Positions 1 through 64,000 of a stretch of 64,000 nucleotides of DNA are shown here, one piece after another. The translations under genes were made by a program, and so were the position numbers. The first letter of the stretch is position 1, and every line of letters begins with the position of its first letter. Origin of the DNA: an uncultured Planctomycetaceae bacterium (GTDB taxonomy: Bacteria; Planctomycetota; Planctomycetia; Planctomycetales; Planctomycetaceae). The notes beneath the pieces are model-generated. The model ran no database searches. It saw only the letters and a program-made list of their open reading frames with translations, and was not told the DNA's origin. The stretch is from NCBI GenBank assembly GCA_937916515.1, contig CALFSX010000214.1, forward strand, positions 1-64,000, written 5' to 3'.

Positions 1-1216
1 TTTCAGACGCCATTGGCAACAACAAAGAATGGCTTCCCGGACACGCTGCTAGCCGGAGAACTTGATGAATGGGGAGGACATTGTGGTCGAGGTGACGACT
101 ACCACTACCACACGGCTCCCGTCCATTTGGAAACCATTGTCGGCAAAGGGGTACGCTCTGGATGGATTCCCAATCTACGGCGAAACAGAAGCCGACGGTT
201 CGCCTGTTGGTGAGCTTGACGAGTTCAACGGGCAGTTCGACAAGGACGGGAACTACCACTATCACGCGACCAAAACATACCCGTACATTAACGGTGGGAT
301 GCGCGGCGAGGTCACTGTTAGAAGCGGGCAGATTGATCCGCAACCTCGCGATTCTCCGGTGCGGCCGCCCGGTGAACCATTGCGAGGAGCAACCATCACG
401 AACTTCGTACGCAAAGACGGTCGCTACCAACTTGACTATTCCGTGGCGGGGAAAAAAGCTTCGATTAGTTACGCGGTCAAGAATGGCAACGTGGAGTTTG
501 ACTACAAAGATCCAAACGGGAAGACTCGCACCGAATCCTATCGATGGTCAGTAGATCGAGCCGAGATTCTGCCCGATGCGGCCGATCGTCCGGAAGACAC
601 GAATGGCGAGACTGTCGGCCAAACAACATCGGCAATAGACAACAACGATCACCAGAGTAGCGGTTCGAACATGGTTGCCTCTTTGGCGGTGACCAGTTCC
701 GCCGTCGAATCAACTGGCGAAATCCAGTCGGACTTCACCTGCGACGGTTCCGGTGATACTCCGCCGCTTTCCTGGAGCCCCGGTCCCGACGGAACAGTCT
801 GTTACGCGTTAAACTTCTGGCATGTGCCCGGTCCAGGCGACGTGAAATCGTATTGGGTGCTGTACGACATTCCTGCCGACGTCACCAGTCTTCCGCGCAA
901 CGTTAACGGCATTGGCAAGTCGGGGCTGAACGACAAGGATCGTTCTGACTACGATCCGATTTGTTCTCGCGGCCCGGGCACAAAGGAATACAACATCACT
1001 GTGTATGCATTATCCCAGCAACCACAGTGGCCAGATGGCGGGGCCAATCGAGACGACTTGCTGAACACGATCGCTGACATCACTGTGGCAGAAGGCACGC
1101 TGACGTTTCAATACACGCGATCGGGCAACAGCACGTGGCTGCTTGTGCTTGCCAGCGGCGCGATGATCACGATCATCGCGTATCTTTCAGTTCTGCGTCG
1201 AAAGTATTTCAGCTGA
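1..1216 (+). CDS. YHYH-domain plus PEBP-like secreted/membrane protein, 5'-truncated and frameshifted
   Basis: The gene runs off the left edge. The first ~50 codons (frame 1) encode a YHYH-domain stretch with GGHCGRGDDYHYH, and the frame then changes: from about base 152 frame 2 continues it with YALDGFPIYGE and a second DGNYHYH motif. A run of four G at 148-151 is the likely slip site, since removing one G restores a single reading frame. Downstream the long open frame (from 62) contains a phosphatidylethanolamine-binding-protein (YbhB/Raf-kinase-inhibitor-like) domain, with PPLSWSPGPDG, YWVLYDIPADV and a C-terminal NITVYALS segment, followed by a hydrophobic helix and a basic RRKYFS tail that probably anchors the protein. 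The biochemical role of YHYH proteins is not known. The frameshift could be a sequencing error or true decay. Confidence 0.75.
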
Positions 1217-1281
1217 TTTGAAGTGCGGTCCGCCTATCCGACGAATCGTCAGGGCGTTTGCCAGATATTATCTGCAGCAGC

Positions 1282-1304
1282 AGGCCGCAGTGTTGTAGCG
1301 GCCT
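1282..1304. terminator. Hairpin between convergent genes
   Basis: AGGCCGC and GCGGCCT form a perfect 7-bp stem around a 9-nt loop in the 104-bp gap between the convergent YHYH/PEBP and DUF1501 genes. There is no clear U-tract, so a bidirectional terminator is an inference. Confidence 0.4.
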
Positions 1305-1320
1305 TCCAGTTGTTGCTATG

Positions 1321-2760
1321 TCAGGCGAAGATCTGATTGACAACGCGGCCATAGACATCGGTGAGGCGAAAATCGCGCCCAGCGTGTTTGTAGGTTAGCT
1401 GTTCGTGGTCGATTCCCAACGCGTGCAGGATCGAGGCATGGAGGTCGTGCATGTGCACTTTACCTTCAACTGCTTCGTGGCCGATTTCGTCAGTGGCTCC
1501 ATAGCTGAATCCCTTCTTCACGCCGCCTCCCGCCAGAAACACGGTAAAGCCTCGTGGATTGTGGTCTCTGCCATTGTTGCTTTGCGAAAACGGTGTCCGG
1601 CCGAATTCCCCGCCCCACCATACAAGCGTGTCTTCCAGAAGGCCACGCTGTTCAAGGTCCGCCAGCAGACCGGCGACTGGTTTGTCTGTTGCCGTCGCAT
1701 GATCCATATGTTTTGGCATATTGCTGTGCTGGTCCCAGCGGGGCGTGGGCGATTCGTCGGCATAGTTGATTTGCACAAACCGCACGCCTGATTCTGATAG
1801 CCGGCGTGCCAACAGACATTGCTTGCCGAAAGAATCAGTCTTTGCATGACCGATGCCGTACATTTGTTGAGTCGCGGCAGTTTCCTGATTAAGGTCCAAA
1901 ACAGCCGGAGCTTTGGCCTGCATTCTCCACGCAAGTTCGTAGCTTTTAATGACAGCTTCCAACTGGTCGTCGGGATGATGGCGTCGGTTAAGTTGTGCTT
2001 TGTTAAGTTGTTGTGTCAGCACAAAACGCTCCCTTGTTTCGGCAGGCGTAAGTTCCGGATTTTGAATGTGAGCGATCGTCATGTCGTTGATAGAACGGTT
2101 TGCTCGACCGATGGCAGTTCCCTGGCAGACGGAAGGCAGGAAGCCGTTCGAGTAATTCCGCGGCCCACCTTTGGTATCTGATGGCTGCAACTGAACAAAG
2201 CCAGGCATGTTCTGATTTTCTGTGCCGAGCCCATACATCAGCCATGCTCCCAACGAAGGACGCACAAGATTTGTGGCTCCCGTGTGCAGAAACAGCGTCG
2301 ACGGGCCGTGAGCCACGCCTTCCGTATGCATGCCTTTCAGAAAACAGAGGTCGTCAACGTGTTTCGCGATTTCTGGAAACAGCTCGCTTACGTACTGTCC
2401 GCATTGCCCATGTTGTTGAAATTTCCACAGCGGCTTCATCAACGGCCGTTGGCTGCTTTTACCGAATGTGGCGGTTCGCACCCCAACGAAGTCGATCGTT
2501 TTCTGATCGCGAGCGATCAACTGCGGTTTATAATCGAAGGTGTCGACCTGACTGGGGCCACCCTGCATGAATATAAAGATCACCCGTTTCGCCCGAGCGG
2601 GAAACATTGGCTGTTGTTCAACCAGCGACGCCGGTGACTGTGCCGTGCGACTGTCGGCGCGGACCGAATCCAGAGCCAGCATACTTCCAAGTGCCAGAGA
2701 ACCGAATCCGCAACCTGAAGTCTGAAGCCACGATCGTCGAGTTGTTGCGTACATTGTCAT
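1321..2760 (-). CDS. DUF1501 family secreted protein (Tat signal)
   Basis: A 479-residue member of the DUF1501 family, which is related to the alkaline phosphatase/sulfatase fold and very abundant in planctomycetes. The N-terminus has a twin-arginine-like RRSWLQ motif followed by a hydrophobic Ala/Leu/Gly stretch, implying Tat export. Family-typical motifs include IFIFMQGGPSQVDTFD near residue 60, GVAHGPSTLFLHTG near 160 and WWGGEFGRTPF in the C-terminal third. It starts 9 bp after the stop of the DUF1549/DUF1553 gene, and this pair is a stereotyped planctomycete operon. The exact substrate is unknown; a role in handling complex organic matter is often assumed. An in-frame ATG two codons in is an alternative start. 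Confidence 0.9.
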   Translation of the reverse strand: MTMYATTRRSWLQTSGCGFGSLALGSMLALDSVRADSRTAQSPASLVEQQPMFPARAKRVIFIFMQGGPSQVDTFDYKPQLIARDQKTIDFVGVRTATFGKSSQRPLMKPLWKFQQHGQCGQYVSELFPEIAKHVDDLCFLKGMHTEGVAHGPSTLFLHTGATNLVRPSLGAWLMYGLGTENQNMPGFVQLQPSDTKGGPRNYSNGFLPSVCQGTAIGRANRSINDMTIAHIQNPELTPAETRERFVLTQQLNKAQLNRRHHPDDQLEAVIKSYELAWRMQAKAPAVLDLNQETAATQQMYGIGHAKTDSFGKQCLLARRLSESGVRFVQINYADESPTPRWDQHSNMPKHMDHATATDKPVAGLLADLEQRGLLEDTLVWWGGEFGRTPFSQSNNGRDHNPRGFTVFLAGGGVKKGFSYGATDEIGHEAVEGKVHMHDLHASILHALGIDHEQLTYKHAGRDFRLTDVYGRVVNQIFA

Positions 2761-2769
2761 GATTGATCG

Positions 2770-5637
2770 TTAATCCAGATATCGAAAATCCATCGACGCA
2801 AACAGGGATTGGAAAATGGCCGTCCAGGCATCTTCCGAATCAGTACCGTGTTGTTCAAGCAAAGCCTGCACCACGTTTCGTTCCTCGGCAAACGGAACGC
2901 GGCCAACAGTCATTTGCCACCCTTGTGAAATCATCGGGTCTGCGTTAGCAGGGTCTGCTGTATGAGTCGAAAGAAAATGCTGAGCCGCTAAGCGAGATTG
3001 TTTTAAAATGTACGGACTATTCAGAAGAAACAGGGCCTGTGTCGGCAACGTGCTTTCGGCACGTCGTCCGGTCACCAGATTGGGGTTGGCCACATCGAAC
3101 ACAACAAACATTTCCGGCATGGAATTACGGAAGAATGGCACATACACGCTTCGCAGGTTTGCATCTTTCGCTTCGTGATCGTAGCCATTGTCGTAAATGG
3201 TGACGTTTTCGATTGTCAGCCCGCTGGTTGTTTTCAGATTAAGCTGCCCGTTTATCTGCAGCACAGAATCACGGATTGCTTCGGCTTCCAATCGTTTGCG
3301 AAACGCACGCGTCAGCAGCAGATTTCCGGAATCGGCGTCCACAAGTTCAGCGGGGGCAGTGGAAGAAAGTCGGAAGACTCGTGACGTTACGATGCTGCGG
3401 ATCAGCTGTTTGGTTGACCATTGATGTTCTGCCACAAACGTCGCCGCCAGATAGTCCAGCAGTTCCGAGTGCGTCGGCAGTTGCCCCATCTTCCCAAAGT
3501 TGTCTGGCGTTCGCACCAGGCCCTCGCCCAGCAGATGAAGCCAAACACGATTCACGTAAACGCGAGATGTCAGCGGATTTGTTTCGGAAGCGATCCAAGC
3601 CGCCAGTTGAAGTCGACCACTTTGGTTCGCAGGAATTAGAGGTTTTTCAGCAGACGATTGAGTTGCAGTTGAGGCGACTGACATGAAGCCGCGAGGAATG
3701 ATGTCGCCCAGATTGCGGATCCCGCCACGCACATGAATGTGCCAGTCCCCCGGTTCATCCTGATCACGGACGCTCATCGCTTCGGCGACAGCTGGTTTCT
3801 GACCTTGCCAAAGTTGCAAACGCTTCTCCAGCTGCGTCAGCTTTTTTGCCAATTGTCGCTGATCACCACGCTCCGATTCCGCAGAGGCTTCGTCTGTAGC
3901 TGGCAAAAACTGAAGGGCGTCGATAATCACGACACCTGGCCCTGATTTTTCGACGTCGATGGTGACCACCGCCGCCTGATCTTTCGAAAATGCATACATC
4001 CCCAGATCTGCAAAAACCGCGTCCAGCGGAGTTTTTCGCTGATCGATGGTAACCGTGTTTGAGCCTGCCGCGTGCTGAATTTCAACCGGCAAACTGCTGC
4101 AGCGGTCGGGCGAATAGTTATGGCACAGCCGAACCTGATAGTTGCCCGATTTCGGCAACTGGACTTTAAACGTAACTTTTCGACCGGCCTTCATCGACAT
4201 ATCGTGGCGATAGCCTTTGCCGACGAAGGGCGCTACAAAGACGGAATCAACCCAGGTGCCTTCGAATATGGCTTCAGTGTCATCAACTATCAAGCCCGGC
4301 AGAGATGCTGGATCAATCGCTTTTTTCGGTTTACCGATGGCTCGCTTGACAGGTTTCTGTAGTAGCTTGATTTCGCCCAGCAGTATTTGTTCGGCTGCCG
4401 TCCATTCGGCGAGTTCGTTGGCGTTGTTGGTCGCCTTCATCGGCGTTGTGACATAGCCGCTTACGTTACCCGGTGTTAACGTTTTAGTGCTGCGGAAGAT
4501 TCCTGCCATCGCGTAGTAATCGGAAGTTGGGACAGGATCGAACTTGTGATCGTGGCAGCGAGCACATCCAAGTGTCATTGCCAGAAACGTGCGGCCGATG
4601 GTATCGACCTGTTCGTCCACAACTTCCATCCGTAACAGCTCTTTGTCCTGCTGTTCGTAGTTTGTGGGCCCCAGCGTCAGGTATCCGACGCCGGTAACCT
4701 GATCATCGAACTGAGCTGCGGAGGTTGAAGGCAGCAGATCGCCGGCAATGTGTTCGCGAATAAGCTGATCAAACGGTTTGTCGTTATTGAAGGATTGAAT
4801 CACATAGTCACGAAACCGCCATGCATCCTTAAACATCAAACTACGGCCGCCACCGCTGGATTCTGCAAAACGCGTCGCATCCAGCCAATGTCGCCCCCAA
4901 CGTTCGCCGAATCGCGGTGAAGCCAAAAGCAGATCGGCGGTGTCAGCAATGGCTTTGTCGGAATCAATTTTCCATGCGTCGACGAATTCAGATATCTGAG
5001 CAATGTTCGGCGGCAATCCGATCAAGGTGAAATACAGTCGCCTGACAATCTGTTCCGGCGAAGCATCCTGAACGGGTGAAACGTTATTCTGGCGATGCCT
5101 GGCTGCAATGAATCGATCGATCGGAGTCCGTGACCAGGCGACATCCGTTGCAGTCGGGATCTCAGGTTTCGTGACCGGCTGAAAGCACCAGAAGTTCCGC
5201 CCTGCTTCAAGATCGATCGATTCACGAACCAGTGTTTTTCCTCCGGCCCGGGGATCGATGGCGCCATCTGTGATCCATTTTTCGAAGTCTGCAATGACAT
5301 TGTCGGGCAGTTTTCGATCGGGCGGCATTTCATACGATTCGTGCTTCAACGACGACAGCAACAAACTATCTTCCGGCTTGCCAGATACAATGGCCGGTCC
5401 GGATTCGCCGCCTTGAGCAACCCCAGCCTGCGAATCCAGCAGCAGCCCGCCTCGAACATTTTTTGCTTGCTGCGAATGACATTTGTAGCAATGCTCAACC
5501 AGCACAGGACGAATGTTCGATTCGAAAAACTCAACCTTCGCGTGATCGTCATCTGCTGCGACTGTTGCGTTCAAGCTCACATGAAAGCCAGCAACAGCGC
5601 ACGCAAAAAACAGCACAAAGGTCGTTTGATATTTCAT
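2770..5637 (-). CDS. DUF1549/DUF1553 planctomycete cytochrome-c-like secreted protein (PSCyt1)
   Basis: A protein of about 955 residues. I chose the ATG at 5637 because a clear signal peptide (MKYQTTFVLFFACAVAGF) follows it directly; an upstream in-frame ATG at 5688 would bury it. Domains in order: signal peptide 1-28; PSCyt1 cytochrome-like domain with CYKCH heme motif (C50, C53, H54); DUF1549 from about 170 with a second CARCH motif (C359, C362, H363); an inserted segment of about 140 residues resembling golvesin/Xly-type carbohydrate-binding domains (GKGYRHDMSMKAG ... GVVIIDALQFLPA); and DUF1553 in the C-terminal third (NPLTSRVYVNRVW). The protein is probably periplasmic. It forms an operon with the DUF1501 gene downstream. 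Heme binding is inferred from the two CxxCH motifs. Confidence 0.9.
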   Translation of the reverse strand: MKYQTTFVLFFACAVAGFHVSLNATVAADDDHAKVEFFESNIRPVLVEHCYKCHSQQAKNVRGGLLLDSQAGVAQGGESGPAIVSGKPEDSLLLSSLKHESYEMPPDRKLPDNVIADFEKWITDGAIDPRAGGKTLVRESIDLEAGRNFWCFQPVTKPEIPTATDVAWSRTPIDRFIAARHRQNNVSPVQDASPEQIVRRLYFTLIGLPPNIAQISEFVDAWKIDSDKAIADTADLLLASPRFGERWGRHWLDATRFAESSGGGRSLMFKDAWRFRDYVIQSFNNDKPFDQLIREHIAGDLLPSTSAAQFDDQVTGVGYLTLGPTNYEQQDKELLRMEVVDEQVDTIGRTFLAMTLGCARCHDHKFDPVPTSDYYAMAGIFRSTKTLTPGNVSGYVTTPMKATNNANELAEWTAAEQILLGEIKLLQKPVKRAIGKPKKAIDPASLPGLIVDDTEAIFEGTWVDSVFVAPFVGKGYRHDMSMKAGRKVTFKVQLPKSGNYQVRLCHNYSPDRCSSLPVEIQHAAGSNTVTIDQRKTPLDAVFADLGMYAFSKDQAAVVTIDVEKSGPGVVIIDALQFLPATDEASAESERGDQRQLAKKLTQLEKRLQLWQGQKPAVAEAMSVRDQDEPGDWHIHVRGGIRNLGDIIPRGFMSVASTATQSSAEKPLIPANQSGRLQLAAWIASETNPLTSRVYVNRVWLHLLGEGLVRTPDNFGKMGQLPTHSELLDYLAATFVAEHQWSTKQLIRSIVTSRVFRLSSTAPAELVDADSGNLLLTRAFRKRLEAEAIRDSVLQINGQLNLKTTSGLTIENVTIYDNGYDHEAKDANLRSVYVPFFRNSMPEMFVVFDVANPNLVTGRRAESTLPTQALFLLNSPYILKQSRLAAQHFLSTHTADPANADPMISQGWQMTVGRVPFAEERNVVQALLEQHGTDSEDAWTAIFQSLFASMDFRYLD

Positions 5638-6014
5638 GGCAGGGGGTAGAGCAGGTGGGAACGTGATGCGGCTTATAGTGTACCGCAATCGAGAAACGAG
5701 AGAACAGCGTCATTTCAAAGAATAACATGCCTTATACACGCTCCGAAGGCTTGTTAGATCTGCAGTCCCCCCTCGCTTGCCATGAACATCGCCCAACTAT
5801 TGAGCAATTCACCTTATGTTGAGGACGGTTCTGGCTCGTGGCAACCAGCCCGCATAGTCCGGTTCGCCTTCTTCGCGGCCACAAGTCAGCGAAATTCGCA
5901 GTAGTCTTGCGGTGCGACAATTGGTGGGCGATTCCCGCCCTACCGTTGATTGATCCCGACTTAAATGGTTCGCCGTTGCAGTCGCCTGCCACCGGCGCAC
6001 GAAGTGAGAAAACC
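5638..6014. other. Intergenic stretch, no gene seen
   Basis: About 375 bp between the divergently placed DUF1549 start and the repeat behind the peptidase gene. The open frames on the minus strand are short and overlap the repeat; none has a recognisable product. It probably holds the promoter for the DUF1549-DUF1501 operon, but I cannot point to -35/-10 boxes. Confidence 0.5.
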
Positions 6015-6098
6015 GTAGCGACAACGAAACGTCCAAGCGCTTGGAACCCGCCATCAGCTTCCGCACGCCACGCCACCAGGTCAAGGGCGAAGCCCATT
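6015..6098 (-). repeat. Dispersed 84-bp repeat, copy A
   Basis: A diverged copy that begins directly after the TAG stop (6099-6101) of the prolyl oligopeptidase gene, reading AATGGGCTTCGCCCTTGACC and then GGTGGCGTGGC. The far end matches GTTGTCGCTAC. The GGGC-TTC-GCCC hairpin is intact. Confidence 0.75.
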
Positions 6099-8231
6099 CT
6101 ACTGTTCGATTGTCATGCCCAGGTTCTTCGCCAGAAAGGCCCATTGGTCGGCGGCTTCTTCGATGATCTTGGCGGTGGGTTTGCCGGAACCATGGCCGGC
6201 TCGCGTTTCGATGCGGATCAGCGTGGGTGCTGTTCCGGACTGGCTGGCCTGCAACTGAGCGGCAAACTTGAAGCTATGCCCGGGAACGACTCGATCGTCT
6301 GTATCAGCCGTCGTGACCAGAGTTGCCGGGTATTGCACTCCGCCCTGCAAATTGTGGTACGGTGAATAGGCTTTGAGAGCTTTGAATTCTTCCGGATTGT
6401 CAGCACAGCCATAATCGTCCGTCCAGAAGCGTCCGGCGGTGAATTGGTGAAATCGCAGCATGTCCATCACTCCCACGGCCGGCAGACAGGCGGCGTAAAG
6501 ATCGGGACGTTGAGTCATGCAGGCACCAACCAGCAGGCCACCGTTGCTTCCGCCTTGAATGGCGAGCTTCTTTGAGGACGTGTACTTGTTGCTGATAAGC
6601 CATTCGGCAGCTGCGATGAAGTCGTCGAAGACGTTTTGCTTCTGAAGCCTGGTTCCGGCCTTGTGCCACGGTTCACCGTATTCGCCGCCGCCTCGAAGAT
6701 TGGGCATCGCGAAGACTCCCCCAAGTTCCATCCACGTTAAACGGCTGACACTGAAACCTGGCGTTAACGAAATGTTGAATCCTCCGTAGCCGTACAGCAG
6801 CGTTGGATTGTTTCCGTCAAGCACCAGACCTTTTTTGTGGCAGATGAACATCGGCACTTTCGTGCCATCCTTGCTTTCGTAAAAAATCTGTTTTGTTTCG
6901 TAATCGTCGGGATTGAAGGCTACTTTGGCCTGCCGCAATAAAGTGCTTTCGCCGGTTGACATGTCGTAGCGATAAGTGCTGGGAGGCGTTGCGAAGCTGC
7001 TGAAGCTGTAGAACGTTTCTGTGTGATCCATCTTGCCTTCAAAGCCAGATGCTGCACCAATGCCGGGGAATTTCACTTCGCTGATGAACTTACCGTTAAG
7101 CCCGTAAACTCGAACCTGAGTCTTCGCGTCTTTCAGGTATTGGCCAATGATCGAACTGTTGACGATCGTTGCGCTGGTCAGCGTGTTTTCTGTTTCAGGG
7201 ACGATTTCTGTCCAGTGATCCACGGCAGGCTGATCCAGATCAATTTCAATGATTCGTCGTTTCGGCGCGTCTTTGTTGGTCTGGAACAGCAATCGCGTGC
7301 CGTTGTTGCCGATAAACGTGTATTCGAATTCGAAGTTATCGATCAGGTCGATCGGCTGAGAATCCGGACGGCGCAAATCTTTGATGGTGACTCGGTAGCG
7401 ATCGTCTGTTCCCTTCCAGACGGTGATGACCAGATAGTGCCCGTCTTCCGAGACTTCCGCGTTGAAACCCCATTCCGGCTCATCGGGTCGTTGGTAGACG
7501 AGCGTGTCTTCAGACTGAGCCGTCCCGACAGTGTGATAGTAGACTTTTTGGTTGAGATTCAGAGACTGAAATGCGGCTCCTTCAGCGGGTTCGTCGTAGC
7601 GAGAATAGTAGAAGCCTTTGCTGTCGGGAGTCCACGAGATTCCACTAAACTTGATCCATTTCAATTCGTCGTCCAGCAGTTTGCCGGATTCGATTTCCAT
7701 AATCCGCCATGTGCGCCAGTCTGAACCGCCGTCCTGAATTCCGTAGGCCGCGTACTTGCCGTCGTCGCTGAATTCTGTGCCGGAAAGAGCGACGGTGCCA
7801 TCGGCGGACCATGTGTTCGGGTCAATCAGAATCTTTGGCTCGTCTTCCAGAGTATCCTGCATGTACAGCACGTTTTGGTTTTGCAGGCCATCGTTACGGA
7901 AGAAGTAATAGCGACCTCCTTCTTTGGACGGAGCACTGATTTTTTCGTAGTTCCACAGTTCGGTCATCCGCTTTTCGATGGCGTCGCGACCGGGCAGGTT
8001 TTTCAGATAGGCGAACGTAATCTTGTTCTGAGCTTCGACCCAAGCAGCCACGTCTTTGGATTCTCGAACGTCGTCTTCCAGCCAGCGATACGGGTCGTCG
8101 ACTTTGGTGCCGTGAAAATCGTCAACCTGATCGACTGTTTTCGTTTCTGGATACACAAGATTGCTTTCGTCAGCAAAAGCAGTGGATGTGAGAGACGCGG
8201 TAACGACAGCAAAGGTATAGATTCGCAGCAT
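6099..8231 (-). CDS. Prolyl oligopeptidase (family S9A), secreted
   Basis: A 710-residue serine peptidase that cleaves short peptides after proline. The start at 8231 is chosen because it gives a signal peptide (MLRIYTFAVVTASLTSTAFA) and has a CTGGAG ribosome site about 8 nt upstream; the longer open frame to 8357 has no such support. The N-terminal part starts with the family hallmark YPETKTVDQVDDFHGTKVDDPYRWLED and forms the seven-bladed propeller. The C-terminal alpha/beta-hydrolase domain shows the nucleophile in GGSNGG (S562), the acid in TADTDDRVVP (about D645) and the base in RAGHGSGKP (H680), close in spacing to the classical enzyme. The signal peptide points to peptide digestion in the periplasm. 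A dispersed repeat begins at its stop codon. Confidence 0.95.
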   Translation of the reverse strand: MLRIYTFAVVTASLTSTAFADESNLVYPETKTVDQVDDFHGTKVDDPYRWLEDDVRESKDVAAWVEAQNKITFAYLKNLPGRDAIEKRMTELWNYEKISAPSKEGGRYYFFRNDGLQNQNVLYMQDTLEDEPKILIDPNTWSADGTVALSGTEFSDDGKYAAYGIQDGGSDWRTWRIMEIESGKLLDDELKWIKFSGISWTPDSKGFYYSRYDEPAEGAAFQSLNLNQKVYYHTVGTAQSEDTLVYQRPDEPEWGFNAEVSEDGHYLVITVWKGTDDRYRVTIKDLRRPDSQPIDLIDNFEFEYTFIGNNGTRLLFQTNKDAPKRRIIEIDLDQPAVDHWTEIVPETENTLTSATIVNSSIIGQYLKDAKTQVRVYGLNGKFISEVKFPGIGAASGFEGKMDHTETFYSFSSFATPPSTYRYDMSTGESTLLRQAKVAFNPDDYETKQIFYESKDGTKVPMFICHKKGLVLDGNNPTLLYGYGGFNISLTPGFSVSRLTWMELGGVFAMPNLRGGGEYGEPWHKAGTRLQKQNVFDDFIAAAEWLISNKYTSSKKLAIQGGSNGGLLVGACMTQRPDLYAACLPAVGVMDMLRFHQFTAGRFWTDDYGCADNPEEFKALKAYSPYHNLQGGVQYPATLVTTADTDDRVVPGHSFKFAAQLQASQSGTAPTLIRIETRAGHGSGKPTAKIIEEAADQWAFLAKNLGMTIEQ

Positions 8232-8365
8232 CGCGAGAACTCCAGAATTTGAACGTAAACAATAAGTACTTGACGCGGGACGCACGGAAGATACCGACGA
8301 TCGGAAGACGCGGAAGCGTAGCCACTTGATCGAAACAGCTTCCACAAGAATCAACATGGACGACG

Positions 8366-11110
8366 CTATTTGCTGGCTGATTCAGCAGCCACTTTTTCGA
8401 AGTCGCCCGCCAGTACCGTGTACAGTCGTTGGGGGTTGATGTGTTTTCGAAGCGCGGCATTGACGTCTTCAACTGTGAGCGATCTCAGCTTGTCTTCGAA
8501 TTTTTCGATGTCTTCCATGGTGCGGCCTGCAAACGTCAATGTTGCGAGTGCTCCTGCCAATGCGCCGTCGGAGGTACGACCGAGACTTCTTTGTTCCAGA
8601 ATGCCATTTTTTTGCTGAGTCAGTTCTTCTTCGGTAATGCCGTCCTTCAATAGTTTGGCAAGTTCTTCCTGAATCACTTCGTGAACTCGATCCGCTTTGT
8701 CTGGCGCGCAGATGGCATAGATGTAAAACGTGGCTCGTTCGTCAACGGGCGAGCCCTGCAGCGCTGATTGAACTCCGTAAGACAAGCCTTCCTGCTGACG
8801 AACACGATTACCAAGCCGTGAAGCCAGCGCCCCACCGCCAAGAATATAGTTGCCCAAAGTCAGAGCCGGAAAGTCTTCGTGATCGTCGCGGATTGGCAGC
8901 GTCATGGCTGAAAAATATGTTGCCTGAGCTTTGTCGGGCGTGTTGACGTGCTGCAACGAACCTTCCGTGTTGTTGTTGGCCAATGAAGGAATGCGTTCGT
9001 AACTGATTTCAGAAGTCCAGTCTTTCAGAATTTCCGCGATCACCGGTTGAGCCGTTTCCATGTCGAAGTCGCCCACGATTGTGAGTTCGCCGTCCGTGCC
9101 CTGCACAAGAGAATCATAAACAGATCGAATCTCTTCAATCGTGACGGCCTTCGTACGTTCGATGTCTTCTTTCAGAGTGGTGATATAGCGTGGGTCATCT
9201 TTTTCGTACGGGCTGATCAAAGTCTGCGCAATATTGTTAGCGATCGCCGTTGGATCTGTCAGACGTTGTTCCGCAGCAGCAAGTTGTGATTCTTTAAGCA
9301 GTTGCAATTCTTCGTCGGGCAACGATGGTTCGCGAAGCATTTGTTTGACGATTCCCAACACGGCGGGCAGATTGCTCTTCAGCGTTTGCAGGCTGACCGT
9401 GATACGGCCCGCTCCACCGCCGATGTTGACCTGAGCTCTGTATTTGTCGAGTTCGTCTTGAATGTCCTGGCGACTCAGGTTTGTTGTGCCGCGAGAAAGC
9501 AGTGCCGGCAGCATTTCTGCCGCAGTGGCTTTGCCTTTCAGCTGGTCCAGGTTGCCATAACGTAGCGAGAGTCGCAGGTTGACGGTTTCGCCGCGAGTCT
9601 TCTTCGGCAGAATGGTGACTTTCATACGACCATCGTTGATGCTACTGCGTTGCAGGCGGGCTTCGATGGCGAGTGGTGAAGGGGCAAATTCTTCACCCAA
9701 AGCGATCTCTTCGCGGCCTTCATAGTCGCCGATCATTTCCGCCAGATTTGGATTTGGCGGAATGATGACTCGTTCTGCTCCCACAGTTGGTTCAAACAAT
9801 CCGGCGGTGCGGTTGTTGCGGACCAGATATTGCCTGGCAACTCGATTAACGTCTTCAACGCTAACCTGTTCCAGTCGATCTCGGTTTAGAAAGAATAAAC
9901 GCCAGTCGCCCTGAGCGGCCCAGTCGCTAAGACCGATGGCGACTCCTGTGGAATTCGCAACGCTTAGTTCACGCCGCTTCAGCAACTGCTGGCGAGCTCG
10001 TTCGACTTCCTGTTCTGTAAACGCAGCTCCGTCTTCGACGGCATCGACCATGTATTGCAGCAATTCAACGGAGTCAATTCCCTGAGCGGCTTCGGCCATG
10101 AACAGTATAATACCCGGATCGTGCAGTGCGAAAGTAGTTCCTGACGCAGAAGCGGCCTGTCGCTTCTTCACCAGCGAATCATAAAGACGTCCGGACGGTT
10201 CTGAGCTTAGTATGGTGGATACGACATCAATCGCGGCGAAGTCTGGATGGCCCCCAGCGGGAATGTGATAGGTAAGCCCCGCCATCGGCACATCGCCGAC
10301 TCGACGCAGCGTCACCAGGCGATCACCGTCCTGAGCTGGTTCTTCGGTGTACGTCCGATCCAGTTCCCGTTCGGGGCGAGGAATTGCGCCAAAGTATTTT
10401 TGAGCAAATGCCAGTGCTTTCTCTGTATCGAACTTGCCGGCGACAATCAGCATAGCGTTGTCGGGCTGGTAGAACCGCTGATAGAAGCGTTTTAGGTTGG
10501 CGACGGGTACTCGTTCGATGTCAGCTCGATTGCCGATGGTTGACTTGCCATAGTTGTGCCATTCGAAAGCCGCACCGATCATTTTTTGCATTAAGACTCG
10601 TTGAATGCTGTTTTCGCCGCGTTCAAACTCGTTGCGAACGACCGTCATTTCAGAAGCCAGATCTTCGCCCTTGATATGGCTGTTGATCATTCGATCCGCT
10701 TCCAGGCGGATCGCCAGTTCCATGTTGTCGTCTGTGGCCGCCATGGTTTCGTAGTAATTCGTGCGGTCCAGCCAGGTAGTGCCGTTAAAGCGAGCTCCCC
10801 GTTCTTTCAGCAGGTTGGGAATATCGGGGAACGTGGGCGTTCCCTTGAAGACCATGTGTTCCAGCAGGTGAGCCATGCCAGCTTCACCATAGCCTTCGTG
10901 TCGCGAGCCCACAAAAACAGTCAGGTTAACAGTGACCGTGGGGCGAGAGACATCGGGAAACAACAGGATTTTCAACCCGTTGACCAGTTCGTACTCAGTG
11001 ATACCTTCAATAGAGCGGATCTTCTTCGGCATGGAATCTTCCGACAGGACTTTAGAACTAAACAGTGTGCTTGCAAGCAACAGTGAGGCAACAACGGGAG
11101 CGAGTTTCAT
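8366..11110 (-). CDS. M16 family zinc metallopeptidase (double-length, pitrilysin-like)
   Basis: A 914-residue secreted peptidase. The start at 11110 gives a signal sequence (MKLAPVVASLLLASTLFSSKVLS) and has GAAGG about 9 nt upstream. The inverted zinc motif HLLEH (H81, E84, H85) sits in the first M16 domain, and the usual downstream glutamate lies in the following helix. Two further M16 C-type domains follow, giving the length of a fused alpha plus inactive beta half, as in pitrilysin or PqqL relatives; the second half lacks HxxEH and ends with an LGNRVRQQEGLSYGVQ motif. It is the next gene upstream of the prolyl oligopeptidase on the same strand (134 bp apart), so both may act in peptide turnover in the cell envelope. 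Confidence 0.93.
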   Translation of the reverse strand: MKLAPVVASLLLASTLFSSKVLSEDSMPKKIRSIEGITEYELVNGLKILLFPDVSRPTVTVNLTVFVGSRHEGYGEAGMAHLLEHMVFKGTPTFPDIPNLLKERGARFNGTTWLDRTNYYETMAATDDNMELAIRLEADRMINSHIKGEDLASEMTVVRNEFERGENSIQRVLMQKMIGAAFEWHNYGKSTIGNRADIERVPVANLKRFYQRFYQPDNAMLIVAGKFDTEKALAFAQKYFGAIPRPERELDRTYTEEPAQDGDRLVTLRRVGDVPMAGLTYHIPAGGHPDFAAIDVVSTILSSEPSGRLYDSLVKKRQAASASGTTFALHDPGIILFMAEAAQGIDSVELLQYMVDAVEDGAAFTEQEVERARQQLLKRRELSVANSTGVAIGLSDWAAQGDWRLFFLNRDRLEQVSVEDVNRVARQYLVRNNRTAGLFEPTVGAERVIIPPNPNLAEMIGDYEGREEIALGEEFAPSPLAIEARLQRSSINDGRMKVTILPKKTRGETVNLRLSLRYGNLDQLKGKATAAEMLPALLSRGTTNLSRQDIQDELDKYRAQVNIGGGAGRITVSLQTLKSNLPAVLGIVKQMLREPSLPDEELQLLKESQLAAAEQRLTDPTAIANNIAQTLISPYEKDDPRYITTLKEDIERTKAVTIEEIRSVYDSLVQGTDGELTIVGDFDMETAQPVIAEILKDWTSEISYERIPSLANNNTEGSLQHVNTPDKAQATYFSAMTLPIRDDHEDFPALTLGNYILGGGALASRLGNRVRQQEGLSYGVQSALQGSPVDERATFYIYAICAPDKADRVHEVIQEELAKLLKDGITEEELTQQKNGILEQRSLGRTSDGALAGALATLTFAGRTMEDIEKFEDKLRSLTVEDVNAALRKHINPQRLYTVLAGDFEKVAAESASK

Positions 11111-11792
11111 ATGCGAAGCCTTCACGTAAATTAAGGACCAGATAAAGATGATTGGCCGCAGGGACATGCTGTAGGGCCCGAGAAAGTATCGCACAGTGCC
11201 ATGCCCCTTGTCAGCGAGCAGATCTTACCAGTTCACCAACGTGCGTCGATTGACCAGTGCTGACATGGTTGTGGTTTTGCCACATAAACACCATAAACAA
11301 GTGAATGCGATACGAATTCAGTCATGTGACACGTTGCCAGACTTGTTTATCCAGTCTTTCGCAGTGGCAGTTGGTTGGCTGGCGAGAAAATCCCACACAG
11401 CTGCGCTGCCAAGCGACCCTAGGTACGTTATCCGCGTCTTCTGTTTCTGGAAGGCAGGTTTATGAAGGCAATCTTTCGGGAAGACAACCAGATTCAACCT
11501 GATCGCAGGTTTAGTGCCATGCCCTTTCCGGCTGCCCTCACGACCGTTTCTCACAGATGAGTTAACGGCCTTATCGATCCTGAGCAAGTTAGTGGCCATT
11601 GTGCCTGATCTTCCAGCTTGACCAAATAAGGGGCCATCCTGAGGTTGAGAGTTGGCAGCAGGGACGGTAGGCTCTGGAATTAAGCATTTCGTCGCATAGT
11701 GTTGGGAATCGGTCGCCTCGACGTGGTTCCTGATCTCAAGCGTTCTAATCTGTTCACCAAACTTTGTTCACGTAATAGCGAAAGTAGTTGAT
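11111..11792. other. 682-bp intergenic stretch, no supported gene
   Basis: Between the divergent M16 and repeat-protein genes. Several open frames of 65-93 codons exist on both strands, but none has a recognisable domain, ribosome site or signal peptide. The last 60 bp are likely promoter for the gene at 11793. Confidence 0.45.
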
Positions 11793-12602
11793 ATGGCAAA
11801 AAAGTCTGCCGCAAAAAAAGTGACTAAAAAGAAGAGCACGGTCGCCACAAGAACCAAAGCGAGCACATCGAAGCCAGCCGCCGCAAAAGGCGATTCTTTG
11901 CCCAAAGCTGTGTTGAACAAGCTGGGGAAAGTGTCAGATGACGATTTGGCAGCGTCCAGCGGCTATTCGTCCGCCAAACTGCGCCTTGAACGCAAACGCC
12001 TGAAAATTGCGGCCTACAAGCGAGAGATCTGGACGGCAGCCAACATCAAACTGCTCGGAAAGATGTCGGATCAGCAAGTAGCGGACAAGCTGGGGGTTGC
12101 CTCAACTTCTGTCTACATGAAGCGAATTCGCATGGGGATTCCAGCGTTCGGCAAGTCACTGGTCGAAGCAAAGTACACCTGGCGCGCGGCTGATCTTAAA
12201 AAGCTGGGTACCATGTCTGATGCAAAACTGGCAGAAGTGCTGGGCATTTCAGCAGGCGCCGTTTCTTCAAAACGACACTCGATGGGGGTCGATTCTGCAT
12301 CGGGTAGCTACGTTCCACGCAAACCATGGACAAAGTCGGAAATTGCCATGCTGGGTCGCCATCCCGACACTCATGTTGCTGAAGTGACAGGACGCGGTCG
12401 TCGGCATGTACGTTCAAAACGCGAGTCTTTAGGCATTGAACCTTTTCAGAAGCAGTTCAATTCCGGCTGGACAAAGAAGATGCTAAGCCGTTTGGGAAAA
12501 GCATCGGACGCTCAGATTGCAACGGAACTGAACATCGATATCTCAACAGTTTCGCTGCAGCGAGCCAAACTGAAGATTCCGCCTTATCAACCTAAGAAGT
12601 AG
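11793..12602 (+). CDS. Lys-rich protein with five tandem helix-turn-helix-like modules
   Basis: A 269-residue basic protein with no recognised name. Residues 1-34 are a Lys/Ala/Thr-rich tail resembling histone H1 or eukaryote-like DNA-compacting tails of bacteria. The rest is a series of modules of 45-50 residues with the pattern W(T/R)..(D/N)..LG..(S/P)D...A..L.(I/V)....V..(K/R)R..(L/M)(G/K)I. Starts are at about residue 37 (lacking the Trp), then W80, W130, W179 and W226. The pattern resembles small Myb/SANT- or sigma-region-4-like helix-turn-helix repeats, so DNA binding is likely but inferred. The basic isoelectric character and repeats suggest multivalent binding. It stands alone on the plus strand, and no strong ribosome site is visible ahead of the ATG. 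Confidence 0.8.
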   Translation: MAKKSAAKKVTKKKSTVATRTKASTSKPAAAKGDSLPKAVLNKLGKVSDDDLAASSGYSSAKLRLERKRLKIAAYKREIWTAANIKLLGKMSDQQVADKLGVASTSVYMKRIRMGIPAFGKSLVEAKYTWRAADLKKLGTMSDAKLAEVLGISAGAVSSKRHSMGVDSASGSYVPRKPWTKSEIAMLGRHPDTHVAEVTGRGRRHVRSKRESLGIEPFQKQFNSGWTKKMLSRLGKASDAQIATELNIDISTVSLQRAKLKIPPYQPKK

Positions 12603-12896
12603 TCTGGTAAATGCCGACCCGGCCACGCTGAACGTTTGTTCGTCGTAGCCGTTTGACGCGAAGCGCGTAACAGTTTCCTGTGCCTGCACGGGAAGCTGGT
12701 CGACGCCTTCATTGCGCGGATCAAGCGACGATTCCGCCTGTTTTTGCTATCGAATGCAGAATCACAAGCGTATCATAGCTTGGTACGGAAAGTTACATTT
12801 CCGAGCCTTTTCGCAGGTTCGCCAGCACTTCGGTCAGTGGCGTAACTTCAGCGAGCACAATGGTTTACGTAATGCGTAACGGCTTGGAGAAGATCG

Positions 12897-13643
12897 ATGT
12901 CGCAACAAACACTTAACCCACCAACGTCAAAACTTAGCGGAACTATGTCAGAAACTACCAATTCAACCTGGGCTTCTGATACCGATTATGACGAATTTGG
13001 CTATACGCCGGTGTCTCCCTGGGGCCCCGTTGCTTTGGTTCTGGGAATCGCCAGTTTGACGGCCTTCACAGGCATATTCGGTATTGGTTTGGCAGCCATT
13101 GGGGTCGTGGTAGGGATAGCTGCCGTTGTACGGATTCATTCGTCAGCGGAAGTCGTGAAAGGAAAAGGCTTTGCTTTGGGGGGAGCGTTGCTTTCGGTCG
13201 CTTGTCTTGGCTTGGGTTCATACCAGCAGGTTCATTTGTTTCAGAACGAATGTCCGCCGGGTTATCAGCGAGTAAATTTCCCGAACGAAATTTCCAAAAG
13301 AGAGTTTGTGTATTACAACGGAGTCCGTCGAATTCATCCGGAAGTTGCTCCATTGATTGGGACTCAGGTTTATCTGAAGGGTTACATGTGGCAGACTCGG
13401 ATGACGGATGGTCTGAAGGAGTTTGTCTTTCTAAAGGATAATGGCGAATGCTGCTTCGGCGGTGAGCCCAAACCTTACGACATGATGGTCGTGAAGATGG
13501 CTGACGGTCTCACAACCAAGGCCCTGCCAAACACTTTGGTGGCTGTGGCTGGAGTGCTGAATGCAAACGTAAATGCAGGAGAAGGAGAACCTGTTTACAC
13601 GGTGGAAGCAAGACTTGTCGAACGTGCTCCAACGATGTTCTAA
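12897..13643 (+). CDS. DUF4190-like membrane protein with C-terminal CCFG-motif domain
   Basis: A 248-residue protein. The first ATG is preferred because GGAG lies 8 nt upstream (GGAGAAGATCG); a second ATG 16 codons in is less likely. Residues 40-80 and 91-115 are hydrophobic and glycine-rich, like the DUF4190 membrane module. Residues 145-248 form a soluble domain with GTQVYLKGYMW, FVFLKDNGECCFG (C185, C186) and VAVAGVLNANVN. The same pattern occurs in the lipoprotein encoded 400 bp downstream, so the two probably share a fold, perhaps DUF3299-like with an OB-type barrel. Function is unknown. A dispersed repeat starts at its stop codon. Confidence 0.8.
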   Translation: MSQQTLNPPTSKLSGTMSETTNSTWASDTDYDEFGYTPVSPWGPVALVLGIASLTAFTGIFGIGLAAIGVVVGIAAVVRIHSSAEVVKGKGFALGGALLSVACLGLGSYQQVHLFQNECPPGYQRVNFPNEISKREFVYYNGVRRIHPEVAPLIGTQVYLKGYMWQTRMTDGLKEFVFLKDNGECCFGGEPKPYDMMVVKMADGLTTKALPNTLVAVAGVLNANVNAGEGEPVYTVEARLVERAPTMF

Positions 13644-13727
13644 CAAGGGCTTCGCCCTTGACCCTGTGGCGTGGCATGCGAGAAAACGTGGATAGTTCTA
13701 ATCGCCGAGCCGCTCCGTTGTCGCTAC
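13644..13727 (+). repeat. Dispersed 84-bp repeat, copy B (reference copy)
   Basis: Starts at the base after the TAA stop of the 248-codon gene. It opens with the 7-bp hairpin CAAGGGC-TTC-GCCCTTG, continues with GACCCTGTGGCGTGGC and ends with AATCGCCGAGCCGCTCCG then TTGTCGCTAC. Nearly identical copies lie at 39855, 45171 and, inverted, at 47256. Confidence 0.9.
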
Positions 13728-13764
13728 GGGAACCATGCGCGTATCATTTTGAGTAAGAACCTAA

Positions 13765-13784
13765 CAAGGGCTTCGCCCTTGCCC
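13765..13784 (+). repeat. Dispersed repeat, copy H (hairpin only)
   Basis: Only the opening hairpin CAAGGGCTTCGCCCTTG and three to four following bases are present, 37 bp beyond copy B. The rest of the region up to 14039 shows no gene. It probably carries the promoter for the lipoprotein operon. Confidence 0.7.
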
Positions 13785-14039
13785 CAAATTGGAGCTGACG
13801 CTCTGAAACGCGATTAGTGCTTTTTTATGGCTTAGTTTTAGGGTAGTGGATCTTGTTAAAGAGGCCGCGACACAGGGATCTTTAACTACCAACAAGCCTA
13901 ATTCTTAGCCGGGACATACCACTAAGTCGCACTGAAAACCTGACTCAACGTAAACAGGTTTTGATCAATAATCAGTGGCGGGATCGCTGCTGAAGAACGG
14001 CGTTCGCGTGTAGATACCGAGTATCAGGAGATATGCGAA

Positions 14040-14939
14040 ATGGAAGTCCACCGAACAACAACGCTTCGCCAGTTGCTGGCAGGAATCAGTGCCAGCCTGC
14101 TGTTTGCAGGTTGCTCAGATTCCAGCGCCTACGTTGAATACGCTTCGCTGCCGACACCAGCGGCGGTTGACGCCGTGGAATCTATCGCTGGCCCTGTCAA
14201 GACCGTGGTGGACGGGGCATCTGCAGACGAATCGTTGATCGCGACGCCCAATGATGCTGATTCAGGCATAGACCAAACTGCTGGCAATCAGCCAGATACC
14301 ACCGCTCCAACGCCGAAGAGCTCTGGTGTTGACGAAGCAGCTGGCCGATCAATGGATCAGGTTGTTCCAGCCGTGGCGGCAAGCAGCGATCAACCGGAAA
14401 TAGCATTGACGTCCGCTGAAACCGGCGTCACTCGCGAACTGCCGCAAGCTTTACCGACCGATCAAGATTCAACAGAGAAAGATACGGCTAGCGCACCTAA
14501 GGAAATCAAGCTGTTGATACCCGACAAGCGATTTCAAACAGAAGGCGATCAACAGGCTGTGCGAATCAGTTACGACGACTTCGATCTGCTGAAGGTGCTT
14601 AACATGGAACCCGTGCCGGTCGACGCGGTGGGCCATTTTCCTGAATGGCTGAAAAACCTGCACGGTAAGCGAGTACGTCTGCGTGGATTTATGTTTCCCA
14701 CGTTTAAAGCGACGGGGTTGACTGGTTTTTCGCTCGCTCGCGACAACGGCATCTGCTGTTTCGGACGCGATCCGCTGATTTATGATATTCTGGAAGTCGA
14801 TCTCGCTGAAGGGGAAACGACAGACTACATCGAAGCCAAAGCCTTTGATGTGGAAGGTGTGTTCCAAATTGATCCAGAAGCAGATGACACGGAGCTGTTT
14901 CAGCTGTACCGTATAGAAGATGCCCGCGTTTTAAAGTGA
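14040..14939 (+). CDS. Lipoprotein with low-complexity linker and C-terminal CCFG-motif domain
   Basis: A 299-residue predicted lipoprotein: a signal sequence ends in the lipobox LFAGC with the modified cysteine at C25. Residues 30-155 are a Ser/Thr/Ala/Asp-rich linker. From about 185 follows a domain with [25 protein letters not shown] (C239, C240) and a final [12 protein letters not shown] strand, matching the C-terminal half of the protein at 12897. AGGAG stands 9 nt ahead of the start. It is followed after 22 bp by another secreted-protein gene, likely the same operon. Function unknown; the paired cysteines could bind metal or form a disulfide. Confidence 0.82.
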
Positions 14940-14961
14940 TTTCCTGCCCCCCGGACCTGTC

Positions 14962-16164
14962 ATGAAAATTCCCACGCTCTTTGCCGTTCTGCTTTTAACT
15001 GTTGCTGGGTTTTCAACCAGTGCTGTTGCCAATTGGTGCCCATTTTGTGATGCACCATCACTGACTTTGGCGGAACAGGTTGAGCAGGTTAATCACTTGT
15101 TGCTGGGGCGGTGGATTGGCGGCGACAAACCGACCAACGACACCGCAGGCACGGCAAAATTCAAGATCATCGAAATCGGCAAGTCAAAGGGCGACATCTT
15201 TAAGGTCGGCGAAGAACTTGAGTTGCCTCAATATATTGCCGGCAAGCAGGATGCTCTGTATGTTTTAATGGGGCCTGACATCAAGCTGGTCGATTGGCAC
15301 GTGCCCAACGAAGCCACTAAATCTTCGTGGAAGTACATTTCTGAATTGCCAATGCCGGCAACCGAAGAAGCCGCCAGGATTGAACGGCTGGCCTACTTTC
15401 TGGACTACCTGCAACATTCGGAACTGACTGTCAGCAACGACGCCTATGCGGAGTTTGCGTCAGCACCATACGAAGTGATTACTCCATTGCATGACCGCAT
15501 GCCGCGAGAAAAATTGCGGCAGTGGATTATCGACCCTGAAACTCCAGTCACACGCATTGGGCTCTACGGCTTGTTGCTTGGCTTATGCGGCAAAGCAGAA
15601 GACGCTGCTGCGATGGAGCAAAAAATTCTGATGCCCGATACCGACTTTCGGTTGGGTATCGAAGGCGTCATGTCCGGCTATTTGCTGATCACTGGTGAAA
15701 AAGGGTTGGATGTTTTGGAGCAGCACAAGATGCTGTCTACGACCTACATTAATCAGGACGGAGAAGAAAAGAAGCTGCCCTTCAGCGAAGTCTACGCCAC
15801 CATGCAGACTCTGCGTTTTATGTGGACCTACGAACCCGATCGCATCAGCAAAGATCGACTGAAACAGTCGCTGCGGATGCTGTTGGATCGTCCGGAACTG
15901 GCTGACTTAGTGATTGCCGACCTGGCTCGGTGGAAAGACTGGGGCGTTCAGGACAGGCTGATGGAAATGTACGACAAGGAAGAATTCGACATTCCGTCGA
16001 TCAAGCGAGCCATCATTCGCTACTTCTTTTACTGCAGCAAAGACGTGGAAGAATCCGAAACCGCCGATCTTCCCGCGTACGCAGTCTCCGCCGCCGAGCA
16101 CCTCAAGGTACTCGAAGAAAAAGATCCAAAAACCTACGCCAATGCCAAGCGGTTTCTGCGATAA
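14962..16164 (+). CDS. Secreted protein of unknown function with N-terminal CPFC motif
   Basis: A 400-residue protein whose signal peptide (1-24) is followed at once by WCPFC (C26, C29), a thioredoxin-like or metal-binding cysteine pair. Residues 40-110 form a beta-rich segment (LLGRWIGGDKP, FKIIEIGKSKGDIFKVG) resembling the small extracellular domains that precede helical repeats. The remainder is helical, with repeated aromatic/leucine positions suggestive of alpha-solenoid repeats. It lies 22 bp after the CCFG lipoprotein gene, and the two cysteine-containing exported proteins are probably made together. I do not recognise a named family. Confidence 0.75.
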   Translation: MKIPTLFAVLLLTVAGFSTSAVANWCPFCDAPSLTLAEQVEQVNHLLLGRWIGGDKPTNDTAGTAKFKIIEIGKSKGDIFKVGEELELPQYIAGKQDALYVLMGPDIKLVDWHVPNEATKSSWKYISELPMPATEEAARIERLAYFLDYLQHSELTVSNDAYAEFASAPYEVITPLHDRMPREKLRQWIIDPETPVTRIGLYGLLLGLCGKAEDAAAMEQKILMPDTDFRLGIEGVMSGYLLITGEKGLDVLEQHKMLSTTYINQDGEEKKLPFSEVYATMQTLRFMWTYEPDRISKDRLKQSLRMLLDRPELADLVIADLARWKDWGVQDRLMEMYDKEEFDIPSIKRAIIRYFFYCSKDVEESETADLPAYAVSAAEHLKVLEEKDPKTYANAKRFLR

Positions 16165-16220
16165 ATCCCACCGCTGATACTGGTAAAGTGCGGCAATGTT
16201 CTGTTCCAGTCGGCCGTAGC

Positions 16221-16276
16221 CGTAGGGCCGGTTCCTACCGGCCGATGTTCTGTGGCCGGAGAGAACCGGCCCTACG
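16221..16276. repeat. GGCCGG inverted repeat between convergent genes (family 2)
   Basis: CGTAGGGCCGGTTCC... and its mirror ...GAACCGGCCCTACG flank an 11-nt centre, and each arm itself contains a CCGGTTCCTACCGG-like dyad. A close relative lies at 57278-57335. Both sit between convergent genes, so a bidirectional terminator or REP-like element is likely. Confidence 0.75.
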
Positions 16277-16288
16277 CTTGACCGTCTT

Positions 16289-18517
16289 TCAATTCATTCG
16301 AACCGGGCATAGTCGAAGCACTTCGGATGTGCCCACAGTTGTTAGTTCGTAGATTGAAATATTGATGCCTTCCGCACCAAAGATGTCTTCTGGCAGCATC
16401 GCGGCCCAGTTTCGATCGACTTCTGGATCTGTGAACGTTCGAGTTGTTGCCAGAACTTCTCCGTTGACAACAATCACCAGATTCACGGGAAGCGTATCAG
16501 CAATGCCTTGAACTGTGCCTTCCAACAGGCACGGCACAAGCTTGTCAGAAGCTTCCGCTAAGCCCGCTTTTCCTGTGTACAGTTGAATCTTCACACCCGG
16601 TTCAGCAACCACTTTGAATTCCGACAAATTGCGACCGATCAAGTTTTGCCTCGTGTTAAGTGCGGCGGTTACGTTTTTCCAGTCACCCTCGCCAAAGCGT
16701 TTGTGCATTTGTTTCACGTAATTGAATTTTCGCGGGAAATCTGGTTCCATCACAATGGGACCGTCAGTACCAACCAGGACTTTCTTCAGCCGATCAGGCC
16801 GCTTGTCGTTCAGCAGTGAATCTCCATCCACGTCTAAATCGGAAGACAGTTTCAGGACGTCGGCAATTGTGGGAAGCACGTCAATTGTTTCTACGTTTCT
16901 ATCAGATACTGAGCCGGTTTGTTGCCCGGGAAGTTTGATGAACAGGGGAATGGGCATCAGGTCTTCCAGTGTTGTATCCGTGGGAACTCGCCGAGCGGTG
17001 TTGGCTTTGAAGGCAACACCGTGATCGGCGACGACCACGACTAAAGACTTGTCGAACATATCCTGAGACTGCAACTGGTCCAGAATCTGATTCAGCGAAT
17101 GGTCGATGAAACCCAGTTGCAGCAGATAGCGTTGCCATGCCTGATCGCAGGCCAGCTGGTCAGGCCCCCAGTCTTCGGCAAGGCTTCCATGAGCACCCAC
17201 TGGAATGTTTGTTGCTCGAGGATCTGCATAGACTTTGCCCGATGGCAAATAGCACCACGGATAGTGTGGTACAACAACATGCAGAAACCGGAACGTGGGT
17301 TTATCAGAATGCAGCAGGCAACTTCGAAAGTGATCCAGCTGTTCTTTTCTTTGTGAGTCCCAGCTGTAGTTTGCCAGGCCACTTGCCGCACTTTCGTCGA
17401 ACAGCGGTGTGTCTCGCAGACCAAACCACGGCAGCGGGATGATGCTGTCTTCTCCGGAAAATTCATCGGGACAGATTGTGTCGATGTAAACACAGCTCAG
17501 AATTTTCAACAGCGAACCCATTTGCCCCAGCAGACCCGTAACTTCCACAGTGGGAGCGATTTCGTGCGGGCATAGTCGCGTAAACGGTTCGAATACCGTC
17601 ATTTCGTACTGTCCCGAATCATAGATCTGTCGGAACAGGTTGTCAGGATAGGACTGTTCCACAGGCATCAAATCTCCCGGTGGAAATCGTCCCGTCAGAA
17701 TTGCCGGCACCGCGTTGTCAGTGCGGTAATGCACGGTGGTCGCGTTGCGGTACCAGGTGCTGAAACGTGCAAGCCGAGCGAATCCGGGATAGCGAATCGC
17801 ATCCAGTTCGTGTTGTTCGTTCAGCAAGGCCATGCCGTTCAATCCGTCGAAGACGATCATGATGACGGGCACGGGATTTTCGCAATGAGCCGTCTGTGCT
17901 TGCACGGGAAGCGGCTGAGGAAACAGGAATGCCTTCATTTGCGGTGCGGCAATGAATGACATGGGCACCGTCAAAGAACACAGCGCTGCTATCGTCAGGG
18001 ACTGCGATACGGCTGCTCGTCGCCAATACAAACTAAGAAACAGCCAACCCAAGACTGCAGAAACGCACAGAAGCCCAGCTTCCGGTACTCCAGCAGTTTT
18101 CAGCTGAAATACATCAGAGATCCAGTCCATGAACAACTGAATCAGCAGCGTGGTCAGCACGAAAACAAATGCGGAATGTACTTTTCGTCCGGCCACTGGG
18201 CTAACCGCAACAGTCGCCTGGCCGATGGCGAACATCATGCCAGGCAGGCCAATCAGCATGACGACCAGCATCAGCCAAAGTGTCGAACCGTTAATATTTT
18301 CGAGCTTCAGATACGGACTATTTCCGCCCAAACGCCCAAGAATGGGCTGGCTGACAGCCAAAGCACACAAAGCAAACAAATGTGCAAAACGGCTGTTTGC
18401 CGCAACACTGACGTATGTTTTTCGTTCGGGCGCGTTCTGATTCAACGTTTGTTTTTCAGGTTCTGCGGTTGTGACTGTTGCGGATTGATTGCCAGAACGG
18501 GATGGCCCGAGTTCCAT
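16289..18517 (-). CDS. Membrane-anchored sulfatase-fold enzyme (phosphotransferase-like)
   Basis: A 742-residue protein of the alkaline phosphatase superfamily. Five hydrophobic helices lie between about 43 and 192, followed by a periplasmic catalytic domain. Metal-site motifs are IMIVFDGLNG (D224) and VVVVADHG (D498, H499). At the position where sulfatases have the formylglycine cysteine (C-x-P-x-R-x4-TG), this protein has T266 in RTDNAVPAILTG, as in lipoteichoic-acid synthases and phosphoethanolamine transferases. Phosphotransfer or phosphodiester chemistry is therefore more likely than sulfate ester hydrolysis (inference). It lies 9 bp downstream of the methyltransferase gene in a three-gene operon. 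Confidence 0.82.
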   Translation of the reverse strand: MELGPSRSGNQSATVTTAEPEKQTLNQNAPERKTYVSVAANSRFAHLFALCALAVSQPILGRLGGNSPYLKLENINGSTLWLMLVVMLIGLPGMMFAIGQATVAVSPVAGRKVHSAFVFVLTTLLIQLFMDWISDVFQLKTAGVPEAGLLCVSAVLGWLFLSLYWRRAAVSQSLTIAALCSLTVPMSFIAAPQMKAFLFPQPLPVQAQTAHCENPVPVIMIVFDGLNGMALLNEQHELDAIRYPGFARLARFSTWYRNATTVHYRTDNAVPAILTGRFPPGDLMPVEQSYPDNLFRQIYDSGQYEMTVFEPFTRLCPHEIAPTVEVTGLLGQMGSLLKILSCVYIDTICPDEFSGEDSIIPLPWFGLRDTPLFDESAASGLANYSWDSQRKEQLDHFRSCLLHSDKPTFRFLHVVVPHYPWCYLPSGKVYADPRATNIPVGAHGSLAEDWGPDQLACDQAWQRYLLQLGFIDHSLNQILDQLQSQDMFDKSLVVVVADHGVAFKANTARRVPTDTTLEDLMPIPLFIKLPGQQTGSVSDRNVETIDVLPTIADVLKLSSDLDVDGDSLLNDKRPDRLKKVLVGTDGPIVMEPDFPRKFNYVKQMHKRFGEGDWKNVTAALNTRQNLIGRNLSEFKVVAEPGVKIQLYTGKAGLAEASDKLVPCLLEGTVQGIADTLPVNLVIVVNGEVLATTRTFTDPEVDRNWAAMLPEDIFGAEGINISIYELTTVGTSEVLRLCPVRMN

Positions 18518-18526
18518 AATGGGTTA

Positions 18527-19960
18527 CTAGCTGCGTGGCGTTACAAACAGAAGCGTGCGAGTACCAGAAGAAAGAGTCAGTGATTGGCGAATATCAAAAT
18601 GACGGTTGATGGCCGCATCGAACTCTTCGCGCGTATAGTCGAAGAAGACGTCTTCTCGGTTTGCCAGCAAAGACTTCACCTGCGGGTCACCGCGATCAAC
18701 AAATTCGATCACCAGTGCCGAATTCTGTTCCGCCAACCAACTAATCACGTCGTGAAGCAGCAGGTTGCTGGTGAACACAAGGTGATGAATGACGGCCAGA
18801 AACAGAATCAAATCCGGCTGTCCGCGTTCAGCAAACCGACTGCGTTCCAAACATCGCCAGCCAAGATTTGGTGAAGGGTCGGCGGGGTCATAAACCAGTG
18901 GAGTAATATTGTTGACGTCTTCTGTTTGCAGGGCTTTGTACAACCGGTCAATTGTCAGATGATCGGAATCCAGAGCAACAACCAAATCGGAATGCTTTGC
19001 GGCGATTCTGGAGTATCGACCCAGGTTGCAGCCAACGTCCCATGTTTGCTTCCAACGAGTTGACGCAATCACCTCGCTCACAAATGCTTCCTTGGCGGCA
19101 GCGTCCAAACGAACGGGTTCTGAATCGGCATCATAGTCTGACCAGGTGGAAGATTTCGGATTCCAGTCAAGCTTTTGAATCAGCTTCCGCAGACCACGCA
19201 CGTTATTTTCGATCAGTTCTTTCTGGAATCCGCTTTTTCGAAGGGATTCGTCAGTACGCTCAACCTTTGACGGTTCCTGAGTTTGTCGCAACTTCGAATG
19301 CAGAAACACGTGAGCCAGAACACCCTTGCGGAACATGTCACGAAACGACGTCAGAGAGTTGAATTGTTGCGGCGAGATCCCGTCCAACCGACCTCGCAGA
19401 AATGGCTGAAAATCGACGCCTCGATAGGCCTGCAACATCAGCGGATATAAAAACATCTGGCAAAACTGCCGATAGCCTTCCCAAAGTCCACCGTGCTTCA
19501 AACGCACAATCGACGGAGTGTCGATGAATACTGGTTTGGTGCCGTGAAACTGGATGTTAAACGGTGTTGCATCCTTGAAGATGGCGTCTGCCGCAAGAGC
19601 TTCCTGCATCAGTTCCAGTTGCAGCAAGGCCGCATCACGCAGCATGCTGAAGGACCATTCGTAGGGGTAAGTAATTACGGGGACGCGTTCGTGAAGCAGA
19701 ACACCGCTCCACGCGATCCCAACACTCTTAAGGATGTCTTGAGAAAGTTCGCTTTCTGTGCGAACAATCCGTCCGGAACGCATGCCTTCCTGAACGAAGC
19801 CCAGAGAATTAGCGAAAGCCCAATCGGACACACCGACTTCGGTGATTGCTCGATAGATTCGCCCATTGTGTTCAAAGATGCGTCCCGTGCGATCCCGAAA
19901 CGAACCGGGATTGAAACAGGGAGAATCTAAGTGATTATTCGATTCGGTCGATTGCTGCAA
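18527..19960 (-). CDS. Class I SAM-dependent methyltransferase (NoeA-like)
   Basis: A 477-residue protein. The C-terminal half holds a Rossmann methyltransferase domain: motif I WDVGCNLGRYS (308-317), acidic D331 after strand 2 and DLILFLAVIHHL later. The N-terminal half (about 20-250) contains KDATPFNIQF and VFIDTPSIV, which recall the catalytic-loop and metal-loop motifs of kinase-like folds and are typical of proteins annotated as nodulation protein NoeA. It probably modifies a surface glycan or lipid head group. It starts 5 bp after the small membrane-protein gene and is followed after 9 bp by the sulfatase-fold enzyme. Confidence 0.82.
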   Translation of the reverse strand: MQQSTESNNHLDSPCFNPGSFRDRTGRIFEHNGRIYRAITEVGVSDWAFANSLGFVQEGMRSGRIVRTESELSQDILKSVGIAWSGVLLHERVPVITYPYEWSFSMLRDAALLQLELMQEALAADAIFKDATPFNIQFHGTKPVFIDTPSIVRLKHGGLWEGYRQFCQMFLYPLMLQAYRGVDFQPFLRGRLDGISPQQFNSLTSFRDMFRKGVLAHVFLHSKLRQTQEPSKVERTDESLRKSGFQKELIENNVRGLRKLIQKLDWNPKSSTWSDYDADSEPVRLDAAAKEAFVSEVIASTRWKQTWDVGCNLGRYSRIAAKHSDLVVALDSDHLTIDRLYKALQTEDVNNITPLVYDPADPSPNLGWRCLERSRFAERGQPDLILFLAVIHHLVFTSNLLLHDVISWLAEQNSALVIEFVDRGDPQVKSLLANREDVFFDYTREEFDAAINRHFDIRQSLTLSSGTRTLLFVTPRS

Positions 19961-19965
19961 CGTAC

Positions 19966-20130
19966 CTACTCAGTTTTTGAAGTGTTGGACTTCAGCACAT
20001 GGCGGAACTTCCAGCTTCGGTAAAGATGTCGGGCAAAGACCATGAAACCGGCTGCTCCACCAACAAGAGCCTGAAGCAGCATGCTGCCAGAGCCGGGATC
20101 GAGATAGGCCAGAGTGGTCAAATTCAACAT
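19966..20130 (-). CDS. Small membrane protein with N-terminal YLDPGSGS motif (54 aa)
   Basis: An intact 54-codon gene on the minus strand: ATG at 20130 and TAG at 19966-19968, with AGGA about 7 nt upstream of the start. The product has the motif AYLDPGSGS, a single membrane helix (MLLQALVGGAAGFMVFA) and a basic tail (RHLYRSWKFR). Short proteins with this YLDPG(S/T)GS signature often precede methyltransferase and sulfatase-fold genes like those that follow here, with only 5 bp to the next start. It may be an assembly or anchoring factor for the other two products, but that is inference. Confidence 0.85.
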   Translation of the reverse strand: MLNLTTLAYLDPGSGSMLLQALVGGAAGFMVFARHLYRSWKFRHVLKSNTSKTE

Positions 20131-20803
20131 TTGAAGTTCCTACAATTCGAAAGGAGCCAACCCCGGGAAAATCGTCATTCTCGACAGCTTCACGAACCGG
20201 GAAAATCGTGGTGGAGTTTGTCTTGCACTAGTTGAACTCAAGTCTGGCCTGGAGGTGTCGAACATTCCCGGAAAAAATTTCGTTGCAGCCAACGCCAGCA
20301 CCTGACCTTGGAACAACGCCAAACGGCGGGCAATTGTCATCGCTAAATTCGCAAAATACGGGAGCCAGTTGCTAATGGCAGCATAGTTCGTGGTTTGGCA
20401 GCGGATGCATCCAGCACCTGGATTTCAGTCTTAAAACGTGGGACGCTATAAGCCGTCCGATACAAAATGAACGGTATAACGATTAATCCGTCGTCGTCCG
20501 GCCAGGCCTTTGGCACTTTATCCTTAGGGGTTTCGGAAGTGCTGCTATGTTTGGTTTTGTGGTGAGGTGTTTGAAATTTTTCCAGCTGGCAAATCTTCAA
20601 ACTTGCAACGGAACCGGAAAAAACGTGCGAACACATCAATTCCCGGTGCTAAAGCGTTAGACAAACATCAATCCACAGCCGGCTTGTTTTTCTGTATAAA
20701 CCGTTTGAGATCGCAGGATCAGGCGTTGAGGAATCACGAAAGTGGCTCCATGATTTTTGGCGCATCGGCTTGCGGAACAAACTGGCTTACAGACTGAAAA
20801 CAA
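20131..20803. other. 673-bp intergenic stretch, no supported gene
   Basis: Divergent region between the methyltransferase operon and the OYE-like gene. Two abutting minus-strand frames (20343-20639 and 20140-20340) lack domains and convincing ribosome sites. Promoters for both directions must lie here, but I see no clear boxes. Confidence 0.45.
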
Positions 20804-22234
20804 ATGACTTATCCAAGAATTTCATCCTTCAAGACTGTCGAACAATTTCGCGCGCGGCTTACCGAATTGCAGCTTGAATTGTCGGTTGACGACGAGATTC
20901 AAACAGGTGCTGAAACTGTTTTAAGTCAGTCACTTGTCAGCAAGGCGGGATTGATTGGAAATCGATTTTGCATCTTGCCTATGGAAGGCTGGGATGGAAC
21001 CACGGATGGCAAACCTACTGAATTAACTCGTCGACGTTGGGTGAATTTTGGGCTAAGTGGAGCGAAGTTGATTTGGGGTGGCGAAGCGGTGGCCGTTCGA
21101 CACGATGGTCGAGCCAACCCCAATCAGTTGCTGATTAACGAAGCCAACCTGGGCGACATTGAAGATCTGCGACAGGTTTTGGTGGCGACTCATGCAGAAC
21201 ACTTCGACAAAGTCGACGACCTTTGCGTGGGCCTGCAGTTAACTCATTCCGGCCGATATGCTCGCCCCAACAGCAAAAAGACGGCAGAACCCAGAATCGC
21301 CTATCGGCACCCGACGCTTGATCCCCGACTGGGTATCGACGACGACAGCCTGCTGCTGTCTGATGATGACCTGAAGCAATTGATTGAAGATTTTGTAGCG
21401 GCCTGCGTGCTGGCTCAAAAAGCCGGCTTTAGTTGGGTGGACGTGAAACACTGCCACGGCTATCTGGGCCACGAACTGCTGTCAGGTTTTGATCGTCCAG
21501 GCGAATTCGGCGGCAGTTTCGAAAACCGAACTCGCTTTTTAAGAAACATCGTTGCGGGAATTCGAGCCGAAGCGCCCGGGTTGGAAATCGGCGTGCGAAA
21601 CAGCATCTTCGACTTTACTCCCTACGAACCGGAAGCCACCGAAGAACGCATCGGCAAGCCTTCAGCAGATGCGCCTTATTCTTACGCATTCGGTGGCGAT
21701 GGAACAGGGCAGGGAATCGACCTTGCCGAACCGTCTAAGTTTGTCGATCTGCTGGAAGAACTGCACATCGATTTGCTGTGCACAACATGCGGCAGCCCGT
21801 ACTACAATCCTCACATTCAACGTCCGGCGATCTTCCCACCATCAGACGGATACCAACCGCCAGAAGACCCACTGGTTGGCGTGCATCGTCAAATTGCGGC
21901 AACGGCGGAGCTTAAAAAGCGCCACCCGGGAATGATTGTAGTTGGCACGGGGTATTCGTATCTTCAGGAATGGCTGCCGAACGTCGGCCAGGCAGCGGTG
22001 CGTGAAGGTGCCGTCGATTCCGTGGGGCTTGGTCGCATGGTGTTATCGTATCCGGAATTGCCCGCCGACGTGCTGGCCGGAAAAACGATGGCTCGCAAGA
22101 AAATCTGCCGCACCTTCAGCGACTGCACCACAGCACCAAGAAACGGAATTGTCTCCGGCTGCTATCCACTGGACCCGTTCTATAAAGCAATGCCCGAACG
22201 CGACCAACTGTTAGCGCTGAAAGCCGAACAGTAG
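20804..22234 (+). CDS. NADH:flavin oxidoreductase, old yellow enzyme family
   Basis: A 476-residue TIM-barrel flavoprotein, longer than the usual 350-370 residues. Recognisable family positions are [11 protein letters not shown] near the N-terminus, [12 protein letters not shown] (His of the substrate/FMN pocket), [22 protein letters not shown] and [16 protein letters not shown], the OYE signature, and [13 protein letters not shown] at the C-terminal phosphate-binding end. A Cys-containing [14 protein letters not shown] tail recalls the iron-sulfur region of 2,4-dienoyl-CoA reductases but lacks the full cysteine set. It would reduce activated C=C bonds with NAD(P)H; the substrate cannot be inferred. 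It has no operon partner. Confidence 0.9.
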
Positions 22235-22470
22235 GCAGGCCGAAACGCCTCGGCGGGCGGTGGCGTAGGTTGGCCGAGATATGTTGAAGCGACCATTTCT
22301 CGCCGTGAGGTGCTCTCAGTCGACAGCCGGGACCGGTTCCAGCGGGGTGATGTCGCTTATGTTGATAGATGGCATTCCGAGCATTACCGTCGTAAGTAGG
22401 GCGAAGGGCGAAGCGTCGAGTTTATGGAAGTTGTTAAAGTCTTACTCAAAATGATGCGCGCATGTTGGTC

Positions 22471-22559
22471 GCAGCGACAACGGAGCGGCTCGGCGATTCG
22501 AGCGTTCTATGTCTTGCAGCCAACCACGCCACTGCGTCAAGTGGCGAAGCCCTTGTTAG
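22471..22559 (-). repeat. Dispersed 84-bp repeat, copy C
   Basis: Inverted copy in the 416-bp gap between two plus-strand genes. It retains GCGACAACGGAGCGGCTCGG, CCACGCCACTG and GCGAAGCCCTTGTTAGG, but one base change breaks the opening hairpin (GGGCTTCGCCACTTG). No gene is visible in the rest of 22235-22650. Confidence 0.8.
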
Positions 22560-22650
22560 GGCAATCTGCAACTTTGTATGGTCGCATTTTTGCTTCACAA
22601 CTAACATTCCTTCCGTAACGAATCCGACCGATTTGTAGTGACCGTTCAAA

Positions 22651-23844
22651 ATGATTGATGCTGTCTGGAATATCTGGCTTGAGCTTGCACCGTGGCTTCT
22701 ATTGGGAGCGATCGTGGCCGGGCTGATGAACGTCCTGATTCCGGATGGCTGGATGAATAAGCATTTATCAGGACGCATGGGAGTTTTGAAAGCGGTGCTG
22801 GTGGGAGTTCCTCTGCCGCTATGTTCGTGCGGAGTGATCCCGGTCGGCCTCGGCCTGAAGAAAAGCGGTGCCAGCAACGGCGCGGCCGTTGGATTTTTGA
22901 TCAGCACACCTCAGACGGGTGTTGACTCAATCCTTGTCAGTGCGACTTTTCTGGGTTGGCCATTTGCCGTGCTGAAGGTCGTCGTCGCGCTGGTGACGGG
23001 ACTGATCGGCGGTTGGCTGGCCGACGTCGGAGACCCAGCTTCACCAGGCAGCAGCCCGTCCGACGAAACCGTATTGCATGCAAACGCGGGTCTGTGGCAG
23101 CGGTTTATTCATCATTCTGTTGACCTGATTCAATCGATCTGGGGTTGGCTGGTGATTGGCGTTTTGGTGTCGGCCGCAATCACATGGTTGGTTCCCGAAC
23201 AGTCTTTGGCTGGCATGCCGTTGCTAACCGGCTTGAGCGCTTTGGCGATCACATTGCTGATTTCTGTGCCATTGTATGTGTGCGCGACAGCATCGGTTCC
23301 GATCGCTGCAGCTCTGGTTGCGGCAGGATTGCCACCTGGAGCCGCCCTGGTATTTCTAATGGCGGGGCCAGCGACGAACGTGGCCACACTCGGAGCCGTC
23401 TATCGAACGCTGGGAGCACGCACGCTGGCCATCTATCTGGGCACAATTGTCGGCGGCAGTTTTCTGGCAGGACTGGCGTTTAACAGCATCATTCACCCCG
23501 AAATACTGCTGCACGCTCATGACCACACCTCGTCATGGTGGCGACTCGCCTGCGCGATGATTCTGGCACTAATGATCGCTTGGTTCGCGATCGACGATGT
23601 TCGCAACTGGCTTCGACGGCGAACAAAGGTTTCCGACACCGTTCCGTCAACCACGCTTGCAGTGACCGGTATGACGTGCAACGGATGTGCATCCAAACTG
23701 GAAAAAGCACTGGCCGCTCAACCGGGGGTTGTTAAAGCCGACGTGTCGTTCGACAAAGGCAAAGCAATAGTCAGCGGCACCGCATCGTACGAATTACTAA
23801 GTCAAACCGTGCAACAAACCGGTTTCGCGGTTATTGAACGATAG
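22651..23844 (+). CDS. Metal-efflux permease (DUF318/SO_0444 type) fused to an HMA domain
   Basis: A 397-residue membrane protein with about eight to ten helices. The first half has PLPLCSCGVIPVG (C58, C60), the invariant cysteine motif of DUF318 permeases, and NGAAVGFLISTPQTGVDS; the repeat half has CATASVPIAAALVAAGLPPGAAL and AGPATNVAT. Residues about 335-397 form a heavy-metal-associated domain with GMTCNGC (C343, C346). Members of this family export Zn, Cu or arsenic species; the HMA domain suggests delivery of a soft metal ion to the pore. It is monocistronic, with no metal regulator nearby. Confidence 0.9.
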   Translation: MIDAVWNIWLELAPWLLLGAIVAGLMNVLIPDGWMNKHLSGRMGVLKAVLVGVPLPLCSCGVIPVGLGLKKSGASNGAAVGFLISTPQTGVDSILVSATFLGWPFAVLKVVVALVTGLIGGWLADVGDPASPGSSPSDETVLHANAGLWQRFIHHSVDLIQSIWGWLVIGVLVSAAITWLVPEQSLAGMPLLTGLSALAITLLISVPLYVCATASVPIAAALVAAGLPPGAALVFLMAGPATNVATLGAVYRTLGARTLAIYLGTIVGGSFLAGLAFNSIIHPEILLHAHDHTSSWWRLACAMILALMIAWFAIDDVRNWLRRRTKVSDTVPSTTLAVTGMTCNGCASKLEKALAAQPGVVKADVSFDKGKAIVSGTASYELLSQTVQQTGFAVIER

Positions 23845-23976
23845 CCGGAAAGTGCCGGAGTCTTCAGGCAACATGCATCACGCCGACGAATGTGGCACTT
23901 CGGTTTGGCTGGCTGGTGGCGAATGATATGATGTCGAAGTACTGGCGAGACTTCCGTTATTTCACTGGGTCACAAA

Positions 23977-25392
23977 ATGCGTTTTCTACTGCTGCTTTCT
24001 TTGTTGGGCGTTGTTGGAACATCCACCGCTTATGCGGCCGAGAAGCCGAATGTGTTGATCATCATGGCCGATGACTGCACTCATACAGATCTGCCGTTGT
24101 ACGGCGGCCAGAACGCAAAGACACCTAACCTCGACGCTTTGGCGGCACAAAGCCTGACGTTCAATAAGGCGTACGTCAGCTCAGCCATGTGCCAGCCGTG
24201 TCGAGCCGAACTGTTCACCGGCAAGTATCCCATGCAAAACGGCTGTGCCTGGAATCACTCGGCCAGCCGCCCCGATGTCACAAGTATGCCGCATCATATG
24301 CAGAAGCTTGGCTATCGAGTCGGCATTGCGGGCAAGGTTCACGTCAAACCGGATTCAGTTTTCCCGTTCGAAAGCGTTCCTGGATTCGATCCCAGTTGCG
24401 TTCGAGAACCAACGAAAGCACACGACCTGGCGGGTGTCACGGAATTCATGAACAGCAGCCAACCGTTTTGTCTGGTGGTTGCTCTTGTTGAGCCACACGT
24501 TCCCTGGGTGATGGGCGATGCTTCGCAGTATCCGCCGAAGAAACTGAAGCTGCCTCCGAATATCGCCGACACGCCTCGAACTCGACAAGACTTCGGCCGC
24601 TATCTTGCGGAAATCACATACATGGACGGTCAGGTTGGTGAGTTGCTGGCAACTCTGGATTCAACCGGAAAAGCCAACGACACGCTGGTGCTGTTCACGT
24701 CAGAGCAGGGTGCTCAGTTTCCCGGCGGAAAGTGGACGAACTGGGACACCGGCCTGCACACCGCATTGATTGCTCGCTGGCCCGGCAAAATCGAACCCAG
24801 CCGCCGCACAGATGCGTTGGTACAGTATTGCGACGTGCTGCCAACGCTGCTGGACATTGCCGGCACCGACCCAGCAACCGGCGACTTCGGCGGACATAGT
24901 TTCAAAGCTGTCCTGGACGGAGCCACACACAGTAATCGCAAGTACGTCTACGGCGTTCACAACAATCTTCCGGAAGGCCCCGCATATCCCATTCGCACGA
25001 TTACCGATGGCGAGTTTCGTTACATCCGCAACCTGACTCCGGACGAACTCTACATCGAGAAGCATGTGATGGGGACGAATGGAAAAGGCAATTTGAACAA
25101 CCCGTATTGGGGCTCGTGGACATGGGCCACAGAAACGAACCCGGACGTTTACAACCTGGTAAAGCGCTACATGCTAAGACCATCGGAACAGTTCTATCAT
25201 ACGGCCAAAGACACCTATGAAATGAACAACCTCGCCGCCGATACTTCGTTAGCCGAACGCAAACAGCAGCTTTCCGCCGAACTGGATAAGTGGCTGGCCA
25301 GCCAGGGTGATCCCGGCATTGAACAGGACACGCAAGAATCCCTGGAAGCCTCACGCAAAGGCCAGCACCGTTTCGGCCCACCGGTGAAGTAA
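23977..25392 (+). CDS. Secreted formylglycine-type sulfatase
   Basis: A 471-residue sulfatase with a signal peptide (cleaved near AYA-AEK). The metal-binding start is NVLIIMADDCT, and the formylglycine motif is MCQPCRAELFTGKYP, with C72 in C-x-P-x-R, so it should be activated by a formylglycine-generating enzyme. AGKVHV and a distal TSEQGAQFPGGKW complete the active site. It would hydrolyse sulfate esters of algal or animal polysaccharides in the periplasm, as many planctomycete sulfatases do. The exact class is not evident; the sequence resembles heparan N-sulfatase-like members. It is transcribed alone. Confidence 0.92.
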   Translation: MRFLLLLSLLGVVGTSTAYAAEKPNVLIIMADDCTHTDLPLYGGQNAKTPNLDALAAQSLTFNKAYVSSAMCQPCRAELFTGKYPMQNGCAWNHSASRPDVTSMPHHMQKLGYRVGIAGKVHVKPDSVFPFESVPGFDPSCVREPTKAHDLAGVTEFMNSSQPFCLVVALVEPHVPWVMGDASQYPPKKLKLPPNIADTPRTRQDFGRYLAEITYMDGQVGELLATLDSTGKANDTLVLFTSEQGAQFPGGKWTNWDTGLHTALIARWPGKIEPSRRTDALVQYCDVLPTLLDIAGTDPATGDFGGHSFKAVLDGATHSNRKYVYGVHNNLPEGPAYPIRTITDGEFRYIRNLTPDELYIEKHVMGTNGKGNLNNPYWGSWTWATETNPDVYNLVKRYMLRPSEQFYHTAKDTYEMNNLAADTSLAERKQQLSAELDKWLASQGDPGIEQDTQESLEASRKGQHRFGPPVK

Positions 25393-25424
25393 ACACGGAA
25401 AGCCTCAGCAGCTAACGAGAAACT

Positions 25425-25482
25425 AGGGGCCACTCAATTAATTAAATCCGAATTCGCGATGGGTGGCCCTGGCTTAATTGAG
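25425..25482. other. Crossed inverted repeats between convergent genes
   Basis: AGGGGCCAC pairs with GTGGCCCT (one bulged G), and CTCAATTAA pairs with TTAATTGAG, but the arms occur in the order A-B-A'-B', which would make a pseudoknot rather than a nested hairpin. It lies in the 154-bp gap between the sulfatase and K+ channel genes. Function unknown; a terminator is possible. Confidence 0.4.
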
Positions 25483-25546
25483 CTTGCGAGGAAAACCCCA
25501 GGGTCGCTTCAACTTCGTCACACAACCGCAGGCTGAATCCGACTGA

Positions 25547-26296
25547 CTACGCCAGAATCAGCTCAGTCGCGCGTTCGCCGCCCAACTGATTGGGTGAAAT
25601 CACTTCGTCGATGCCCGCTTTGCGCATGCGGTTCGCGATGGCCGGATTGTTGGATCGAGCAATCACTGAAATGCCGTCGCCCATATCTTTACACGTGATG
25701 CCAATCAGCAGGTTGTCCAGTTCCGATTCCATTGCCGCAACCACGTGTTTGGCTTCGACGATGTTGGCTTTTGCCAGATTCAATTCGTTGGTGGCATCAC
25801 CTTCAATCGTCTGCACTGTTCTAAACTTCCTGCGAAATTCTTCCAGGCGTCCAGCATCGACGTCGATCACAACTACGTTCGCTCGCTTGCGAGCAAGCCG
25901 TTCAATGACAGCTTGAGCCATTAAGCCAGTGCCGCAAACAATCGTGTGACCCTTTAGTGTTTCAATCATCTTTGCTGTCCTTCTGCGTTGAAAGTGTCCG
26001 CCGAGATCACATTCGACGATGAAACTGGTAAGAATTGCCGTCCAGCCCGTCATGCTGACGAGACTCACAAAAATCAGGCCGGACGTAAACCAACGGCCCG
26101 CCTGAGATAATTCATTTGTCTCACCGTAGCCAACGGTGGACATCGTAATGACGGTCATGAAGAAACCGTCAGAGATGCTCCAGCCTTCCACGATGCAATA
26201 GCCAATCGTTCCGGCCGCAATGACACCCAACAGCCAATACATGACTTTCAAGAGTCTGCGCAGCGGCAGCGATTCGGTGGGAACGGAATTCATCAT
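25547..26296 (-). CDS. Two-helix potassium channel with RCK (TrkA-N) domain
   Basis: A 249-residue channel subunit. The first membrane helix (about 17-36), pore helix and selectivity filter TVGYG (54-58), and the second helix (68-95) form the pore of an MthK-like channel. From about 115 a cytosolic RCK domain begins with HTIVCGTGLMAQAV (glycines of the nucleotide site), VVVIDVD and GDATNE, ending with SVIARSNNPAIANRMRKAG and VISPNQLGG. It should gate K+ flux in response to a nucleotide or ion. Its ATG-ATG start follows the HDOD gene stop with no spacing (TAGATGATG), so the two are translationally linked. Confidence 0.93.
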   Translation of the reverse strand: MMNSVPTESLPLRRLLKVMYWLLGVIAAGTIGYCIVEGWSISDGFFMTVITMSTVGYGETNELSQAGRWFTSGLIFVSLVSMTGWTAILTSFIVECDLGGHFQRRRTAKMIETLKGHTIVCGTGLMAQAVIERLARKRANVVVIDVDAGRLEEFRRKFRTVQTIEGDATNELNLAKANIVEAKHVVAAMESELDNLLIGITCKDMGDGISVIARSNNPAIANRMRKAGIDEVISPNQLGGERATELILA

Positions 26297-27148
26297 CTAA
26301 CCAACGTAAGCTTCACAGATGATTTTGATATCAGCCGTCGCCTGAGTTTGAAACTCGATGATCTCTTCAGGGGACAGATCAATCCTGATGGCGTTTAGAA
26401 TTCCTGACGTCGCAGAGACACAATCTTCAGAATTCGCGTTCCATACGTGACAGAGTTGATTTGCAGCAGCGACAGCATCAATCAGTTCGCCTCCAAAATC
26501 CGCATCAGCAGGAGCATGATGAAAGCAGATAACGTCGTTGATTTCTTCAGGCAAACCCAAGTTTTGCCCGCACTTGTGTCCGGCAACCGTATGATCGATA
26601 CCGAAGAATTCTCGTTCAGCATTCACTGCACGTGTGTTGGGTACACTTGTGGCCAGCTTTGAATACTCAATAGGCTGAGCGTCATAGAAAAACAGTTTGC
26701 CCACATCATGCACGATGCCGCCCAGAAACGCTTCGTCGGGCGATTGCATTCCCAGAGTTCTGGCCAGCGTTCTGGCGACGGAACCACAGGCCAGTGAATG
26801 TAGCCAAAGCTCAGACCGCGCTTTAGCAGTCTCCTTGTCACCCGTACCGAAGACGCCACCAACAGCGGTCGAAATCGCAAGGTCACGAAGTGCTCGCATT
26901 CCCAGCACGACCGTCGCGTGATCGACAGAACGAATTTCGCCAGCGAATCCATATAACGGACTGTTGGCAATCTGCAGCAACTTGATCGACAGCCCCGGGT
27001 CATGTTTGATAATGCCGGTGATCTCGCGAGCCGTTACGTCGGGTTTTTCACAGGCAACCATAAGCTGGCTGGCTGCGGCAGGAAATGGACGTAGTTCGAC
27101 GACGTCATCAAGGCTGTCTTTCAGCGTTTTGGCACACGAAGTTGACAT
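26297..27148 (-). CDS. HDOD domain signalling protein
   Basis: A 283-residue protein made almost entirely of an HDOD domain: ELRPFPAAASQLMVACEKPDVTA, IIKHDPGLSIKLLQIANSPLYGF and a later GGIVHDVGKLFF with HD-like residues. The internal ATG at 27148 is chosen as start, with GGAA 7-8 nt ahead; the 17 residues before it in the open frame look non-coding. HDOD proteins act as output or scaffold modules in c-di-GMP and stress signalling, usually without phosphodiesterase activity. The gene abuts a K+ channel gene, which hints at a shared regulatory role. Confidence 0.87.
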   Translation of the reverse strand: MSTSCAKTLKDSLDDVVELRPFPAAASQLMVACEKPDVTAREITGIIKHDPGLSIKLLQIANSPLYGFAGEIRSVDHATVVLGMRALRDLAISTAVGGVFGTGDKETAKARSELWLHSLACGSVARTLARTLGMQSPDEAFLGGIVHDVGKLFFYDAQPIEYSKLATSVPNTRAVNAEREFFGIDHTVAGHKCGQNLGLPEEINDVICFHHAPADADFGGELIDAVAAANQLCHVWNANSEDCVSATSGILNAIRIDLSPEEIIEFQTQATADIKIICEAYVG

Positions 27149-27333
27149 ATCGTTTCCGCATAATGAGATTGGTTCAGGCCCGGAAGAACCGCGCTTCAAT
27201 CAAAAGCCGCGGAATTGCTGGATGCCCCATCGTTCAGAACGCGGGCTTCTTGCTGCAATGCAGTAAACTTCATTGACCAGAAACGGAAATCAACATCCGC
27301 AATAGCCATTGGCGGCATTCAGAGGTCACTATT

Positions 27334-28545
27334 CTACCGGGCAATTTCCCGACCAAGCGAATCCAGCACCAGGGCCAGATGAGCGGGCAGCCAGTTTACA
27401 GTAGTGGCAACTCCGTGGCCGAACAACGTCTCTTCCACTGGCACCAACAAAACCGAGCGACCGCTGGGCTGATAGTTCACCAACAGATTTTGGCCATCGG
27501 CATGGCACCGCGTGCCTGTCTTCCAGCGAGCACACGCGTTGCGAACTCGTGTGGACAGAATAAACTTTGTGTCGAGCCCCTGAACGGGTTCTGCCAAACC
27601 GGCTTCAAGAATTGCGCCCAGTTGCCCGTTCATTGGTTCAGCGGTCGGCACAGAAACATCAGTTCCGGCAATCCCGAAGGCCTGCACCCAGTCTCCATAC
27701 TTTGCAGAAAGCATGTCACCAAACGAATGCGGCGGATACATTCTTTTGGCCGTCAACGGGCTGGCATCATCGAAGTTTCGATGATGCAGCACATGAACCA
27801 GTTTGTCATAGCCCGACGTGTCCCAGCCGTAACGAACCGGAGCTCCAAAGCTGGCAATCATCACGGAACTCGCAAGCGGATGCGGCGTTGCAGCATTAAC
27901 CAACAGCCGTTCAGCGCGCAGCCAGTGCTCTTCTTTTAAGGGGCCAGCCGCTTTAAACAATCGACCAACAGATTCACGATCATTCGCCAGCAGGTTGCTA
28001 AGAATGGCAAATCCGTTGCCAGCGTGAGAATGGCCCCACAACAACACTTTGCGATCGGGTTCGGCCTGAAGATCGTCAAGCAGACAAAGCAATCGGACGG
28101 CCAGATCGGCTCGTGCAAGATGATGATTCTGTCCGGACCATGTCGGATTCATCAACTGAACCTGAGGATCATCGCCCACAAGTCGCTGAAATTCGTCGCA
28201 AAATTCCGGAGTATAATTGCCGACATCTCCTGCCACACGGTCCGTTAACGGCTTCGTGTGCTGTTGAATTTTGGCCGCAAGTGCTTCCACGGGACCTTTC
28301 AAAGCGGGAGCACTTTCGCCGATCGACCGCAACATCTCGACGATCGCAAACGGATCATCGCCCATAAACGTGCCATGCACCAGAACCACATGTTCAACTC
28401 GCAAATCCGTGTGCAGCCTTGAGAAGTCCGGCCCCTCACCCGCGTCAACCGTCATTTGCTGAAATAACGGCTGAATCGCAGGTTGAGTCGGATAAGACTG
28501 ATGTTGAAACTGGTTCTGATATGGCATTGTAAAATCGCAGGCCAT
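27334..28545 (-). CDS. Alpha/beta-hydrolase-like protein
   Basis: A 403-residue protein with an alpha/beta-hydrolase core but no signal peptide. VVLVHGTFMGDDP (H57-G58-T59) forms the oxyanion strand-loop, and LLWGHSHAGNGFA holds the nucleophile elbow with S173. Later HHRNFDD and the C-terminal ETLFGHGVATTVNWLP may carry acid and base residues. The N-terminal 35 residues are Gln/Pro-rich. The overall pattern resembles lipase/PGAP1-like serine hydrolases acting on esters, but the substrate is unknown. An ATG six codons downstream is an alternative start; neither has a strong ribosome site. It is a separate unit from the sulfatase gene, which lies upstream on the same strand. Confidence 0.8.
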   Translation of the reverse strand: MACDFTMPYQNQFQHQSYPTQPAIQPLFQQMTVDAGEGPDFSRLHTDLRVEHVVLVHGTFMGDDPFAIVEMLRSIGESAPALKGPVEALAAKIQQHTKPLTDRVAGDVGNYTPEFCDEFQRLVGDDPQVQLMNPTWSGQNHHLARADLAVRLLCLLDDLQAEPDRKVLLWGHSHAGNGFAILSNLLANDRESVGRLFKAAGPLKEEHWLRAERLLVNAATPHPLASSVMIASFGAPVRYGWDTSGYDKLVHVLHHRNFDDASPLTAKRMYPPHSFGDMLSAKYGDWVQAFGIAGTDVSVPTAEPMNGQLGAILEAGLAEPVQGLDTKFILSTRVRNACARWKTGTRCHADGQNLLVNYQPSGRSVLLVPVEETLFGHGVATTVNWLPAHLALVLDSLGREIAR

Positions 28546-28573
28546 CCGAACGCGTCGGTTTGACGTCGTTCGA

Positions 28574-30355
28574 TTATTTCTTCGTTACGTAAGCGTAATA
28601 CGCTCCATATTCTTTGCCGTCTTTGGTGGTGAACAATGCGGTCATTCGAGTCTTGCCCTGCTTTAACTTCAGGTTGAAGACCACCTCTTTGTCGCCCGGC
28701 TTAACCGTGCTTTCAGCCGCTGCGTCGCCAACTCGAATAGACGCCTTCACAGGACGGATGGCCTTACCCGGAGTTGCACGAAAGGCCTTTGTTCCAGGCA
28801 CTGGTGGTCCGGGTGGCAAAGCAGAATCAATCGCAATATCAGCCGTTGCCGGCCAGCGACGAAGACGCACTTCGTAGTCTCCATCTTCGTGAATCATCAC
28901 GTTCCAGAACCCCGTGTTGCCCTTGCCATTCATCGCCTGCCGGATTTGTGACTGATTCCAGGGTGTTAAGTCTGTTGTGATCCAGTCGTGAGACGTCAAT
29001 CGAGCAGGGTTGTCTTTGGGATGGCCAAGATAAATGGCCGTATCGTTGCTGAACGATGGCAGCAGATCGGCCCACCATTGCTCATAGAACTTCGTCAGGC
29101 GTTCCACGACTTCCGGATGTCCAGAAGCGACATCGGACGCCTGTCCTGGATCATTCTTGATATCGTAAAGTTGTTTGCCGTTGATCAGCCGCCAATCGGA
29201 CGTCATCACGGAACTCTTTCGCCACTTAATCGGGTCTTTCACTCGCTGTGAGTCGGTGACAAGTATTCGGTCCATCCACTTAACAGCGATATCCGGGTTC
29301 ATCAGCGCAGCCAGGCTGACTCCATCGAATTTCACGCCTTCCGGAGCAGCGATTTGGCACATTTCAATCAAGGTTGGCAGAACGTCAACATGTGCGGTGA
29401 TGGGCTCGACATCTCGTCCACCCACCAGCTTGCCATTCGGCCAGTGAACGAAGAAGGGAACTCGATGCCCTCCATCGTATTCGCTACCTTTGCCGTCACG
29501 CATTCCGGAATTGTGCGTCTTCCAACCAGACGACGAGCCGTTATCTGTGGTGAAGATAAAGATCGTGTTATCTGTCAGTTTTTCTTCGTCAAGAAATGCT
29601 CGCATCTTGCCGACGTTGTCGTCGATGTTCGCAATCATGCCGAAAAAGTGCTGCAGCCCGACATTACCAACGTCGGCGTATGGCTTCGCAAATTCTTCCG
29701 GAGCATGCATCGGCCCGTGCGGAGCGTTTGTCGCAATGTACGCCAGAAACGGCTTGCCTTCTTCTTTGGAAGTCTTAATAAACTTCTTCGCGTAATCAAA
29801 GAACACATCGGTACAGAATCCTTTCACAGGTTCCGGAGTTCCGTTGTGCCAGTAACTTCCATCAAAGTAGGCGTTGTCCCAATAGTCAGGTGTCTGCCCA
29901 ACTCCACCACCGCCGTGTCGCATAACTTCTGTGTAGCCTCGATCTTCCGGCCGATACGGATAGTTGTCACCCAGATGCCACTTGCCAAACATGCCGGTTA
30001 CATATCCCGCATCTTTGAATACCTGCCCCATGGTGACTTCGTTTTCGCGAAGCATCGATCGCCCCATGATGGTGTGCCAAACACCGGTTCGGTTCGTCCA
30101 GTGGCCCGTTAAAAAGGCCGACCGAGTTGGCGAACATGTCGGCGAAACGTGATAGTCTTTTAATCGAACCGAATCTTCGTACAGCTTGTCGATTTCCGGC
30201 GTCTTCAGAATTGGATTGCCATGACACGACAGATCGCCATAACCCTGATCGTCGGTGATCACAATCACAACGTTTGGCTTGTCAGCAGCAATGCATGCAT
30301 TGCCAAAGACTGATACCGAAAAAACAAAAAGGACAACGTACGACAGAAGTTTCAT
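28574..30355 (-). CDS. Secreted arylsulfatase (formylglycine type)
   Basis: A 593-residue sulfatase. The start at 30355 gives a signal peptide (MKLLSYVVLFVFSVSVFG) with GGAG about 8 nt upstream; the longer frame to 30418 is less likely. NVVIVITDDQGYGDLSCHG binds the metal, and C74 in TCSPTRSAFLTGHW is the formylglycine site (C-x-P-x-R). GKWHLGD and FTTDNGSSSGWKTHNSGMRDGKGSEYDGGHRVPFF follow in the order expected for arylsulfatase A-like enzymes. Residues 470-593 form an extra beta-rich domain (PPGPPVPGTKAFRATPGKAI, VFNLKLKQGKTRM) common on planctomycete sulfatases. It would desulfate extracellular polysaccharides in the periplasm. Confidence 0.93.
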   Translation of the reverse strand: MKLLSYVVLFVFSVSVFGNACIAADKPNVVIVITDDQGYGDLSCHGNPILKTPEIDKLYEDSVRLKDYHVSPTCSPTRSAFLTGHWTNRTGVWHTIMGRSMLRENEVTMGQVFKDAGYVTGMFGKWHLGDNYPYRPEDRGYTEVMRHGGGGVGQTPDYWDNAYFDGSYWHNGTPEPVKGFCTDVFFDYAKKFIKTSKEEGKPFLAYIATNAPHGPMHAPEEFAKPYADVGNVGLQHFFGMIANIDDNVGKMRAFLDEEKLTDNTIFIFTTDNGSSSGWKTHNSGMRDGKGSEYDGGHRVPFFVHWPNGKLVGGRDVEPITAHVDVLPTLIEMCQIAAPEGVKFDGVSLAALMNPDIAVKWMDRILVTDSQRVKDPIKWRKSSVMTSDWRLINGKQLYDIKNDPGQASDVASGHPEVVERLTKFYEQWWADLLPSFSNDTAIYLGHPKDNPARLTSHDWITTDLTPWNQSQIRQAMNGKGNTGFWNVMIHEDGDYEVRLRRWPATADIAIDSALPPGPPVPGTKAFRATPGKAIRPVKASIRVGDAAAESTVKPGDKEVVFNLKLKQGKTRMTALFTTKDGKEYGAYYAYVTKK

Positions 30356-30806
30356 AGATCGCTCCAAACAGGCACACAGATGTGCACATATCGCAACAAA
30401 CAAGGCCCCAAATTGCAACCGCGCCGCAGTTGCTGGTGATGGCGACTCATTGGTGAAAGTGCGTCAACCACCAGCTTGTGTCTCAAAAACTCTCCAACAT
30501 CAGCAAGAAGAATGCCTATCCCAACTGACCCCTGAATCTAACGCCCCGGACTTGAGTGCGATCAAAGCCTTGGCCTCGTTTTCACAATCAGCCTCGTAAT
30601 CGCCAGCTGATTGGCACGATGCCCTGAAACTGCGCGGTTCGATCTACACAGCGTGCGAATACGCACGGACGTTCGATGAAAACTCCATGAGCTCTGTTCG
30701 CGACAGGTCGGCACAAGGCTTGCAGCATTAAGCAGGCATAATTGGCGCGTGCTAAACCTCAGCCCAGAAAACCTCGACATTCGACAACAACACCAGGGAA
30801 TACGTG
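30356..30806. other. 451-bp divergent intergenic stretch, no gene seen
   Basis: Between the divergent sulfatase and Usp genes. Only short frames with no recognisable product occur. Promoters for both genes are expected here, but I cannot define them. Confidence 0.45.
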
Positions 30807-31763
30807 ATGAAACACTTCAAAAACATTTTGGTTGCTACGGACACACGATTGGACGCCCATCCCATTGTTGAAGAGGCCGCGCTGATCGCTCAACGTAACG
30901 GTGCGACGCTAAAGCTCGTTGATGTCGTGCCGGATTTTTCGTGGCTTGCCAGAATGACGGTCACAGATCACGAATCGTTGCGGCAGCTGATGGGTCGGGA
31001 AAAACAAACGAAGCTTGACGAACTTGCGGCAGCGATTCGGAAACATGGCGTCGACGTAGAAGCTAAAGTGCTGTGGGGAAAAACGTCTGTGGAAATTATC
31101 CGTGAGGTTCTGCGAGGGCAGCACGATTTGCTGCTTCGCGTCGCAAAGGGGCACGAAAGTCGTCATACGGGATTCTTTGGAGCAACCGGTCGACGACTGC
31201 TTCGCGATTGTCCGTGCGCCGTGTGGCTGGTTTCAGCAGCTGACAAGCTTGTGTATACGCACGTTATGGGGTGTATCGATACGTCCAGCGACAGCGAGAT
31301 TGACGCTGAACTGAATGCGAAGGTCTACGAACTGGCGTCGACGATCAGCCAACAACACAAAGCTCGCTTCACGCTGCTGCATGCATGGTACATCGATGCG
31401 GAGAGCATGCTGAGTCACCGCATGTCACGGGCCGACATGGCGAAGTTGCACGAAGAACGTAAAGAGTTTGTGGAAACCAGGCTAGATGCGTTTCTGCAGT
31501 CTCGCGAAACAGGAGGGCGTCCCGACAACGTCGAACTGGTAAAGAGTGATGCGCCTTTGCTTATTCCTGCCTATACGAAAGAACGCAGTGTTGATCTTGT
31601 CGTGATGGGCACCGTGGCTCGCAGCGGCTTGACCGGAATGGTCATCGGCAACACAGCGGAGCGAATTCTGGACGATCTGCAATGTTCCGTGCTGGCATTG
31701 AAACCAAACAGCTTCGTTTCTCCCATCACATATTCCGAATACATCAATCCCACGACAGAATAA
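30807..31763 (+). CDS. Tandem universal stress protein
   Basis: 318 residues containing two Usp domains. The ATG at 30807 is used, with AGGGA 7 nt upstream; the GTG just before it is in frame but less likely. Domain 1 (1-145) starts KNILVATDTRLDAHPI and includes LRVAKGHES and FFGATGRRLLRDCPC in the ATP-loop position. Domain 2 (about 150-310) ends with DLVVMGTVARSGLTGMVIGN, the G-2x-G-9x-G-type ATP-binding loop, and ERILDDLQCSVLALKP. E. coli UspE has the same two-domain layout. The protein is cytoplasmic and probably binds nucleotide to signal stress; it has no operon partner. Confidence 0.92.
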   Translation: MKHFKNILVATDTRLDAHPIVEEAALIAQRNGATLKLVDVVPDFSWLARMTVTDHESLRQLMGREKQTKLDELAAAIRKHGVDVEAKVLWGKTSVEIIREVLRGQHDLLLRVAKGHESRHTGFFGATGRRLLRDCPCAVWLVSAADKLVYTHVMGCIDTSSDSEIDAELNAKVYELASTISQQHKARFTLLHAWYIDAESMLSHRMSRADMAKLHEERKEFVETRLDAFLQSRETGGRPDNVELVKSDAPLLIPAYTKERSVDLVVMGTVARSGLTGMVIGNTAERILDDLQCSVLALKPNSFVSPITYSEYINPTTE

Positions 31764-31885
31764 GCGACACCACGAAGGCGGACCAAAATTGCAGGCCATC
31801 TAAACTACGTTGGCCCCTGGTTGTTGGGTTCCCGAAACATTCATCAGAATGCTTTCTGCTGCTGAAAACAATCGAAACATCACTA

Positions 31886-32106
31886 ATGAGGTCGTCGCGT
31901 ACTATCGGATGAGTTCAGACACGACGCGGTGGACCTTGTTGAGAAGCAGGGCTATCCGTTCAGAGCTCCCTCTGAGCCGGTCAACTTATCCTCACGAAGT
32001 ATTTGTGAGTGGCACTGGATGTTTGCTCCTCTACCTTAAAGTATGGTCACCAGTCTTTTGCCTTAAACTGCAGGCTGAGATCAAGCGGCTTCGCGGGCAA
32101 AATGCG
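31886..32106 (+). pseudogene. Decayed IS3-family transposase OrfA fragment
   Basis: The remains of an OrfA protein are spread over three frames. ATG at 31886 gives MRSSRT; from 31908, one frame over, comes DEFRHDAVDLVEKQGYPF with LSSRSICEWHWMFAP, matching the OrfA helix-turn-helix (T-D-E-F-[KR]-x-D-A-V-x-L-V ... L-x-x-W-H). After a TAA, a third frame (from 32068) reads LQAEIKRLRGQNA, the leucine-zipper segment. At least two frameshifts and a stop make it non-functional. No OrfB or terminal inverted repeats are visible nearby. It marks the gap of 764 bp between the Usp gene and the next gene as an old insertion site. Confidence 0.75.
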
Positions 32107-32527
32107 TTGAAATCGCCATCTTTGTGAAAGACATGGTTCCGTCCATTCCCCCGGTTCAGCACATGGTAAGCAACGCTACCGCTCGATGCTTTGGCATATT
32201 CGTGGCATACGCAAAGTCGATCCCCAAGTCACCTTCGTCGTATAGTAGAATGTCGCCGTTTGAAGTCGTTCGTTTTGGGTTCCCAACTCAAAAAACCAAA
32301 CAACACCAGTTGATGCGAAACGCACACCCTCCAACGAACTAAAATGTCACTTGGCGTTTAAGGTGCAGGCACTTGACTCAATGGGAACAAGTTCGGTTCA
32401 ATACGAGTGTTCAGTAACAGAATCGAGCTGGGTATGTCGCCGTTGATAAAATCAGGGCTCCAGGAAAGACGACCAGTCGGACGGCTATGTCACTGAAGAA
32501 CCGTGCCGGACAAAATGAGGTGCAATA
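32107..32527. other. Intergenic stretch behind the IS remnant
   Basis: About 420 bp with no recognisable coding sequence. It could include further unrecognisable transposon debris and the promoter of the following gene. Confidence 0.4.
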
Positions 32528-33388
32528 ATGACGGTAGAAACTTATCGACACTCGGGTGGTATCGGGGCACTTGGAATTCCGTTGATGTGCCTGGGTGGCG
32601 GATTGACCACTGTGACTCTTGGAGTGGCCTACGCATACGCCTTGGCATGGATCCCATTTGTCTATGTTAGCTTTCTGCTGACGGCAGGGTTTGGGGCCCT
32701 CGTTGGACTGGTCGTTGGAATCTGCGCAAAGTTGGGGAAGGTTCGCAATCCACTGGTCGCGGGAATTATTGGAGTGTTCTGCGCGATCCTTGGTCTTTAC
32801 GTGGCATGGGCGTTTGACGCCTTAGCCAGATTTGGCAGTGATGAAATCCCCGGCCCCATGTTCGCCCCCGACCTTTTAGTGGAATACATCAAATATTTCT
32901 ACGAAGAGGGCTTCTGGGGAATTGGCCGAGCCAACGCTACCGTATCCGGAATGTTTCTCGCCGCGATCTGGGCCGCCGAAGCGATTGTGCTTATCGGACT
33001 CGCATGGCTACTTTCGAGCGGTTTCATTTCAACGCACCCTTTCTGTGAGAACTGCCAAACGTGGACCAATCAATCCGAAGGTATCGCTAAGATCAACCCT
33101 CCGCACGGTGATGTTTCAGTCATCGAACAACTCTGCGATGGTCAAATCGACGCGATCAGCAAATTCAAACTCTGTGACCCCGAAGCGGCAGATTACATCC
33201 GAATCGATACCGCCATTTGCCCCACGTGCACCGAGTCAAACTTTGTCTCAGTGTATGTCGTTGAAACAACACAAGATAAGGACGGAAACAACAAAGTGGA
33301 ATCAAAGCCACTGAAGCAGAATATGATTGTAAGCAGCGAGGAGACGCAACGCTTATCGAGTATCCTCGAGGAACTTTCCGCGACGTAA
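32528..33388 (+). CDS. Membrane protein with C-terminal zinc-ribbon-like segment
   Basis: A 286-residue protein of unknown function. Four hydrophobic helices lie at about 10-32, 36-62, 74-98 and 140-165, with a short extracytoplasmic loop (PGPMFAPDLLVEYIKYFYEEG) between the third and fourth. The C-terminal 110 residues are cytoplasmic, with two cysteine pairs, FCENCQTW and AICPTCTES, that could form one zinc ribbon. The start has AGGTG 6-7 nt upstream. Membrane-plus-zinc-ribbon proteins of this sort are frequent in planctomycetes, but I know no function. It follows the decayed IS3 fragment and stands alone. Confidence 0.75.
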   Translation: MTVETYRHSGGIGALGIPLMCLGGGLTTVTLGVAYAYALAWIPFVYVSFLLTAGFGALVGLVVGICAKLGKVRNPLVAGIIGVFCAILGLYVAWAFDALARFGSDEIPGPMFAPDLLVEYIKYFYEEGFWGIGRANATVSGMFLAAIWAAEAIVLIGLAWLLSSGFISTHPFCENCQTWTNQSEGIAKINPPHGDVSVIEQLCDGQIDAISKFKLCDPEAADYIRIDTAICPTCTESNFVSVYVVETTQDKDGNNKVESKPLKQNMIVSSEETQRLSSILEELSAT

Positions 33389-33693
33389 CGACCGCAAAAA
33401 AAGAACGTCAGAAATAAAACCGCTCACACTTCTGTTTATGTTTTTGCCGCACATCTTCTTGTCGTATCAGAAACCAGGATCGACCGGATTCGACGCATTG
33501 AATTCAAATCATCACAAGACGCAAACATCGGGGACATAGCGTTATGGGCGAACGGCTGAGTCGTAGTCGGCGACGGCCAGCCGTATTGCGGGCGAGTACA
33601 AGCGCTGAGTCATTGTTCCGTTCTGCAACCTTTCAACTTGGGATACGCGAAATCGTTTTATGGCGTCCTTGAATCGGCGGCTGCCGGATCGAG
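33389..33693. other. Convergent intergenic stretch, no gene seen
   Basis: 305 bp, A/T-richer at its left end. No hairpin or gene stands out. Confidence 0.4.
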
Positions 33694-34788
33694 TCATTCT
33701 GATTGTCGAGGCTTTACTGCTCGTGCATATTGGACCGGCAGGACTTCCGAAGAGTTTTCCACGTCAAGCTGTGCTGCCGCATGGTACGGCCAATAGGGGT
33801 CACGCAGCATTTCTCTCGCCAGCACGACCAGATCGGTGTCCTGATCTCGAATTGCCTGGTCCGCCTGTTGTGGATCAGTGATCATCCAACCTGCTGCCGT
33901 TGGAATTCCTGCTTCTTTGCGAATGCGACTGGTGATTGGAATCATAAAGCCCGGTCCCCATGGAACCCGCGAGATGTCGGGCGTCACAAATCCGTGGCTG
34001 ACATCCAACAGGTCAAGTCCCGCATCTTTCAGGCGGCGAACAAGCTCAATAGATTCTTCAATCGTTACGCCGCCCTCAATCCAGTCGGTCACTGAAAGTC
34101 GAGCGGTCAATGGCAATCGCTCCGGCCATGCCTTGCGAACAGCGGTGAACGTCTCAAGCATGAATCGAATGCGGTTCTCAAAGGAGCCCCCGTATTCGTC
34201 TGTTCTTGTGTTGGCCAATGGAGAATAGAATTCGTGAGCAAGATAGCCGTGTGCAAAGTGAAGTTCCAGCCATTCAAATCCCGCCGCCAGGGCTCTCTTA
34301 GCCGCCGCGACAAAGGCATCCTGAACCCGCACAATATCTTCGACAGTCATCTCTCTGGGAGTCTTCGCAAGTGTTCCGCCAAACGGAACAGCTGAAGGTG
34401 CAATCGTGTCCCAGCCACCCTTTCCCGTTTCAATATGATTGTCACCTTCCCACGGTTTGTTAGCACTTGCCTTCCGACCGGCATGGGCGATCTGAATACC
34501 GGGAACCGTCCCAACATCTTTCATGAATCGCACAATGCGGGCAAACGGCTCAACATGTTCATCAAGGTACATTCCCGTGTCAGCGGGGCTGATGCGACCT
34601 TCCGGTGAAACTGCCGTCGCCTCAACGATCACCAGCCCGGCACCACCTACCGCACGAGAACCAAGATGCACGAAGTGCCAATCGTTCGGGAATCCGTTTT
34701 CAGACGAATACTGACACATAGGCGAGACGCCAATGCGGTTTTTGAGCAGCACATCTTTCAACTGAAACTCTTGAAATAAACTCGTCAT
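33694..34788 (-). CDS. NADH:flavin oxidoreductase, YqjM/NamA-type old yellow enzyme
   Basis: A 364-residue TIM-barrel flavoprotein of the thermophilic-like OYE class. VSPMCQYSSENG near the N-terminus contains the cysteine that tunes the flavin in YqjM. IQIAHAGRKAS, WLELHFAHGYLAHEFYSPLANTRTD and YGGSFENRIRFMLE supply the substrate pocket and OYE signature, and VVLAREMLRDPYWPYHAA ends the barrel. It reduces alpha,beta-unsaturated carbonyls and quinone-like electrophiles with NADPH. It is on the same strand as the DoxX, pirin and MarR genes upstream, a grouping typical of electrophile/quinone detoxification loci. Confidence 0.94.
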   Translation of the reverse strand: MTSLFQEFQLKDVLLKNRIGVSPMCQYSSENGFPNDWHFVHLGSRAVGGAGLVIVEATAVSPEGRISPADTGMYLDEHVEPFARIVRFMKDVGTVPGIQIAHAGRKASANKPWEGDNHIETGKGGWDTIAPSAVPFGGTLAKTPREMTVEDIVRVQDAFVAAAKRALAAGFEWLELHFAHGYLAHEFYSPLANTRTDEYGGSFENRIRFMLETFTAVRKAWPERLPLTARLSVTDWIEGGVTIEESIELVRRLKDAGLDLLDVSHGFVTPDISRVPWGPGFMIPITSRIRKEAGIPTAAGWMITDPQQADQAIRDQDTDLVVLAREMLRDPYWPYHAAAQLDVENSSEVLPVQYARAVKPRQSE

Positions 34789-35037
34789 TACCTTGTTCCT
34801 AATTGGGTCTTGTCAGGTTAAGTCCTGGTGATCTGGACGGAAGCGTTCATGGAGGATTATGGATTTGGAAAGGATGGCCGGTGTTGGAGCGAGGTGCGAA
34901 CGGAACACCGGAGTTTCCTTCGAAAGCTCAGCCCAAACCCGGTCGCCCACATCTGAATTCCGAACTCGAATTCGGTGAGCCCGCCCGATCTGGACATTTC
35001 GCTGGGGTGATGGATCAAACAATCACAACGTTGATTA

Positions 35038-35441
35038 TCAGGCCGCTTTCGAGGCGACAAGCTTTGCGTCCAAACTTAATTCGCCCGCTCCATTGGCCAT
35101 CAGGAACACCATCGTCCCCATCAGAGAAAGATTCTTCATAAATTGAATCATCTGCATCTGTTGTTCCTGACCTTCAAACTTCCAGAAGTCATGGAAGAAG
35201 TAGGTTGCGAGCACAAGAGCAAGGCCGCTCCCAGATGAATTTTGAAGCCTGCAATCACAGACAAGCTTCCGGCAATCAGAAACACAATGGCTCCCGCCAG
35301 CATCAATTCAGGAAACGGAACTCCCTCCGATGCCATATACGTTGCCACACTTTTGAAGTTTGGAATTTTGTTACCGATAGCACTCATCAAAAAGATGGTG
35401 GCGATCATCAATCGACCGAACAGAGATGCTACTGCCTGCAT
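35038..35441 (-). pseudogene. DoxX family membrane protein, frameshifted
   Basis: The first part (start at 35441, with AAGGA 8 nt upstream) reads MQAVASLFGRLMIATIFLMS and GAIVFLIAGSLSVIAGFKIHLGAALLL, as in DoxX/YphA four-helix proteins. At about 35212-35214 the frame breaks: TTG-TG-CTC is one base short of TTG-GTG-CTC. The next frame continues with LATYFFHDFWKFEGQEQQMQ, MIQFMKNLSLMGTMVFLMA and the expected ending down to the TGA at 35038. The homology is otherwise uninterrupted, so it is either a very recent inactivation or a sequencing error. DoxX proteins accompany thiol/quinone redox stress genes (e.g. catD of Bacillus). Confidence 0.85.
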
Positions 35442-35477
35442 GGTTCGTTTCCTTAACATGATTTTGTAAATGGTTGT

Positions 35478-36176
35478 TTATGCGAGATCAAACAACATGA
35501 TTTCGGCGTCCGAAGTCGCCTGAATCTTCAACAATGTCTCCTCGCTGACTGCCGCTCCGTCGCTGGTGTTGAGGTCCACCCCGTTCAGCAAAACGCTGCC
35601 TCGCAGGACCTGCAGCCATGCATGTCGGTCTGCCGCCAATTCGTGCCCGATCTCTTTGCCGAGTTCGATTTGCGACAGGTAAATGGCTGCGTCAGTATGA
35701 ATCAGCAGAGAACCTTCTGCGGCATCTCGGGAAGCGACAAGTCGCAGTTTGTTATGCCGTTCTGATTCTGGAAATTGTTTCTGCTCGTAACCTGGCTCGA
35801 TCCCTTTTCGTTCCGGAAAAAGCCAGATCTGGTACAGATGAACTGGCTCAGTGGCAGACGGATTAAACTCACTGTGAGTAATTCCGGTACCCGCCGTCAT
35901 TCGTTGAAATTCGCCGGGCCTCAACACTTCCCCGTTACCCATTGAATCTTTGTGTTCCAACGCACCTTCCAGCACGTAAGTAACAATTTCCATGTCGTTA
36001 TGAGGATGAGTTCCGAACCCCTGCCCGGGAGCCACAACATCCTCGTTCATGACCCGCAGTGACCTAAACTTCATATGGTCTCGGTCCTGGTAGCTCGAAA
36101 ACGAAAACGTGTGACAGGTCTTCAGCCAGCCGTGATCGGCGTAACCTCGATCCAGAGCTCTACGAACGTTGATCAT
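35478..36176 (-). CDS. Pirin family protein (YhhW-like quercetinase)
   Basis: A 232-residue bicupin. The N-terminal cupin carries the metal ligands in FGTHPHNDMEIVTYVLEG (two His and a later Glu/His, H-x-H pattern) and MTAGTGITHSEFN; HDSMGN-type loops are present. The C-terminal cupin (YLSQIELGKEI ... GSVLLNGVDLN) has lost obvious metal ligands, as in E. coli YhhW. A strong GAGGTGA ribosome site stands 6 nt before the ATG. Pirins of this type show quercetin 2,3-dioxygenase activity in vitro and often belong to MarR-controlled electrophile-stress loci, which matches the neighbours. Confidence 0.93.
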   Translation of the reverse strand: MINVRRALDRGYADHGWLKTCHTFSFSSYQDRDHMKFRSLRVMNEDVVAPGQGFGTHPHNDMEIVTYVLEGALEHKDSMGNGEVLRPGEFQRMTAGTGITHSEFNPSATEPVHLYQIWLFPERKGIEPGYEQKQFPESERHNKLRLVASRDAAEGSLLIHTDAAIYLSQIELGKEIGHELAADRHAWLQVLRGSVLLNGVDLNTSDGAAVSEETLLKIQATSDAEIMLFDLA

Positions 36177-36335
36177 GACATCACCTCTTGCTTAGTTAAT
36201 CTGCTGTGTCTTTGAAAAATTCGGAAGTTCGCGCTGCTATTTCGCCAGATATCCGCCATCAGCAATCTTCGCGCCTTTAGATAGGTTTTACGAAAGTAGT
36301 TGACACGTAATGTTTATGGGCAAAAAAAGGTCGAG

Positions 36336-36812
36336 TCATTCGTTGCCCAGGCTCTCACGAGTCTTCTCCAAGAGTCGGCTGAGTTCCTTGAGTTCAGCAC
36401 GAGTCAGATGGCCGGCGAGTTGCTTGTGCAACTGCATTACCGGGGCATCCATTTCGTTAAGCAACGCTTTCGCCTTGTCAGTGAGTTCAATGTAAACAAC
36501 CCTCCGATCCTGAGTGCATCGGTCGCGTTTCACAAGCTCCTGTTTTTCCAGCCGATCCAGCAGGCCTGTCATAGCAGGAACGACCTGAATCATTCGATCA
36601 GCGATTTCCAGGCAAGGCATCGGTTTCCCTTCGCCTCTCAAAATCCTGAGGACGTTGTACTGCGACGACGTGAGATCGTACTGGCGAAACAACTTCCCAA
36701 ACCGATTCTGCAACCGATCATTCGTCCGCAGAATGTTCACGACCGCCTCCTGTTCAGGCAAATCGAAGGGTCGCTTCTTTTTCAGTTCAGATTGAAGTTT
36801 GCTTGCTGCCAT
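36336..36812 (-). CDS. MarR family transcriptional regulator
   Basis: A 158-residue winged-helix regulator. The ATG at 36812 is chosen, with GGGAG 8-9 nt upstream; a TTG six codons earlier is unlikely. The DNA-binding core is YDLTSSQYNVLRILRGEGK, CLEIADRMIQVVPAMTGLLDRLEKQELVKRD (recognition helix) and RVVYIELTDKAKALL (wing), followed by a C-terminal dimerisation helix. A perfect 18-bp palindrome lies 21 bp ahead of the start, the probable operator. With pirin, DoxX and an OYE downstream on the same strand, the likely signal is quinones or other electrophiles. Confidence 0.93.
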   Translation of the reverse strand: MAASKLQSELKKKRPFDLPEQEAVVNILRTNDRLQNRFGKLFRQYDLTSSQYNVLRILRGEGKPMPCLEIADRMIQVVPAMTGLLDRLEKQELVKRDRCTQDRRVVYIELTDKAKALLNEMDAPVMQLHKQLAGHLTRAELKELSRLLEKTRESLGNE

Positions 36813-36832
36813 ATTCTGGTCTCCCTGCAAAT

Positions 36833-36850
36833 TAGATTACATGTAATCTA
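36833..36850. promoter_or_regulatory. MarR operator, perfect 18-bp palindrome
   Basis: TAGATTACATGTAATCTA is an exact dyad centred between 36841 and 36842, about 21 bp upstream of the marR start codon. Size, symmetry and AT-rich half-sites (TTACA/TGTAA) fit MarR-family operators, implying autoregulation. I find no second full copy ahead of the pirin gene. Confidence 0.8.
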
Positions 36851-37083
36851 TCATCATGTCAATTGATTTTGCGCAGTTTTTTATTCCCGACCGTCTGGCC
36901 ATAGACCGGACAGATCAACAAATCGCAAAACTGGCGCTGTTTCCGGCAATATGCAGACCCAGAAAGTAGTCGCGTCGGCCCGCCGCTTATTCGCAACCGG
37001 ACCTGACGTGTTTGATGCGGCGGATGAAGAACACTGGGTAAGCTACTTCGACACTTAATGAATGACATTCAGGCAAGTGCGAC

Positions 37084-37851
37084 TTATCGCAGGCTCAACG
37101 TGCCGCCGTCAATCGGATGGACGCTGCCCGTCACAAACGAGGCTTCGTCGCTGCATAAGAACAGCGCGGCGACGGCGATTTCTCGAGGGCTGCCCATGCG
37201 ACCAATCGGTTGAAAGTCGGACAGCTTTTGCAGCATCTCGGCTTCTCGTCCTGGATAGTTCTTCGCCACAAAGCCATCAACAAATGGAGTGTGGATACGT
37301 CCGGGCAAAATCGCGTTGCAGCGAATTCCCTTGTCGACAAAATCTTTCGCAACGGAATACGTCAACGCCGTGACGGCTCCTTTGCTGGTTGAATAGGCAA
37401 AGCGATCGGCCAATCCAAACCATGCCACAGTCGATGCGATATTCAGTATCGCAGAACCGGGCAGCATGTGTGGAATCACCGCATGGCAGCAGTTGTAAAC
37501 ACCTTTGACGTTAACGGCCATCACTCGGTCGAAGTCTTCCTCTGCGGTAGTCGTCACGCTGCCAACATGAGCAATACCGGCATTATTCACCAGAATATCG
37601 ATTCGCCCGCGATCAGCAAAGATTGCATCCACCTGGGTCTTGACGGCTTTTTGATCTGTGATATCGCAAATTCGAGCTGACGCTGAGCCTCCCGCCGCTT
37701 TGATTTCCGCCACGGTCGTCGCTGCAATATCAGCGTTGATTTCAACAATGGCCACATGCGCCCCCTGTTCCGCGAACACTTCGGCAATCCCTTTACCGAT
37801 TCCGGAACCGCCGCCCGTCACAATTGCTGTTTTGCCATCAAGCCGTAACAC
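37084..37851 (-). CDS. Short-chain dehydrogenase/reductase
   Basis: A 255-residue classical SDR. TGGGSGIGKG binds the NAD(P) pyrophosphate, VEINAD after strand 2 has an acidic residue suggesting NAD preference, NNAG is present, and the catalytic set is Ser in NIASTVAWFG with YSTSK. C-terminal GRMGSPREIAVAALFLCSDEASFVTG and PIDGG are typical of sugar or steroid SDRs. It is divergent from a sugar-acid dehydratase (224 bp apart), so a role in oxidising a sugar or sugar acid is plausible. The start ATG at 37851 fits the family N-terminus. Confidence 0.92.
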   Translation of the reverse strand: MLRLDGKTAIVTGGGSGIGKGIAEVFAEQGAHVAIVEINADIAATTVAEIKAAGGSASARICDITDQKAVKTQVDAIFADRGRIDILVNNAGIAHVGSVTTTAEEDFDRVMAVNVKGVYNCCHAVIPHMLPGSAILNIASTVAWFGLADRFAYSTSKGAVTALTYSVAKDFVDKGIRCNAILPGRIHTPFVDGFVAKNYPGREAEMLQKLSDFQPIGRMGSPREIAVAALFLCSDEASFVTGSVHPIDGGTLSLR

Positions 37852-38075
37852 TCTGAATTCTCCGACAAGACTTGTCCTGCTGATACACTTCGCGAATCGC
37901 GCGAACGTGAAGACTCAAAAGCTTCCCGCGTAGTTACTATACGATCTGGTGGCAAAGAAACATCTGATCGACGAAACTACCAGACTCGGCAGATTAACCA
38001 ACGACATCGTGCCGACTAAATCACCGCAGTCGAACAACCAAATTTCCAAATTTCCTACTGAATAGCCTTCCTGAA

Positions 38076-39854
38076 ATGTCCGAAACTCCCCGCAAACGGC
38101 TTCGCAGCGAACAATGGTTTAACGACCCTTCCAACCCCGACATGACGGCAATCTATGTCGAACGCTTCTTAAATTACGGGGTTACTTATGGCGAGCTTCA
38201 GTCGGGCAAGCCAATCATCGGGATCGCTCAAACAGGAAGCGATATTGCACCGTGCAACCGAATTCACCTGCAGACGGTTGAACGAGCAAAAGACGGAATA
38301 CGCGCGGCTGGCGGAGTTCCATTTGTGTTTCCCGTGCATCCGATTCAGGAAAGCTGTCGTCGTCCAACAGCGGCTCTTGATCGCAATCTGGCCTATCTTG
38401 GGCTGGTAGAAATCCTGCATGGCTATCCGTTTGACGCTGTTATTCTGACCACCGGTTGCGACAAAACGACTCCTGCTGGTTTAATGGCAGCGGCGACCAC
38501 AAACCTGCCCGCCATCGTACTATCGGGTGGCCCCATGTTAGATGGCTGGTACGAAGGCAGGCTGACCGGTTCCGGCATGGCCACCTGGGAAGCTCGCCGA
38601 CGTCTGGCCGCCGGGCAAATCGACTACAACGGATTTATGGAACTGGTGTGTTCCACAACAACCAGCCCCGGCCATTGCAATACGATGGGTACAGCACTCA
38701 CCATGAACTGTCTGGCAGAAGCTCTGGGCATGTCCCTTTCCGGCAGCGCGTCAATTCCGGCGGCGTATCGCGAACGCATGCAATCGGCCTACGAAACCGG
38801 CCAGCGAGCCGTCGAAATCGTGCACGAACAATTGACGCCGGATAAAATTCTGACACGCAAGGCTTTCGAAAACGCGATTGCAGTCAACACGGCCATTGGC
38901 GGTTCCACAAACGCTCCGCCGCACCTGGCCGCGATTGCTCGGCATGTCGGTGTCGACCTTGATATCAAAGATTGGGAAACGCTGGGCTACGATATTCCGC
39001 TGCTGGTGAATTGTCAGCCCGCTGGTGAATTTCTGGGAGAAGGCTTTCATCGAGCGGGAGGCCTGCCAGCTGTCATCAACGAATTGATGAGCAATGGGCG
39101 CATTCATGGTGATGTACTCACCATCGGTGGAAAATCCATGGCAGAAGACATCGCCGGAAAAACGGCAACTGATCGAATTGTCATCCGAGCCTATGATTCA
39201 CCAATGATGAAGAACGCGGGCTTTCTGGTACTGTCCGGCAATCTGTTTGATTCGGCTTTGATGAAGACCTGCGTGATTAGTACGGAATTCCGCCAACGCT
39301 ATCTATCGACGCCCGGCAACGAAGATTGCTTTGAAGCGCGAGTCATCGTATTTTCTGGACCAGAAGACTACCACGCCAGAATCGACGACCCAAATCTAAA
39401 CATCGATGATTCGTGTCTGCTGGCCATTCGAGGCTGCGGTCCAATTGGATATCCCGGCAGCGGCGAAGTAGTCAACATGCAACCTCCAGCCGCCATGCTG
39501 AAACAGGGCATCAACCAATTGCCAACACTAGGCGACGGTCGACAAAGCGGAACCTCCGCCAGCCCCTCAATGTTAAACGCATCACCGGAATCCGCAGCGG
39601 GAGGAAACCTGGCTCTGCTGGAAACAGGTGATGTCGTACGAGTCGACCTGAAAAACCGTAAGGTCACGCTGCAAATATCAGACGACGAATTGAAGCTTCG
39701 CCGACAAAGCTATGTCGAACCGGAAATCGTCAACGAAACGCCATGGCAGGAAATGTATCGAGGCTGCGTCGGCCAGCTATCCACCGGTGGCTGTCTCGAC
39801 TTCGCCACAAAGTACCGCAAAGTCTCCGAAAAAGCCCCACGCCATAACCACTAA
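38076..39854 (+). CDS. IlvD/Edd family dehydratase, probably sugar-acid (arabonate/xylonate) dehydratase
   Basis: A 592-residue iron-sulfur dehydratase. Three cysteines expected to hold the [2Fe-2S] cluster are C60 (DIAPCNRIH), C128 (LTTGCDKTTPAG) and C201 (TTSPGHCNTMG), with K130 as the carbamylated-lysine candidate; their spacing agrees with sugar-acid dehydratases such as L-arabinonate dehydratase. GRQSGTSASPS carries the catalytic serine region near 490. The length and the extra C-terminal 20-30 residues also favour the pentonate/hexonate branch over IlvD proper. It removes water from an aldonic acid to give a 2-keto-3-deoxy acid. The divergent SDR may supply the substrate. A dispersed repeat begins directly at the stop codon. 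Confidence 0.9.
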   Translation: MSETPRKRLRSEQWFNDPSNPDMTAIYVERFLNYGVTYGELQSGKPIIGIAQTGSDIAPCNRIHLQTVERAKDGIRAAGGVPFVFPVHPIQESCRRPTAALDRNLAYLGLVEILHGYPFDAVILTTGCDKTTPAGLMAAATTNLPAIVLSGGPMLDGWYEGRLTGSGMATWEARRRLAAGQIDYNGFMELVCSTTTSPGHCNTMGTALTMNCLAEALGMSLSGSASIPAAYRERMQSAYETGQRAVEIVHEQLTPDKILTRKAFENAIAVNTAIGGSTNAPPHLAAIARHVGVDLDIKDWETLGYDIPLLVNCQPAGEFLGEGFHRAGGLPAVINELMSNGRIHGDVLTIGGKSMAEDIAGKTATDRIVIRAYDSPMMKNAGFLVLSGNLFDSALMKTCVISTEFRQRYLSTPGNEDCFEARVIVFSGPEDYHARIDDPNLNIDDSCLLAIRGCGPIGYPGSGEVVNMQPPAAMLKQGINQLPTLGDGRQSGTSASPSMLNASPESAAGGNLALLETGDVVRVDLKNRKVTLQISDDELKLRRQSYVEPEIVNETPWQEMYRGCVGQLSTGGCLDFATKYRKVSEKAPRHNH

Positions 39855-39938
39855 CAAGGGCTTCGCCCTTGACCCGCTGGCGTGGGGTGCGGCCGGACCT
39901 GGGGAGTACGAATCGCCGAGCCGCTCCGTTGTCGCTGC
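39855..39938 (+). repeat. Dispersed 84-bp repeat, copy D
   Basis: Starts at the base after the TAA stop (39852-39854) of the dehydratase gene, with an intact CAAGGGC-TTC-GCCCTTG hairpin, GTGGCG-like block and full AATCGCCGAGCCGCTCCG end. Confidence 0.9.
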
Positions 39939-40105
39939 AAGAGATCCGCGGACATCGGACGCGAATCTTCGTGATTAAGACTGTCTGCCTGCAAAAAGTC
40001 CAGGCCTGTAACCAGCGGCGCCGATTCGATGAAATCGCCATGGAACAGCTAGCAATTCGTTGTAGAATGGACGTCCCAGATCTCGCCAGGTTCAAGGAGT
40101 GCCGG

Positions 40106-40660
40106 ATGTCAATTTCTTCTAATCAATACCGTACAAAACTGACGTACGACGACTACGTGTTATTACCGGATGACGGTAACCAACACGAAATTATTGACGG
40201 GCGACATTATAGGAACGCAGCGCCAAGTCCCAGACATCAAACCGTTTCTCGTCTGATTCAGTTCCAGTTGATGGAACAAATTGAGATTCCAGGGCATGGG
40301 CAGGTATTTAACGCTCCCATAGACGTTCAATTTGATGACTTCAATGTGGTGCAGCCTGACATCGTTGTCGTCATGAATTCCAATCGGATTGTGACTCCAA
40401 CAAAAATCAAGGGAGTGCCGGACCTGGTTGTTGAGATCCTTTCCCCCTCAACTCGCGATCGAGACCTGCAGCTAAAGAAACAACTTTACGAGCAAAACGC
40501 AGTGCCCGAATACTGGATCGTCGATACCGATAACCAAAATATCCTGGTGCATTGCATCGACAGCAACGGAACATATGCCCAGCCCCTTGCCCACTCGGAA
40601 ACCATCACATTGTCAATTCATGACATGACCGTCAGCCTTGACCTGAACAAGGTGTGGTAG
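40106..40660 (+). CDS. Uma2 family (DUF820) PD-(D/E)XK nuclease-like protein
   Basis: 184 residues. The ATG at 40106 has AAGGAG 7 nt upstream, better than any earlier in-frame codon. Family motifs are LTYDDYVLLPDDGNQHEIIDG, VQPDIVVVMNSNRI, PDLVVEILSPSTRDRDLQLKKQLYEQ and VPEYWIVD, with the D-x(n)-E-x-L core of the PD-(D/E)XK fold (Asp in QPDI, Glu in VVEIL, Lys in DLQLKKQL). These genes are numerous in planctomycetes and cyanobacteria, often solitary as here. Nuclease activity has been proposed but not generally shown. Confidence 0.92.
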   Translation: MSISSNQYRTKLTYDDYVLLPDDGNQHEIIDGRHYRNAAPSPRHQTVSRLIQFQLMEQIEIPGHGQVFNAPIDVQFDDFNVVQPDIVVVMNSNRIVTPTKIKGVPDLVVEILSPSTRDRDLQLKKQLYEQNAVPEYWIVDTDNQNILVHCIDSNGTYAQPLAHSETITLSIHDMTVSLDLNKVW

Positions 40661-40776
40661 ACAGCAGTATCAGAACCTCGTTCGCCGCAGACTTTCGAAG
40701 CAGGTCAGCAGGCAGGTGTGATTCACTGAGTGCCTCAGTCGTTGCTTGCGATTCCGGGGTACCTATTAGGAATGAT

Positions 40777-42555
40777 TCAATTCCAGGTCAGTTTCGCACA
40801 ATCAAACGTAAACTCGCGAGTGTTGTCGGTGAATTCAGTTCCTGTCCAAATGGTACCACCCGATAGCTTAATGGTGGTACCGTCCAGTTTAGCCGAATGA
40901 CGGTAGATCCAACCTGGCCCGGTGCCTGAAGATCGCACCTGCTCTATCTTCCATGTTTTGCAGTCCAGTCGGTAGATCGGCGTGTTTCCGGGACGTCGAT
41001 CATCGGGATAACCAAGGCACCCGACAACATAGATGAAGCCGTCTACAAACGTCGCTGTGTGAAAATCGGTCGGCGGAAACACTGATCGCGGGTATGTGAA
41101 GATCCGAAATTCGCCTCGACCATCATGTACGACCACATCATTGTAAATGCAGAAGTCCGGATCATAGTGGTCTTCGTGTTCGCCTCCGACTTCAACGAAC
41201 TCACCGCTTGGCAACTCTGTCAACGATTGCCCGAATCTGGAGAAACACCAGATTGGATGTCGCCCAAAGATAGACGCCTTTCCGTACTGCCGGCTGGCCG
41301 CCCAGCCTGAGGCTCGAGTTCTCACCATCTCATTCTTGAAAGCATGCTCGACTTGATCCGGATTCGCCTTGCCAAATATCGGCTTGCTCTGACGGCGATA
41401 CTCTGCGGACGTAGCATTCAATGGAAGTGACGAATCACGACTGAAAATGTCAGCACGGTTTTCCGATGAAATCGCCGCCCCGTCAAGCCCCGCATCAGAC
41501 AGCAACCGATAAGCTTCCATGCTGCCAACGTGAGTCATCAGGTTTTCGCCGCTCGAACACTTCTGCGAAGGATCAGCATCTGCAGCCAACAGTACTCGCA
41601 AACACTGACAGTCGTCGTGCTGAATAGCCTTTTCCAGCGGCGTGGTGCCAAAGTCATCGCATGGTGCGTTTAGATCAGGTCCGGATTGCAGCAGCCACTC
41701 CAAAATTTCGACGCGATTATGGTCAATCGAAAATCCAATCGCCGTCTGTCCGCAGCGACCGGTTGCCGACTGATCACATCCGGCAGCAATCAGCTGCTGC
41801 GCGATTCGCAAGTGGCCACAGGCGACGGCCAATAAAAAGGGAGTACGTTCCCAAAGGTCTCTATGCTCAATGTCGGCACCCGATTCGATGGCCCGCGCGA
41901 CGTCGGCTGGACTATCGTTGACAACTGCCCAACAAAGATCGGGCCACGCAAGTTGCTCATCATTCGCGTCGCACGAAAGCAGGACCTTGATGATGTCAAT
42001 TTGCAAAGTGCGTGAACATACGCTAAGCGGAGACTCACCCCATGACGAGCACGCATTTACGTCGGCTCCCGCATCAACAAACAACTCCACAATTCTAAGT
42101 TGTTCGTCCGGTGCAGTTTCGACGGGACGATGAAACGAACTCAGCAAAGGTGTATAGCCACCGGGATCTGCCCATGAGACATTCGCCCCATTTTTGATTA
42201 GCAATTCAATAGTGCGAAGCGACCCGTGTTTTGCCGCGATCCCCAACACCGATTCGGCAGTGTAGGGCATGGCTCGAGCTTGCTCGATGTACGTCACGTC
42301 CATTCCCTCTTCTTTCATGAAAGAGACAGTACTCTCATCCATTTCAAACACAGGCTTGGGGATCGTTTCGGCATTCAGGTTTGCTCCGTTGTCAATGAGC
42401 CATTCAATAATGCGTTCATCGACGTTCGGTTGCATCACGGCCAACATCAGGGGAGTCAGCCCCTCATCATTGAAAGCCTCGATGTCGCGAGCAACTCGCT
42501 TGTCTGCTGCCAACGACTCAATGTCGCCATTCTTAATGTAGTCGTGAATTTTCAA
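40777..42555 (-). CDS. Ankyrin-repeat protein with C-terminal Kelch-like domain
   Basis: A 592-residue protein without a signal peptide. The first ~370 residues are ankyrin repeats, about eight, some degenerate (GLTPLMLAVMQPN, ESVLGIAAKHGSLRTIELLIKNGANV, ERTPFLLAVACGHLRIAQQLIAAGCD, GTTPLEKAIQHDDCQCLRVLLAADAD). After a linker, residues about 420-592 read like a half Kelch propeller: FGQSLTELPSGEFVEVGGEHEDHYDP, HTATFVDGFIYVVGCLGYPD, RLDCKTWKIEQV and HSAKLDGTTIKLSGG. Ankyrin-Kelch joining is unusual in bacteria. The domain set suggests a protein-binding scaffold. It lies just beyond the terminator of the rtcB operon on the same strand but looks unrelated to it. Confidence 0.87.
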   Translation of the reverse strand: MKIHDYIKNGDIESLAADKRVARDIEAFNDEGLTPLMLAVMQPNVDERIIEWLIDNGANLNAETIPKPVFEMDESTVSFMKEEGMDVTYIEQARAMPYTAESVLGIAAKHGSLRTIELLIKNGANVSWADPGGYTPLLSSFHRPVETAPDEQLRIVELFVDAGADVNACSSWGESPLSVCSRTLQIDIIKVLLSCDANDEQLAWPDLCWAVVNDSPADVARAIESGADIEHRDLWERTPFLLAVACGHLRIAQQLIAAGCDQSATGRCGQTAIGFSIDHNRVEILEWLLQSGPDLNAPCDDFGTTPLEKAIQHDDCQCLRVLLAADADPSQKCSSGENLMTHVGSMEAYRLLSDAGLDGAAISSENRADIFSRDSSLPLNATSAEYRRQSKPIFGKANPDQVEHAFKNEMVRTRASGWAASRQYGKASIFGRHPIWCFSRFGQSLTELPSGEFVEVGGEHEDHYDPDFCIYNDVVVHDGRGEFRIFTYPRSVFPPTDFHTATFVDGFIYVVGCLGYPDDRRPGNTPIYRLDCKTWKIEQVRSSGTGPGWIYRHSAKLDGTTIKLSGGTIWTGTEFTDNTREFTFDCAKLTWN

Positions 42556-42615
42556 AGCTGAACCCTTTGCTTAACAGCGAGAGCCTTGTTCAGAAGTAAC
42601 GATTACGCCGTGCGG

Positions 42616-42655
42616 AAACAAAAGGTGCGGTCTCCGAATGACCAGAGACCGCACC
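42616..42655 (-). terminator. Rho-independent terminator behind rtcB
   Basis: On the minus strand GGTGCGGTCTC and GAGACCGCACC form a perfect 11-bp stem around a 10-nt loop, followed by TTTTGTTT. It begins 5 nt beyond the rtcB stop codon and marks the end of the rsr-Y RNA-rtcB operon. Confidence 0.93.
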
Positions 42656-42659
42656 ATCT

Positions 42660-44150
42660 TTAATCGTCCGCCTTGTCGCCATCTTTTATGACAAAGCGAG
42701 CCTTCAGTCGGGCTACTTCCGAAGCCAGTCCGGCAGATTTCACAGAACGCAGAACTTCGTCGAAATCTTTGTAGGCCGCCGGAGCTTCATCTTTGGGATA
42801 GCTGCGGCAGTTGCTCAGAATATCGGCGTCTTCAAACGACTGATCAACCGTTGCCTGGTCCAGTTCGCGGATCGCTCGTTTGCGACCCAAAGCTCGACCA
42901 GCTCCATGATTCACGCTGTAGCAGCTAATCGCCGCTCCTTCGTTAGCCACCATAACAGCTGAACCCGCCTGAGGATTACCCGGCAGAAGAATGGGGTGGC
43001 CCGTTTCTTCGTACAACGTTCCCTTTAAAGCGTGGTGCCCCGCTGGGAACGCGCGAGTCGCTCCTTTGCGGTGAACCCAGCTGGGCTTGTTGTCCACGAT
43101 TTCCTTGCGAGCAATGTTATGACTGATGAAGTACACCAGCTGCCCGGTCACGCCAGGCAGCACTTCCTGAAACGCTTCCAGAATCAGTGCGTTAATCAGC
43201 AGATGGTTGACCGTCGCAAAGTTGGCTCCCAATGCCATGTCGTCCAGATAATCATTCGCTTCAGAAGTTCCCAGAGGCGCGTAAACAAGTTCACGGTCGC
43301 GTCCCGGCAAGGGAATATCCCACCTGGCAAACTTTTCCTGCAACGCTTTGAACTGTCCCATCGCCAGGTTGTGCCCGATGCCTCGCGATCCACAATGAGA
43401 CAGAAACGCAACGTGTCCGTCCTTCAGGCCGAACGTGTCTGCCGCCTTGCGAGCTCGTTCGTTATCGCAAAGTTCAACAACTTCACATTCTCCGAAATGG
43501 TTGCCTCCACCGTAAGAACCAAGCTGCTTCATCTTGCCGGGAAATTTATGACGGAAGTAGCCAACTTCAAGATGCCGCTCCATACGAATTGCCAAAGCGT
43601 CGCGAGATTCATCGTGTCCAACATGGAACGAATCTTCGCACCGCTCAGCCCATTCAGCCGGAATTCCCAGCTGATTGCAGACATCTTCTGAAGCGCCTTC
43701 CACCATGACCTGAAGACCAAGCTGTTCGCTCACGGGACGAGACTTGAGCGCATGTCGCTGGCCTCGTCCCGCTCCCGTTGGAGTACGTTCACAGATGGCA
43801 TTGATGATGGCTCGACGAATCGGCCGATCGATAATCTGATCAGCCGGCAGGTCCAACTGAAGCAGGCTCATCGAACACTTGATATCGACTCCAACGGGAC
43901 CAGGATACACGTGAGTCGGCGAAACCATCGCACAACCAACGGGTGCCCCGTAACCGCAATGAGCGTCAGGGTTCAGCACAAGGTCGGTCACGCCAGGCGC
44001 CATTCGCGAGTTAATGGCCTGTTGCAGACACATGTCGTCGAACGTATTGCGAATCGCTTCCGTACCGATGACCGTGATGGGCTTTGTCGATGAGCCTGTT
44101 GTCGGCAGAATCGCCGTTGCTTCGCCTGTTGGTATCATTTCGAATGTCAT
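42660..44150 (-). CDS. rtcB: RtcB, RNA-splicing/repair ligase (3'-phosphate to 5'-OH)
   Basis: A 496-residue RtcB ligase, which joins RNA ends having 2',3'-cyclic phosphate or 3'-phosphate with 5'-OH ends using GTP and Mn2+. Metal ligands appear as VGVDIKCS (D89, C92), GGGNHFGE (H217), SHCGSRGIGH (H252) and ISHNIARKE (H344); the GMP-accepting histidine is H415 in CYSVNHGAGR. The NPDAHCGYGAPVG start of the active site is also present. It follows an array of Y RNAs and rsr in one operon and ends at a strong terminator. No archease or rtcA gene is beside it. Expression is likely sigma-54/RtcR-controlled, and the hairpin of the last Y RNA just ahead of it may attenuate it. Confidence 0.97.
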   Translation of the reverse strand: MTFEMIPTGEATAILPTTGSSTKPITVIGTEAIRNTFDDMCLQQAINSRMAPGVTDLVLNPDAHCGYGAPVGCAMVSPTHVYPGPVGVDIKCSMSLLQLDLPADQIIDRPIRRAIINAICERTPTGAGRGQRHALKSRPVSEQLGLQVMVEGASEDVCNQLGIPAEWAERCEDSFHVGHDESRDALAIRMERHLEVGYFRHKFPGKMKQLGSYGGGNHFGECEVVELCDNERARKAADTFGLKDGHVAFLSHCGSRGIGHNLAMGQFKALQEKFARWDIPLPGRDRELVYAPLGTSEANDYLDDMALGANFATVNHLLINALILEAFQEVLPGVTGQLVYFISHNIARKEIVDNKPSWVHRKGATRAFPAGHHALKGTLYEETGHPILLPGNPQAGSAVMVANEGAAISCYSVNHGAGRALGRKRAIRELDQATVDQSFEDADILSNCRSYPKDEAPAAYKDFDEVLRSVKSAGLASEVARLKARFVIKDGDKADD

Positions 44151-44189
44151 GTTATTTGAACTTCTTCGTGAAGTGTCTAGATATGCAGG

Positions 44190-44213
44190 AAAACAAAAAG
44201 CCCCTCGTTACGA
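44190..44213 (-). terminator. Y4 stem plus U-tract, possible attenuator ahead of rtcB
   Basis: The 3' arm of the Y4 stem (TCGTAACGAGGGG) runs straight into CTTTTTGTTTTCC on the minus strand, so the closed Y RNA stem followed by U-rich sequence looks like an intrinsic terminator located about 50 nt ahead of the rtcB start. Partial read-through would then set rtcB expression (inference). Confidence 0.6.
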
Positions 44214-44365
44214 CAAGAATTGATGAAACGTTTCGCGCTCTACCAAACTGAGCTACGGCCCCGAAATACAGCCTCCAGGAAGCTGCCGGAATGGAGCCGA
44301 TGGGATTCGAACCCATGACCTCGTGAATCAGAATCATGTAGTTCCATCTGCATTCGTAACAAAGG
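44201..44365 (-). ncRNA. Y RNA 4 (YrlA-like) with complete circularly permuted tRNA module
   Basis: About 165 nt. The lower stem pairs CCTTTGTTACGA (44354-44365) with TCGTAACGAGGG (44201-44213). It is followed by the conserved Ro-binding core: GAATGC plus TGGAACTACAT on one side and TTCATCAATTCTTG on the other, with an upper stem GATGGAAC/GTTTCATC. Inside lies a tRNA in permuted order: T arm 44300-44316 (ATGGG-TTCGAAT-CCCAT), acceptor 3' strand CGGCTCC at 44293-44299, a 30-nt cap (44263-44292) holding a small hairpin, acceptor 5' strand GGGGCCG at 44256-44262, TA, and the D arm GCTC-AGTTTGGTA-GAGC at 44237-44253. The acceptor strands form 7 bp with one G-U. Tools may miscall it as a split or partial tRNA. 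It resembles the tRNA-like module described for bacterial YrlA RNAs. Confidence 0.9.
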
Positions 44366-44377
44366 ATTTTCGAAGCT

Positions 44378-44417
44378 GGAAAGCAGAGCCTAAGTTATAG
44401 AAGGCCTGCGGCTTTCC
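44378..44417 (-). other. Strong hairpin between Y3 and Y4
   Basis: On the minus strand GGAAAG and CTTTCC enclose a second helix CAG-GCCT/AGGC-T-CTG with one bulged T and a 10-nt loop. It lacks the Ro-binding core, so it is not a fifth Y RNA; it could be a processing site or terminator between Y3 and Y4. Confidence 0.6.
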
Positions 44418-44436
44418 ACTTTTGTAACACGTTTAA

Positions 44437-44542
44437 CAAAAGTACTCAGCGACAAGGATTGATGAGATTTTCCGTTTTCACGGAGCGAGATTCGAACTCA
44501 CAAAACCGATGTAATCCCACCAGCATTCGCTGAGTATTTTTG
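44437..44542 (-). ncRNA. Y RNA 3 with reduced tRNA-like module
   Basis: About 106 nt. The lower stem CAAAAATACTCAGCGA / TCGCTGAGTACTTTTG pairs at 15 of 16 positions. The Ro-binding core is GAATGCTGG-TGGGATTACAT with CTCATCAATCCTTG, and the upper stem is GGTGGGAT/ATCTCATC with G-U pairs. Inside, a T arm (GTGAG-TTCGAAT-CTCGC, 44485-44501) is directly followed by a 5-bp helix TCCGT-GAAA-ACGGA (44471-44484) that replaces the acceptor stem with a GAAA tetraloop cap; the D arm is missing. It reads as an intermediate between the full tRNA mimic and a plain Y RNA. Confidence 0.88.
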
Positions 44543-44572
44543 TGCGCGATCCCGTTTGAAGGGAACGAGCAC
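44542..44572 (-). other. Hairpin between Y2 and Y3
   Basis: GTGC...GCAC and TCCC...GGGA form two stacked 4-bp helices separated by a small internal loop on the minus strand. It touches the end of the Y3 stem and could guide processing of the array transcript. Confidence 0.45.
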
Positions 44573-44590
44573 TGTCTAAAGAAAGCAAAC

Positions 44591-44659
44591 CGAAAGTCGA
44601 CAAGGGTTTGTTGAGACGTGGACATGGGTAAATGTAGTCCCAACGGCATTCGACTTTCG
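44591..44659 (-). ncRNA. Y RNA 2, minimal form without tRNA module
   Basis: About 69 nt. A perfect 10-bp lower stem CGAAAGTCGA/TCGACTTTCG is followed by the Ro-binding core GAATGCCG-TTGGGACTACAT and CTCAACAAACCCTTG, an 8-bp upper stem GTTGGGAC/GTCTCAAC with one G-U, and a 19-nt loop. No T or D arm is present. The gap to Y1 is only 9 nt, so the two are probably cut from one transcript. Confidence 0.9.
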
Positions 44660-44668
44660 TGTTTTGAA

Positions 44669-44801
44669 GAGGCTGACAAGTGTTTGCTGAGATATATGCC
44701 GTATGCTCTATCCAGTTGAGCTACTGACTGCCGAAGCACTCAGGCAGGACTCGAACCTGCAACCTTACGGTTAAAATGTAATCCCAACGGCATTCAGCCT
44801 C
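44669..44801 (-). ncRNA. Y RNA 1 (YrlA-like) with complete permuted tRNA module and UUCG cap
   Basis: About 133 nt. Lower stem GAGGCTGA/TCAGCCTC; Ro-binding core GAATGCCG-TTGGGATTACAT with CTCAGCAAACACTTG; upper stem GTTGGGAT/ATCTCAGC. Inside is a permuted tRNA: anticodon-type helix CCGTA (44766-44770)/TACGG (44699-44703); T arm GCAGG-TTCGAGT-CCTGC (44744-44760); acceptor strands CTGAGTGC (44736-44743) and GCAGTCAG (44724-44731), 7 of 8 paired, closed by a C(UUCG)G tetraloop; TA; and D arm GCTC-AACTGGATA-GAGC (44705-44721). The Y stem occupies the place of the anticodon loop. This is the first Y RNA behind rsr. Confidence 0.92.
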
Positions 44802-44810
44802 AGTTTCCAA

Positions 44811-44826
44811 CAAGGGCTTCGCCCAA
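44811..44826 (+). repeat. Dispersed repeat, copy I (partial)
   Basis: AACAAGGGCTTCGCCC, only the start of the repeat, immediately beyond the 5' end of Y RNA 1. Confidence 0.65.
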
Positions 44827-44902
44827 CGCCGTTAAGGATTCTTGAGCGGGAAAACAGTGAGCTTAAGCGAGAGATCGCAGTCTGAAGTTTGGGTGTGTTT
44901 AA

Positions 44903-45096
44903 GTCACGAAGTGACGGTAGGTATTAGCCACGGGCGCGAGCCCGTGGAACAGCATTCAACAGTCGTTTTCAGTCCTGAAGGGACGACAGGCAACAACGCG
45001 AAATGATACGCCTATCGTCCCTTCGGGACTTTCCGTCTGACTTTTTGCAAACCACGGGCTCGCGCCCGTGGCTACTACCTGCCGTCACTTCGTGAC
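44903..45096. repeat. 194-bp nested inverted repeat (REP-like)
   Basis: GTCACGAAGTGACGG at the left end mirrors CCGTCACTTCGTGAC at the right. Nested inside are AGGTA/TACCT, two CCACGGGC-CGAGCCCGTGG palindromes (one per arm) and CCTGAAGGGACGA mirrored by TCGTCCCTTCGGGA. Each arm folds on itself and the two arms also pair. It lies between rsr and the Y RNA array and would form a very large hairpin in the operon transcript. Confidence 0.85.
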
Positions 45097-45170
45097 TGAA
45101 ACGCATTCGGCATTACAGCCTCTTCCCCCACTTTAAACAGCGTTTTTGCTTTTTAAAATCCTTCACGGCG

Positions 45171-45252
45171 CTGGGCTTCACCCTTGACCCAGTGGCGTGG
45201 CCTGCGAAAGCACGTGGAACGTTTCAATCGCCGAGCCGCTCCGTTGTCGCTA
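45171..45252 (+). repeat. Dispersed 84-bp repeat, copy E
   Basis: Contains CTGGGCTTCACCCTTGACCC (hairpin weakened), GTGGCGTGGCCTGCGAAA and the complete AATCGCCGAGCCGCTCCG end. Antisense to the rsr-rtcB operon; not beside a plus-strand stop codon. Confidence 0.85.
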
Positions 45253-45303
45253 CGATCAACGTGCTCGCACCGTACGCTTCATTTTCAGTAAGACTCTAAA
45301 TCA

Positions 45304-45353
45304 GTGGATGGACCGCAGAGCATGCGATCTTCGAGCGTACTCTGCAAATCCAC
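45304..45353 (-). other. Hairpin just downstream of rsr
   Basis: GTGGAT/ATCCAC outside and GCAGAG/CTCTGC inside form a long hairpin 15 nt after the rsr stop codon. There is no U-tract, so it may stabilise the rsr message or be a processing site rather than a full terminator. Confidence 0.5.
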
Positions 45354-45367
45354 ACACCGTTAATGCC

Positions 45368-46942
45368 CTAAATTGAAATCTTCTCGATTTCATTCACCCA
45401 ATGTCCTTCACTGAAGCGTCCGTGAGCCACGTCCGCGATCAATTGGAACACATGGTCGCTGAAACCACCAACGTTGATGATGTCCGCCGATTCCTTTGCC
45501 TGCGTTGTTCCGTAGGGCTGGATATCGATGCAAATCATCTTCGCCTGACGATTTCGTTTCTTGAACACGTTCCACTGGCTCATTGTTTCAGTCGCCAGCT
45601 TTCCGGCCCATGCCCGATTTGTATCAATCCATGATTCGTTGTCGGAAACATAGATGATCAGATCGCCTTTGGCATTCTGCTTATTCAAATGCGCCAGCGG
45701 AGCACTGCAGTTGGTTCCGCCAGACGGTAACTTCGCCAGCTTCTCAGCATTTGTCATTACCGAATCTTTAGGATTCAAGCGGCAGTTCACGACATGATCA
45801 CTGAACGGAACAACCTCCGTGTTCGGATTGCGTCGCATCACAGCAGCTGCCACAAGAGCCGCCACATCGATGCAACGTGTTGCCGTTGTTGCACCCGCAC
45901 GGTATCCAGTAACGGGTGAATGCATGGATCCCGAAATGTCCGGGAAGACATACACTTTTCCGTCGACGCCGGGCACGTTTTGCGTCGCGATTTCCATCGC
46001 ATCCTGCAACGCATTCCGAACATCAGATGGCACCGCCTGATCAACATTGTTCCATGCCGTCAACAATTGGTATGGGAAGACTTTCGCTTTTCGAATCAGC
46101 TCTACATTTCGCAAGCGATTCGCGATTACCTTCACCATTTCCTTGTTGTTGAAGACACCGTGTCGAGCAAACGTGTTCAAGTTCATTCGCGTCATTTGCC
46201 ATGAAGCATTGCGAGCAATCCGTTCCCAGTCTGCCTTCGTCAGCGGCAACGCTGTCAGCATTTGGAAAGGCACATCCGGAGCAACCACCTTTCCAGGGTT
46301 TGTGTTCCGTTTGAACTTTTCGTATTGCTGCACAATTTCGGGCAGGTCATCTTTGTTGCACTCCTTGCCGATCAGATAAGCGAACAATGCGTTACGTGAA
46401 GCTGATGCAGGCTTGGGATGCACCATCTTGACGACGTCTGCCAGTGAAGGGTCGTTTCCGACGGAACCTGCAAACAACTGCTTGTCGGTTTTTGCTTCCA
46501 TCCACTGTAAGATCAATCGCTTTGGCAATGTTCCCAGGCTCTTTCGACCAACAACTCCTGAACGCATGATCTGCACAAAGTTTCGCAGCATCTTTGGGTT
46601 GTCGATCACTCGATCAAAAATTTCCGCCAGCAGGCCTGGTGACTTCACGGACAGGATCGCGCACAACAGGGCCGGCATGTCTTTCATGTAACCGGACTGT
46701 CGAGCGTACAAGGCAGTTTTCGCGATGAACTCCGGGCTGATTTCTGCAGTCAGCTTTAGAACCGTTTCCAGTTGTTCTGCACCAGATGCGTAGAACGTCT
46801 GGCTAAGTGAACCAGTGGCTGCATATTGAGCCAGCTGATGCTTAGCTGTCATGGAATAAGCTCGGCCACCCGCTTCGTTAACCGTGTCGGCCAAAACAGG
46901 TTGCTTACCAAAGAAGCTCTGAAAAAGTGATTTGTTCGCCAT
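45368..46942 (-). CDS. rsr: Rsr, bacterial Ro60 orthologue (TROVE plus VWA domains)
   Basis: A 524-residue ring-shaped RNA-binding protein. Residues about 15-330 form the TROVE HEAT-repeat ring (LKLTAEISPEFIAKTALYARQ, RNALFAYLIG, MTRMNLNTFARHGVF). From about 330 follows a von Willebrand A domain with the MIDAS motif DISGS (D335, S337, S339), SGGTNCSAPL and YVSDNESW. Ro proteins bind Y RNAs on their outer face and pass misfolded or single-stranded RNA through the ring, in bacteria tethering PNPase. The start has AGGAG 10 nt upstream. It is the first gene of the operon with the Y RNAs and rtcB, behind a sigma-54-type promoter and divergent from rtcR. Confidence 0.96.
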   Translation of the reverse strand: MANKSLFQSFFGKQPVLADTVNEAGGRAYSMTAKHQLAQYAATGSLSQTFYASGAEQLETVLKLTAEISPEFIAKTALYARQSGYMKDMPALLCAILSVKSPGLLAEIFDRVIDNPKMLRNFVQIMRSGVVGRKSLGTLPKRLILQWMEAKTDKQLFAGSVGNDPSLADVVKMVHPKPASASRNALFAYLIGKECNKDDLPEIVQQYEKFKRNTNPGKVVAPDVPFQMLTALPLTKADWERIARNASWQMTRMNLNTFARHGVFNNKEMVKVIANRLRNVELIRKAKVFPYQLLTAWNNVDQAVPSDVRNALQDAMEIATQNVPGVDGKVYVFPDISGSMHSPVTGYRAGATTATRCIDVAALVAAAVMRRNPNTEVVPFSDHVVNCRLNPKDSVMTNAEKLAKLPSGGTNCSAPLAHLNKQNAKGDLIIYVSDNESWIDTNRAWAGKLATETMSQWNVFKKRNRQAKMICIDIQPYGTTQAKESADIINVGGFSDHVFQLIADVAHGRFSEGHWVNEIEKISI

Positions 46943-46994
46943 GATGCTTGACTCCTGTTTCGTCCATTACTTGTGTTTGATAAGACAATCACAA

Positions 46995-47010
46995 GGCAGC
47001 AGGCGTGCCA
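46995..47010 (-). promoter_or_regulatory. Sigma-54 promoter of the rsr-Y RNA-rtcB operon
   Basis: On the minus strand TGGCACG-CCTG-CTGCC matches the -24/-12 consensus TGGCACG-N4-TTGCA, with exactly 12 nt from the GG to the GC doublet. Transcription would start near 46984, about 42 nt ahead of the rsr ATG. The divergent gene encodes a sigma-54 activator, as expected. Confidence 0.88.
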
Positions 47011-47020
47011 AAACAAACAC

Positions 47021-47037
47021 GAGTTTTCGAGAAACTC
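47021..47037. promoter_or_regulatory. 17-bp palindrome close to the sigma-54 promoter
   Basis: GAGTTT-TCGAG-AAACTC lies 11 bp upstream of the -24 element. It is too close for a typical enhancer, but could bind a repressor or IHF-like factor; function unknown. Confidence 0.35.
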
Positions 47038-47122
47038 CATAAATCACCTGCAGCAAACATTTTACGTCTCAAAAAAGGCATCAATGCCGCTGGAAGCGAC
47101 AATTCAGGAGCCAAGCGTTAAG

Positions 47123-47154
47123 ATACCCAATGATAGACGTCTATCCTGTGGTAT
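47123..47154. promoter_or_regulatory. 32-bp interrupted dyad, candidate RtcR enhancer site
   Basis: ATACC-N4-GATAGACGTCTATC-N4-GGTAT: a perfect 14-bp central palindrome flanked symmetrically by a second pair of 5-bp arms. Its centre is about 155 bp upstream of the predicted sigma-54 start site and about 210 bp ahead of rtcR, the usual place for an enhancer bound by a sigma-54 activator. Confidence 0.7.
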
Positions 47155-47255
47155 ATTTATCGACTGCTTCCCTGATAAGGGCAGAGCGAATCCGAAACGC
47201 TCGATCACGCTGTCTTCAAACAATTGAACTTGTTCACCTTGAGTCATATACCCAG

Positions 47256-47339
47256 AGCGACAACCGAGCGGCTCGGCGATTAGTACTTTCCACCTTCTCT
47301 CACATGCCACGCCACAGGGTCAAGGGCGAAGCCCTTGTT
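47256..47339 (-). repeat. Dispersed 84-bp repeat, copy F
   Basis: Inverted full-length copy, close to copy B, with intact CAAGGGC-TTC-GCCCTTG hairpin. Its hairpin end lies 10 bp ahead of the rtcR start codon, where a ribosome site would be expected. Confidence 0.9.
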
Positions 47340-47349
47340 GGATTGTTCG

Positions 47350-48948
47350 ATGAAAAAGAAGACTGTTGTTATTGGGATCCTGGGAACTCAGCTGGATGCA
47401 GGCCGCGACCGCAAGCGTTGGGAAAAGTGGCGCCCGACAGTGTCTGCCTGTCAGCACGACGACCTGCTGATTGATCATTTCGAATTGCTTTACCCGATCA
47501 GTCATCACACACTGGCCAAAAGCATCAAAGCCGACCTGACATCCGTCTCACCCGAAACAAATGTTCAATTGCACAACGTCGAATTCGAAGACGCGTGGGA
47601 TTTCGAAGAAGTTTTCGGGACGTTACATGAGTTCGCTCGCGGTTACGAATTCAATACAGAAGCCAACGATTACCTGATTCACATCACGACAGGTTCGCAC
47701 GTTCAGCAAATCTGTTTGTTTCTGTTGACTGAGTCGCGACATCTGCCAGGCACACTGCTGCAGACCAGCCCGCCAAAGCGAAAGATGTACGGTACTCACC
47801 CAGGAACGTACTCAATTATCGACCTCGATCTTTCTCGCTACGACGCACTGGCTGCTCGGTTTGCTGTTGAGCAGCAGGAAGGCCAGCAGTTCCTGAAGTC
47901 TGGCATTGAAACTCGCAACAAGGCCTTCAACGATATGATTGAACGGATCGAGCGTGTCGTAATCGCCAGCACGGCTCCCATCCTTCTAACCGGACCGACG
48001 GGTGCGGGCAAGACTCATCTGGCGCGTAAAATCTATGAACTCAAACGCCGCCGCGAACAAATTCGAGGCGACTTCGTCGAGGTCAACTGCGCGACGCTGC
48101 GAGGCGACCAAACGATGTCCGCTTTGTTTGGTCATGTGAAAGGGGCGTTTACAGGAGCAGCGGTGGCTCGTATGGGGCTACTGAAATCGGCGGATGGTGG
48201 ATTGTTGTTTCTGGATGAAATCGGTGAACTTGGCCTTGATGAACAAGCCATGCTATTGCGAGCCATTGAAGAAAAACGTTTCTTACCAGTCGGTTCTGAC
48301 AAAGAATCAGAAGCTGACTTTCAGTTGATCGCGGGTACCAATCGTGAATTGACTGAACGAGTTGCTGCAGGTCTGTTTCGCGAAGATCTGTTTGCGAGAA
48401 TCAATCTGTGGACATTCCAGTTACCAGGCCTCGCTCATCGGGTCGAGGATATTGAACCGAATCTGGAATTCGAACTGGAACGCCAATCAGGGGGAATCGG
48501 GCAGAAGACCAGCATGACTCGGGAAGCCCGGCAGGAGTTCCTGGACTGGGCGACGTCAACATCCGCCAGCTGGTCAGCAAATTTCCGCGACCTGACTGCG
48601 GCCGTAACCAGAATGGCGACTTTGGCCGGCGACGGTCGAATCGGAGTCGAGGAAGTCCGAGAAGAAATTCAACGTCTGAGCGAATCGTGGGGAACAGACT
48701 CGGGCGGAATAGCATCGAAAGGTTTGCAACAGTTTCTAACAGAGGATCAGATTGCCGGTATTGACCTGTTCGATCAGGCTCAACTGGCAGCCGTGTTGGG
48801 TGTGTGTCGACAGGAAAAAACTCTGGCCGCGGCTGGGCGCAGGCTGTTTGCGGTGTCGCGAAGAACACGATCATCAACGAACGATTCGGATCGGCTTAGA
48901 AAATATCTTGCCAGGTTTGAGCTTGATTGGAAGACGGTTTGCGAGTGA
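47350..48948 (+). CDS. rtcR: RtcR, CARF-domain sigma-54-dependent activator of the RNA-repair operon
   Basis: 532 residues from the ATG at 47350; MKKKTVVIGILGTQLDAG is the usual family start. Residues 1-185 are the CARF-type sensory domain, thought to bind oligonucleotides with cyclic-phosphate ends. The AAA+ domain has Walker A GPTGAGKT (215-222), the sigma-54-contacting GAFTGA loop (265-270) and Walker B LLFLDE (285-290). The C-terminal region (AAVLGVCRQEKTLAAAGRRLF ... NDSDRLRKYLARF) is the DNA-binding part typical of RtcR. It is divergent from rsr across 407 bp holding the sigma-54 promoter and a candidate enhancer dyad. No ribosome site is seen; a dispersed repeat ends just before the start codon. 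Confidence 0.96.
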   Translation: MKKKTVVIGILGTQLDAGRDRKRWEKWRPTVSACQHDDLLIDHFELLYPISHHTLAKSIKADLTSVSPETNVQLHNVEFEDAWDFEEVFGTLHEFARGYEFNTEANDYLIHITTGSHVQQICLFLLTESRHLPGTLLQTSPPKRKMYGTHPGTYSIIDLDLSRYDALAARFAVEQQEGQQFLKSGIETRNKAFNDMIERIERVVIASTAPILLTGPTGAGKTHLARKIYELKRRREQIRGDFVEVNCATLRGDQTMSALFGHVKGAFTGAAVARMGLLKSADGGLLFLDEIGELGLDEQAMLLRAIEEKRFLPVGSDKESEADFQLIAGTNRELTERVAAGLFREDLFARINLWTFQLPGLAHRVEDIEPNLEFELERQSGGIGQKTSMTREARQEFLDWATSTSASWSANFRDLTAAVTRMATLAGDGRIGVEEVREEIQRLSESWGTDSGGIASKGLQQFLTEDQIAGIDLFDQAQLAAVLGVCRQEKTLAAAGRRLFAVSRRTRSSTNDSDRLRKYLARFELDWKTVCE

Positions 48949-49000
48949 CAAGACTCATTGATACTTAAGTCCCACGCACAGAGGTTAGTGCGGGGCAGCC

Positions 49001-49921
49001 TTACATCGCGACAAGTTGCTGCATTGTTGAGATCACCGTTTCCAGATCTCCCACAATAACGAACGACTGAAAAGCGTAGTCGCCAGCGGCAACTCCATCT
49101 TTGTTTCGAATACGAAAGACCGAATTCCATTTGACGACCTCTTGACCGCGAAAATTCCAGCGACCGTAGCCTGCGTTTTCAAATCCCGGCGAAGGTTGCC
49201 CGGGCGAATAGATGGCCATCGCGTGACTGCCGGATTCGGTTGAGAAGATAATTGGATGAGCCTGTTCACCGGGGCCATCCGATAGTGGGGATGTTTGCCC
49301 TGTTTCGATGTTGAAGGTCAGAAAATTCGAGAATTCCGGCGGCATATATCCAGTGACCGCTTCGAACTGCGCGAAGGTGTGGAATTCGTTGATTGGCAGT
49401 GAGAACGTGACATCGTATTGAATGACGTTCGGAAAATTCCGGTAGCCGATGGTGACTCGTTTTGTCAGCAGATGGTTCGACAGCAAAGTCGTGTTCTTGG
49501 CGGGATTTGGCCCCGACTTCTCGCCAGGACGCAGCCAAAACGCCATCTGCGAAGTTGTTTGCAAAGTATTGCCTTCTGCAATCAGGTGCAGCAATTGACT
49601 GGTGGATGTCGGGCCCGCTCCGTCAGCTCGGGAGCCGGCTTCTGTGGGATTAAACGATTCCCCTGAAAAACGGGTGTTTAAGTCCAGATTGGACGCCGAT
49701 TGCAATTGGCGACCGTGATCTGTGCTGTTGATAAATTCCTTGTTTTTCCACGTCAACGAATGAATGGCTCCCGCAAGTCGGGTGGTCGTTTTGATGACGA
49801 TCTCCGAATCGCCGTAGGGAGCTCGAATTTCAGCGTCGGCGTTGGGTGTTTGTGCGTAGACGCATTCCGTCGATAAAATGCAAAGAATGGGAACGATGAA
49901 TCGAAAGCTGTGGAAGTTCAT
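49001..49921 (-). CDS. Secreted protein of unknown function
   Basis: A 306-residue protein with a signal peptide (cleaved near VYA-QTP). It is beta-rich throughout: IRAPYGDSEIVIKTTTRLAGAIHSLTWKNKEFINSTDHGRQLQ, TKRVTIGYRNFPNVIQYDVTFSLP, FEAVTGYMPPEFSNFLTFN and GYGRWNFRGQEVVKWNSVFRI. The early pattern (a strand, then 'W.nkEfi...dhGRqlqs') recalls galactose-mutarotase-like folds in carbohydrate enzymes, but I cannot place it in a family. It is convergent with rtcR and has no obvious link to RNA repair. Confidence 0.72.
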   Translation of the reverse strand: MNFHSFRFIVPILCILSTECVYAQTPNADAEIRAPYGDSEIVIKTTTRLAGAIHSLTWKNKEFINSTDHGRQLQSASNLDLNTRFSGESFNPTEAGSRADGAGPTSTSQLLHLIAEGNTLQTTSQMAFWLRPGEKSGPNPAKNTTLLSNHLLTKRVTIGYRNFPNVIQYDVTFSLPINEFHTFAQFEAVTGYMPPEFSNFLTFNIETGQTSPLSDGPGEQAHPIIFSTESGSHAMAIYSPGQPSPGFENAGYGRWNFRGQEVVKWNSVFRIRNKDGVAAGDYAFQSFVIVGDLETVISTMQQLVAM

Positions 49922-50036
49922 AAAATCAAATCAGCAGTGAGCAGGTTTGGGCAAGTTGACGATACAAAATAGCGACTCTGCCCAGCATCGGCATCCGCCG
50001 AGTCTGCGAACCTGATCTAATTTTCAAGCAAATCCC

Positions 50037-50258
50037 ATGACCGAACCCGACGGAAACAACGAAGTAGAAGAATCAATTAAACTGGATCAGTTTCTAAAGC
50101 TGGCAGATCTGGCTCCATCTGGTGGAGCCGCCAAGCAGCTGATTCGTTCCGGCGCTGTAAAAGTGAACGGCGAAGAGGAAGTTCGACGCGGTCGCAAGCT
50201 GCACCACGGCGATGTCGTTACGCTTAACGGCGAAGACTATGTGATTGAAGTAACGTAG
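50037..50258 (+). CDS. S4-domain RNA-binding protein (YbcJ/YaaA-like)
   Basis: A 73-residue protein that is nearly all one S4 domain: IKLDQFLKLADLAPSGGAAKQLIRSGAVKVNGEEEVRRGRKLHHGDVVTLNGEDYVIEV. The two-helix L-shaped motif with G-x-V-x-V-N-G and R(R/K)-G-(R/K)-K is complete. Such small S4 proteins bind structured RNA, often ribosome-related. A GNAT gene follows 43 bp later on the same strand. Confidence 0.9.
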   Translation: MTEPDGNNEVEESIKLDQFLKLADLAPSGGAAKQLIRSGAVKVNGEEEVRRGRKLHHGDVVTLNGEDYVIEVT

Positions 50259-50301
50259 CAGCTGCTACAGTGCGACGTCTTGGGCAGGAAGGCGCGGAAC
50301 G

Positions 50302-50763
50302 TTGATTCAGCAGAACATCAACTGGAACTGGAAACGATTTGCTGACCTGATGGTTGCTGAATTGTATCAGGTGCTTCAACTGCGTCAGGAAGTCTTTGTT
50401 GTGGAACAGCGTTGCTGCTATTCAGACATCGACGACTGGGACCAGGACGCCACTCATCTGTTGGGAACGAATGCTGATAACCAGCTGCTGGCGTATATTC
50501 GCGTCTTCGCACCGAATGTTCGATTTCCGGAAGCTTCAATCGGTCGCGTTATTATCAGCTCGGCTGCGCGAGGCAACGGGTTGGGGCATGAACTAATGGA
50601 TCGCGGCGTCGCGTTCTGTGCGGAAGAATTTCCAGATGCCCCGATTCGAATTGCAGCGCAGGCTCACTTAACCAGATTTTATCAGAGCCACGGGTTTCAC
50701 GTTGTTGGCGGAGAATACTCAGTCGACGATATTCCTCACGTTGACCTTGTAAAAAGCGACTGA
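50302..50763 (+). CDS. GNAT acetyltransferase, ElaA-like
   Basis: A 153-residue N-acetyltransferase resembling ElaA: LYQVLQLRQEVFVVEQRCCYSDIDDWDQDATHLLG, YIRVFAP, and the acetyl-CoA loop IGRVIISSAARGNGLGHELM (R/Q-x-x-G-x-G/A). AQAHLTRFYQSHGFHVVGGEYSVDDIPHVDL is the family ending. It starts at TTG (50302) with GGAAGG/GCGGAA upstream; the first ATG (50350) would remove part of the fold, so TTG is preferred. The natural substrate of ElaA proteins is not established. Confidence 0.88.
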   Translation: MIQQNINWNWKRFADLMVAELYQVLQLRQEVFVVEQRCCYSDIDDWDQDATHLLGTNADNQLLAYIRVFAPNVRFPEASIGRVIISSAARGNGLGHELMDRGVAFCAEEFPDAPIRIAAQAHLTRFYQSHGFHVVGGEYSVDDIPHVDLVKSD

Positions 50764-50811
50764 CGGTTGCGTTAAACAACTGCACAGCAAGATTCACTCA
50801 GCGCCGACAGG

Positions 50812-52464
50812 CTATTGCCATTGCTGCGCTAATTGACGCAGTCGGCTGGCCGCCTGTTCGCGAGTTTCGCCTGTCGTGGCTACCAGATCGTGAGACGCCG
50901 CAAAGTGTTGCAGGTCGCTGTAGGCTTTGTGTGCTCCCAATTGTTTTGACGTCCAGTCCATGTCTGATCGAACATCCATGACTGCCTGCATCTGCTGAAA
51001 CTTGTCGGCGATGATGGCTAATGCTCCTTCGCGGATCGTTTGATCGGAAACACTGCAAAGCGGCAGCAACGCAGACACAGACTCTTCAGAAAAATCGCTG
51101 CGTGCGATCTGGACAATAGGGCCTTGATTGCCGTCAATGATCTTCTGAACGTTATAGTGCTGAACGATTCGATCGACTGGCAGAACCAGCCAAAGATAGG
51201 CGGCGGCAGCCACCAGCCAGGTTTTCCTTCTAAGCAGCCACAACACGTTTTGTTGCTGCAATGTCATGTAAACGGTCAGCAGCAAACCTCCACACAATAC
51301 CACGCATGCCAACAGGCCGATGGCCTTAGCCTGATCCAGACCATTGAAGTGAATGAATGTTTGATATCGCTGAATCACAGAAACAGCCTGAACAAAGTTC
51401 AGTGCGACAAGTACGTAAGAAAGAATTCGTAACTGAGACAGACGAGAATCCGCCAGAGTGGCGCCATTGAAGATGACGCACATGAGAACGGATGTGCCCA
51501 GCGAAGTGATCCCCAGCCACATCAGTCCGTTCAGCGTCCAGGCAGAATAGTCAAAACCGCTGCCAAAGGTCTGAGAGCTTTGTTTATAGATTTCGAACAC
51601 CAGAAACAGGGCGAACGGCACGACAACGGCAATCAATGTATTGCGCAGCGGTGTAAACAGGGGAGCAAAATAGGAGCCGACTTCGTCAGGATCAATTTTT
51701 GCTGGTGACTCAACGGCAAGATTAAGTACAGGCCGCAATAGACCGGCTGTCACCCACATCACAAACAACCAAACTCCAACGTGCAGCAATTCAATGCTAT
51801 TAATCGCTTGCCACACGCTTGAAATCTGACTTCCGTTGGATGTAGCGCTGCTGGTAATTGCCTGCAGCAAGTCGGGGCGTAGCGCAATCGCTGTTCCGCC
51901 AAAGCCAGCCAATACAGCCAATGGCAATCCAAAGTTGAACAGGAACGAGGGAGGTCGATCTTCGTGAGGCAGCACCAGAGCCTGAGTCATTTTGGCATGC
52001 ATTGCCAAAATAAACTCCCATCCACCCCAGAGACTTTCAATGGCAAACATTGTTGTGCGAATGAAGAACGGCGACTGATGTCTCAAAGCAAGCGTGTAAG
52101 CCGCCAGCAGCCATGTGGCCGCAACAAGCAGTACCAGATTTCCATGCACGGCCAGGCGATAGGAAACACCCAGCAACATTGCCGTAATCAGAATTGTCAT
52201 GGGCCCGCACGATCGCCCCGGAATACCGATAAACAACAGAACAGCAGCGGCTGGAAAGAAAACAGCTGGCCCGGAATAACCTGCGGCACGCAGCAGAGTG
52301 AATTCCGCAAGCACAGCCATCAGTAGCATGATGAGGCACGCGACTGTCGTGCTGGCGGTCATGATCCCGGGCGGCACGTCGTCCAGCACCATTTCCAGCT
52401 CGCACTCATCCTGCTCAATCGGAAGCAGTTGGTCTGCGGCATCCCACGCAGCCCCCTTGCGCAT
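50812..52464 (-). CDS. Polytopic membrane protein, DUF4173/DUF4153-like
   Basis: A 550-residue protein with about eleven to twelve hydrophobic helices between residues 35 and 430, followed by a soluble C-terminal region of about 110 residues (IVQIARSDFSEESVSALLPLCSVSDQ ... REQAASRLRQLAQQWQ). The arrangement, and the TPLRNTLIAVVVPFALFLVFEIYKQ and YVLVALNFVQAVSVIQRYQTFI segments, fit DUF4173/DUF4153 membrane proteins, whose role is unknown. The first 35 residues are acidic. It is convergent with the GNAT gene and has no operon partner. Confidence 0.72.
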   Translation of the reverse strand: MRKGAAWDAADQLLPIEQDECELEMVLDDVPPGIMTASTTVACLIMLLMAVLAEFTLLRAAGYSGPAVFFPAAAVLLFIGIPGRSCGPMTILITAMLLGVSYRLAVHGNLVLLVAATWLLAAYTLALRHQSPFFIRTTMFAIESLWGGWEFILAMHAKMTQALVLPHEDRPPSFLFNFGLPLAVLAGFGGTAIALRPDLLQAITSSATSNGSQISSVWQAINSIELLHVGVWLFVMWVTAGLLRPVLNLAVESPAKIDPDEVGSYFAPLFTPLRNTLIAVVVPFALFLVFEIYKQSSQTFGSGFDYSAWTLNGLMWLGITSLGTSVLMCVIFNGATLADSRLSQLRILSYVLVALNFVQAVSVIQRYQTFIHFNGLDQAKAIGLLACVVLCGGLLLTVYMTLQQQNVLWLLRRKTWLVAAAAYLWLVLPVDRIVQHYNVQKIIDGNQGPIVQIARSDFSEESVSALLPLCSVSDQTIREGALAIIADKFQQMQAVMDVRSDMDWTSKQLGAHKAYSDLQHFAASHDLVATTGETREQAASRLRQLAQQWQ

Positions 52465-52978
52465 TCGAGACGGCCGAATCTGTGGATTATTCAGTCAATC
52501 ATGTTGCTTTGTTTCGGTTTACCAAGTGGCCAGCCTGGTTGCCGCCCTCGCAATTTACACCGGAGTAGCTGTACACATGTTCCCAAACCAGTCGGTTCAG
52601 CTGAGAAAACACTGGTCTGTTGCAGATTATGCATTGCGAACACTGCAAAGCGAAGTGTTTTCGTGTCCGTGCCCTGGATCGGTGGCTCAGTTTACATGTC
52701 GTTCCGGTTATTCCGTCGCCGGGTGGGCATTGTTCATGTTTCAGGGCAGCAGTATTCCGCTTCAGAAATTGAGAATTCGCGATTCGTGGTGTTCATGTGT
52801 ACACACGTTAATCCGGGCGGCCATTTTACGTGCAAACAGTGACGGGTTTGCTCGCGACAGCTAACACGGTTTCGAACGGCTCTTGTTGCTGCTCGCCGAA
52901 CACGGCTCAGTTGAGCGACGCTGGGCGCGATGTCACACTTGGGCCGCACGACCTGTTTCGATCCATGAAGGAAATTCC
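52465..52978. other. 514-bp divergent intergenic stretch, no supported gene
   Basis: A plus-strand open frame of 188 codons runs through here, but it begins inside the membrane-protein gene in antisense and has no recognisable domain. Promoters for the two divergent genes are expected. Confidence 0.45.
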
Positions 52979-54301
52979 ATGAAGACCTTTTTGCCGATTT
53001 TTTTTATGCTGGTGGCGTTTGCAACTAACTGCATCGCTCAGAATCCGACGGCTGAACAGCTTTCGAACTGGCATCACTGGCGCGGGCCGTTTGCTAACGG
53101 ATCGGTGTCGTCGAAGTTGTCGCCAGCAACCGTTTGGAATGAAGCAAAAAACGTAAAGTGGACGGTGGAACTTCCGGGCACCGGAACTTCCACCCCCATT
53201 ATCTGGGACGACCGAATTTTTGTGCTGTCGGCCAAAGAAACGGATCGCAAGTCAGCAACGCCACCAGTCACAGATGAACAGTCAAAGACAGTCCCACCGG
53301 ATGTCTATTATCAGTTTTTTGTCACCTGTGTTGCCCGCAGCACCGGGGAAGTTTTGTGGCAGAAAATCGCGGTTGAAGAAGTTCCTCACGAAGGACACCA
53401 TCCGACTCACACTTATGCGGGAAGCTCGCCAACCACAGATGGCAAACGTCTGTACGTTTCATTCGGTTCGCGAGGAGTCTTTTGCTATTCGTTGGCTGGC
53501 GAACTGCTGTGGAAAACTGACCTTGGCAACATGAAGACCCGCTATGGTTGGGGTGAAGCGGTGACACCCGTTATTCACGGCGACTTTTTAGTCATCAACT
53601 GGGACCAGGAACAAGGTTCCTTCATCACGTGCCTGGATGCGGTAACCGGCAAGGAAAAATGGAGAACCGAACGTCCAACCGAAGTCACGTCATGGAACAC
53701 GCCGCTGATCGCTGACTTTGCCGACCGCCAAATCGTTGTTGTTAACGGAACCGATAAAGTGCGAGCGTATGAACTAACAACTGGTAAGGAACTCTGGTCA
53801 TGTGGTGGGCAGACCGTGAATGCGATTCCTTCACCAATCAGGTTTCTGGACAACGTGATTGTAATGAGCGGTTATCGTGGAGCGTTTGCGACTTCTATAC
53901 CGCTGGATTCGACAGGCGACGTGTCGGGTTCTGAGTTGTTGAAATGGCAGCACAACCGAGGCACGCCATATGTGCCTTCGCCGCTGTTGTCCGGCCATCG
54001 ACTGTTCTTTACCGGCGGCAACGGCAACATTTTGACCGTTTTAAATGCGACAGACGGTTCTGCAATTGGTGAACCACGCAGAATGTCAGCGATTGGAAAC
54101 CTGTACGCGTCGCCGGTGGCCGCTGGCGGGTATCTTTACCTGCTGGATCGCGACGGAACCTGTTTGGTTCTTGAAGATAACGATGCACTAACTGTCGTTT
54201 CTGTGAATCGATTAAACGATTCCACAGACGCGTCACCCGTTGTTGTTGGCGATCAGTTGTTTATTCGCAGCTGGTCGAAGTTGTACTGCATAGCAGAATA
54301 A
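52979..54301 (+). CDS. Secreted PQQ-like beta-propeller protein
   Basis: 440 residues from the ATG at 52979, which has AAGGA 7 nt upstream and starts a signal peptide (MKTFLPIFFMLVAFATNCIA); an earlier in-frame start is not supported. WHHWRGPFANGSVSSK is the standard opening of planctomycete PQQ-like repeat proteins. Propeller blades recur as W.v.lpG.g.StPiiwddrifvlsa, GSPTTDGKRLYVSFGSRGVFCYSLAGELLW, CLDAVTGKEKWRTE and YLYLLDRDGTCLVLEDND. These proteins are usually not PQQ enzymes but periplasmic binding or scaffold propellers. Confidence 0.92.
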   Translation: MKTFLPIFFMLVAFATNCIAQNPTAEQLSNWHHWRGPFANGSVSSKLSPATVWNEAKNVKWTVELPGTGTSTPIIWDDRIFVLSAKETDRKSATPPVTDEQSKTVPPDVYYQFFVTCVARSTGEVLWQKIAVEEVPHEGHHPTHTYAGSSPTTDGKRLYVSFGSRGVFCYSLAGELLWKTDLGNMKTRYGWGEAVTPVIHGDFLVINWDQEQGSFITCLDAVTGKEKWRTERPTEVTSWNTPLIADFADRQIVVVNGTDKVRAYELTTGKELWSCGGQTVNAIPSPIRFLDNVIVMSGYRGAFATSIPLDSTGDVSGSELLKWQHNRGTPYVPSPLLSGHRLFFTGGNGNILTVLNATDGSAIGEPRRMSAIGNLYASPVAAGGYLYLLDRDGTCLVLEDNDALTVVSVNRLNDSTDASPVVVGDQLFIRSWSKLYCIAE

Positions 54302-54395
54302 CGCGATCAGCTTCTCTTTCACTAACCTAAGCCAGGGCGGCGGATGTTTTAGCTGCAACAGTCCTGGGCTCTTTTTAAATAAGAAACTCGCACGC

Positions 54396-54971
54396 ATGAC
54401 CGCAAGAATTCTGGCTTTTGCAGGCAGTACTCGCACAAATTCCTACAACAAAAAACTTGTCAACTTTGCCGCCAGGGCTGCAGAAGATGCTGGAGCCGAA
54501 GTGACTCTGATTGATCTTCGTGACTTCGCGCTGCCCCTGTTTGATGAGGACATCGAAGCGGCGGGAACGCCGATTGCGGCAACTAAACTGAAGCAACTGT
54601 TCCTGTCCCATAACGGCTTGTTGATTGCATCGCCGGAATATAACAGCTCGATATCTGCCGTTCTAAAAAACGCGATCGACTGGGTTTCCCGGTCAGCTCC
54701 TGGTGAACCGATGAAGGCTGCATTCACAGGAAAAGTTGCCGCCATTATGAGCGCGTCACCGGGTGGCCTTGGCGGGCTGCGAGGTCTGGTTCACGTGCGA
54801 AGTATTCTGGAAAACATCAGCGTGATGGTGCTTCCTGATCAGTACGCATTAGGATCGGCTCACAGCGCGTTTAACGACGACGGCAACCTGATTGAAGAAC
54901 GAGCTGCAAAGACGGTCGTCGATATTTCGCAAAAGCTGGTTCACACAATTTCGCGTTTGAACGCAGATTAG
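54396..54971 (+). CDS. NAD(P)H-dependent FMN reductase
   Basis: A 191-residue flavodoxin-fold reductase. ILAFAGSTRTNSYNKKL is the FMN phosphate loop (GS-x-R-x-x-S-x-N), and LIASPEYNSSISAVLKNAIDWVSR is the family signature. SPGGLGGLRGLVHVRSILENI forms the dimer/FMN region. It reduces FMN, quinones or azo compounds with NAD(P)H. No close functional partner; 94 bp after the propeller gene. Confidence 0.93.
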   Translation: MTARILAFAGSTRTNSYNKKLVNFAARAAEDAGAEVTLIDLRDFALPLFDEDIEAAGTPIAATKLKQLFLSHNGLLIASPEYNSSISAVLKNAIDWVSRSAPGEPMKAAFTGKVAAIMSASPGGLGGLRGLVHVRSILENISVMVLPDQYALGSAHSAFNDDGNLIEERAAKTVVDISQKLVHTISRLNAD

Positions 54972-55044
54972 CGAAGCATCAAGTCAGTTTGCCACGTTCA
55001 CCGTTGCATGGTTGAAGCGTGCATTCACAAAATGCCTCCGGCAT

Positions 55045-55064
55045 CAGGGGACGCGCGTCCCCTG
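55045..55064. repeat. Perfect 20-bp palindrome between convergent genes
   Basis: CAGGGGACGCGCGTCCCCTG is an exact palindrome, preceded directly by the small hairpin ATGCC-TCC-GGCAT. It lies in the 124-bp gap between convergent genes and may serve as a bidirectional terminator. Confidence 0.7.
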
Positions 55065-55095
55065 GTGACCAGAAGAATCTATGAACACGATCAAC

Positions 55096-55449
55096 TTAGC
55101 CGTTGCGGCGAGTTGTCAGTTCGTAAACGGGCCATTCTGTGCCGCAGTCGTTACAGTGAAAGCCGACAATGGTCGCTGTGCCGGGAATTGGCAAACGGCT
55201 TTTCGGGCTAATAGCGGCGTCCTGCAATTCCAGTGGCTCAATGTCGTGGCGTGAGCATTCCGGGCAGGCGGCGTTGTCGTGAAGAATCTTGGCGCGATCA
55301 GCAGGCGGTGTGATGCGACCGCTTAAAATGGTGGCTCTTCGATGAGATCGAAAAGGGATCACATGACGGTCTTCCGTCAGTTCAACCTTGCTCTCAACGT
55401 TGGCGTATTCCTGAGGTGGTTCGTACAGACGCAGATGTAGTCGGTTCAT
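55096..55449 (-). CDS. Small zinc-ribbon protein
   Basis: 117 residues from the ATG at 55449, which has a strong GGAGGAG site 5-6 nt upstream; the longer frame is not needed. CPECSRH and FHCNDCGTEWP give two cysteine pairs that should hold one zinc ion, separated by about 37 residues. The N-terminal part (MNRLHLRLYEPPQEYANV) is not recognisable. Function unknown; such ribbons often mediate protein or nucleic-acid contacts. Confidence 0.75.
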   Translation of the reverse strand: MNRLHLRLYEPPQEYANVESKVELTEDRHVIPFRSHRRATILSGRITPPADRAKILHDNAACPECSRHDIEPLELQDAAISPKSRLPIPGTATIVGFHCNDCGTEWPVYELTTRRNG

Positions 55450-55839
55450 CGTGACTCCTCCTTGATTCACGGGGCGATTTCGAATTTTAAGAGCCGCCCG
55501 TCTTGAGTATTCCTTACTCGTGCTGCCCGGCAAATTTTTGCCAAACAACCCGGCTCGACGGCAACTGTACGCATGATTGCTTGGATGCTCAAGCTTTGAA
55601 ACAAAGATTTTACACTCGGCAAAATGGGACGAATGCGGTCAGTTTTCGACCCGGGTGACGGTGAATTTTCGCGTGAGCACCATATTTAGTGCATATCTGG
55701 CAAACATTGTCCGCTATCTGGTAATTGCGATGATTCCGCACTGCGATTTGTCGACACCGGATCAACTAAATGGTTCGGATTCTGGATAAGTTACGTTCTG
55801 CGGGTGACTTTGTCCGATCGGGGCGAAACAATCCCGCCC
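55450..55839. other. 390-bp divergent intergenic stretch, no gene seen
   Basis: Between the zinc-ribbon and DAHP synthase genes. No domain-bearing frame. Promoters for both are expected. Confidence 0.4.
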
Positions 55840-57174
55840 ATGAGCACATCGTGGAAACCAGATTCGTGGCAGTCTCGCGTCGCGGCGCAGCAGCCAGTTT
55901 ACGCCAATCGAACCGAAGTCGATGAGGTATTGAAAAACCTTGCGCAACTTCCTCCGCTGGTGACAGCCTGGGAAGTTGATCGCCTGCAAAAGCAACTGGC
56001 GGCCGCTCAAGCCGGAAACGCGTTTGTGCTTCAGGGTGGGGACTGTTCAGAAAGCTTCGCCGACTGCAATGCGAACACGATTTTGCGCAAGCTGAAAGTG
56101 CTGATCCAAATGAGCCTGGTGCTGATTTGCGGATCGAAGCAGCGGATCGTGCGAATCGGACGTATTGCAGGTCAATATGCAAAGCCGCGGTCAACGAACA
56201 CCGAAACCCGAGACGGCCTGGAACTGCCCAGCTATCGTGGCGACATTATCAATCGTAGTGGATTCACCAAAGACGAACGTGAACCGAATCCGCAGTTGCT
56301 GTTGCGAGCTTACGAACGATCCGCTTTAACGATGAACTACATTCGTGCTCTTAGCGAAGGTGGATTTGCTGACTTGCATCATCCGGAGAACTGGGATCTG
56401 GAATTTGTTCGCAACACGCCAGGTTCACGCAAGTACCAGCAGCTGCTGGAATCACTCAGCGATTCCATTCGCTTTATGGAAGTTGTTTCGTCCGGCGAAC
56501 TGGACCAGCTGACTCGAGTTGACTTCTTCACGTCTCACGAAGGCCTGCACCTGTTGTACGAACAGGCTTTAACGCGAGCCGACCATCGTCAGCACGGCTA
56601 CTACAATCTCAGCACTCACCTGCCGTGGATCGGCGACCGCACGCGAGCCATCGATGGTGCTCACGTGGAATACTTCCGAGGCATCCGCAACCCGATTGGT
56701 GTGAAGGTTGGCAATACAATTGCTGCCGACGAATTGATTGATTTGATTAAGGTGTTGAATCCGGAAAATACTCCGGGGCGACTAACGCTGATTCACAGAT
56801 TCGGAGTCGACAAAATTGCCAGCAAGCTGCCGATTCTGGCCACAGCTGTTCGTCAGGCAAATCTGAACGTGTTGTGGAGCTGCGACGCCATGCACGGCAA
56901 CACGCATGCAACTCGCAACGGCTTCAAAACGCGATCGTTTGACGACATCACGTCCGAAATTATTTCCGCGTTTCGAATTCACCGCGAATGCGGCACTCGT
57001 TTAGGCGGCATTCATCTGGAACTCACAGGCGAAGACGTCACCGAATGCGTGGGTGGCCCCGCGAATCTGACAGAATCTGACCTGCCGCGAGACTACCGCA
57101 GCCAGGTCGATCCTCGCCTGAACTACGAACAAGCCATGGAAATCGCCTTCCTGCTGTCAGAACAACACAAATAG
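55840..57174 (+). CDS. Class II DAHP synthase (3-deoxy-7-phosphoheptulonate synthase)
   Basis: 444 residues from the ATG at 55840; the 12 codons before it in the frame are not conserved. It catalyses the first step of the shikimate pathway, joining phosphoenolpyruvate and erythrose 4-phosphate. SWKPDSWQSRVAAQQPVY is the class II opening; FVLQGGDCSESFADCN contains the metal-binding cysteine, RIGRIAGQYAKPRS binds phosphate, and HEGLHLLYEQALTR, WSCDAMHGNTHAT and GGIHLELTGEDVTECVGG carry further active-site residues. It lacks the long N-terminal regulatory extension of mycobacterial and plant enzymes. A dispersed repeat starts at the stop codon. Confidence 0.96.
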   Translation: MSTSWKPDSWQSRVAAQQPVYANRTEVDEVLKNLAQLPPLVTAWEVDRLQKQLAAAQAGNAFVLQGGDCSESFADCNANTILRKLKVLIQMSLVLICGSKQRIVRIGRIAGQYAKPRSTNTETRDGLELPSYRGDIINRSGFTKDEREPNPQLLLRAYERSALTMNYIRALSEGGFADLHHPENWDLEFVRNTPGSRKYQQLLESLSDSIRFMEVVSSGELDQLTRVDFFTSHEGLHLLYEQALTRADHRQHGYYNLSTHLPWIGDRTRAIDGAHVEYFRGIRNPIGVKVGNTIAADELIDLIKVLNPENTPGRLTLIHRFGVDKIASKLPILATAVRQANLNVLWSCDAMHGNTHATRNGFKTRSFDDITSEIISAFRIHRECGTRLGGIHLELTGEDVTECVGGPANLTESDLPRDYRSQVDPRLNYEQAMEIAFLLSEQHK

Positions 57175-57240
57175 CAAGGGCTTCGCCCTTGACCCGGTGG
57201 CGTGGTGCGTGAGAAGACATGGGTCGTTGTAACCGCCGAG
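57175..57240 (+). repeat. Dispersed repeat, copy G (3'-truncated)
   Basis: Begins at the base after the TAG stop (57172-57174) of the DAHP synthase gene: CAAGGGCTTCGCCCTTGACC, GTGGCGTGG, and CCGCCGAG, after which the similarity ends. Confidence 0.85.
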
Positions 57241-57277
57241 TGTTTGTTTTTTTCCTCAACAGCAAGCGATATAGAGT

Positions 57278-57335
57278 CGTAGGGTCGGTTCCTACCGGCC
57301 ATGTTCACCCTGCGGCCGGTAGGAACCGGCCCTAC
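57278..57335. repeat. GGCCGG inverted repeat between convergent genes (family 2)
   Basis: CGTAGGGTCGGTTCCTACCG and its mirror CGGTAGGAACCGGCCCTAC flank a short centre; relative of the element at 16221-16276. Again between convergent genes, here DAHP synthase and the aminotransferase. Confidence 0.8.
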
Positions 57336-57342
57336 ACGTTGA

Positions 57343-58470
57343 TCATCCGGTTGCGTTGATCACTGCCGCAAGTTTGTCGATTTCAAGTGCGTCAGCCAGC
57401 AGGATCGGGTGGTGCAGTGTGATCAGGTTTTCGTGAAGCAAGTCGGCATTGGGGAGGTCTTCTGCTGTACGGAAACGTCGTTGGCTGTGGATGCGATGCA
57501 GGCCCGGAAATGCGGAGTCCAACGGTATGTTGCGTGTTCGTAGTTCTTCGCAAAAGCTTTCGCGATCAAACTTCGACCCAGCACGTGTTGTGTAGCGGAA
57601 TGCCAGCTTGTAGAAGGCGGGAATGCTGTTCCCCAACTGCAGCGGGGATGGATCAATCGCGGCCTGCAACGGCGAATCAGGTGCCAGTTGCTGCAATAAT
57701 CGCTGTACGTTGGTCAGCCGCAACTTTGTGCGATGTGGCAATTGCTGAAGTTGTGGCAGCAGCACGGCGGCCTGCATTTCGGACAACGGATACGCGTCAT
57801 TGCCTCGCTGAGTATACAACCGAATTCTTTGAGCCAGCATCGCGTCGTTCGTCAGCACCGCGCCGCCTCGACCTGCGGTTAGCAACTTGCTGCCACCGAA
57901 GCTAAGAACACCAATGTCACCGATCGAACCTGCCGCACGACCGTTCAGGGTTCCTCCAGCGGTTTGACACGCATCTTCAATCACGACGATGCCGCGTTGT
58001 CTGGCCAACGAAGCAACTTCGTCTATTCGAGCAAAACTGCCATGCAGATGCGAACAAATGATGGCTCGCGTTTTACTGCTGAAGGCGGCCGGCAACTGTG
58101 TCGGATCTAAAATCGGCAGCCCAGGAAGAGTGTCCACCAGCACAGGAGTGGCTCCAAGGCTCAGCACATTCGCGAAGTTCGCTTTGTAGTCATAAGCCGC
58201 CAGAATAACTTCGTCACCGGGCTCCACTTTGGCGGCTCGCAACGCCAGTTCGACAGCCGACGTGCCGCTGCTGCACAGCATCACGTGTTCCACAGAATGG
58301 AAGTCCGCCAGAGCTGTTTGCAGGCTTTCGCAATGTGGTCCGTGATAGCGTCCCCAACTGCCGTCGCTAAGCATTTTGGCAAACACATCACGGATCGAGT
58401 CGTCTGCGATGGGCCAACTGACCGGCTGAACAGCATCTCTGCCGAAGTCGTCGTGTGCTGGGCTGTTCAA
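57343..58470 (-). CDS. DegT/DnrJ/EryC1/StrS-family PLP aminotransferase
   Basis: A 375-residue sugar aminotransferase-like enzyme. SDGSWGRYHGPHCESLQTAL and MLCSSGTSAVELALRAAKVEPGDEVI form the substrate/PLP pocket; VIEDACQTAGG (D166) binds the pyridine nitrogen; and K195 in LSFGGSKLLTAGRGG is the PLP lysine. RIRLYTQRGNDAYPLSEMQAAVLLPQL is also typical. It would make amino-sugars for surface glycans or secondary metabolites. Its start overlaps the Rieske gene stop by 4 bp (ATGA-type), so translation is coupled. Confidence 0.92.
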   Translation of the reverse strand: MNSPAHDDFGRDAVQPVSWPIADDSIRDVFAKMLSDGSWGRYHGPHCESLQTALADFHSVEHVMLCSSGTSAVELALRAAKVEPGDEVILAAYDYKANFANVLSLGATPVLVDTLPGLPILDPTQLPAAFSSKTRAIICSHLHGSFARIDEVASLARQRGIVVIEDACQTAGGTLNGRAAGSIGDIGVLSFGGSKLLTAGRGGAVLTNDAMLAQRIRLYTQRGNDAYPLSEMQAAVLLPQLQQLPHRTKLRLTNVQRLLQQLAPDSPLQAAIDPSPLQLGNSIPAFYKLAFRYTTRAGSKFDRESFCEELRTRNIPLDSAFPGLHRIHSQRRFRTAEDLPNADLLHENLITLHHPILLADALEIDKLAAVINATG

Positions 58471-58847
58471 GCCGTTGCTCCTTCATCCGACCCGCTGGTT
58501 TCGGTGTCGGGCGCTTTCGGAGCTTCGGGAAGTGGCACAGACACCTGAATTTCGCCGCCTTTCAACTGAACCGGATAAGTGGGTGACTTGATCGCACTTT
58601 TGCGGTTGTCCAGCCAGGTTCCGTCTTTAATACTGAAACACCAGGCGTGCCAGGGGCACATGACCGAACCGTCTTCCGCAACGGGGCTTTCTGATAGTGA
58701 AGCTCCCATGTGCGGACAGAAGTCATTCATGGCGAAGTATTCGTCCTTGTGCAGGAAAACTCCCACCATCGTTCCATTCACGGGAAAGCAGCGGCCTTCG
58801 CCTTCAGGAATATCGCCGACTTTGGCAACGGTCTGAAAATCAGACAT
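58467..58847 (-). CDS. Rieske [2Fe-2S] ferredoxin-like protein
   Basis: A 126-residue soluble Rieske protein: C44-x-H46 in DFCPHMGASL and C64-x2-H67 in VMCPWHAWCF hold the cluster. The length and the lack of a membrane helix place it with NirD- or dioxygenase-type ferredoxins. It ends with an acidic, low-complexity tail (PLPEAPKAPDTETSGSDEG). It lies directly upstream of, and overlaps, a DegT-family aminotransferase. Electron delivery to an oxygenase or a redox role linked to sugar modification is conceivable, but nothing nearby proves it. Confidence 0.92.
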   Translation of the reverse strand: MSDFQTVAKVGDIPEGEGRCFPVNGTMVGVFLHKDEYFAMNDFCPHMGASLSESPVAEDGSVMCPWHAWCFSIKDGTWLDNRKSAIKSPTYPVQLKGGEIQVSVPLPEAPKAPDTETSGSDEGATA

Positions 58848-59192
58848 TGTTCAGTTATCTTTCTACAACGGGCTCTGCCCGGATTCGATGCAAGCTGCTG
58901 TTTTTCGAACGCTCGGCGACGCACTTTACCTTAGATTCGGCTTCGTCACCCCGAAAAATCGTCGTCACAAATTGTGGCGGTACGGCAGGTTCGGGTCAAA
59001 TGCCGAAATCCGAGGCGACTTTGACTTCCCGAGTCAGAAAATACTGAGCGAATGATCGGTAACCGCTACAATGCCGCCGGAAACTTATTTCGTGCGACCT
59101 AAAGAAAAAGCGATTGAACACCCGGCACTACTGTCTGACAGCGATAATTCCGCCGTTGGATAACGTTGCCCGTCCAGTCGAGTGTTGAAACC
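58848..59192. other. 345-bp divergent intergenic stretch, no gene seen
   Basis: Between the Rieske and obg genes. No rplU/rpmA genes, which often precede obg, are here. Promoters in both directions are expected. Confidence 0.45.
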
Positions 59193-60209
59193 ATGTTTGT
59201 TGATCGTGTTAAAATCCTTTGCAAAGCTGGCGACGGCGGAAACGGTTGCAGCAGTTTCCGCAAAGAAGCTCACGTGCCTCGAGGCGGCCCGGACGGTGGC
59301 GACGGCGGCCAGGGCGGCAGCATCATTATTCAGGCCGACCGCAATCTGGGATCGCTCGGCAATTTAGTGGGGCATTACCACTTCAATGCGGAACGAGGCA
59401 AGCACGGCCTGGGAAGCCTGCGAACGGGCCGGAGTGCTCCCGATACCATTGTTTTGGTTCCGCCGGGTACTCTGGTCAAAGACACAGAACACGGACATCT
59501 GCTGAGAGACCTTCAGGAACACGGCGACACAGTGATCGTGGCCAAGGGAGGCTGGGGCGGTCGCGGCAACAAGAAATTTGCCACACCAACCAACCGAGCT
59601 CCTCGCGAATGCGAACCAGGCTATCCGGGCGAAATTCGAGAAGTCGCGTTGGAGCTAAAACTGATCGCCGACGTTGGTTTGGTGGGAATGCCGAATGCCG
59701 GCAAGTCGACGTTGCTTAGTCGCGTTTCCAGAGCGACTCCGGAAATTGCCGACTATCCGTTCACAACCAAGTACCCCAACCTTGGCGTGGTGCAGGTCGA
59801 CATGGACAACAGCTATGTGCTGGCCGACATTCCCGGTCTCATTGAAGGTGCTCACCTGGGAGCCGGCCTTGGCCATGAATTCCTGAAGCATATTGAACGA
59901 ACACGGTTGATCGTGCATATGGTCGAACCGGCGCCGATAGACCTGTCTGATCCGCTAAGTAACTACGATCAGATTCGTGAAGAGCTGGAAAAGTACAGCC
60001 CAATGCTGGCCAGTCGATCAGAGATTCTGTGCGTGACCAAGGCGGAGCTGCCTGATGCCGCCACGTGTGCAGAATTGCTTCGCGAAACATCCGGCAAAGA
60101 CGTACATTTGATTTCAGCCGCCACCGGATTTGGGCTTGTTGAGTTAAACCGCATGATCATTGCACGGTTGGCAGAATTGGACGACGACCGTTCTGCAATT
60201 ATGACGTAA
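59193..60209 (+). CDS. obgE: Obg/CgtA GTPase
   Basis: 338 residues from the ATG at 59193, the normal family start (MFVDRVKILCKAGDGG). The N-terminal Obg fold has the glycine-rich GGPDGGDGGQGG and GGWGGRGNKKFATPTNR segments. The G domain shows G1 GMPNAGKST (165-173), switch-region YPFTTKYPNLG, G3 DIPGLIEGA and G4-like CVTKAE. The protein acts in late 50S ribosome assembly and stress control. Usually it is found with rplU and rpmA, but those are absent here, and ispH follows after 8 bp. A TTG-started longer frame from 59166 is less likely. Confidence 0.96.
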   Translation: MFVDRVKILCKAGDGGNGCSSFRKEAHVPRGGPDGGDGGQGGSIIIQADRNLGSLGNLVGHYHFNAERGKHGLGSLRTGRSAPDTIVLVPPGTLVKDTEHGHLLRDLQEHGDTVIVAKGGWGGRGNKKFATPTNRAPRECEPGYPGEIREVALELKLIADVGLVGMPNAGKSTLLSRVSRATPEIADYPFTTKYPNLGVVQVDMDNSYVLADIPGLIEGAHLGAGLGHEFLKHIERTRLIVHMVEPAPIDLSDPLSNYDQIREELEKYSPMLASRSEILCVTKAELPDAATCAELLRETSGKDVHLISAATGFGLVELNRMIIARLAELDDDRSAIMT

Positions 60210-60217
60210 AGCTTGAA

Positions 60218-61180
60218 ATGAAAATCCTTCTTGCAAACCCGCGTGGCTTTTGTGCCGGCGTGAATATGGCCATCGAATGTCTTGACGAAGCCATTCGTAA
60301 AGTCGGTCCGGGCATTTATGTGTACCACGAAATTGTCCACAATAAATATGTGGTCGATCGTTTCACCAAACAGGGCGTTACGTTTGTGAACACGATGGAG
60401 GAGGTCCCTTTCGGGGCCATCCTGCTGTTTAGTGCTCACGGGGTTTCACCAGAAATTCGTCGCATCGCTCGCGAACGCAAACTGCAGACGGTTGATGCCA
60501 CGTGCCCGCTGGTCACCAAGGTGCATCTGGAAGCGATTCGATATGCCAAAGATGGCTACAACATTCTGCTGATCGGGCATGAAGGCCACGACGAAGTCAT
60601 TGGCACAATGGGTGAAGCTCCTGAAAGCATCACTCTTGTGGAAACACCCGACGAAGTGGCAAAGCTGCCATTCGGTCCGGAAGATAAGCTGGCATATCTG
60701 ACTCAAACAACGCTTAGCGTGTCCGAAGCGAACGAAGTGATCACAGCGTTGAAGCAGCGATATCCTCAGATTGTGTCCCCAAAAAAGGAAGACATCTGCT
60801 ACGCGACGACAAATCGCCAGGAAGCCGTGCAGATGCTGGTCGCATCGGCGGACGTGTTGATTGTGCTGGGCAGCCAGAACAGCAGCAACAGCCGTCGCCT
60901 GATGGAAATCGGAGCAGGGCAGGGCGTGCCATCCTACCTGATCGACGGCGCATCAGAAATGCAGCTGGAATGGTTCGAACAGGATTCCACCGTGGTCATC
61001 ACAGCAGGAGCCAGTGCTCCGGAAGTCGTCGTCGAAGAATGCATCGACTACCTCAAACAACACTTCAACGCTGAGTTTTCTGAGGAAACCCTGCGCGAAG
61101 AAAACGTACACTTCAACCTTCCCAAAGAACTGGCCACGCTCACGATTCCCACGCCAACAACACCCAGCGACGCGAGTTAG
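60218..61180 (+). CDS. ispH: IspH, 4-hydroxy-3-methylbut-2-enyl diphosphate reductase
   Basis: A 320-residue enzyme of the last step of the MEP isoprenoid pathway. Cysteines C12 (RGFCAGV), C96 (DATCPLVTKVH) and C194 (DICYATTNRQ) hold the [4Fe-4S] cluster; H41, H74, H124 and E126 line the substrate site, with the GSQNSSNSRRL diphosphate loop. The spacing matches the E. coli enzyme. It starts 8 bp after obg and is probably cotranscribed with it. The C-terminus has a short Pro/Thr-rich tail. Confidence 0.97.
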   Translation: MKILLANPRGFCAGVNMAIECLDEAIRKVGPGIYVYHEIVHNKYVVDRFTKQGVTFVNTMEEVPFGAILLFSAHGVSPEIRRIARERKLQTVDATCPLVTKVHLEAIRYAKDGYNILLIGHEGHDEVIGTMGEAPESITLVETPDEVAKLPFGPEDKLAYLTQTTLSVSEANEVITALKQRYPQIVSPKKEDICYATTNRQEAVQMLVASADVLIVLGSQNSSNSRRLMEIGAGQGVPSYLIDGASEMQLEWFEQDSTVVITAGASAPEVVVEECIDYLKQHFNAEFSEETLREENVHFNLPKELATLTIPTPTTPSDAS

Positions 61181-61213
61181 AGCAGACCCAAATTACACTG
61201 CCCCGACTCTGCG

Positions 61214-62158
61214 TTACGGCTGCGCGCCATTCGCTTGCGTGGTTAGCAATTGCAGCCACCGGATGTCTTCCGGGCCGAGGCCGGCGGCGAGCCACTGTTT
61301 GCGGTTGCCTAGAATTTCGGAATAGGTGTTGACGATCGCTTTGGTTGTCAGCTGCCTGGCAACCGTGTTATCAGGACTGCTGCCGGAGTCGTCGGAAGTC
61401 CAGTTTGCGTCGTTGACGATCGGATCGTATTCGAACACGTCGGTATTGATGGCTTTGTCCAGTTGAGCCAACAACGGGTCGACCAACTGCGTCGCGGTGG
61501 TACCATGAAATTCGGCCAGAACCTGCTTTTCGGCCTGATTGATTTTGCTCTGAAGGTTTCTGGCCGTCAACGTTTCACCCGCCTGTTTCAGACCGTACTT
61601 CGCCATAAACAAGCCGATCGATGGTATCATCGCTTTGGCGGCAATGATGCCTCCGGCCACAGGATTGGCCAGAGCAACCAGTCCGCCAATCAGCAGTGCT
61701 CCGTTGAATGCCTTTTGATCCAGCTGATCAATCTGGTCAGCCAGTTCAATCAATCGTGAGCTCCCCAAAGCTCCGCTTTCTTCGCAACGGACGCTTTCTG
61801 CTGCCTGGTGGCGGAGCAACTGTTCCACCATCTTTGCGGCATGAGCATTCGGCAGATGAAAGATTCGCCTTTTCGGCAGATCGTTGATCGGTGGAACGCC
61901 TTCTGGCAGGCATCGCATGGAATACAGCGTGTAGCCGCAATCTGCGATTCTGTACGGAATCAGAAAGTAGTGTTTTGCATCGTAGTGAAGTCCGGCGATC
62001 TCGTTGGACCCGAACAGCCACGACATCGACAAAGTGTCTTTCGCGTATCCAAGCCCCGCTCCGAATGATCCGGTCGCGGTTTCCAACAACTCAGACATGC
62101 CCTGAAAGGCCCCCGTGGCTGTTGATTTTGCGCTGTTTAGAAGTGACTGAAAGTCCAT
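61214..62158 (-). CDS. Protein of unknown function with glycine-rich hydrophobic centre
   Basis: A 314-residue protein without a signal peptide. Residues 1-40 are amphipathic, with DFQSLLNSAKSTATGAFQGMSELLE. A long hydrophobic stretch with Gly/Ala (about 153-186, ALLIGGLVALANPVAGGIIAAKAM) suggests insertion in or contact with a membrane. The rest is helical and polar. I do not recognise the family, though the pattern is loosely like EcsC-type proteins. It is convergent with ispH and precedes cysS on the opposite strand; no link to either is evident. Confidence 0.65.
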   Translation of the reverse strand: MDFQSLLNSAKSTATGAFQGMSELLETATGSFGAGLGYAKDTLSMSWLFGSNEIAGLHYDAKHYFLIPYRIADCGYTLYSMRCLPEGVPPINDLPKRRIFHLPNAHAAKMVEQLLRHQAAESVRCEESGALGSSRLIELADQIDQLDQKAFNGALLIGGLVALANPVAGGIIAAKAMIPSIGLFMAKYGLKQAGETLTARNLQSKINQAEKQVLAEFHGTTATQLVDPLLAQLDKAINTDVFEYDPIVNDANWTSDDSGSSPDNTVARQLTTKAIVNTYSEILGNRKQWLAAGLGPEDIRWLQLLTTQANGAQP

Positions 62159-62481
62159 GAACGATGTTCCCTGTACAGCAAAATTTCAGCAAACCTGCTC
62201 AAGATGCTTAGAATCACGGACCGCCTGAAGACAGCTCAAGTCGTCGGCAACCGCTGAATCAGATAGAAATCGCCGGGAGACTTCGGAGAACCGCTGTGAA
62301 TACATTGTCAGTGCTGAAAATGTCTCACACAGATTAGAATCAGGTCTCCACCAGTTTGCCGCAGTTTACTATGCTCCCCCGCGTTCACCATGATATCCAA
62401 ACGGTCTGACAACGCCACGCAGGTTAGTGGCGGGCATCAGCCAAAGGCGAGACCTACCAGATACTGTCCGGAAGCAGAGCA
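62159..62481. other. 323-bp divergent intergenic stretch, no gene seen
   Basis: Upstream of cysS. I looked for a T-box leader (specifier loop, antiterminator TGGNACC) and did not find one. Confidence 0.4.
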
Positions 62482-63981
62482 ATGACGATCCAGTTCTACA
62501 ACACGCTGACCAACAAAGCCGAAGAATTCACACCCGTCAATGACGACTGCGTGAGAATGTACAGCTGTGGTCCGACCGTGTACGACTTTGCTCACATCGG
62601 CAACTTTCGATCGTTTCTGTTCTCCGACGTAATTCGTCGAACGCTGGAATTTTTTGGACACAAGGTTCATCACGTGATGAACATCACCGACGTCGGTCAC
62701 ATGACGGACGACAGCAGTGCCGACGGTGCTGGCGAAGACAAAATGGCGGCCGCTGCACAGCGAGTCAAAGAAGACAAAAAGTCCGGCAAGGTGCCCGAAG
62801 GCGCGGTCGAGAATCCGGAAGATCCGTATCAGATTGCAGACTACTACACCAAAGCATTTCTTGAAGATGCTCAAACGTTGGGTGTGAAGGTCGCCTTCGA
62901 ACCGGAAAACATTCTGAAGGCCACCGACAACATCGACATCATGCAGGAAATGATCTCGCAGTTGATCAGCAAGGGCCATGCTTATGTGGGACCGGATGGA
63001 GTCGTTTATTACAGCGTCGAAAGCTTCCCCGACTATGGCAAGCTAAGCGGGAACACTCTGGAAAACCTGCAAATGGGCGCCGGCGGTCGAATTAACGAAA
63101 CCGACCAATCCAACAAACGACATCCCGCGGACTTTATGCTGTGGAAGGCTGACAGCACTCATATTATGAAATGGGATTCGCCGTGGGGAGCCGGCTATCC
63201 GGGTTGGCATATCGAATGTTCGTGCATGGCTCGCAATCGTCTTGGCAAAGATGTCATTGACATCCACACGGGCGGCGAAGACCTGATCTTTCCCCACCAC
63301 GAATGCGAGATCGCTCAATCACGCGGTGCCACTGGCGCTGATACGTTCGCAAAGTTCTGGATGCATGCTCGATTTCTGCTGGTCGAAGGCGAAAAGATGT
63401 CCAAGAGCAAGGGCAGCTTCTGGACAGTCCGCGACGTCCTGGAAGGCCGCGCAACAGGCATCAACGTTCATCCGGCCGTGCTGCGATTAGAACTGATCAA
63501 GTCTCACTATCGATCGAATATGAACTTCACCAGGAAGGGCCTTGTGGATTCGGCAAACATTGTGAAACGCCTGACAGAATTTCGCACCAAACTGGAAGCG
63601 GCCGCGAACGGCGAAGTTGCTGAAGTGGATCTGAGTCACCCGATTCTGAAAGAATTCGGAGCCGCTCTGGCAGACGATCTGAACTTCTCAAAGGCGCTGG
63701 CAGTCGTATTGCCGTGGGCAAGTTCAGACCCAGACAATGTGGCTGAAGCGTTGGCTGTGCTGAACAAGATCAACGACGTGCTGGCGGTTGCTCCGTTGGG
63801 AGACGAAAAAAGCGGCGGAGGCGATGATTCTGAAATCGTTGCTTTGTGCAAGGCAATTGATGCAGCTCGAGCAGCCAAGGACTGGGCAACTTCGGACGCA
63901 CTGCGAAAGCAGATTGAATCCGCGGGTTACGAAGTGAAAAACAGCCCGGAAGGCACCATCGCCATTAAAAAACTGGCATAG
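62482..63981 (+). CDS. cysS: Cysteinyl-tRNA synthetase
   Basis: A 499-residue class I aminoacyl-tRNA synthetase. The zinc cysteine C29 lies in [16 protein letters not shown], which also contains the HIGN signature (38-41). GWHIECS and [12 protein letters not shown] carry further zinc ligands and the amino-acid pocket, and EKMSKSKG is the second signature. Between the nucleotide-fold halves there is an acidic/charged insert ([23 protein letters not shown] and on to about residue 115), longer than in E. coli. The C-terminal helical domain is complete, so the gene ends inside the window. Confidence 0.97.
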
Positions 63982-64000
63982 ACAACGCCCGCAAGAAACT

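What the first reader, a model, noticed from the sequence alone, without database searches (positions are those of the whole stretch)
42616..48948. Complete Ro60-Y RNA-RtcB RNA-repair locus under RtcR/sigma-54 control
Seen: rtcR (CARF plus sigma-54 AAA+) is divergent from rsr (TROVE/VWA), four Y RNAs and rtcB, ending in an 11-bp-stem terminator. Known: Rsr, Y RNAs, RtcB and RtcR form the RNA-repair operon in some proteobacteria. Inferred: in this planctomycete the Y RNAs lie inside the operon and there are four of them, so RNA sensing (Ro), guide RNAs and ligation are made as one stress-induced unit.
Basis: partly seen in the sequence, partly recalled or inferred. Interest (0 to 1): 0.92.

Follow-up and report, generated by a model that had tools for sequence, protein, structure and literature searches.

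The report
RNA-repair operon with four Y RNAs
A planctomycete carries a known kind of RNA-repair gene cluster, probably stress-induced, whose four small Y RNAs share one protein-binding stem but carry different amounts of a tRNA look-alike, a pattern that recurs in related clusters and hints that they steer one protein to different partners.

Summary
In detail: rtcR is divergent from rsr, four Y RNAs and rtcB, which ends in a strong hairpin terminator. A sigma-54-type site lies 52 nt before rsr; the genome has rpoN. Y RNAs inside such an operon are not new: Salmonella rsr-yrlBA-rtcBA has them, and rhizobia share this layout. The operon is a new member of a known kind.

What I did not find in the literature I could search is the make-up of the array. 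All four Ys share a Ro-binding core (two covarying helices) but carry graded tRNA modules: two full YrlA types, one T arm plus acceptor-like hairpin, one 69-nt stem with no module. Such mini-Ys occur in 17 of 24 comparable planctomycete loci and show two-sided changes at 13 of 16 pairs. Eleven related Ys carry a tRNA-like module opened at the D loop instead of the anticodon.

Among 27 sampled relatives of its family none has rtcR or this Rsr type, which suggests horizontal gain. rtcA lies 38 kb from rtcB, so "complete" is too strong. Transcription and Rsr binding are untested. The key Y RNA papers were not held, so novelty of the array is provisional.

The parts
47350..48948 (+). rtcR, CARF-type sensor plus sigma-54 AAA+ activator
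   Evidence: Pfam RtcR 272 bits, Sigma54_activat 172 bits
47122..47155 (.). 34-nt dyad, candidate RtcR enhancer (weak evidence)
   Evidence: 1 of 100 shuffles as good; similar dyads at a 22-nt spacing in 7 relatives, three of them close rhizobia
46995..47010 (-). sigma-54-type promoter site for rsr
   Evidence: TGGCACGCCTGCTGCC, 52 nt before the start codon, 5 of 500 shuffles as good (consensus recalled)
45368..46942 (-). rsr, Ro60 orthologue (TROVE plus vWA)
44669..44801 (-). Y1, 133 nt, YrlA type: T arm, acceptor-like stem, D arm
   Evidence: Rfam 62 bits; fold z -3.2
44591..44659 (-). Y2, 69-nt mini-Y: Ro-binding stem without tRNA module
   Evidence: Rfam 29.6 bits; R1 58 bits (a training member); fold z -4.6
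44443..44536 (-). Y3, 94 nt: T arm directly followed by an acceptor-like hairpin, no D arm
   Evidence: Rfam 42 bits; fold z -4.8
44201..44366 (-). Y4, 166 nt, YrlA type with an extra hairpin on the acceptor-like stem
   Evidence: Rfam 71.7 bits; fold z -3.3
42660..44150 (-). rtcB, RNA ligase
   Evidence: Pfam 338 bits; solved RtcB ligases E 6e-63
42624..42655 (-). intrinsic terminator after rtcB
   Evidence: 14-pair hairpin plus TTTTG; z -6.2
44894..45251 (.). repeat elements between rsr and Y1: inverted Acido-Lenti-1 pair and one copy of a dispersed 79-nt repeat

Best explanation
This is an RtcR-controlled RNA-repair operon of the Salmonella rsr-yrlBA-rtcBA kind, with an enlarged Y RNA array. 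Shown by sequence: gene order, four Y RNAs with one shared Ro-binding core, graded tRNA-like modules, a sigma-54-type site and a terminator. [quoted passage not shown] RtcB reseals cut RNAs. My own inference: the Y RNAs are interchangeable adaptors for one Rsr. The full types (Y1, Y4) tether PNPase or other tRNA-binding proteins and can be modified on D and T loops; Y3 offers only the T arm/acceptor half; mini-Y2 occupies the Rsr surface without a tether and acts as a pure gate or competitor. The ratio of the four would set how much Rsr goes to decay, repair or idle. RtcA is encoded elsewhere, so its signal-amplifying role is not obviously under RtcR control here.
For: Protein families and homology. 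Y RNAs: all four by Rfam and by the motif/helix scan, two by model R1. Core covariation over 25 Ys: 102 two-sided cells against 26 in shuffles and at most 21 in slid controls (helix 1 was required by the scan that chose the sequences). Mini-Ys alone: 13 of 16 pairs with two-sided changes, 63 cells against 16 in shuffles and at most 19 slid. The classes recur: of 66 planctomycete Ys, the script YrlA type, 17 mini, 16 T without D (14 with an acceptor-like hairpin), 3 D-loop-opened, 2 with only the 5' D half recognised, 5 other. Sigma-54-like sites at similar distance in relatives; rpoN present. Published mechanism: passages of PMC7790460, PMC9879122, PMC8394870.
Against: No transcript data. The 570-nt gap between rsr and Y1 holds repeats, including an inverted pair that could form a large hairpin, so read-through to the Ys and rtcB is uncertain. 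3 of 14 divergent loci lack a good sigma-54 site and 2 more are weak, while 1 of 14 stretches of the other Rsr type (L058), which have no rtcR, scores as well as the window. The acceptor-like hairpin is not convincing in 7 of 14 T-class Ys. 7 of 24 planctomycete loci of this Rsr type are not in my mini-Y set (one of these, L071, has a 91-nt Y that the script does call mini). rtcA is absent from the operon. That different modules recruit different partners has no direct evidence.
Confidence: 0.6

Rival explanations
1. The Y2 and Y3 units are not separate RNAs but elements of the rsr-rtcB transcript: Rsr binds them there, so that they protect, process or autoregulate the message.
For: They lie in the transcribed gap of the operon, with no sigma-70-like promoter found on their strand; the mini-Y is the unit nearest rsr in 11 of 17 loci.
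Against: All units share one complete Ro-binding core with closed outer helices, as expected of free Y RNAs; Salmonella Y RNAs are encoded in the same place.
Confidence: 0.2
2. Mini and T-only Ys are decaying duplicates of full Ys without a function of their own.
For: Tandem array; lengths and modules vary widely; some loci lack them.
Against: Mini-Ys keep both helices through two-sided changes at 13 of 16 pairs and recur in 17 of 24 loci; the acceptor-like hairpin beside the T arm exceeds chance in sum (73 against 51, 0 of 1000).
Confidence: 0.1
3. The tRNA-like Ys are decoys for anticodon nucleases or other tRNA-cutting enzymes rather than tethers for PNPase. PMC7790460 names a competitive-inhibitor role as one possibility.
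For: The tRNA modules are close to real tRNAs; the T half of Y4 matches the genome's own tRNA-Thr(GGU) over 26 nt.
Against: In the YrlA type the anticodon arm is missing; mini-Ys carry no tRNA part at all.
Confidence: 0.1

Closest known systems
[quoted passage not shown]
   Same: Divergent rtcR, sigma-54 control, rsr then Y RNAs then rtcB in one direction
   Different: Two Y RNAs there, four here, one stem-only and one without D arm; rtcA in the operon there, 38 kb from rtcB here; dinJ-yafQ follows there, an ankyrin/Kelch-like gene here
Rhizobial and methanotroph plasmid operons (Rhizobium etli, R. leguminosarum, Shinella, Methylosinus trichosporium), annotated rtcR / RNA-binding or hypothetical protein / RtcB
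   Same: Same order and orientation; Rsr 51-57% identical; 3-4 Y RNAs by the script in the rsr-rtcB gap
   Different: Each carries a D-loop-opened Y that the window lacks; no mini-Y by the script, though an 88-nt Y in Methylosinus may be one
Planctomycetota bacterium strain ZRK32 (L080) and unnamed relative L063 (G198)
   Same: rtcR, rsr (63%), several Ys and a window-type rtcB (67% and 74%)
   Different: rtcA follows rtcB in both; L063 also has a D-loop-opened Y; three Ys found in ZRK32, no mini among them
YrlA, Rfam RF02553
   Same: Y1 and Y4 match from end to end with T and D arms
   Different: Only Y4 passes the cut-off; Y2 and Y3 lack arms of the model
Deinococcus radiodurans Rsr-Y RNA-PNPase complex RYPER (passages of PMC8394870, PMC4726728)
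   Same: Ro60 protein with Y RNAs
   Different: A tether to PNPase is not tested here

Membership tests
RtcR-regulated RNA-repair operon | RtcR (CARF-type N domain plus sigma-54 AAA+) divergent from the operon | tested here: met
   Pfam; positions
RtcR-regulated RNA-repair operon | sigma-54 promoter before the first gene | tested here: met
   As a sequence only: 46995-47010, 5 of 500 shuffles as good; activity not testable
RtcR-regulated RNA-repair operon | rtcB ligase in the operon | tested here: met
RtcR-regulated RNA-repair operon | rtcA cyclase in the operon (common, not universal) | tested here: not met
   rtcA at contig position 82207-83181; 15 of 24 loci of this Rsr type have it within the fetched stretch
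Ro60/Rsr | TROVE (HEAT ring) plus vWA domain | tested here: met
   vWA_Ro60 and a partial TROVE match; alignment with PDB 2nvo over residues 21-495; no structure predicted
Bacterial Y RNA | Conserved Ro-binding stem | tested here: met
   All four; covariation
Bacterial Y RNA | Bound by Rsr in cells | not testable with these tools
   -
YrlA (RF02553) | Score above Rfam's gathering cut-off (69 bits) | tested here: inconclusive
   Met by Y4 (71.7); not met by Y1 (62), Y3 (42), Y2 (29.6)
YrlA (RF02553) | tRNA-like domain with T, acceptor and D arms | tested here: inconclusive
   Met by Y1 and Y4; Y3 has no D arm; Y2 has none of them

The most novel reading that the evidence does not exclude
Operons of this kind carry a maintained set of Rsr adaptors: Y RNAs that share one Ro-binding stem and display tRNA in graded pieces (none; T arm plus acceptor; T plus acceptor plus D) and, in 11 related loci, in a second circular permutation in which the stem replaces the D loop and an extra arm stands in the anticodon position. 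Each piece would recruit a different tRNA-handling partner, with the stem-only mini-Y as a gate without tether.
Probability: 0.35. Interest if true: 0.75.

Novelty: new variant of a known kind. Interest (0 to 1): 0.5.

Why it matters
[quoted passage not shown] A natural series of Y RNAs that differ mainly in how much of a tRNA they carry would let each module be tested in one cell. The mini-Y isolates the Ro-binding stem; the D-loop-opened form of relatives would show that the tRNA mimic can be tied to the stem at two places. If the modules recruit different proteins, Rsr would be a programmable platform for damaged RNA.

Tried and rejected
Inverted 79-nt repeats around rsr as an invertible switch: rejected; it is a dispersed element with 43 matches in the genome, this copy included.

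In-operon Y arrays as a planctomycete invention: rejected; found in alphaproteobacteria and Pseudomonas and published for Salmonella.

Further Y RNAs in the own genome: the six weaker Rfam hits score at most 22.5 bits; five of them overlap tRNA genes, the sixth (C292, 15.7 bits) was not followed.

General TATCCA/TGGATA scan for an RtcR site: near chance (20 of 31 loci against 15.5 expected). Only the 22-nt spacing stands out (7 of 31 loci at two mismatches, next best spacing 4). A motif-free symmetry profile did not single out that place.

D-loop-opened class: MFE support is mixed. L083 folds into the exact four-arm junction (z -5.7); L063 (-4.0), L085 (-2.8) and L073 (-2.2) give partly matching folds; L067 none (z +0.2) (5 of the 11 folded). 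The D stem hardly varies, so covariation neither supports nor refutes it; L070 and L073 have a mismatch in it and L082 is misaligned there.

The viral-contig search with RtcR confirmed no relative. The genome-contig search with Rsr gave one, ZRK32. No structure prediction or fold search was run. Salmonella's own YrlB could not be compared; no Salmonella genome was in a collection that I searched.

Literature: searches. No held paper contains planctomycet*, RtcB and RtcR together. Papers on bacterial Y RNAs that I tried (Chen 2013, Chen 2014, Sim and Wolin 2018, Wang 2018, Sim 2020) were not held. From recall only, Chen 2014 reports Y RNAs in over 250 species with at least one tRNA-like Y in each, so Ys without that domain may be described there; I could not check whether mini or D-loop-opened Ys are in print.
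Full report
What is there. The window is contig C214:1-64000 of an 8.3-Mb genome, 99% complete. It holds rtcB (42660-44150, -), four Y RNAs, rsr (45368-46942, -) and divergent rtcR (47350-48948, +). Pfam supports all three genes (the TROVE match is partial). Rsr aligns over residues 21-495 with a solved Rsr, 2nvo, and RtcB with solved RtcB ligases. Rfam's YrlA model finds the four Y RNAs at 71.7, 62, 42 and 29.6 bits; the next hit in the genome has 22.5 bits, and five of the six weaker hits overlap tRNA genes. After rtcB comes a 14-pair hairpin with a TTTTG tail, z -6.2.

Control region. Upstream of rsr, TGGCACGCCTGCTGCC (46995-47010, -) has the GG-N10-GC form of a sigma-54 site (consensus recalled); 5 of 500 shuffles score as high. 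Of 14 loci with divergent rtcR and rsr, this one included, 9 have a site that at most 6 of 500 shuffles reach, 32-64 nt from the rsr start; L068 and L076 are weaker; L042, L044 and L077 have none. Among 14 stretches of the other Rsr type, without rtcR, one (L058) reaches the same level. The genome has rpoN. A 34-nt dyad at 47122-47155, centred 196 nt before the rsr start and about 135 nt before the sigma-54 site, resembles dyads in several relatives. A 22-nt spacing of TATCCA/TGGATA-like halves is the commonest of 33 spacings at each of three mismatch limits (at two mismatches 7 of 31 loci, three of them close rhizobia), but a looser scan was near chance. PMC4987338 lists the RtcR site as NK (passage), so this is a lead only.

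The Y RNAs. All four have GA-AUGC on the 5' side and CUUG-UC on the 3' side, an outer helix of 8-13 pairs and an inner helix of 8-10 pairs. In 25 Y cores from 11 loci the helices show 102 two-sided cells against 26.3 in shuffles and at most 21 when slid. The outer helix was required by the scan that chose the cores, so the inner helix (93% paired, 5 of 8 pairs with two-sided changes) is the fairer test, although the cores were cut at their best inner stem. A relaxed scan of 24 planctomycete and 6 proteobacterial loci finds 85 Ys against 0.25 in shuffles. The modules inside differ: Y1 and Y4 carry T arm, acceptor-like stem and D arm (YrlA type); Y3 carries a T arm directly followed by a 5-bp hairpin in the acceptor position (1 of 1000 shuffles) and no D arm; Y2, 69 nt, carries none.

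Is the series real? I took 18 mini-Ys (57-85 nt) from 17 of 24 planctomycete loci of this Rsr type (chosen). Their alignment has two-sided changes in 13 of 16 pairs, 63 cells against 16.4 in shuffles and at most 19 slid. They are therefore kept as structured RNAs. The script gives 17 minis in 16 loci, a slightly different list (with L071, without L063 and L073). The mini is the Y nearest rsr in 11 of the 17 loci; here it is second. Ys with a T arm but no recognised D arm are 16 of 66 in planctomycetes (one of them, L070, reads by eye as D-loop-opened). Over the 14 T-class Ys tested, the summed acceptor-hairpin length is 73 against 51 in shuffles (0 of 1000), but 7 of the 14 show none on their own. 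Three of six proteobacterial Ys called mini or not is not the pattern: all three minis there are in Pseudomonas silesiensis.

A second permutation in relatives. In the YrlA type the Ro-binding stem stands where the anticodon arm would be; that a bacterial Y RNA is a circular permutation of tRNA is known (passages of PMC11472068). In 11 Ys of 11 loci (6 planctomycete, 5 of 6 proteobacterial; 8 classed by the script, 3 by eye) the order is D-arm 3' half, an extra arm, T arm, acceptor-like stem, D-arm 5' half, so that the stem replaces the D loop. The R. etli member folds into exactly this four-arm junction, z -5.7; three others are weaker and L067 gives none (5 of 11 folded). The D stem hardly varies, so covariation is silent. 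The window has no such Y.

Spread and history. Of 392 planctomycete genomes, 40 have an rsr at E 1e-20 and 52 an rtcR at E 1e-80, this genome included in each. Of 27 other sampled members of its family, 9 have an Rsr, 43-46% identical, and 18 none; no other genome of its family or class is among the rtcR matches. In 15 genomes of its family and class the Ys found, 1-2 each, lie upstream of rsr, and none of the 14 such stretches fetched shows rtcR. The window's Rsr groups with genomes of other families (with L063 and L064 98/93; with L062 added 96/86), apart from the family and class clade (100/100, branch 1.15). Horizontal gain is the simplest reading; differential loss is not excluded. In the 24 loci of this type rtcR is adjacent in 14, an rtcB in 16 and rtcA in 15, within stretches some of which are cut by contig ends. 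The rtcB place is filled by at least three subfamilies 24-38% alike (one of the third group, L050, is of the other Rsr type). Named relatives with the same layout: Rhizobium etli, R. leguminosarum, Shinella, Methylosinus and Planctomycetota bacterium ZRK32, which also has rtcA.

Mechanism. Published: tRNA fragments ending in 2',3'-cyclic phosphate bind RtcR and switch on rsr-yrlBA-rtcBA, and RtcA expression suffices to activate it (passages of PMC7790460); YrlA's stem binds Rsr, its tRNA-like domain binds PNPase and is modified by DusA and TruB (passages of PMC8394870). Applied here: damage signal, RtcR, sigma-54 promoter, then Rsr, Ys and RtcB together. I infer that the graded modules make the Ys different adaptors for one Rsr, the mini-Y being a gate without tether. 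Not shown: transcription as one unit (the 570-nt gap after rsr holds repeats), Rsr binding, partner choice. rtcA sits at 82207-83181; the best sigma-54 score near it (12.0 of 15, inside its coding region) is not convincing, so the positive loop through RtcA may be missing.

Verdict. The operon is a new member of a known kind; Ys inside the operon, and four of them, are not unusual. The graded array with conserved mini-Ys, and the D-loop-opened Ys of relatives, are a variant that I did not find in the held literature, with the caveat that the key papers were not available.

Noticed in passing
L083:7044-7180, L063:7568-7705, L085:6192-6321, L073:2721-2846 and 7 more (alignment A3): Y RNAs whose tRNA-like module is opened at the D loop, with an extra arm in the anticodon position: a second circular permutation beside YrlA.
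   Followed up: partly
window 44201-44366 (Y4): The T half of Y4 matches the organism's own tRNA-Thr(GGU) over 26 nt; score 27, against at most 23 in 43 cross-isotype tRNA comparisons. Possible gene conversion or specific mimicry.
   Followed up: partly
window 47122-47155: 34-nt dyad, candidate RtcR enhancer; similar dyads centred about 170-190 nt before rsr in seven relatives.
   Followed up: partly
contig C214 position 82207-83181 (outside the window): rtcA lies 38 kb from rtcB; a sequence like the dispersed repeat stands upstream of it (read by eye).
   Followed up: partly
window 44902-44947 and 45052-45097: Inverted pair of Acido-Lenti-1 RNA-like elements between rsr and the Y array.
   Followed up: no
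window 45173-45251 and 47256-47334: Copies of a dispersed 79-nt repeat with 43 matches in the genome; one ends just before the rtcR start.
   Followed up: yes
L069:5052-5214: A Y RNA whose D arm looks like that of a tRNA-Leu (read by eye), unlike its neighbour.
   Followed up: no
G149:C267:44301-44435, G178:C72:170313-170448, G265:C17:84742-85330: YrlA hits (66.8 bits each; four up to 75.9 bits in G265) on contigs other than the one that holds rsr: orphan or second Y RNA loci.
   Followed up: no
L087:7873-9554: A Shinella plasmid has a second RtcB-family ligase and prfH right after the Rsr-RtcB genes.
   Followed up: no
window 40777-42555: Ankyrin-repeat protein with a weak Kelch match directly after the operon's terminator.
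   Followed up: no
phage collection: 342 phage records encode an Rsr-like protein, mostly Mycobacterium and Streptomyces phages; the closest full-length one, in Myxococcus phage Mx1 (52%), showed no Y RNA by the scan or by R1.
   Followed up: partly
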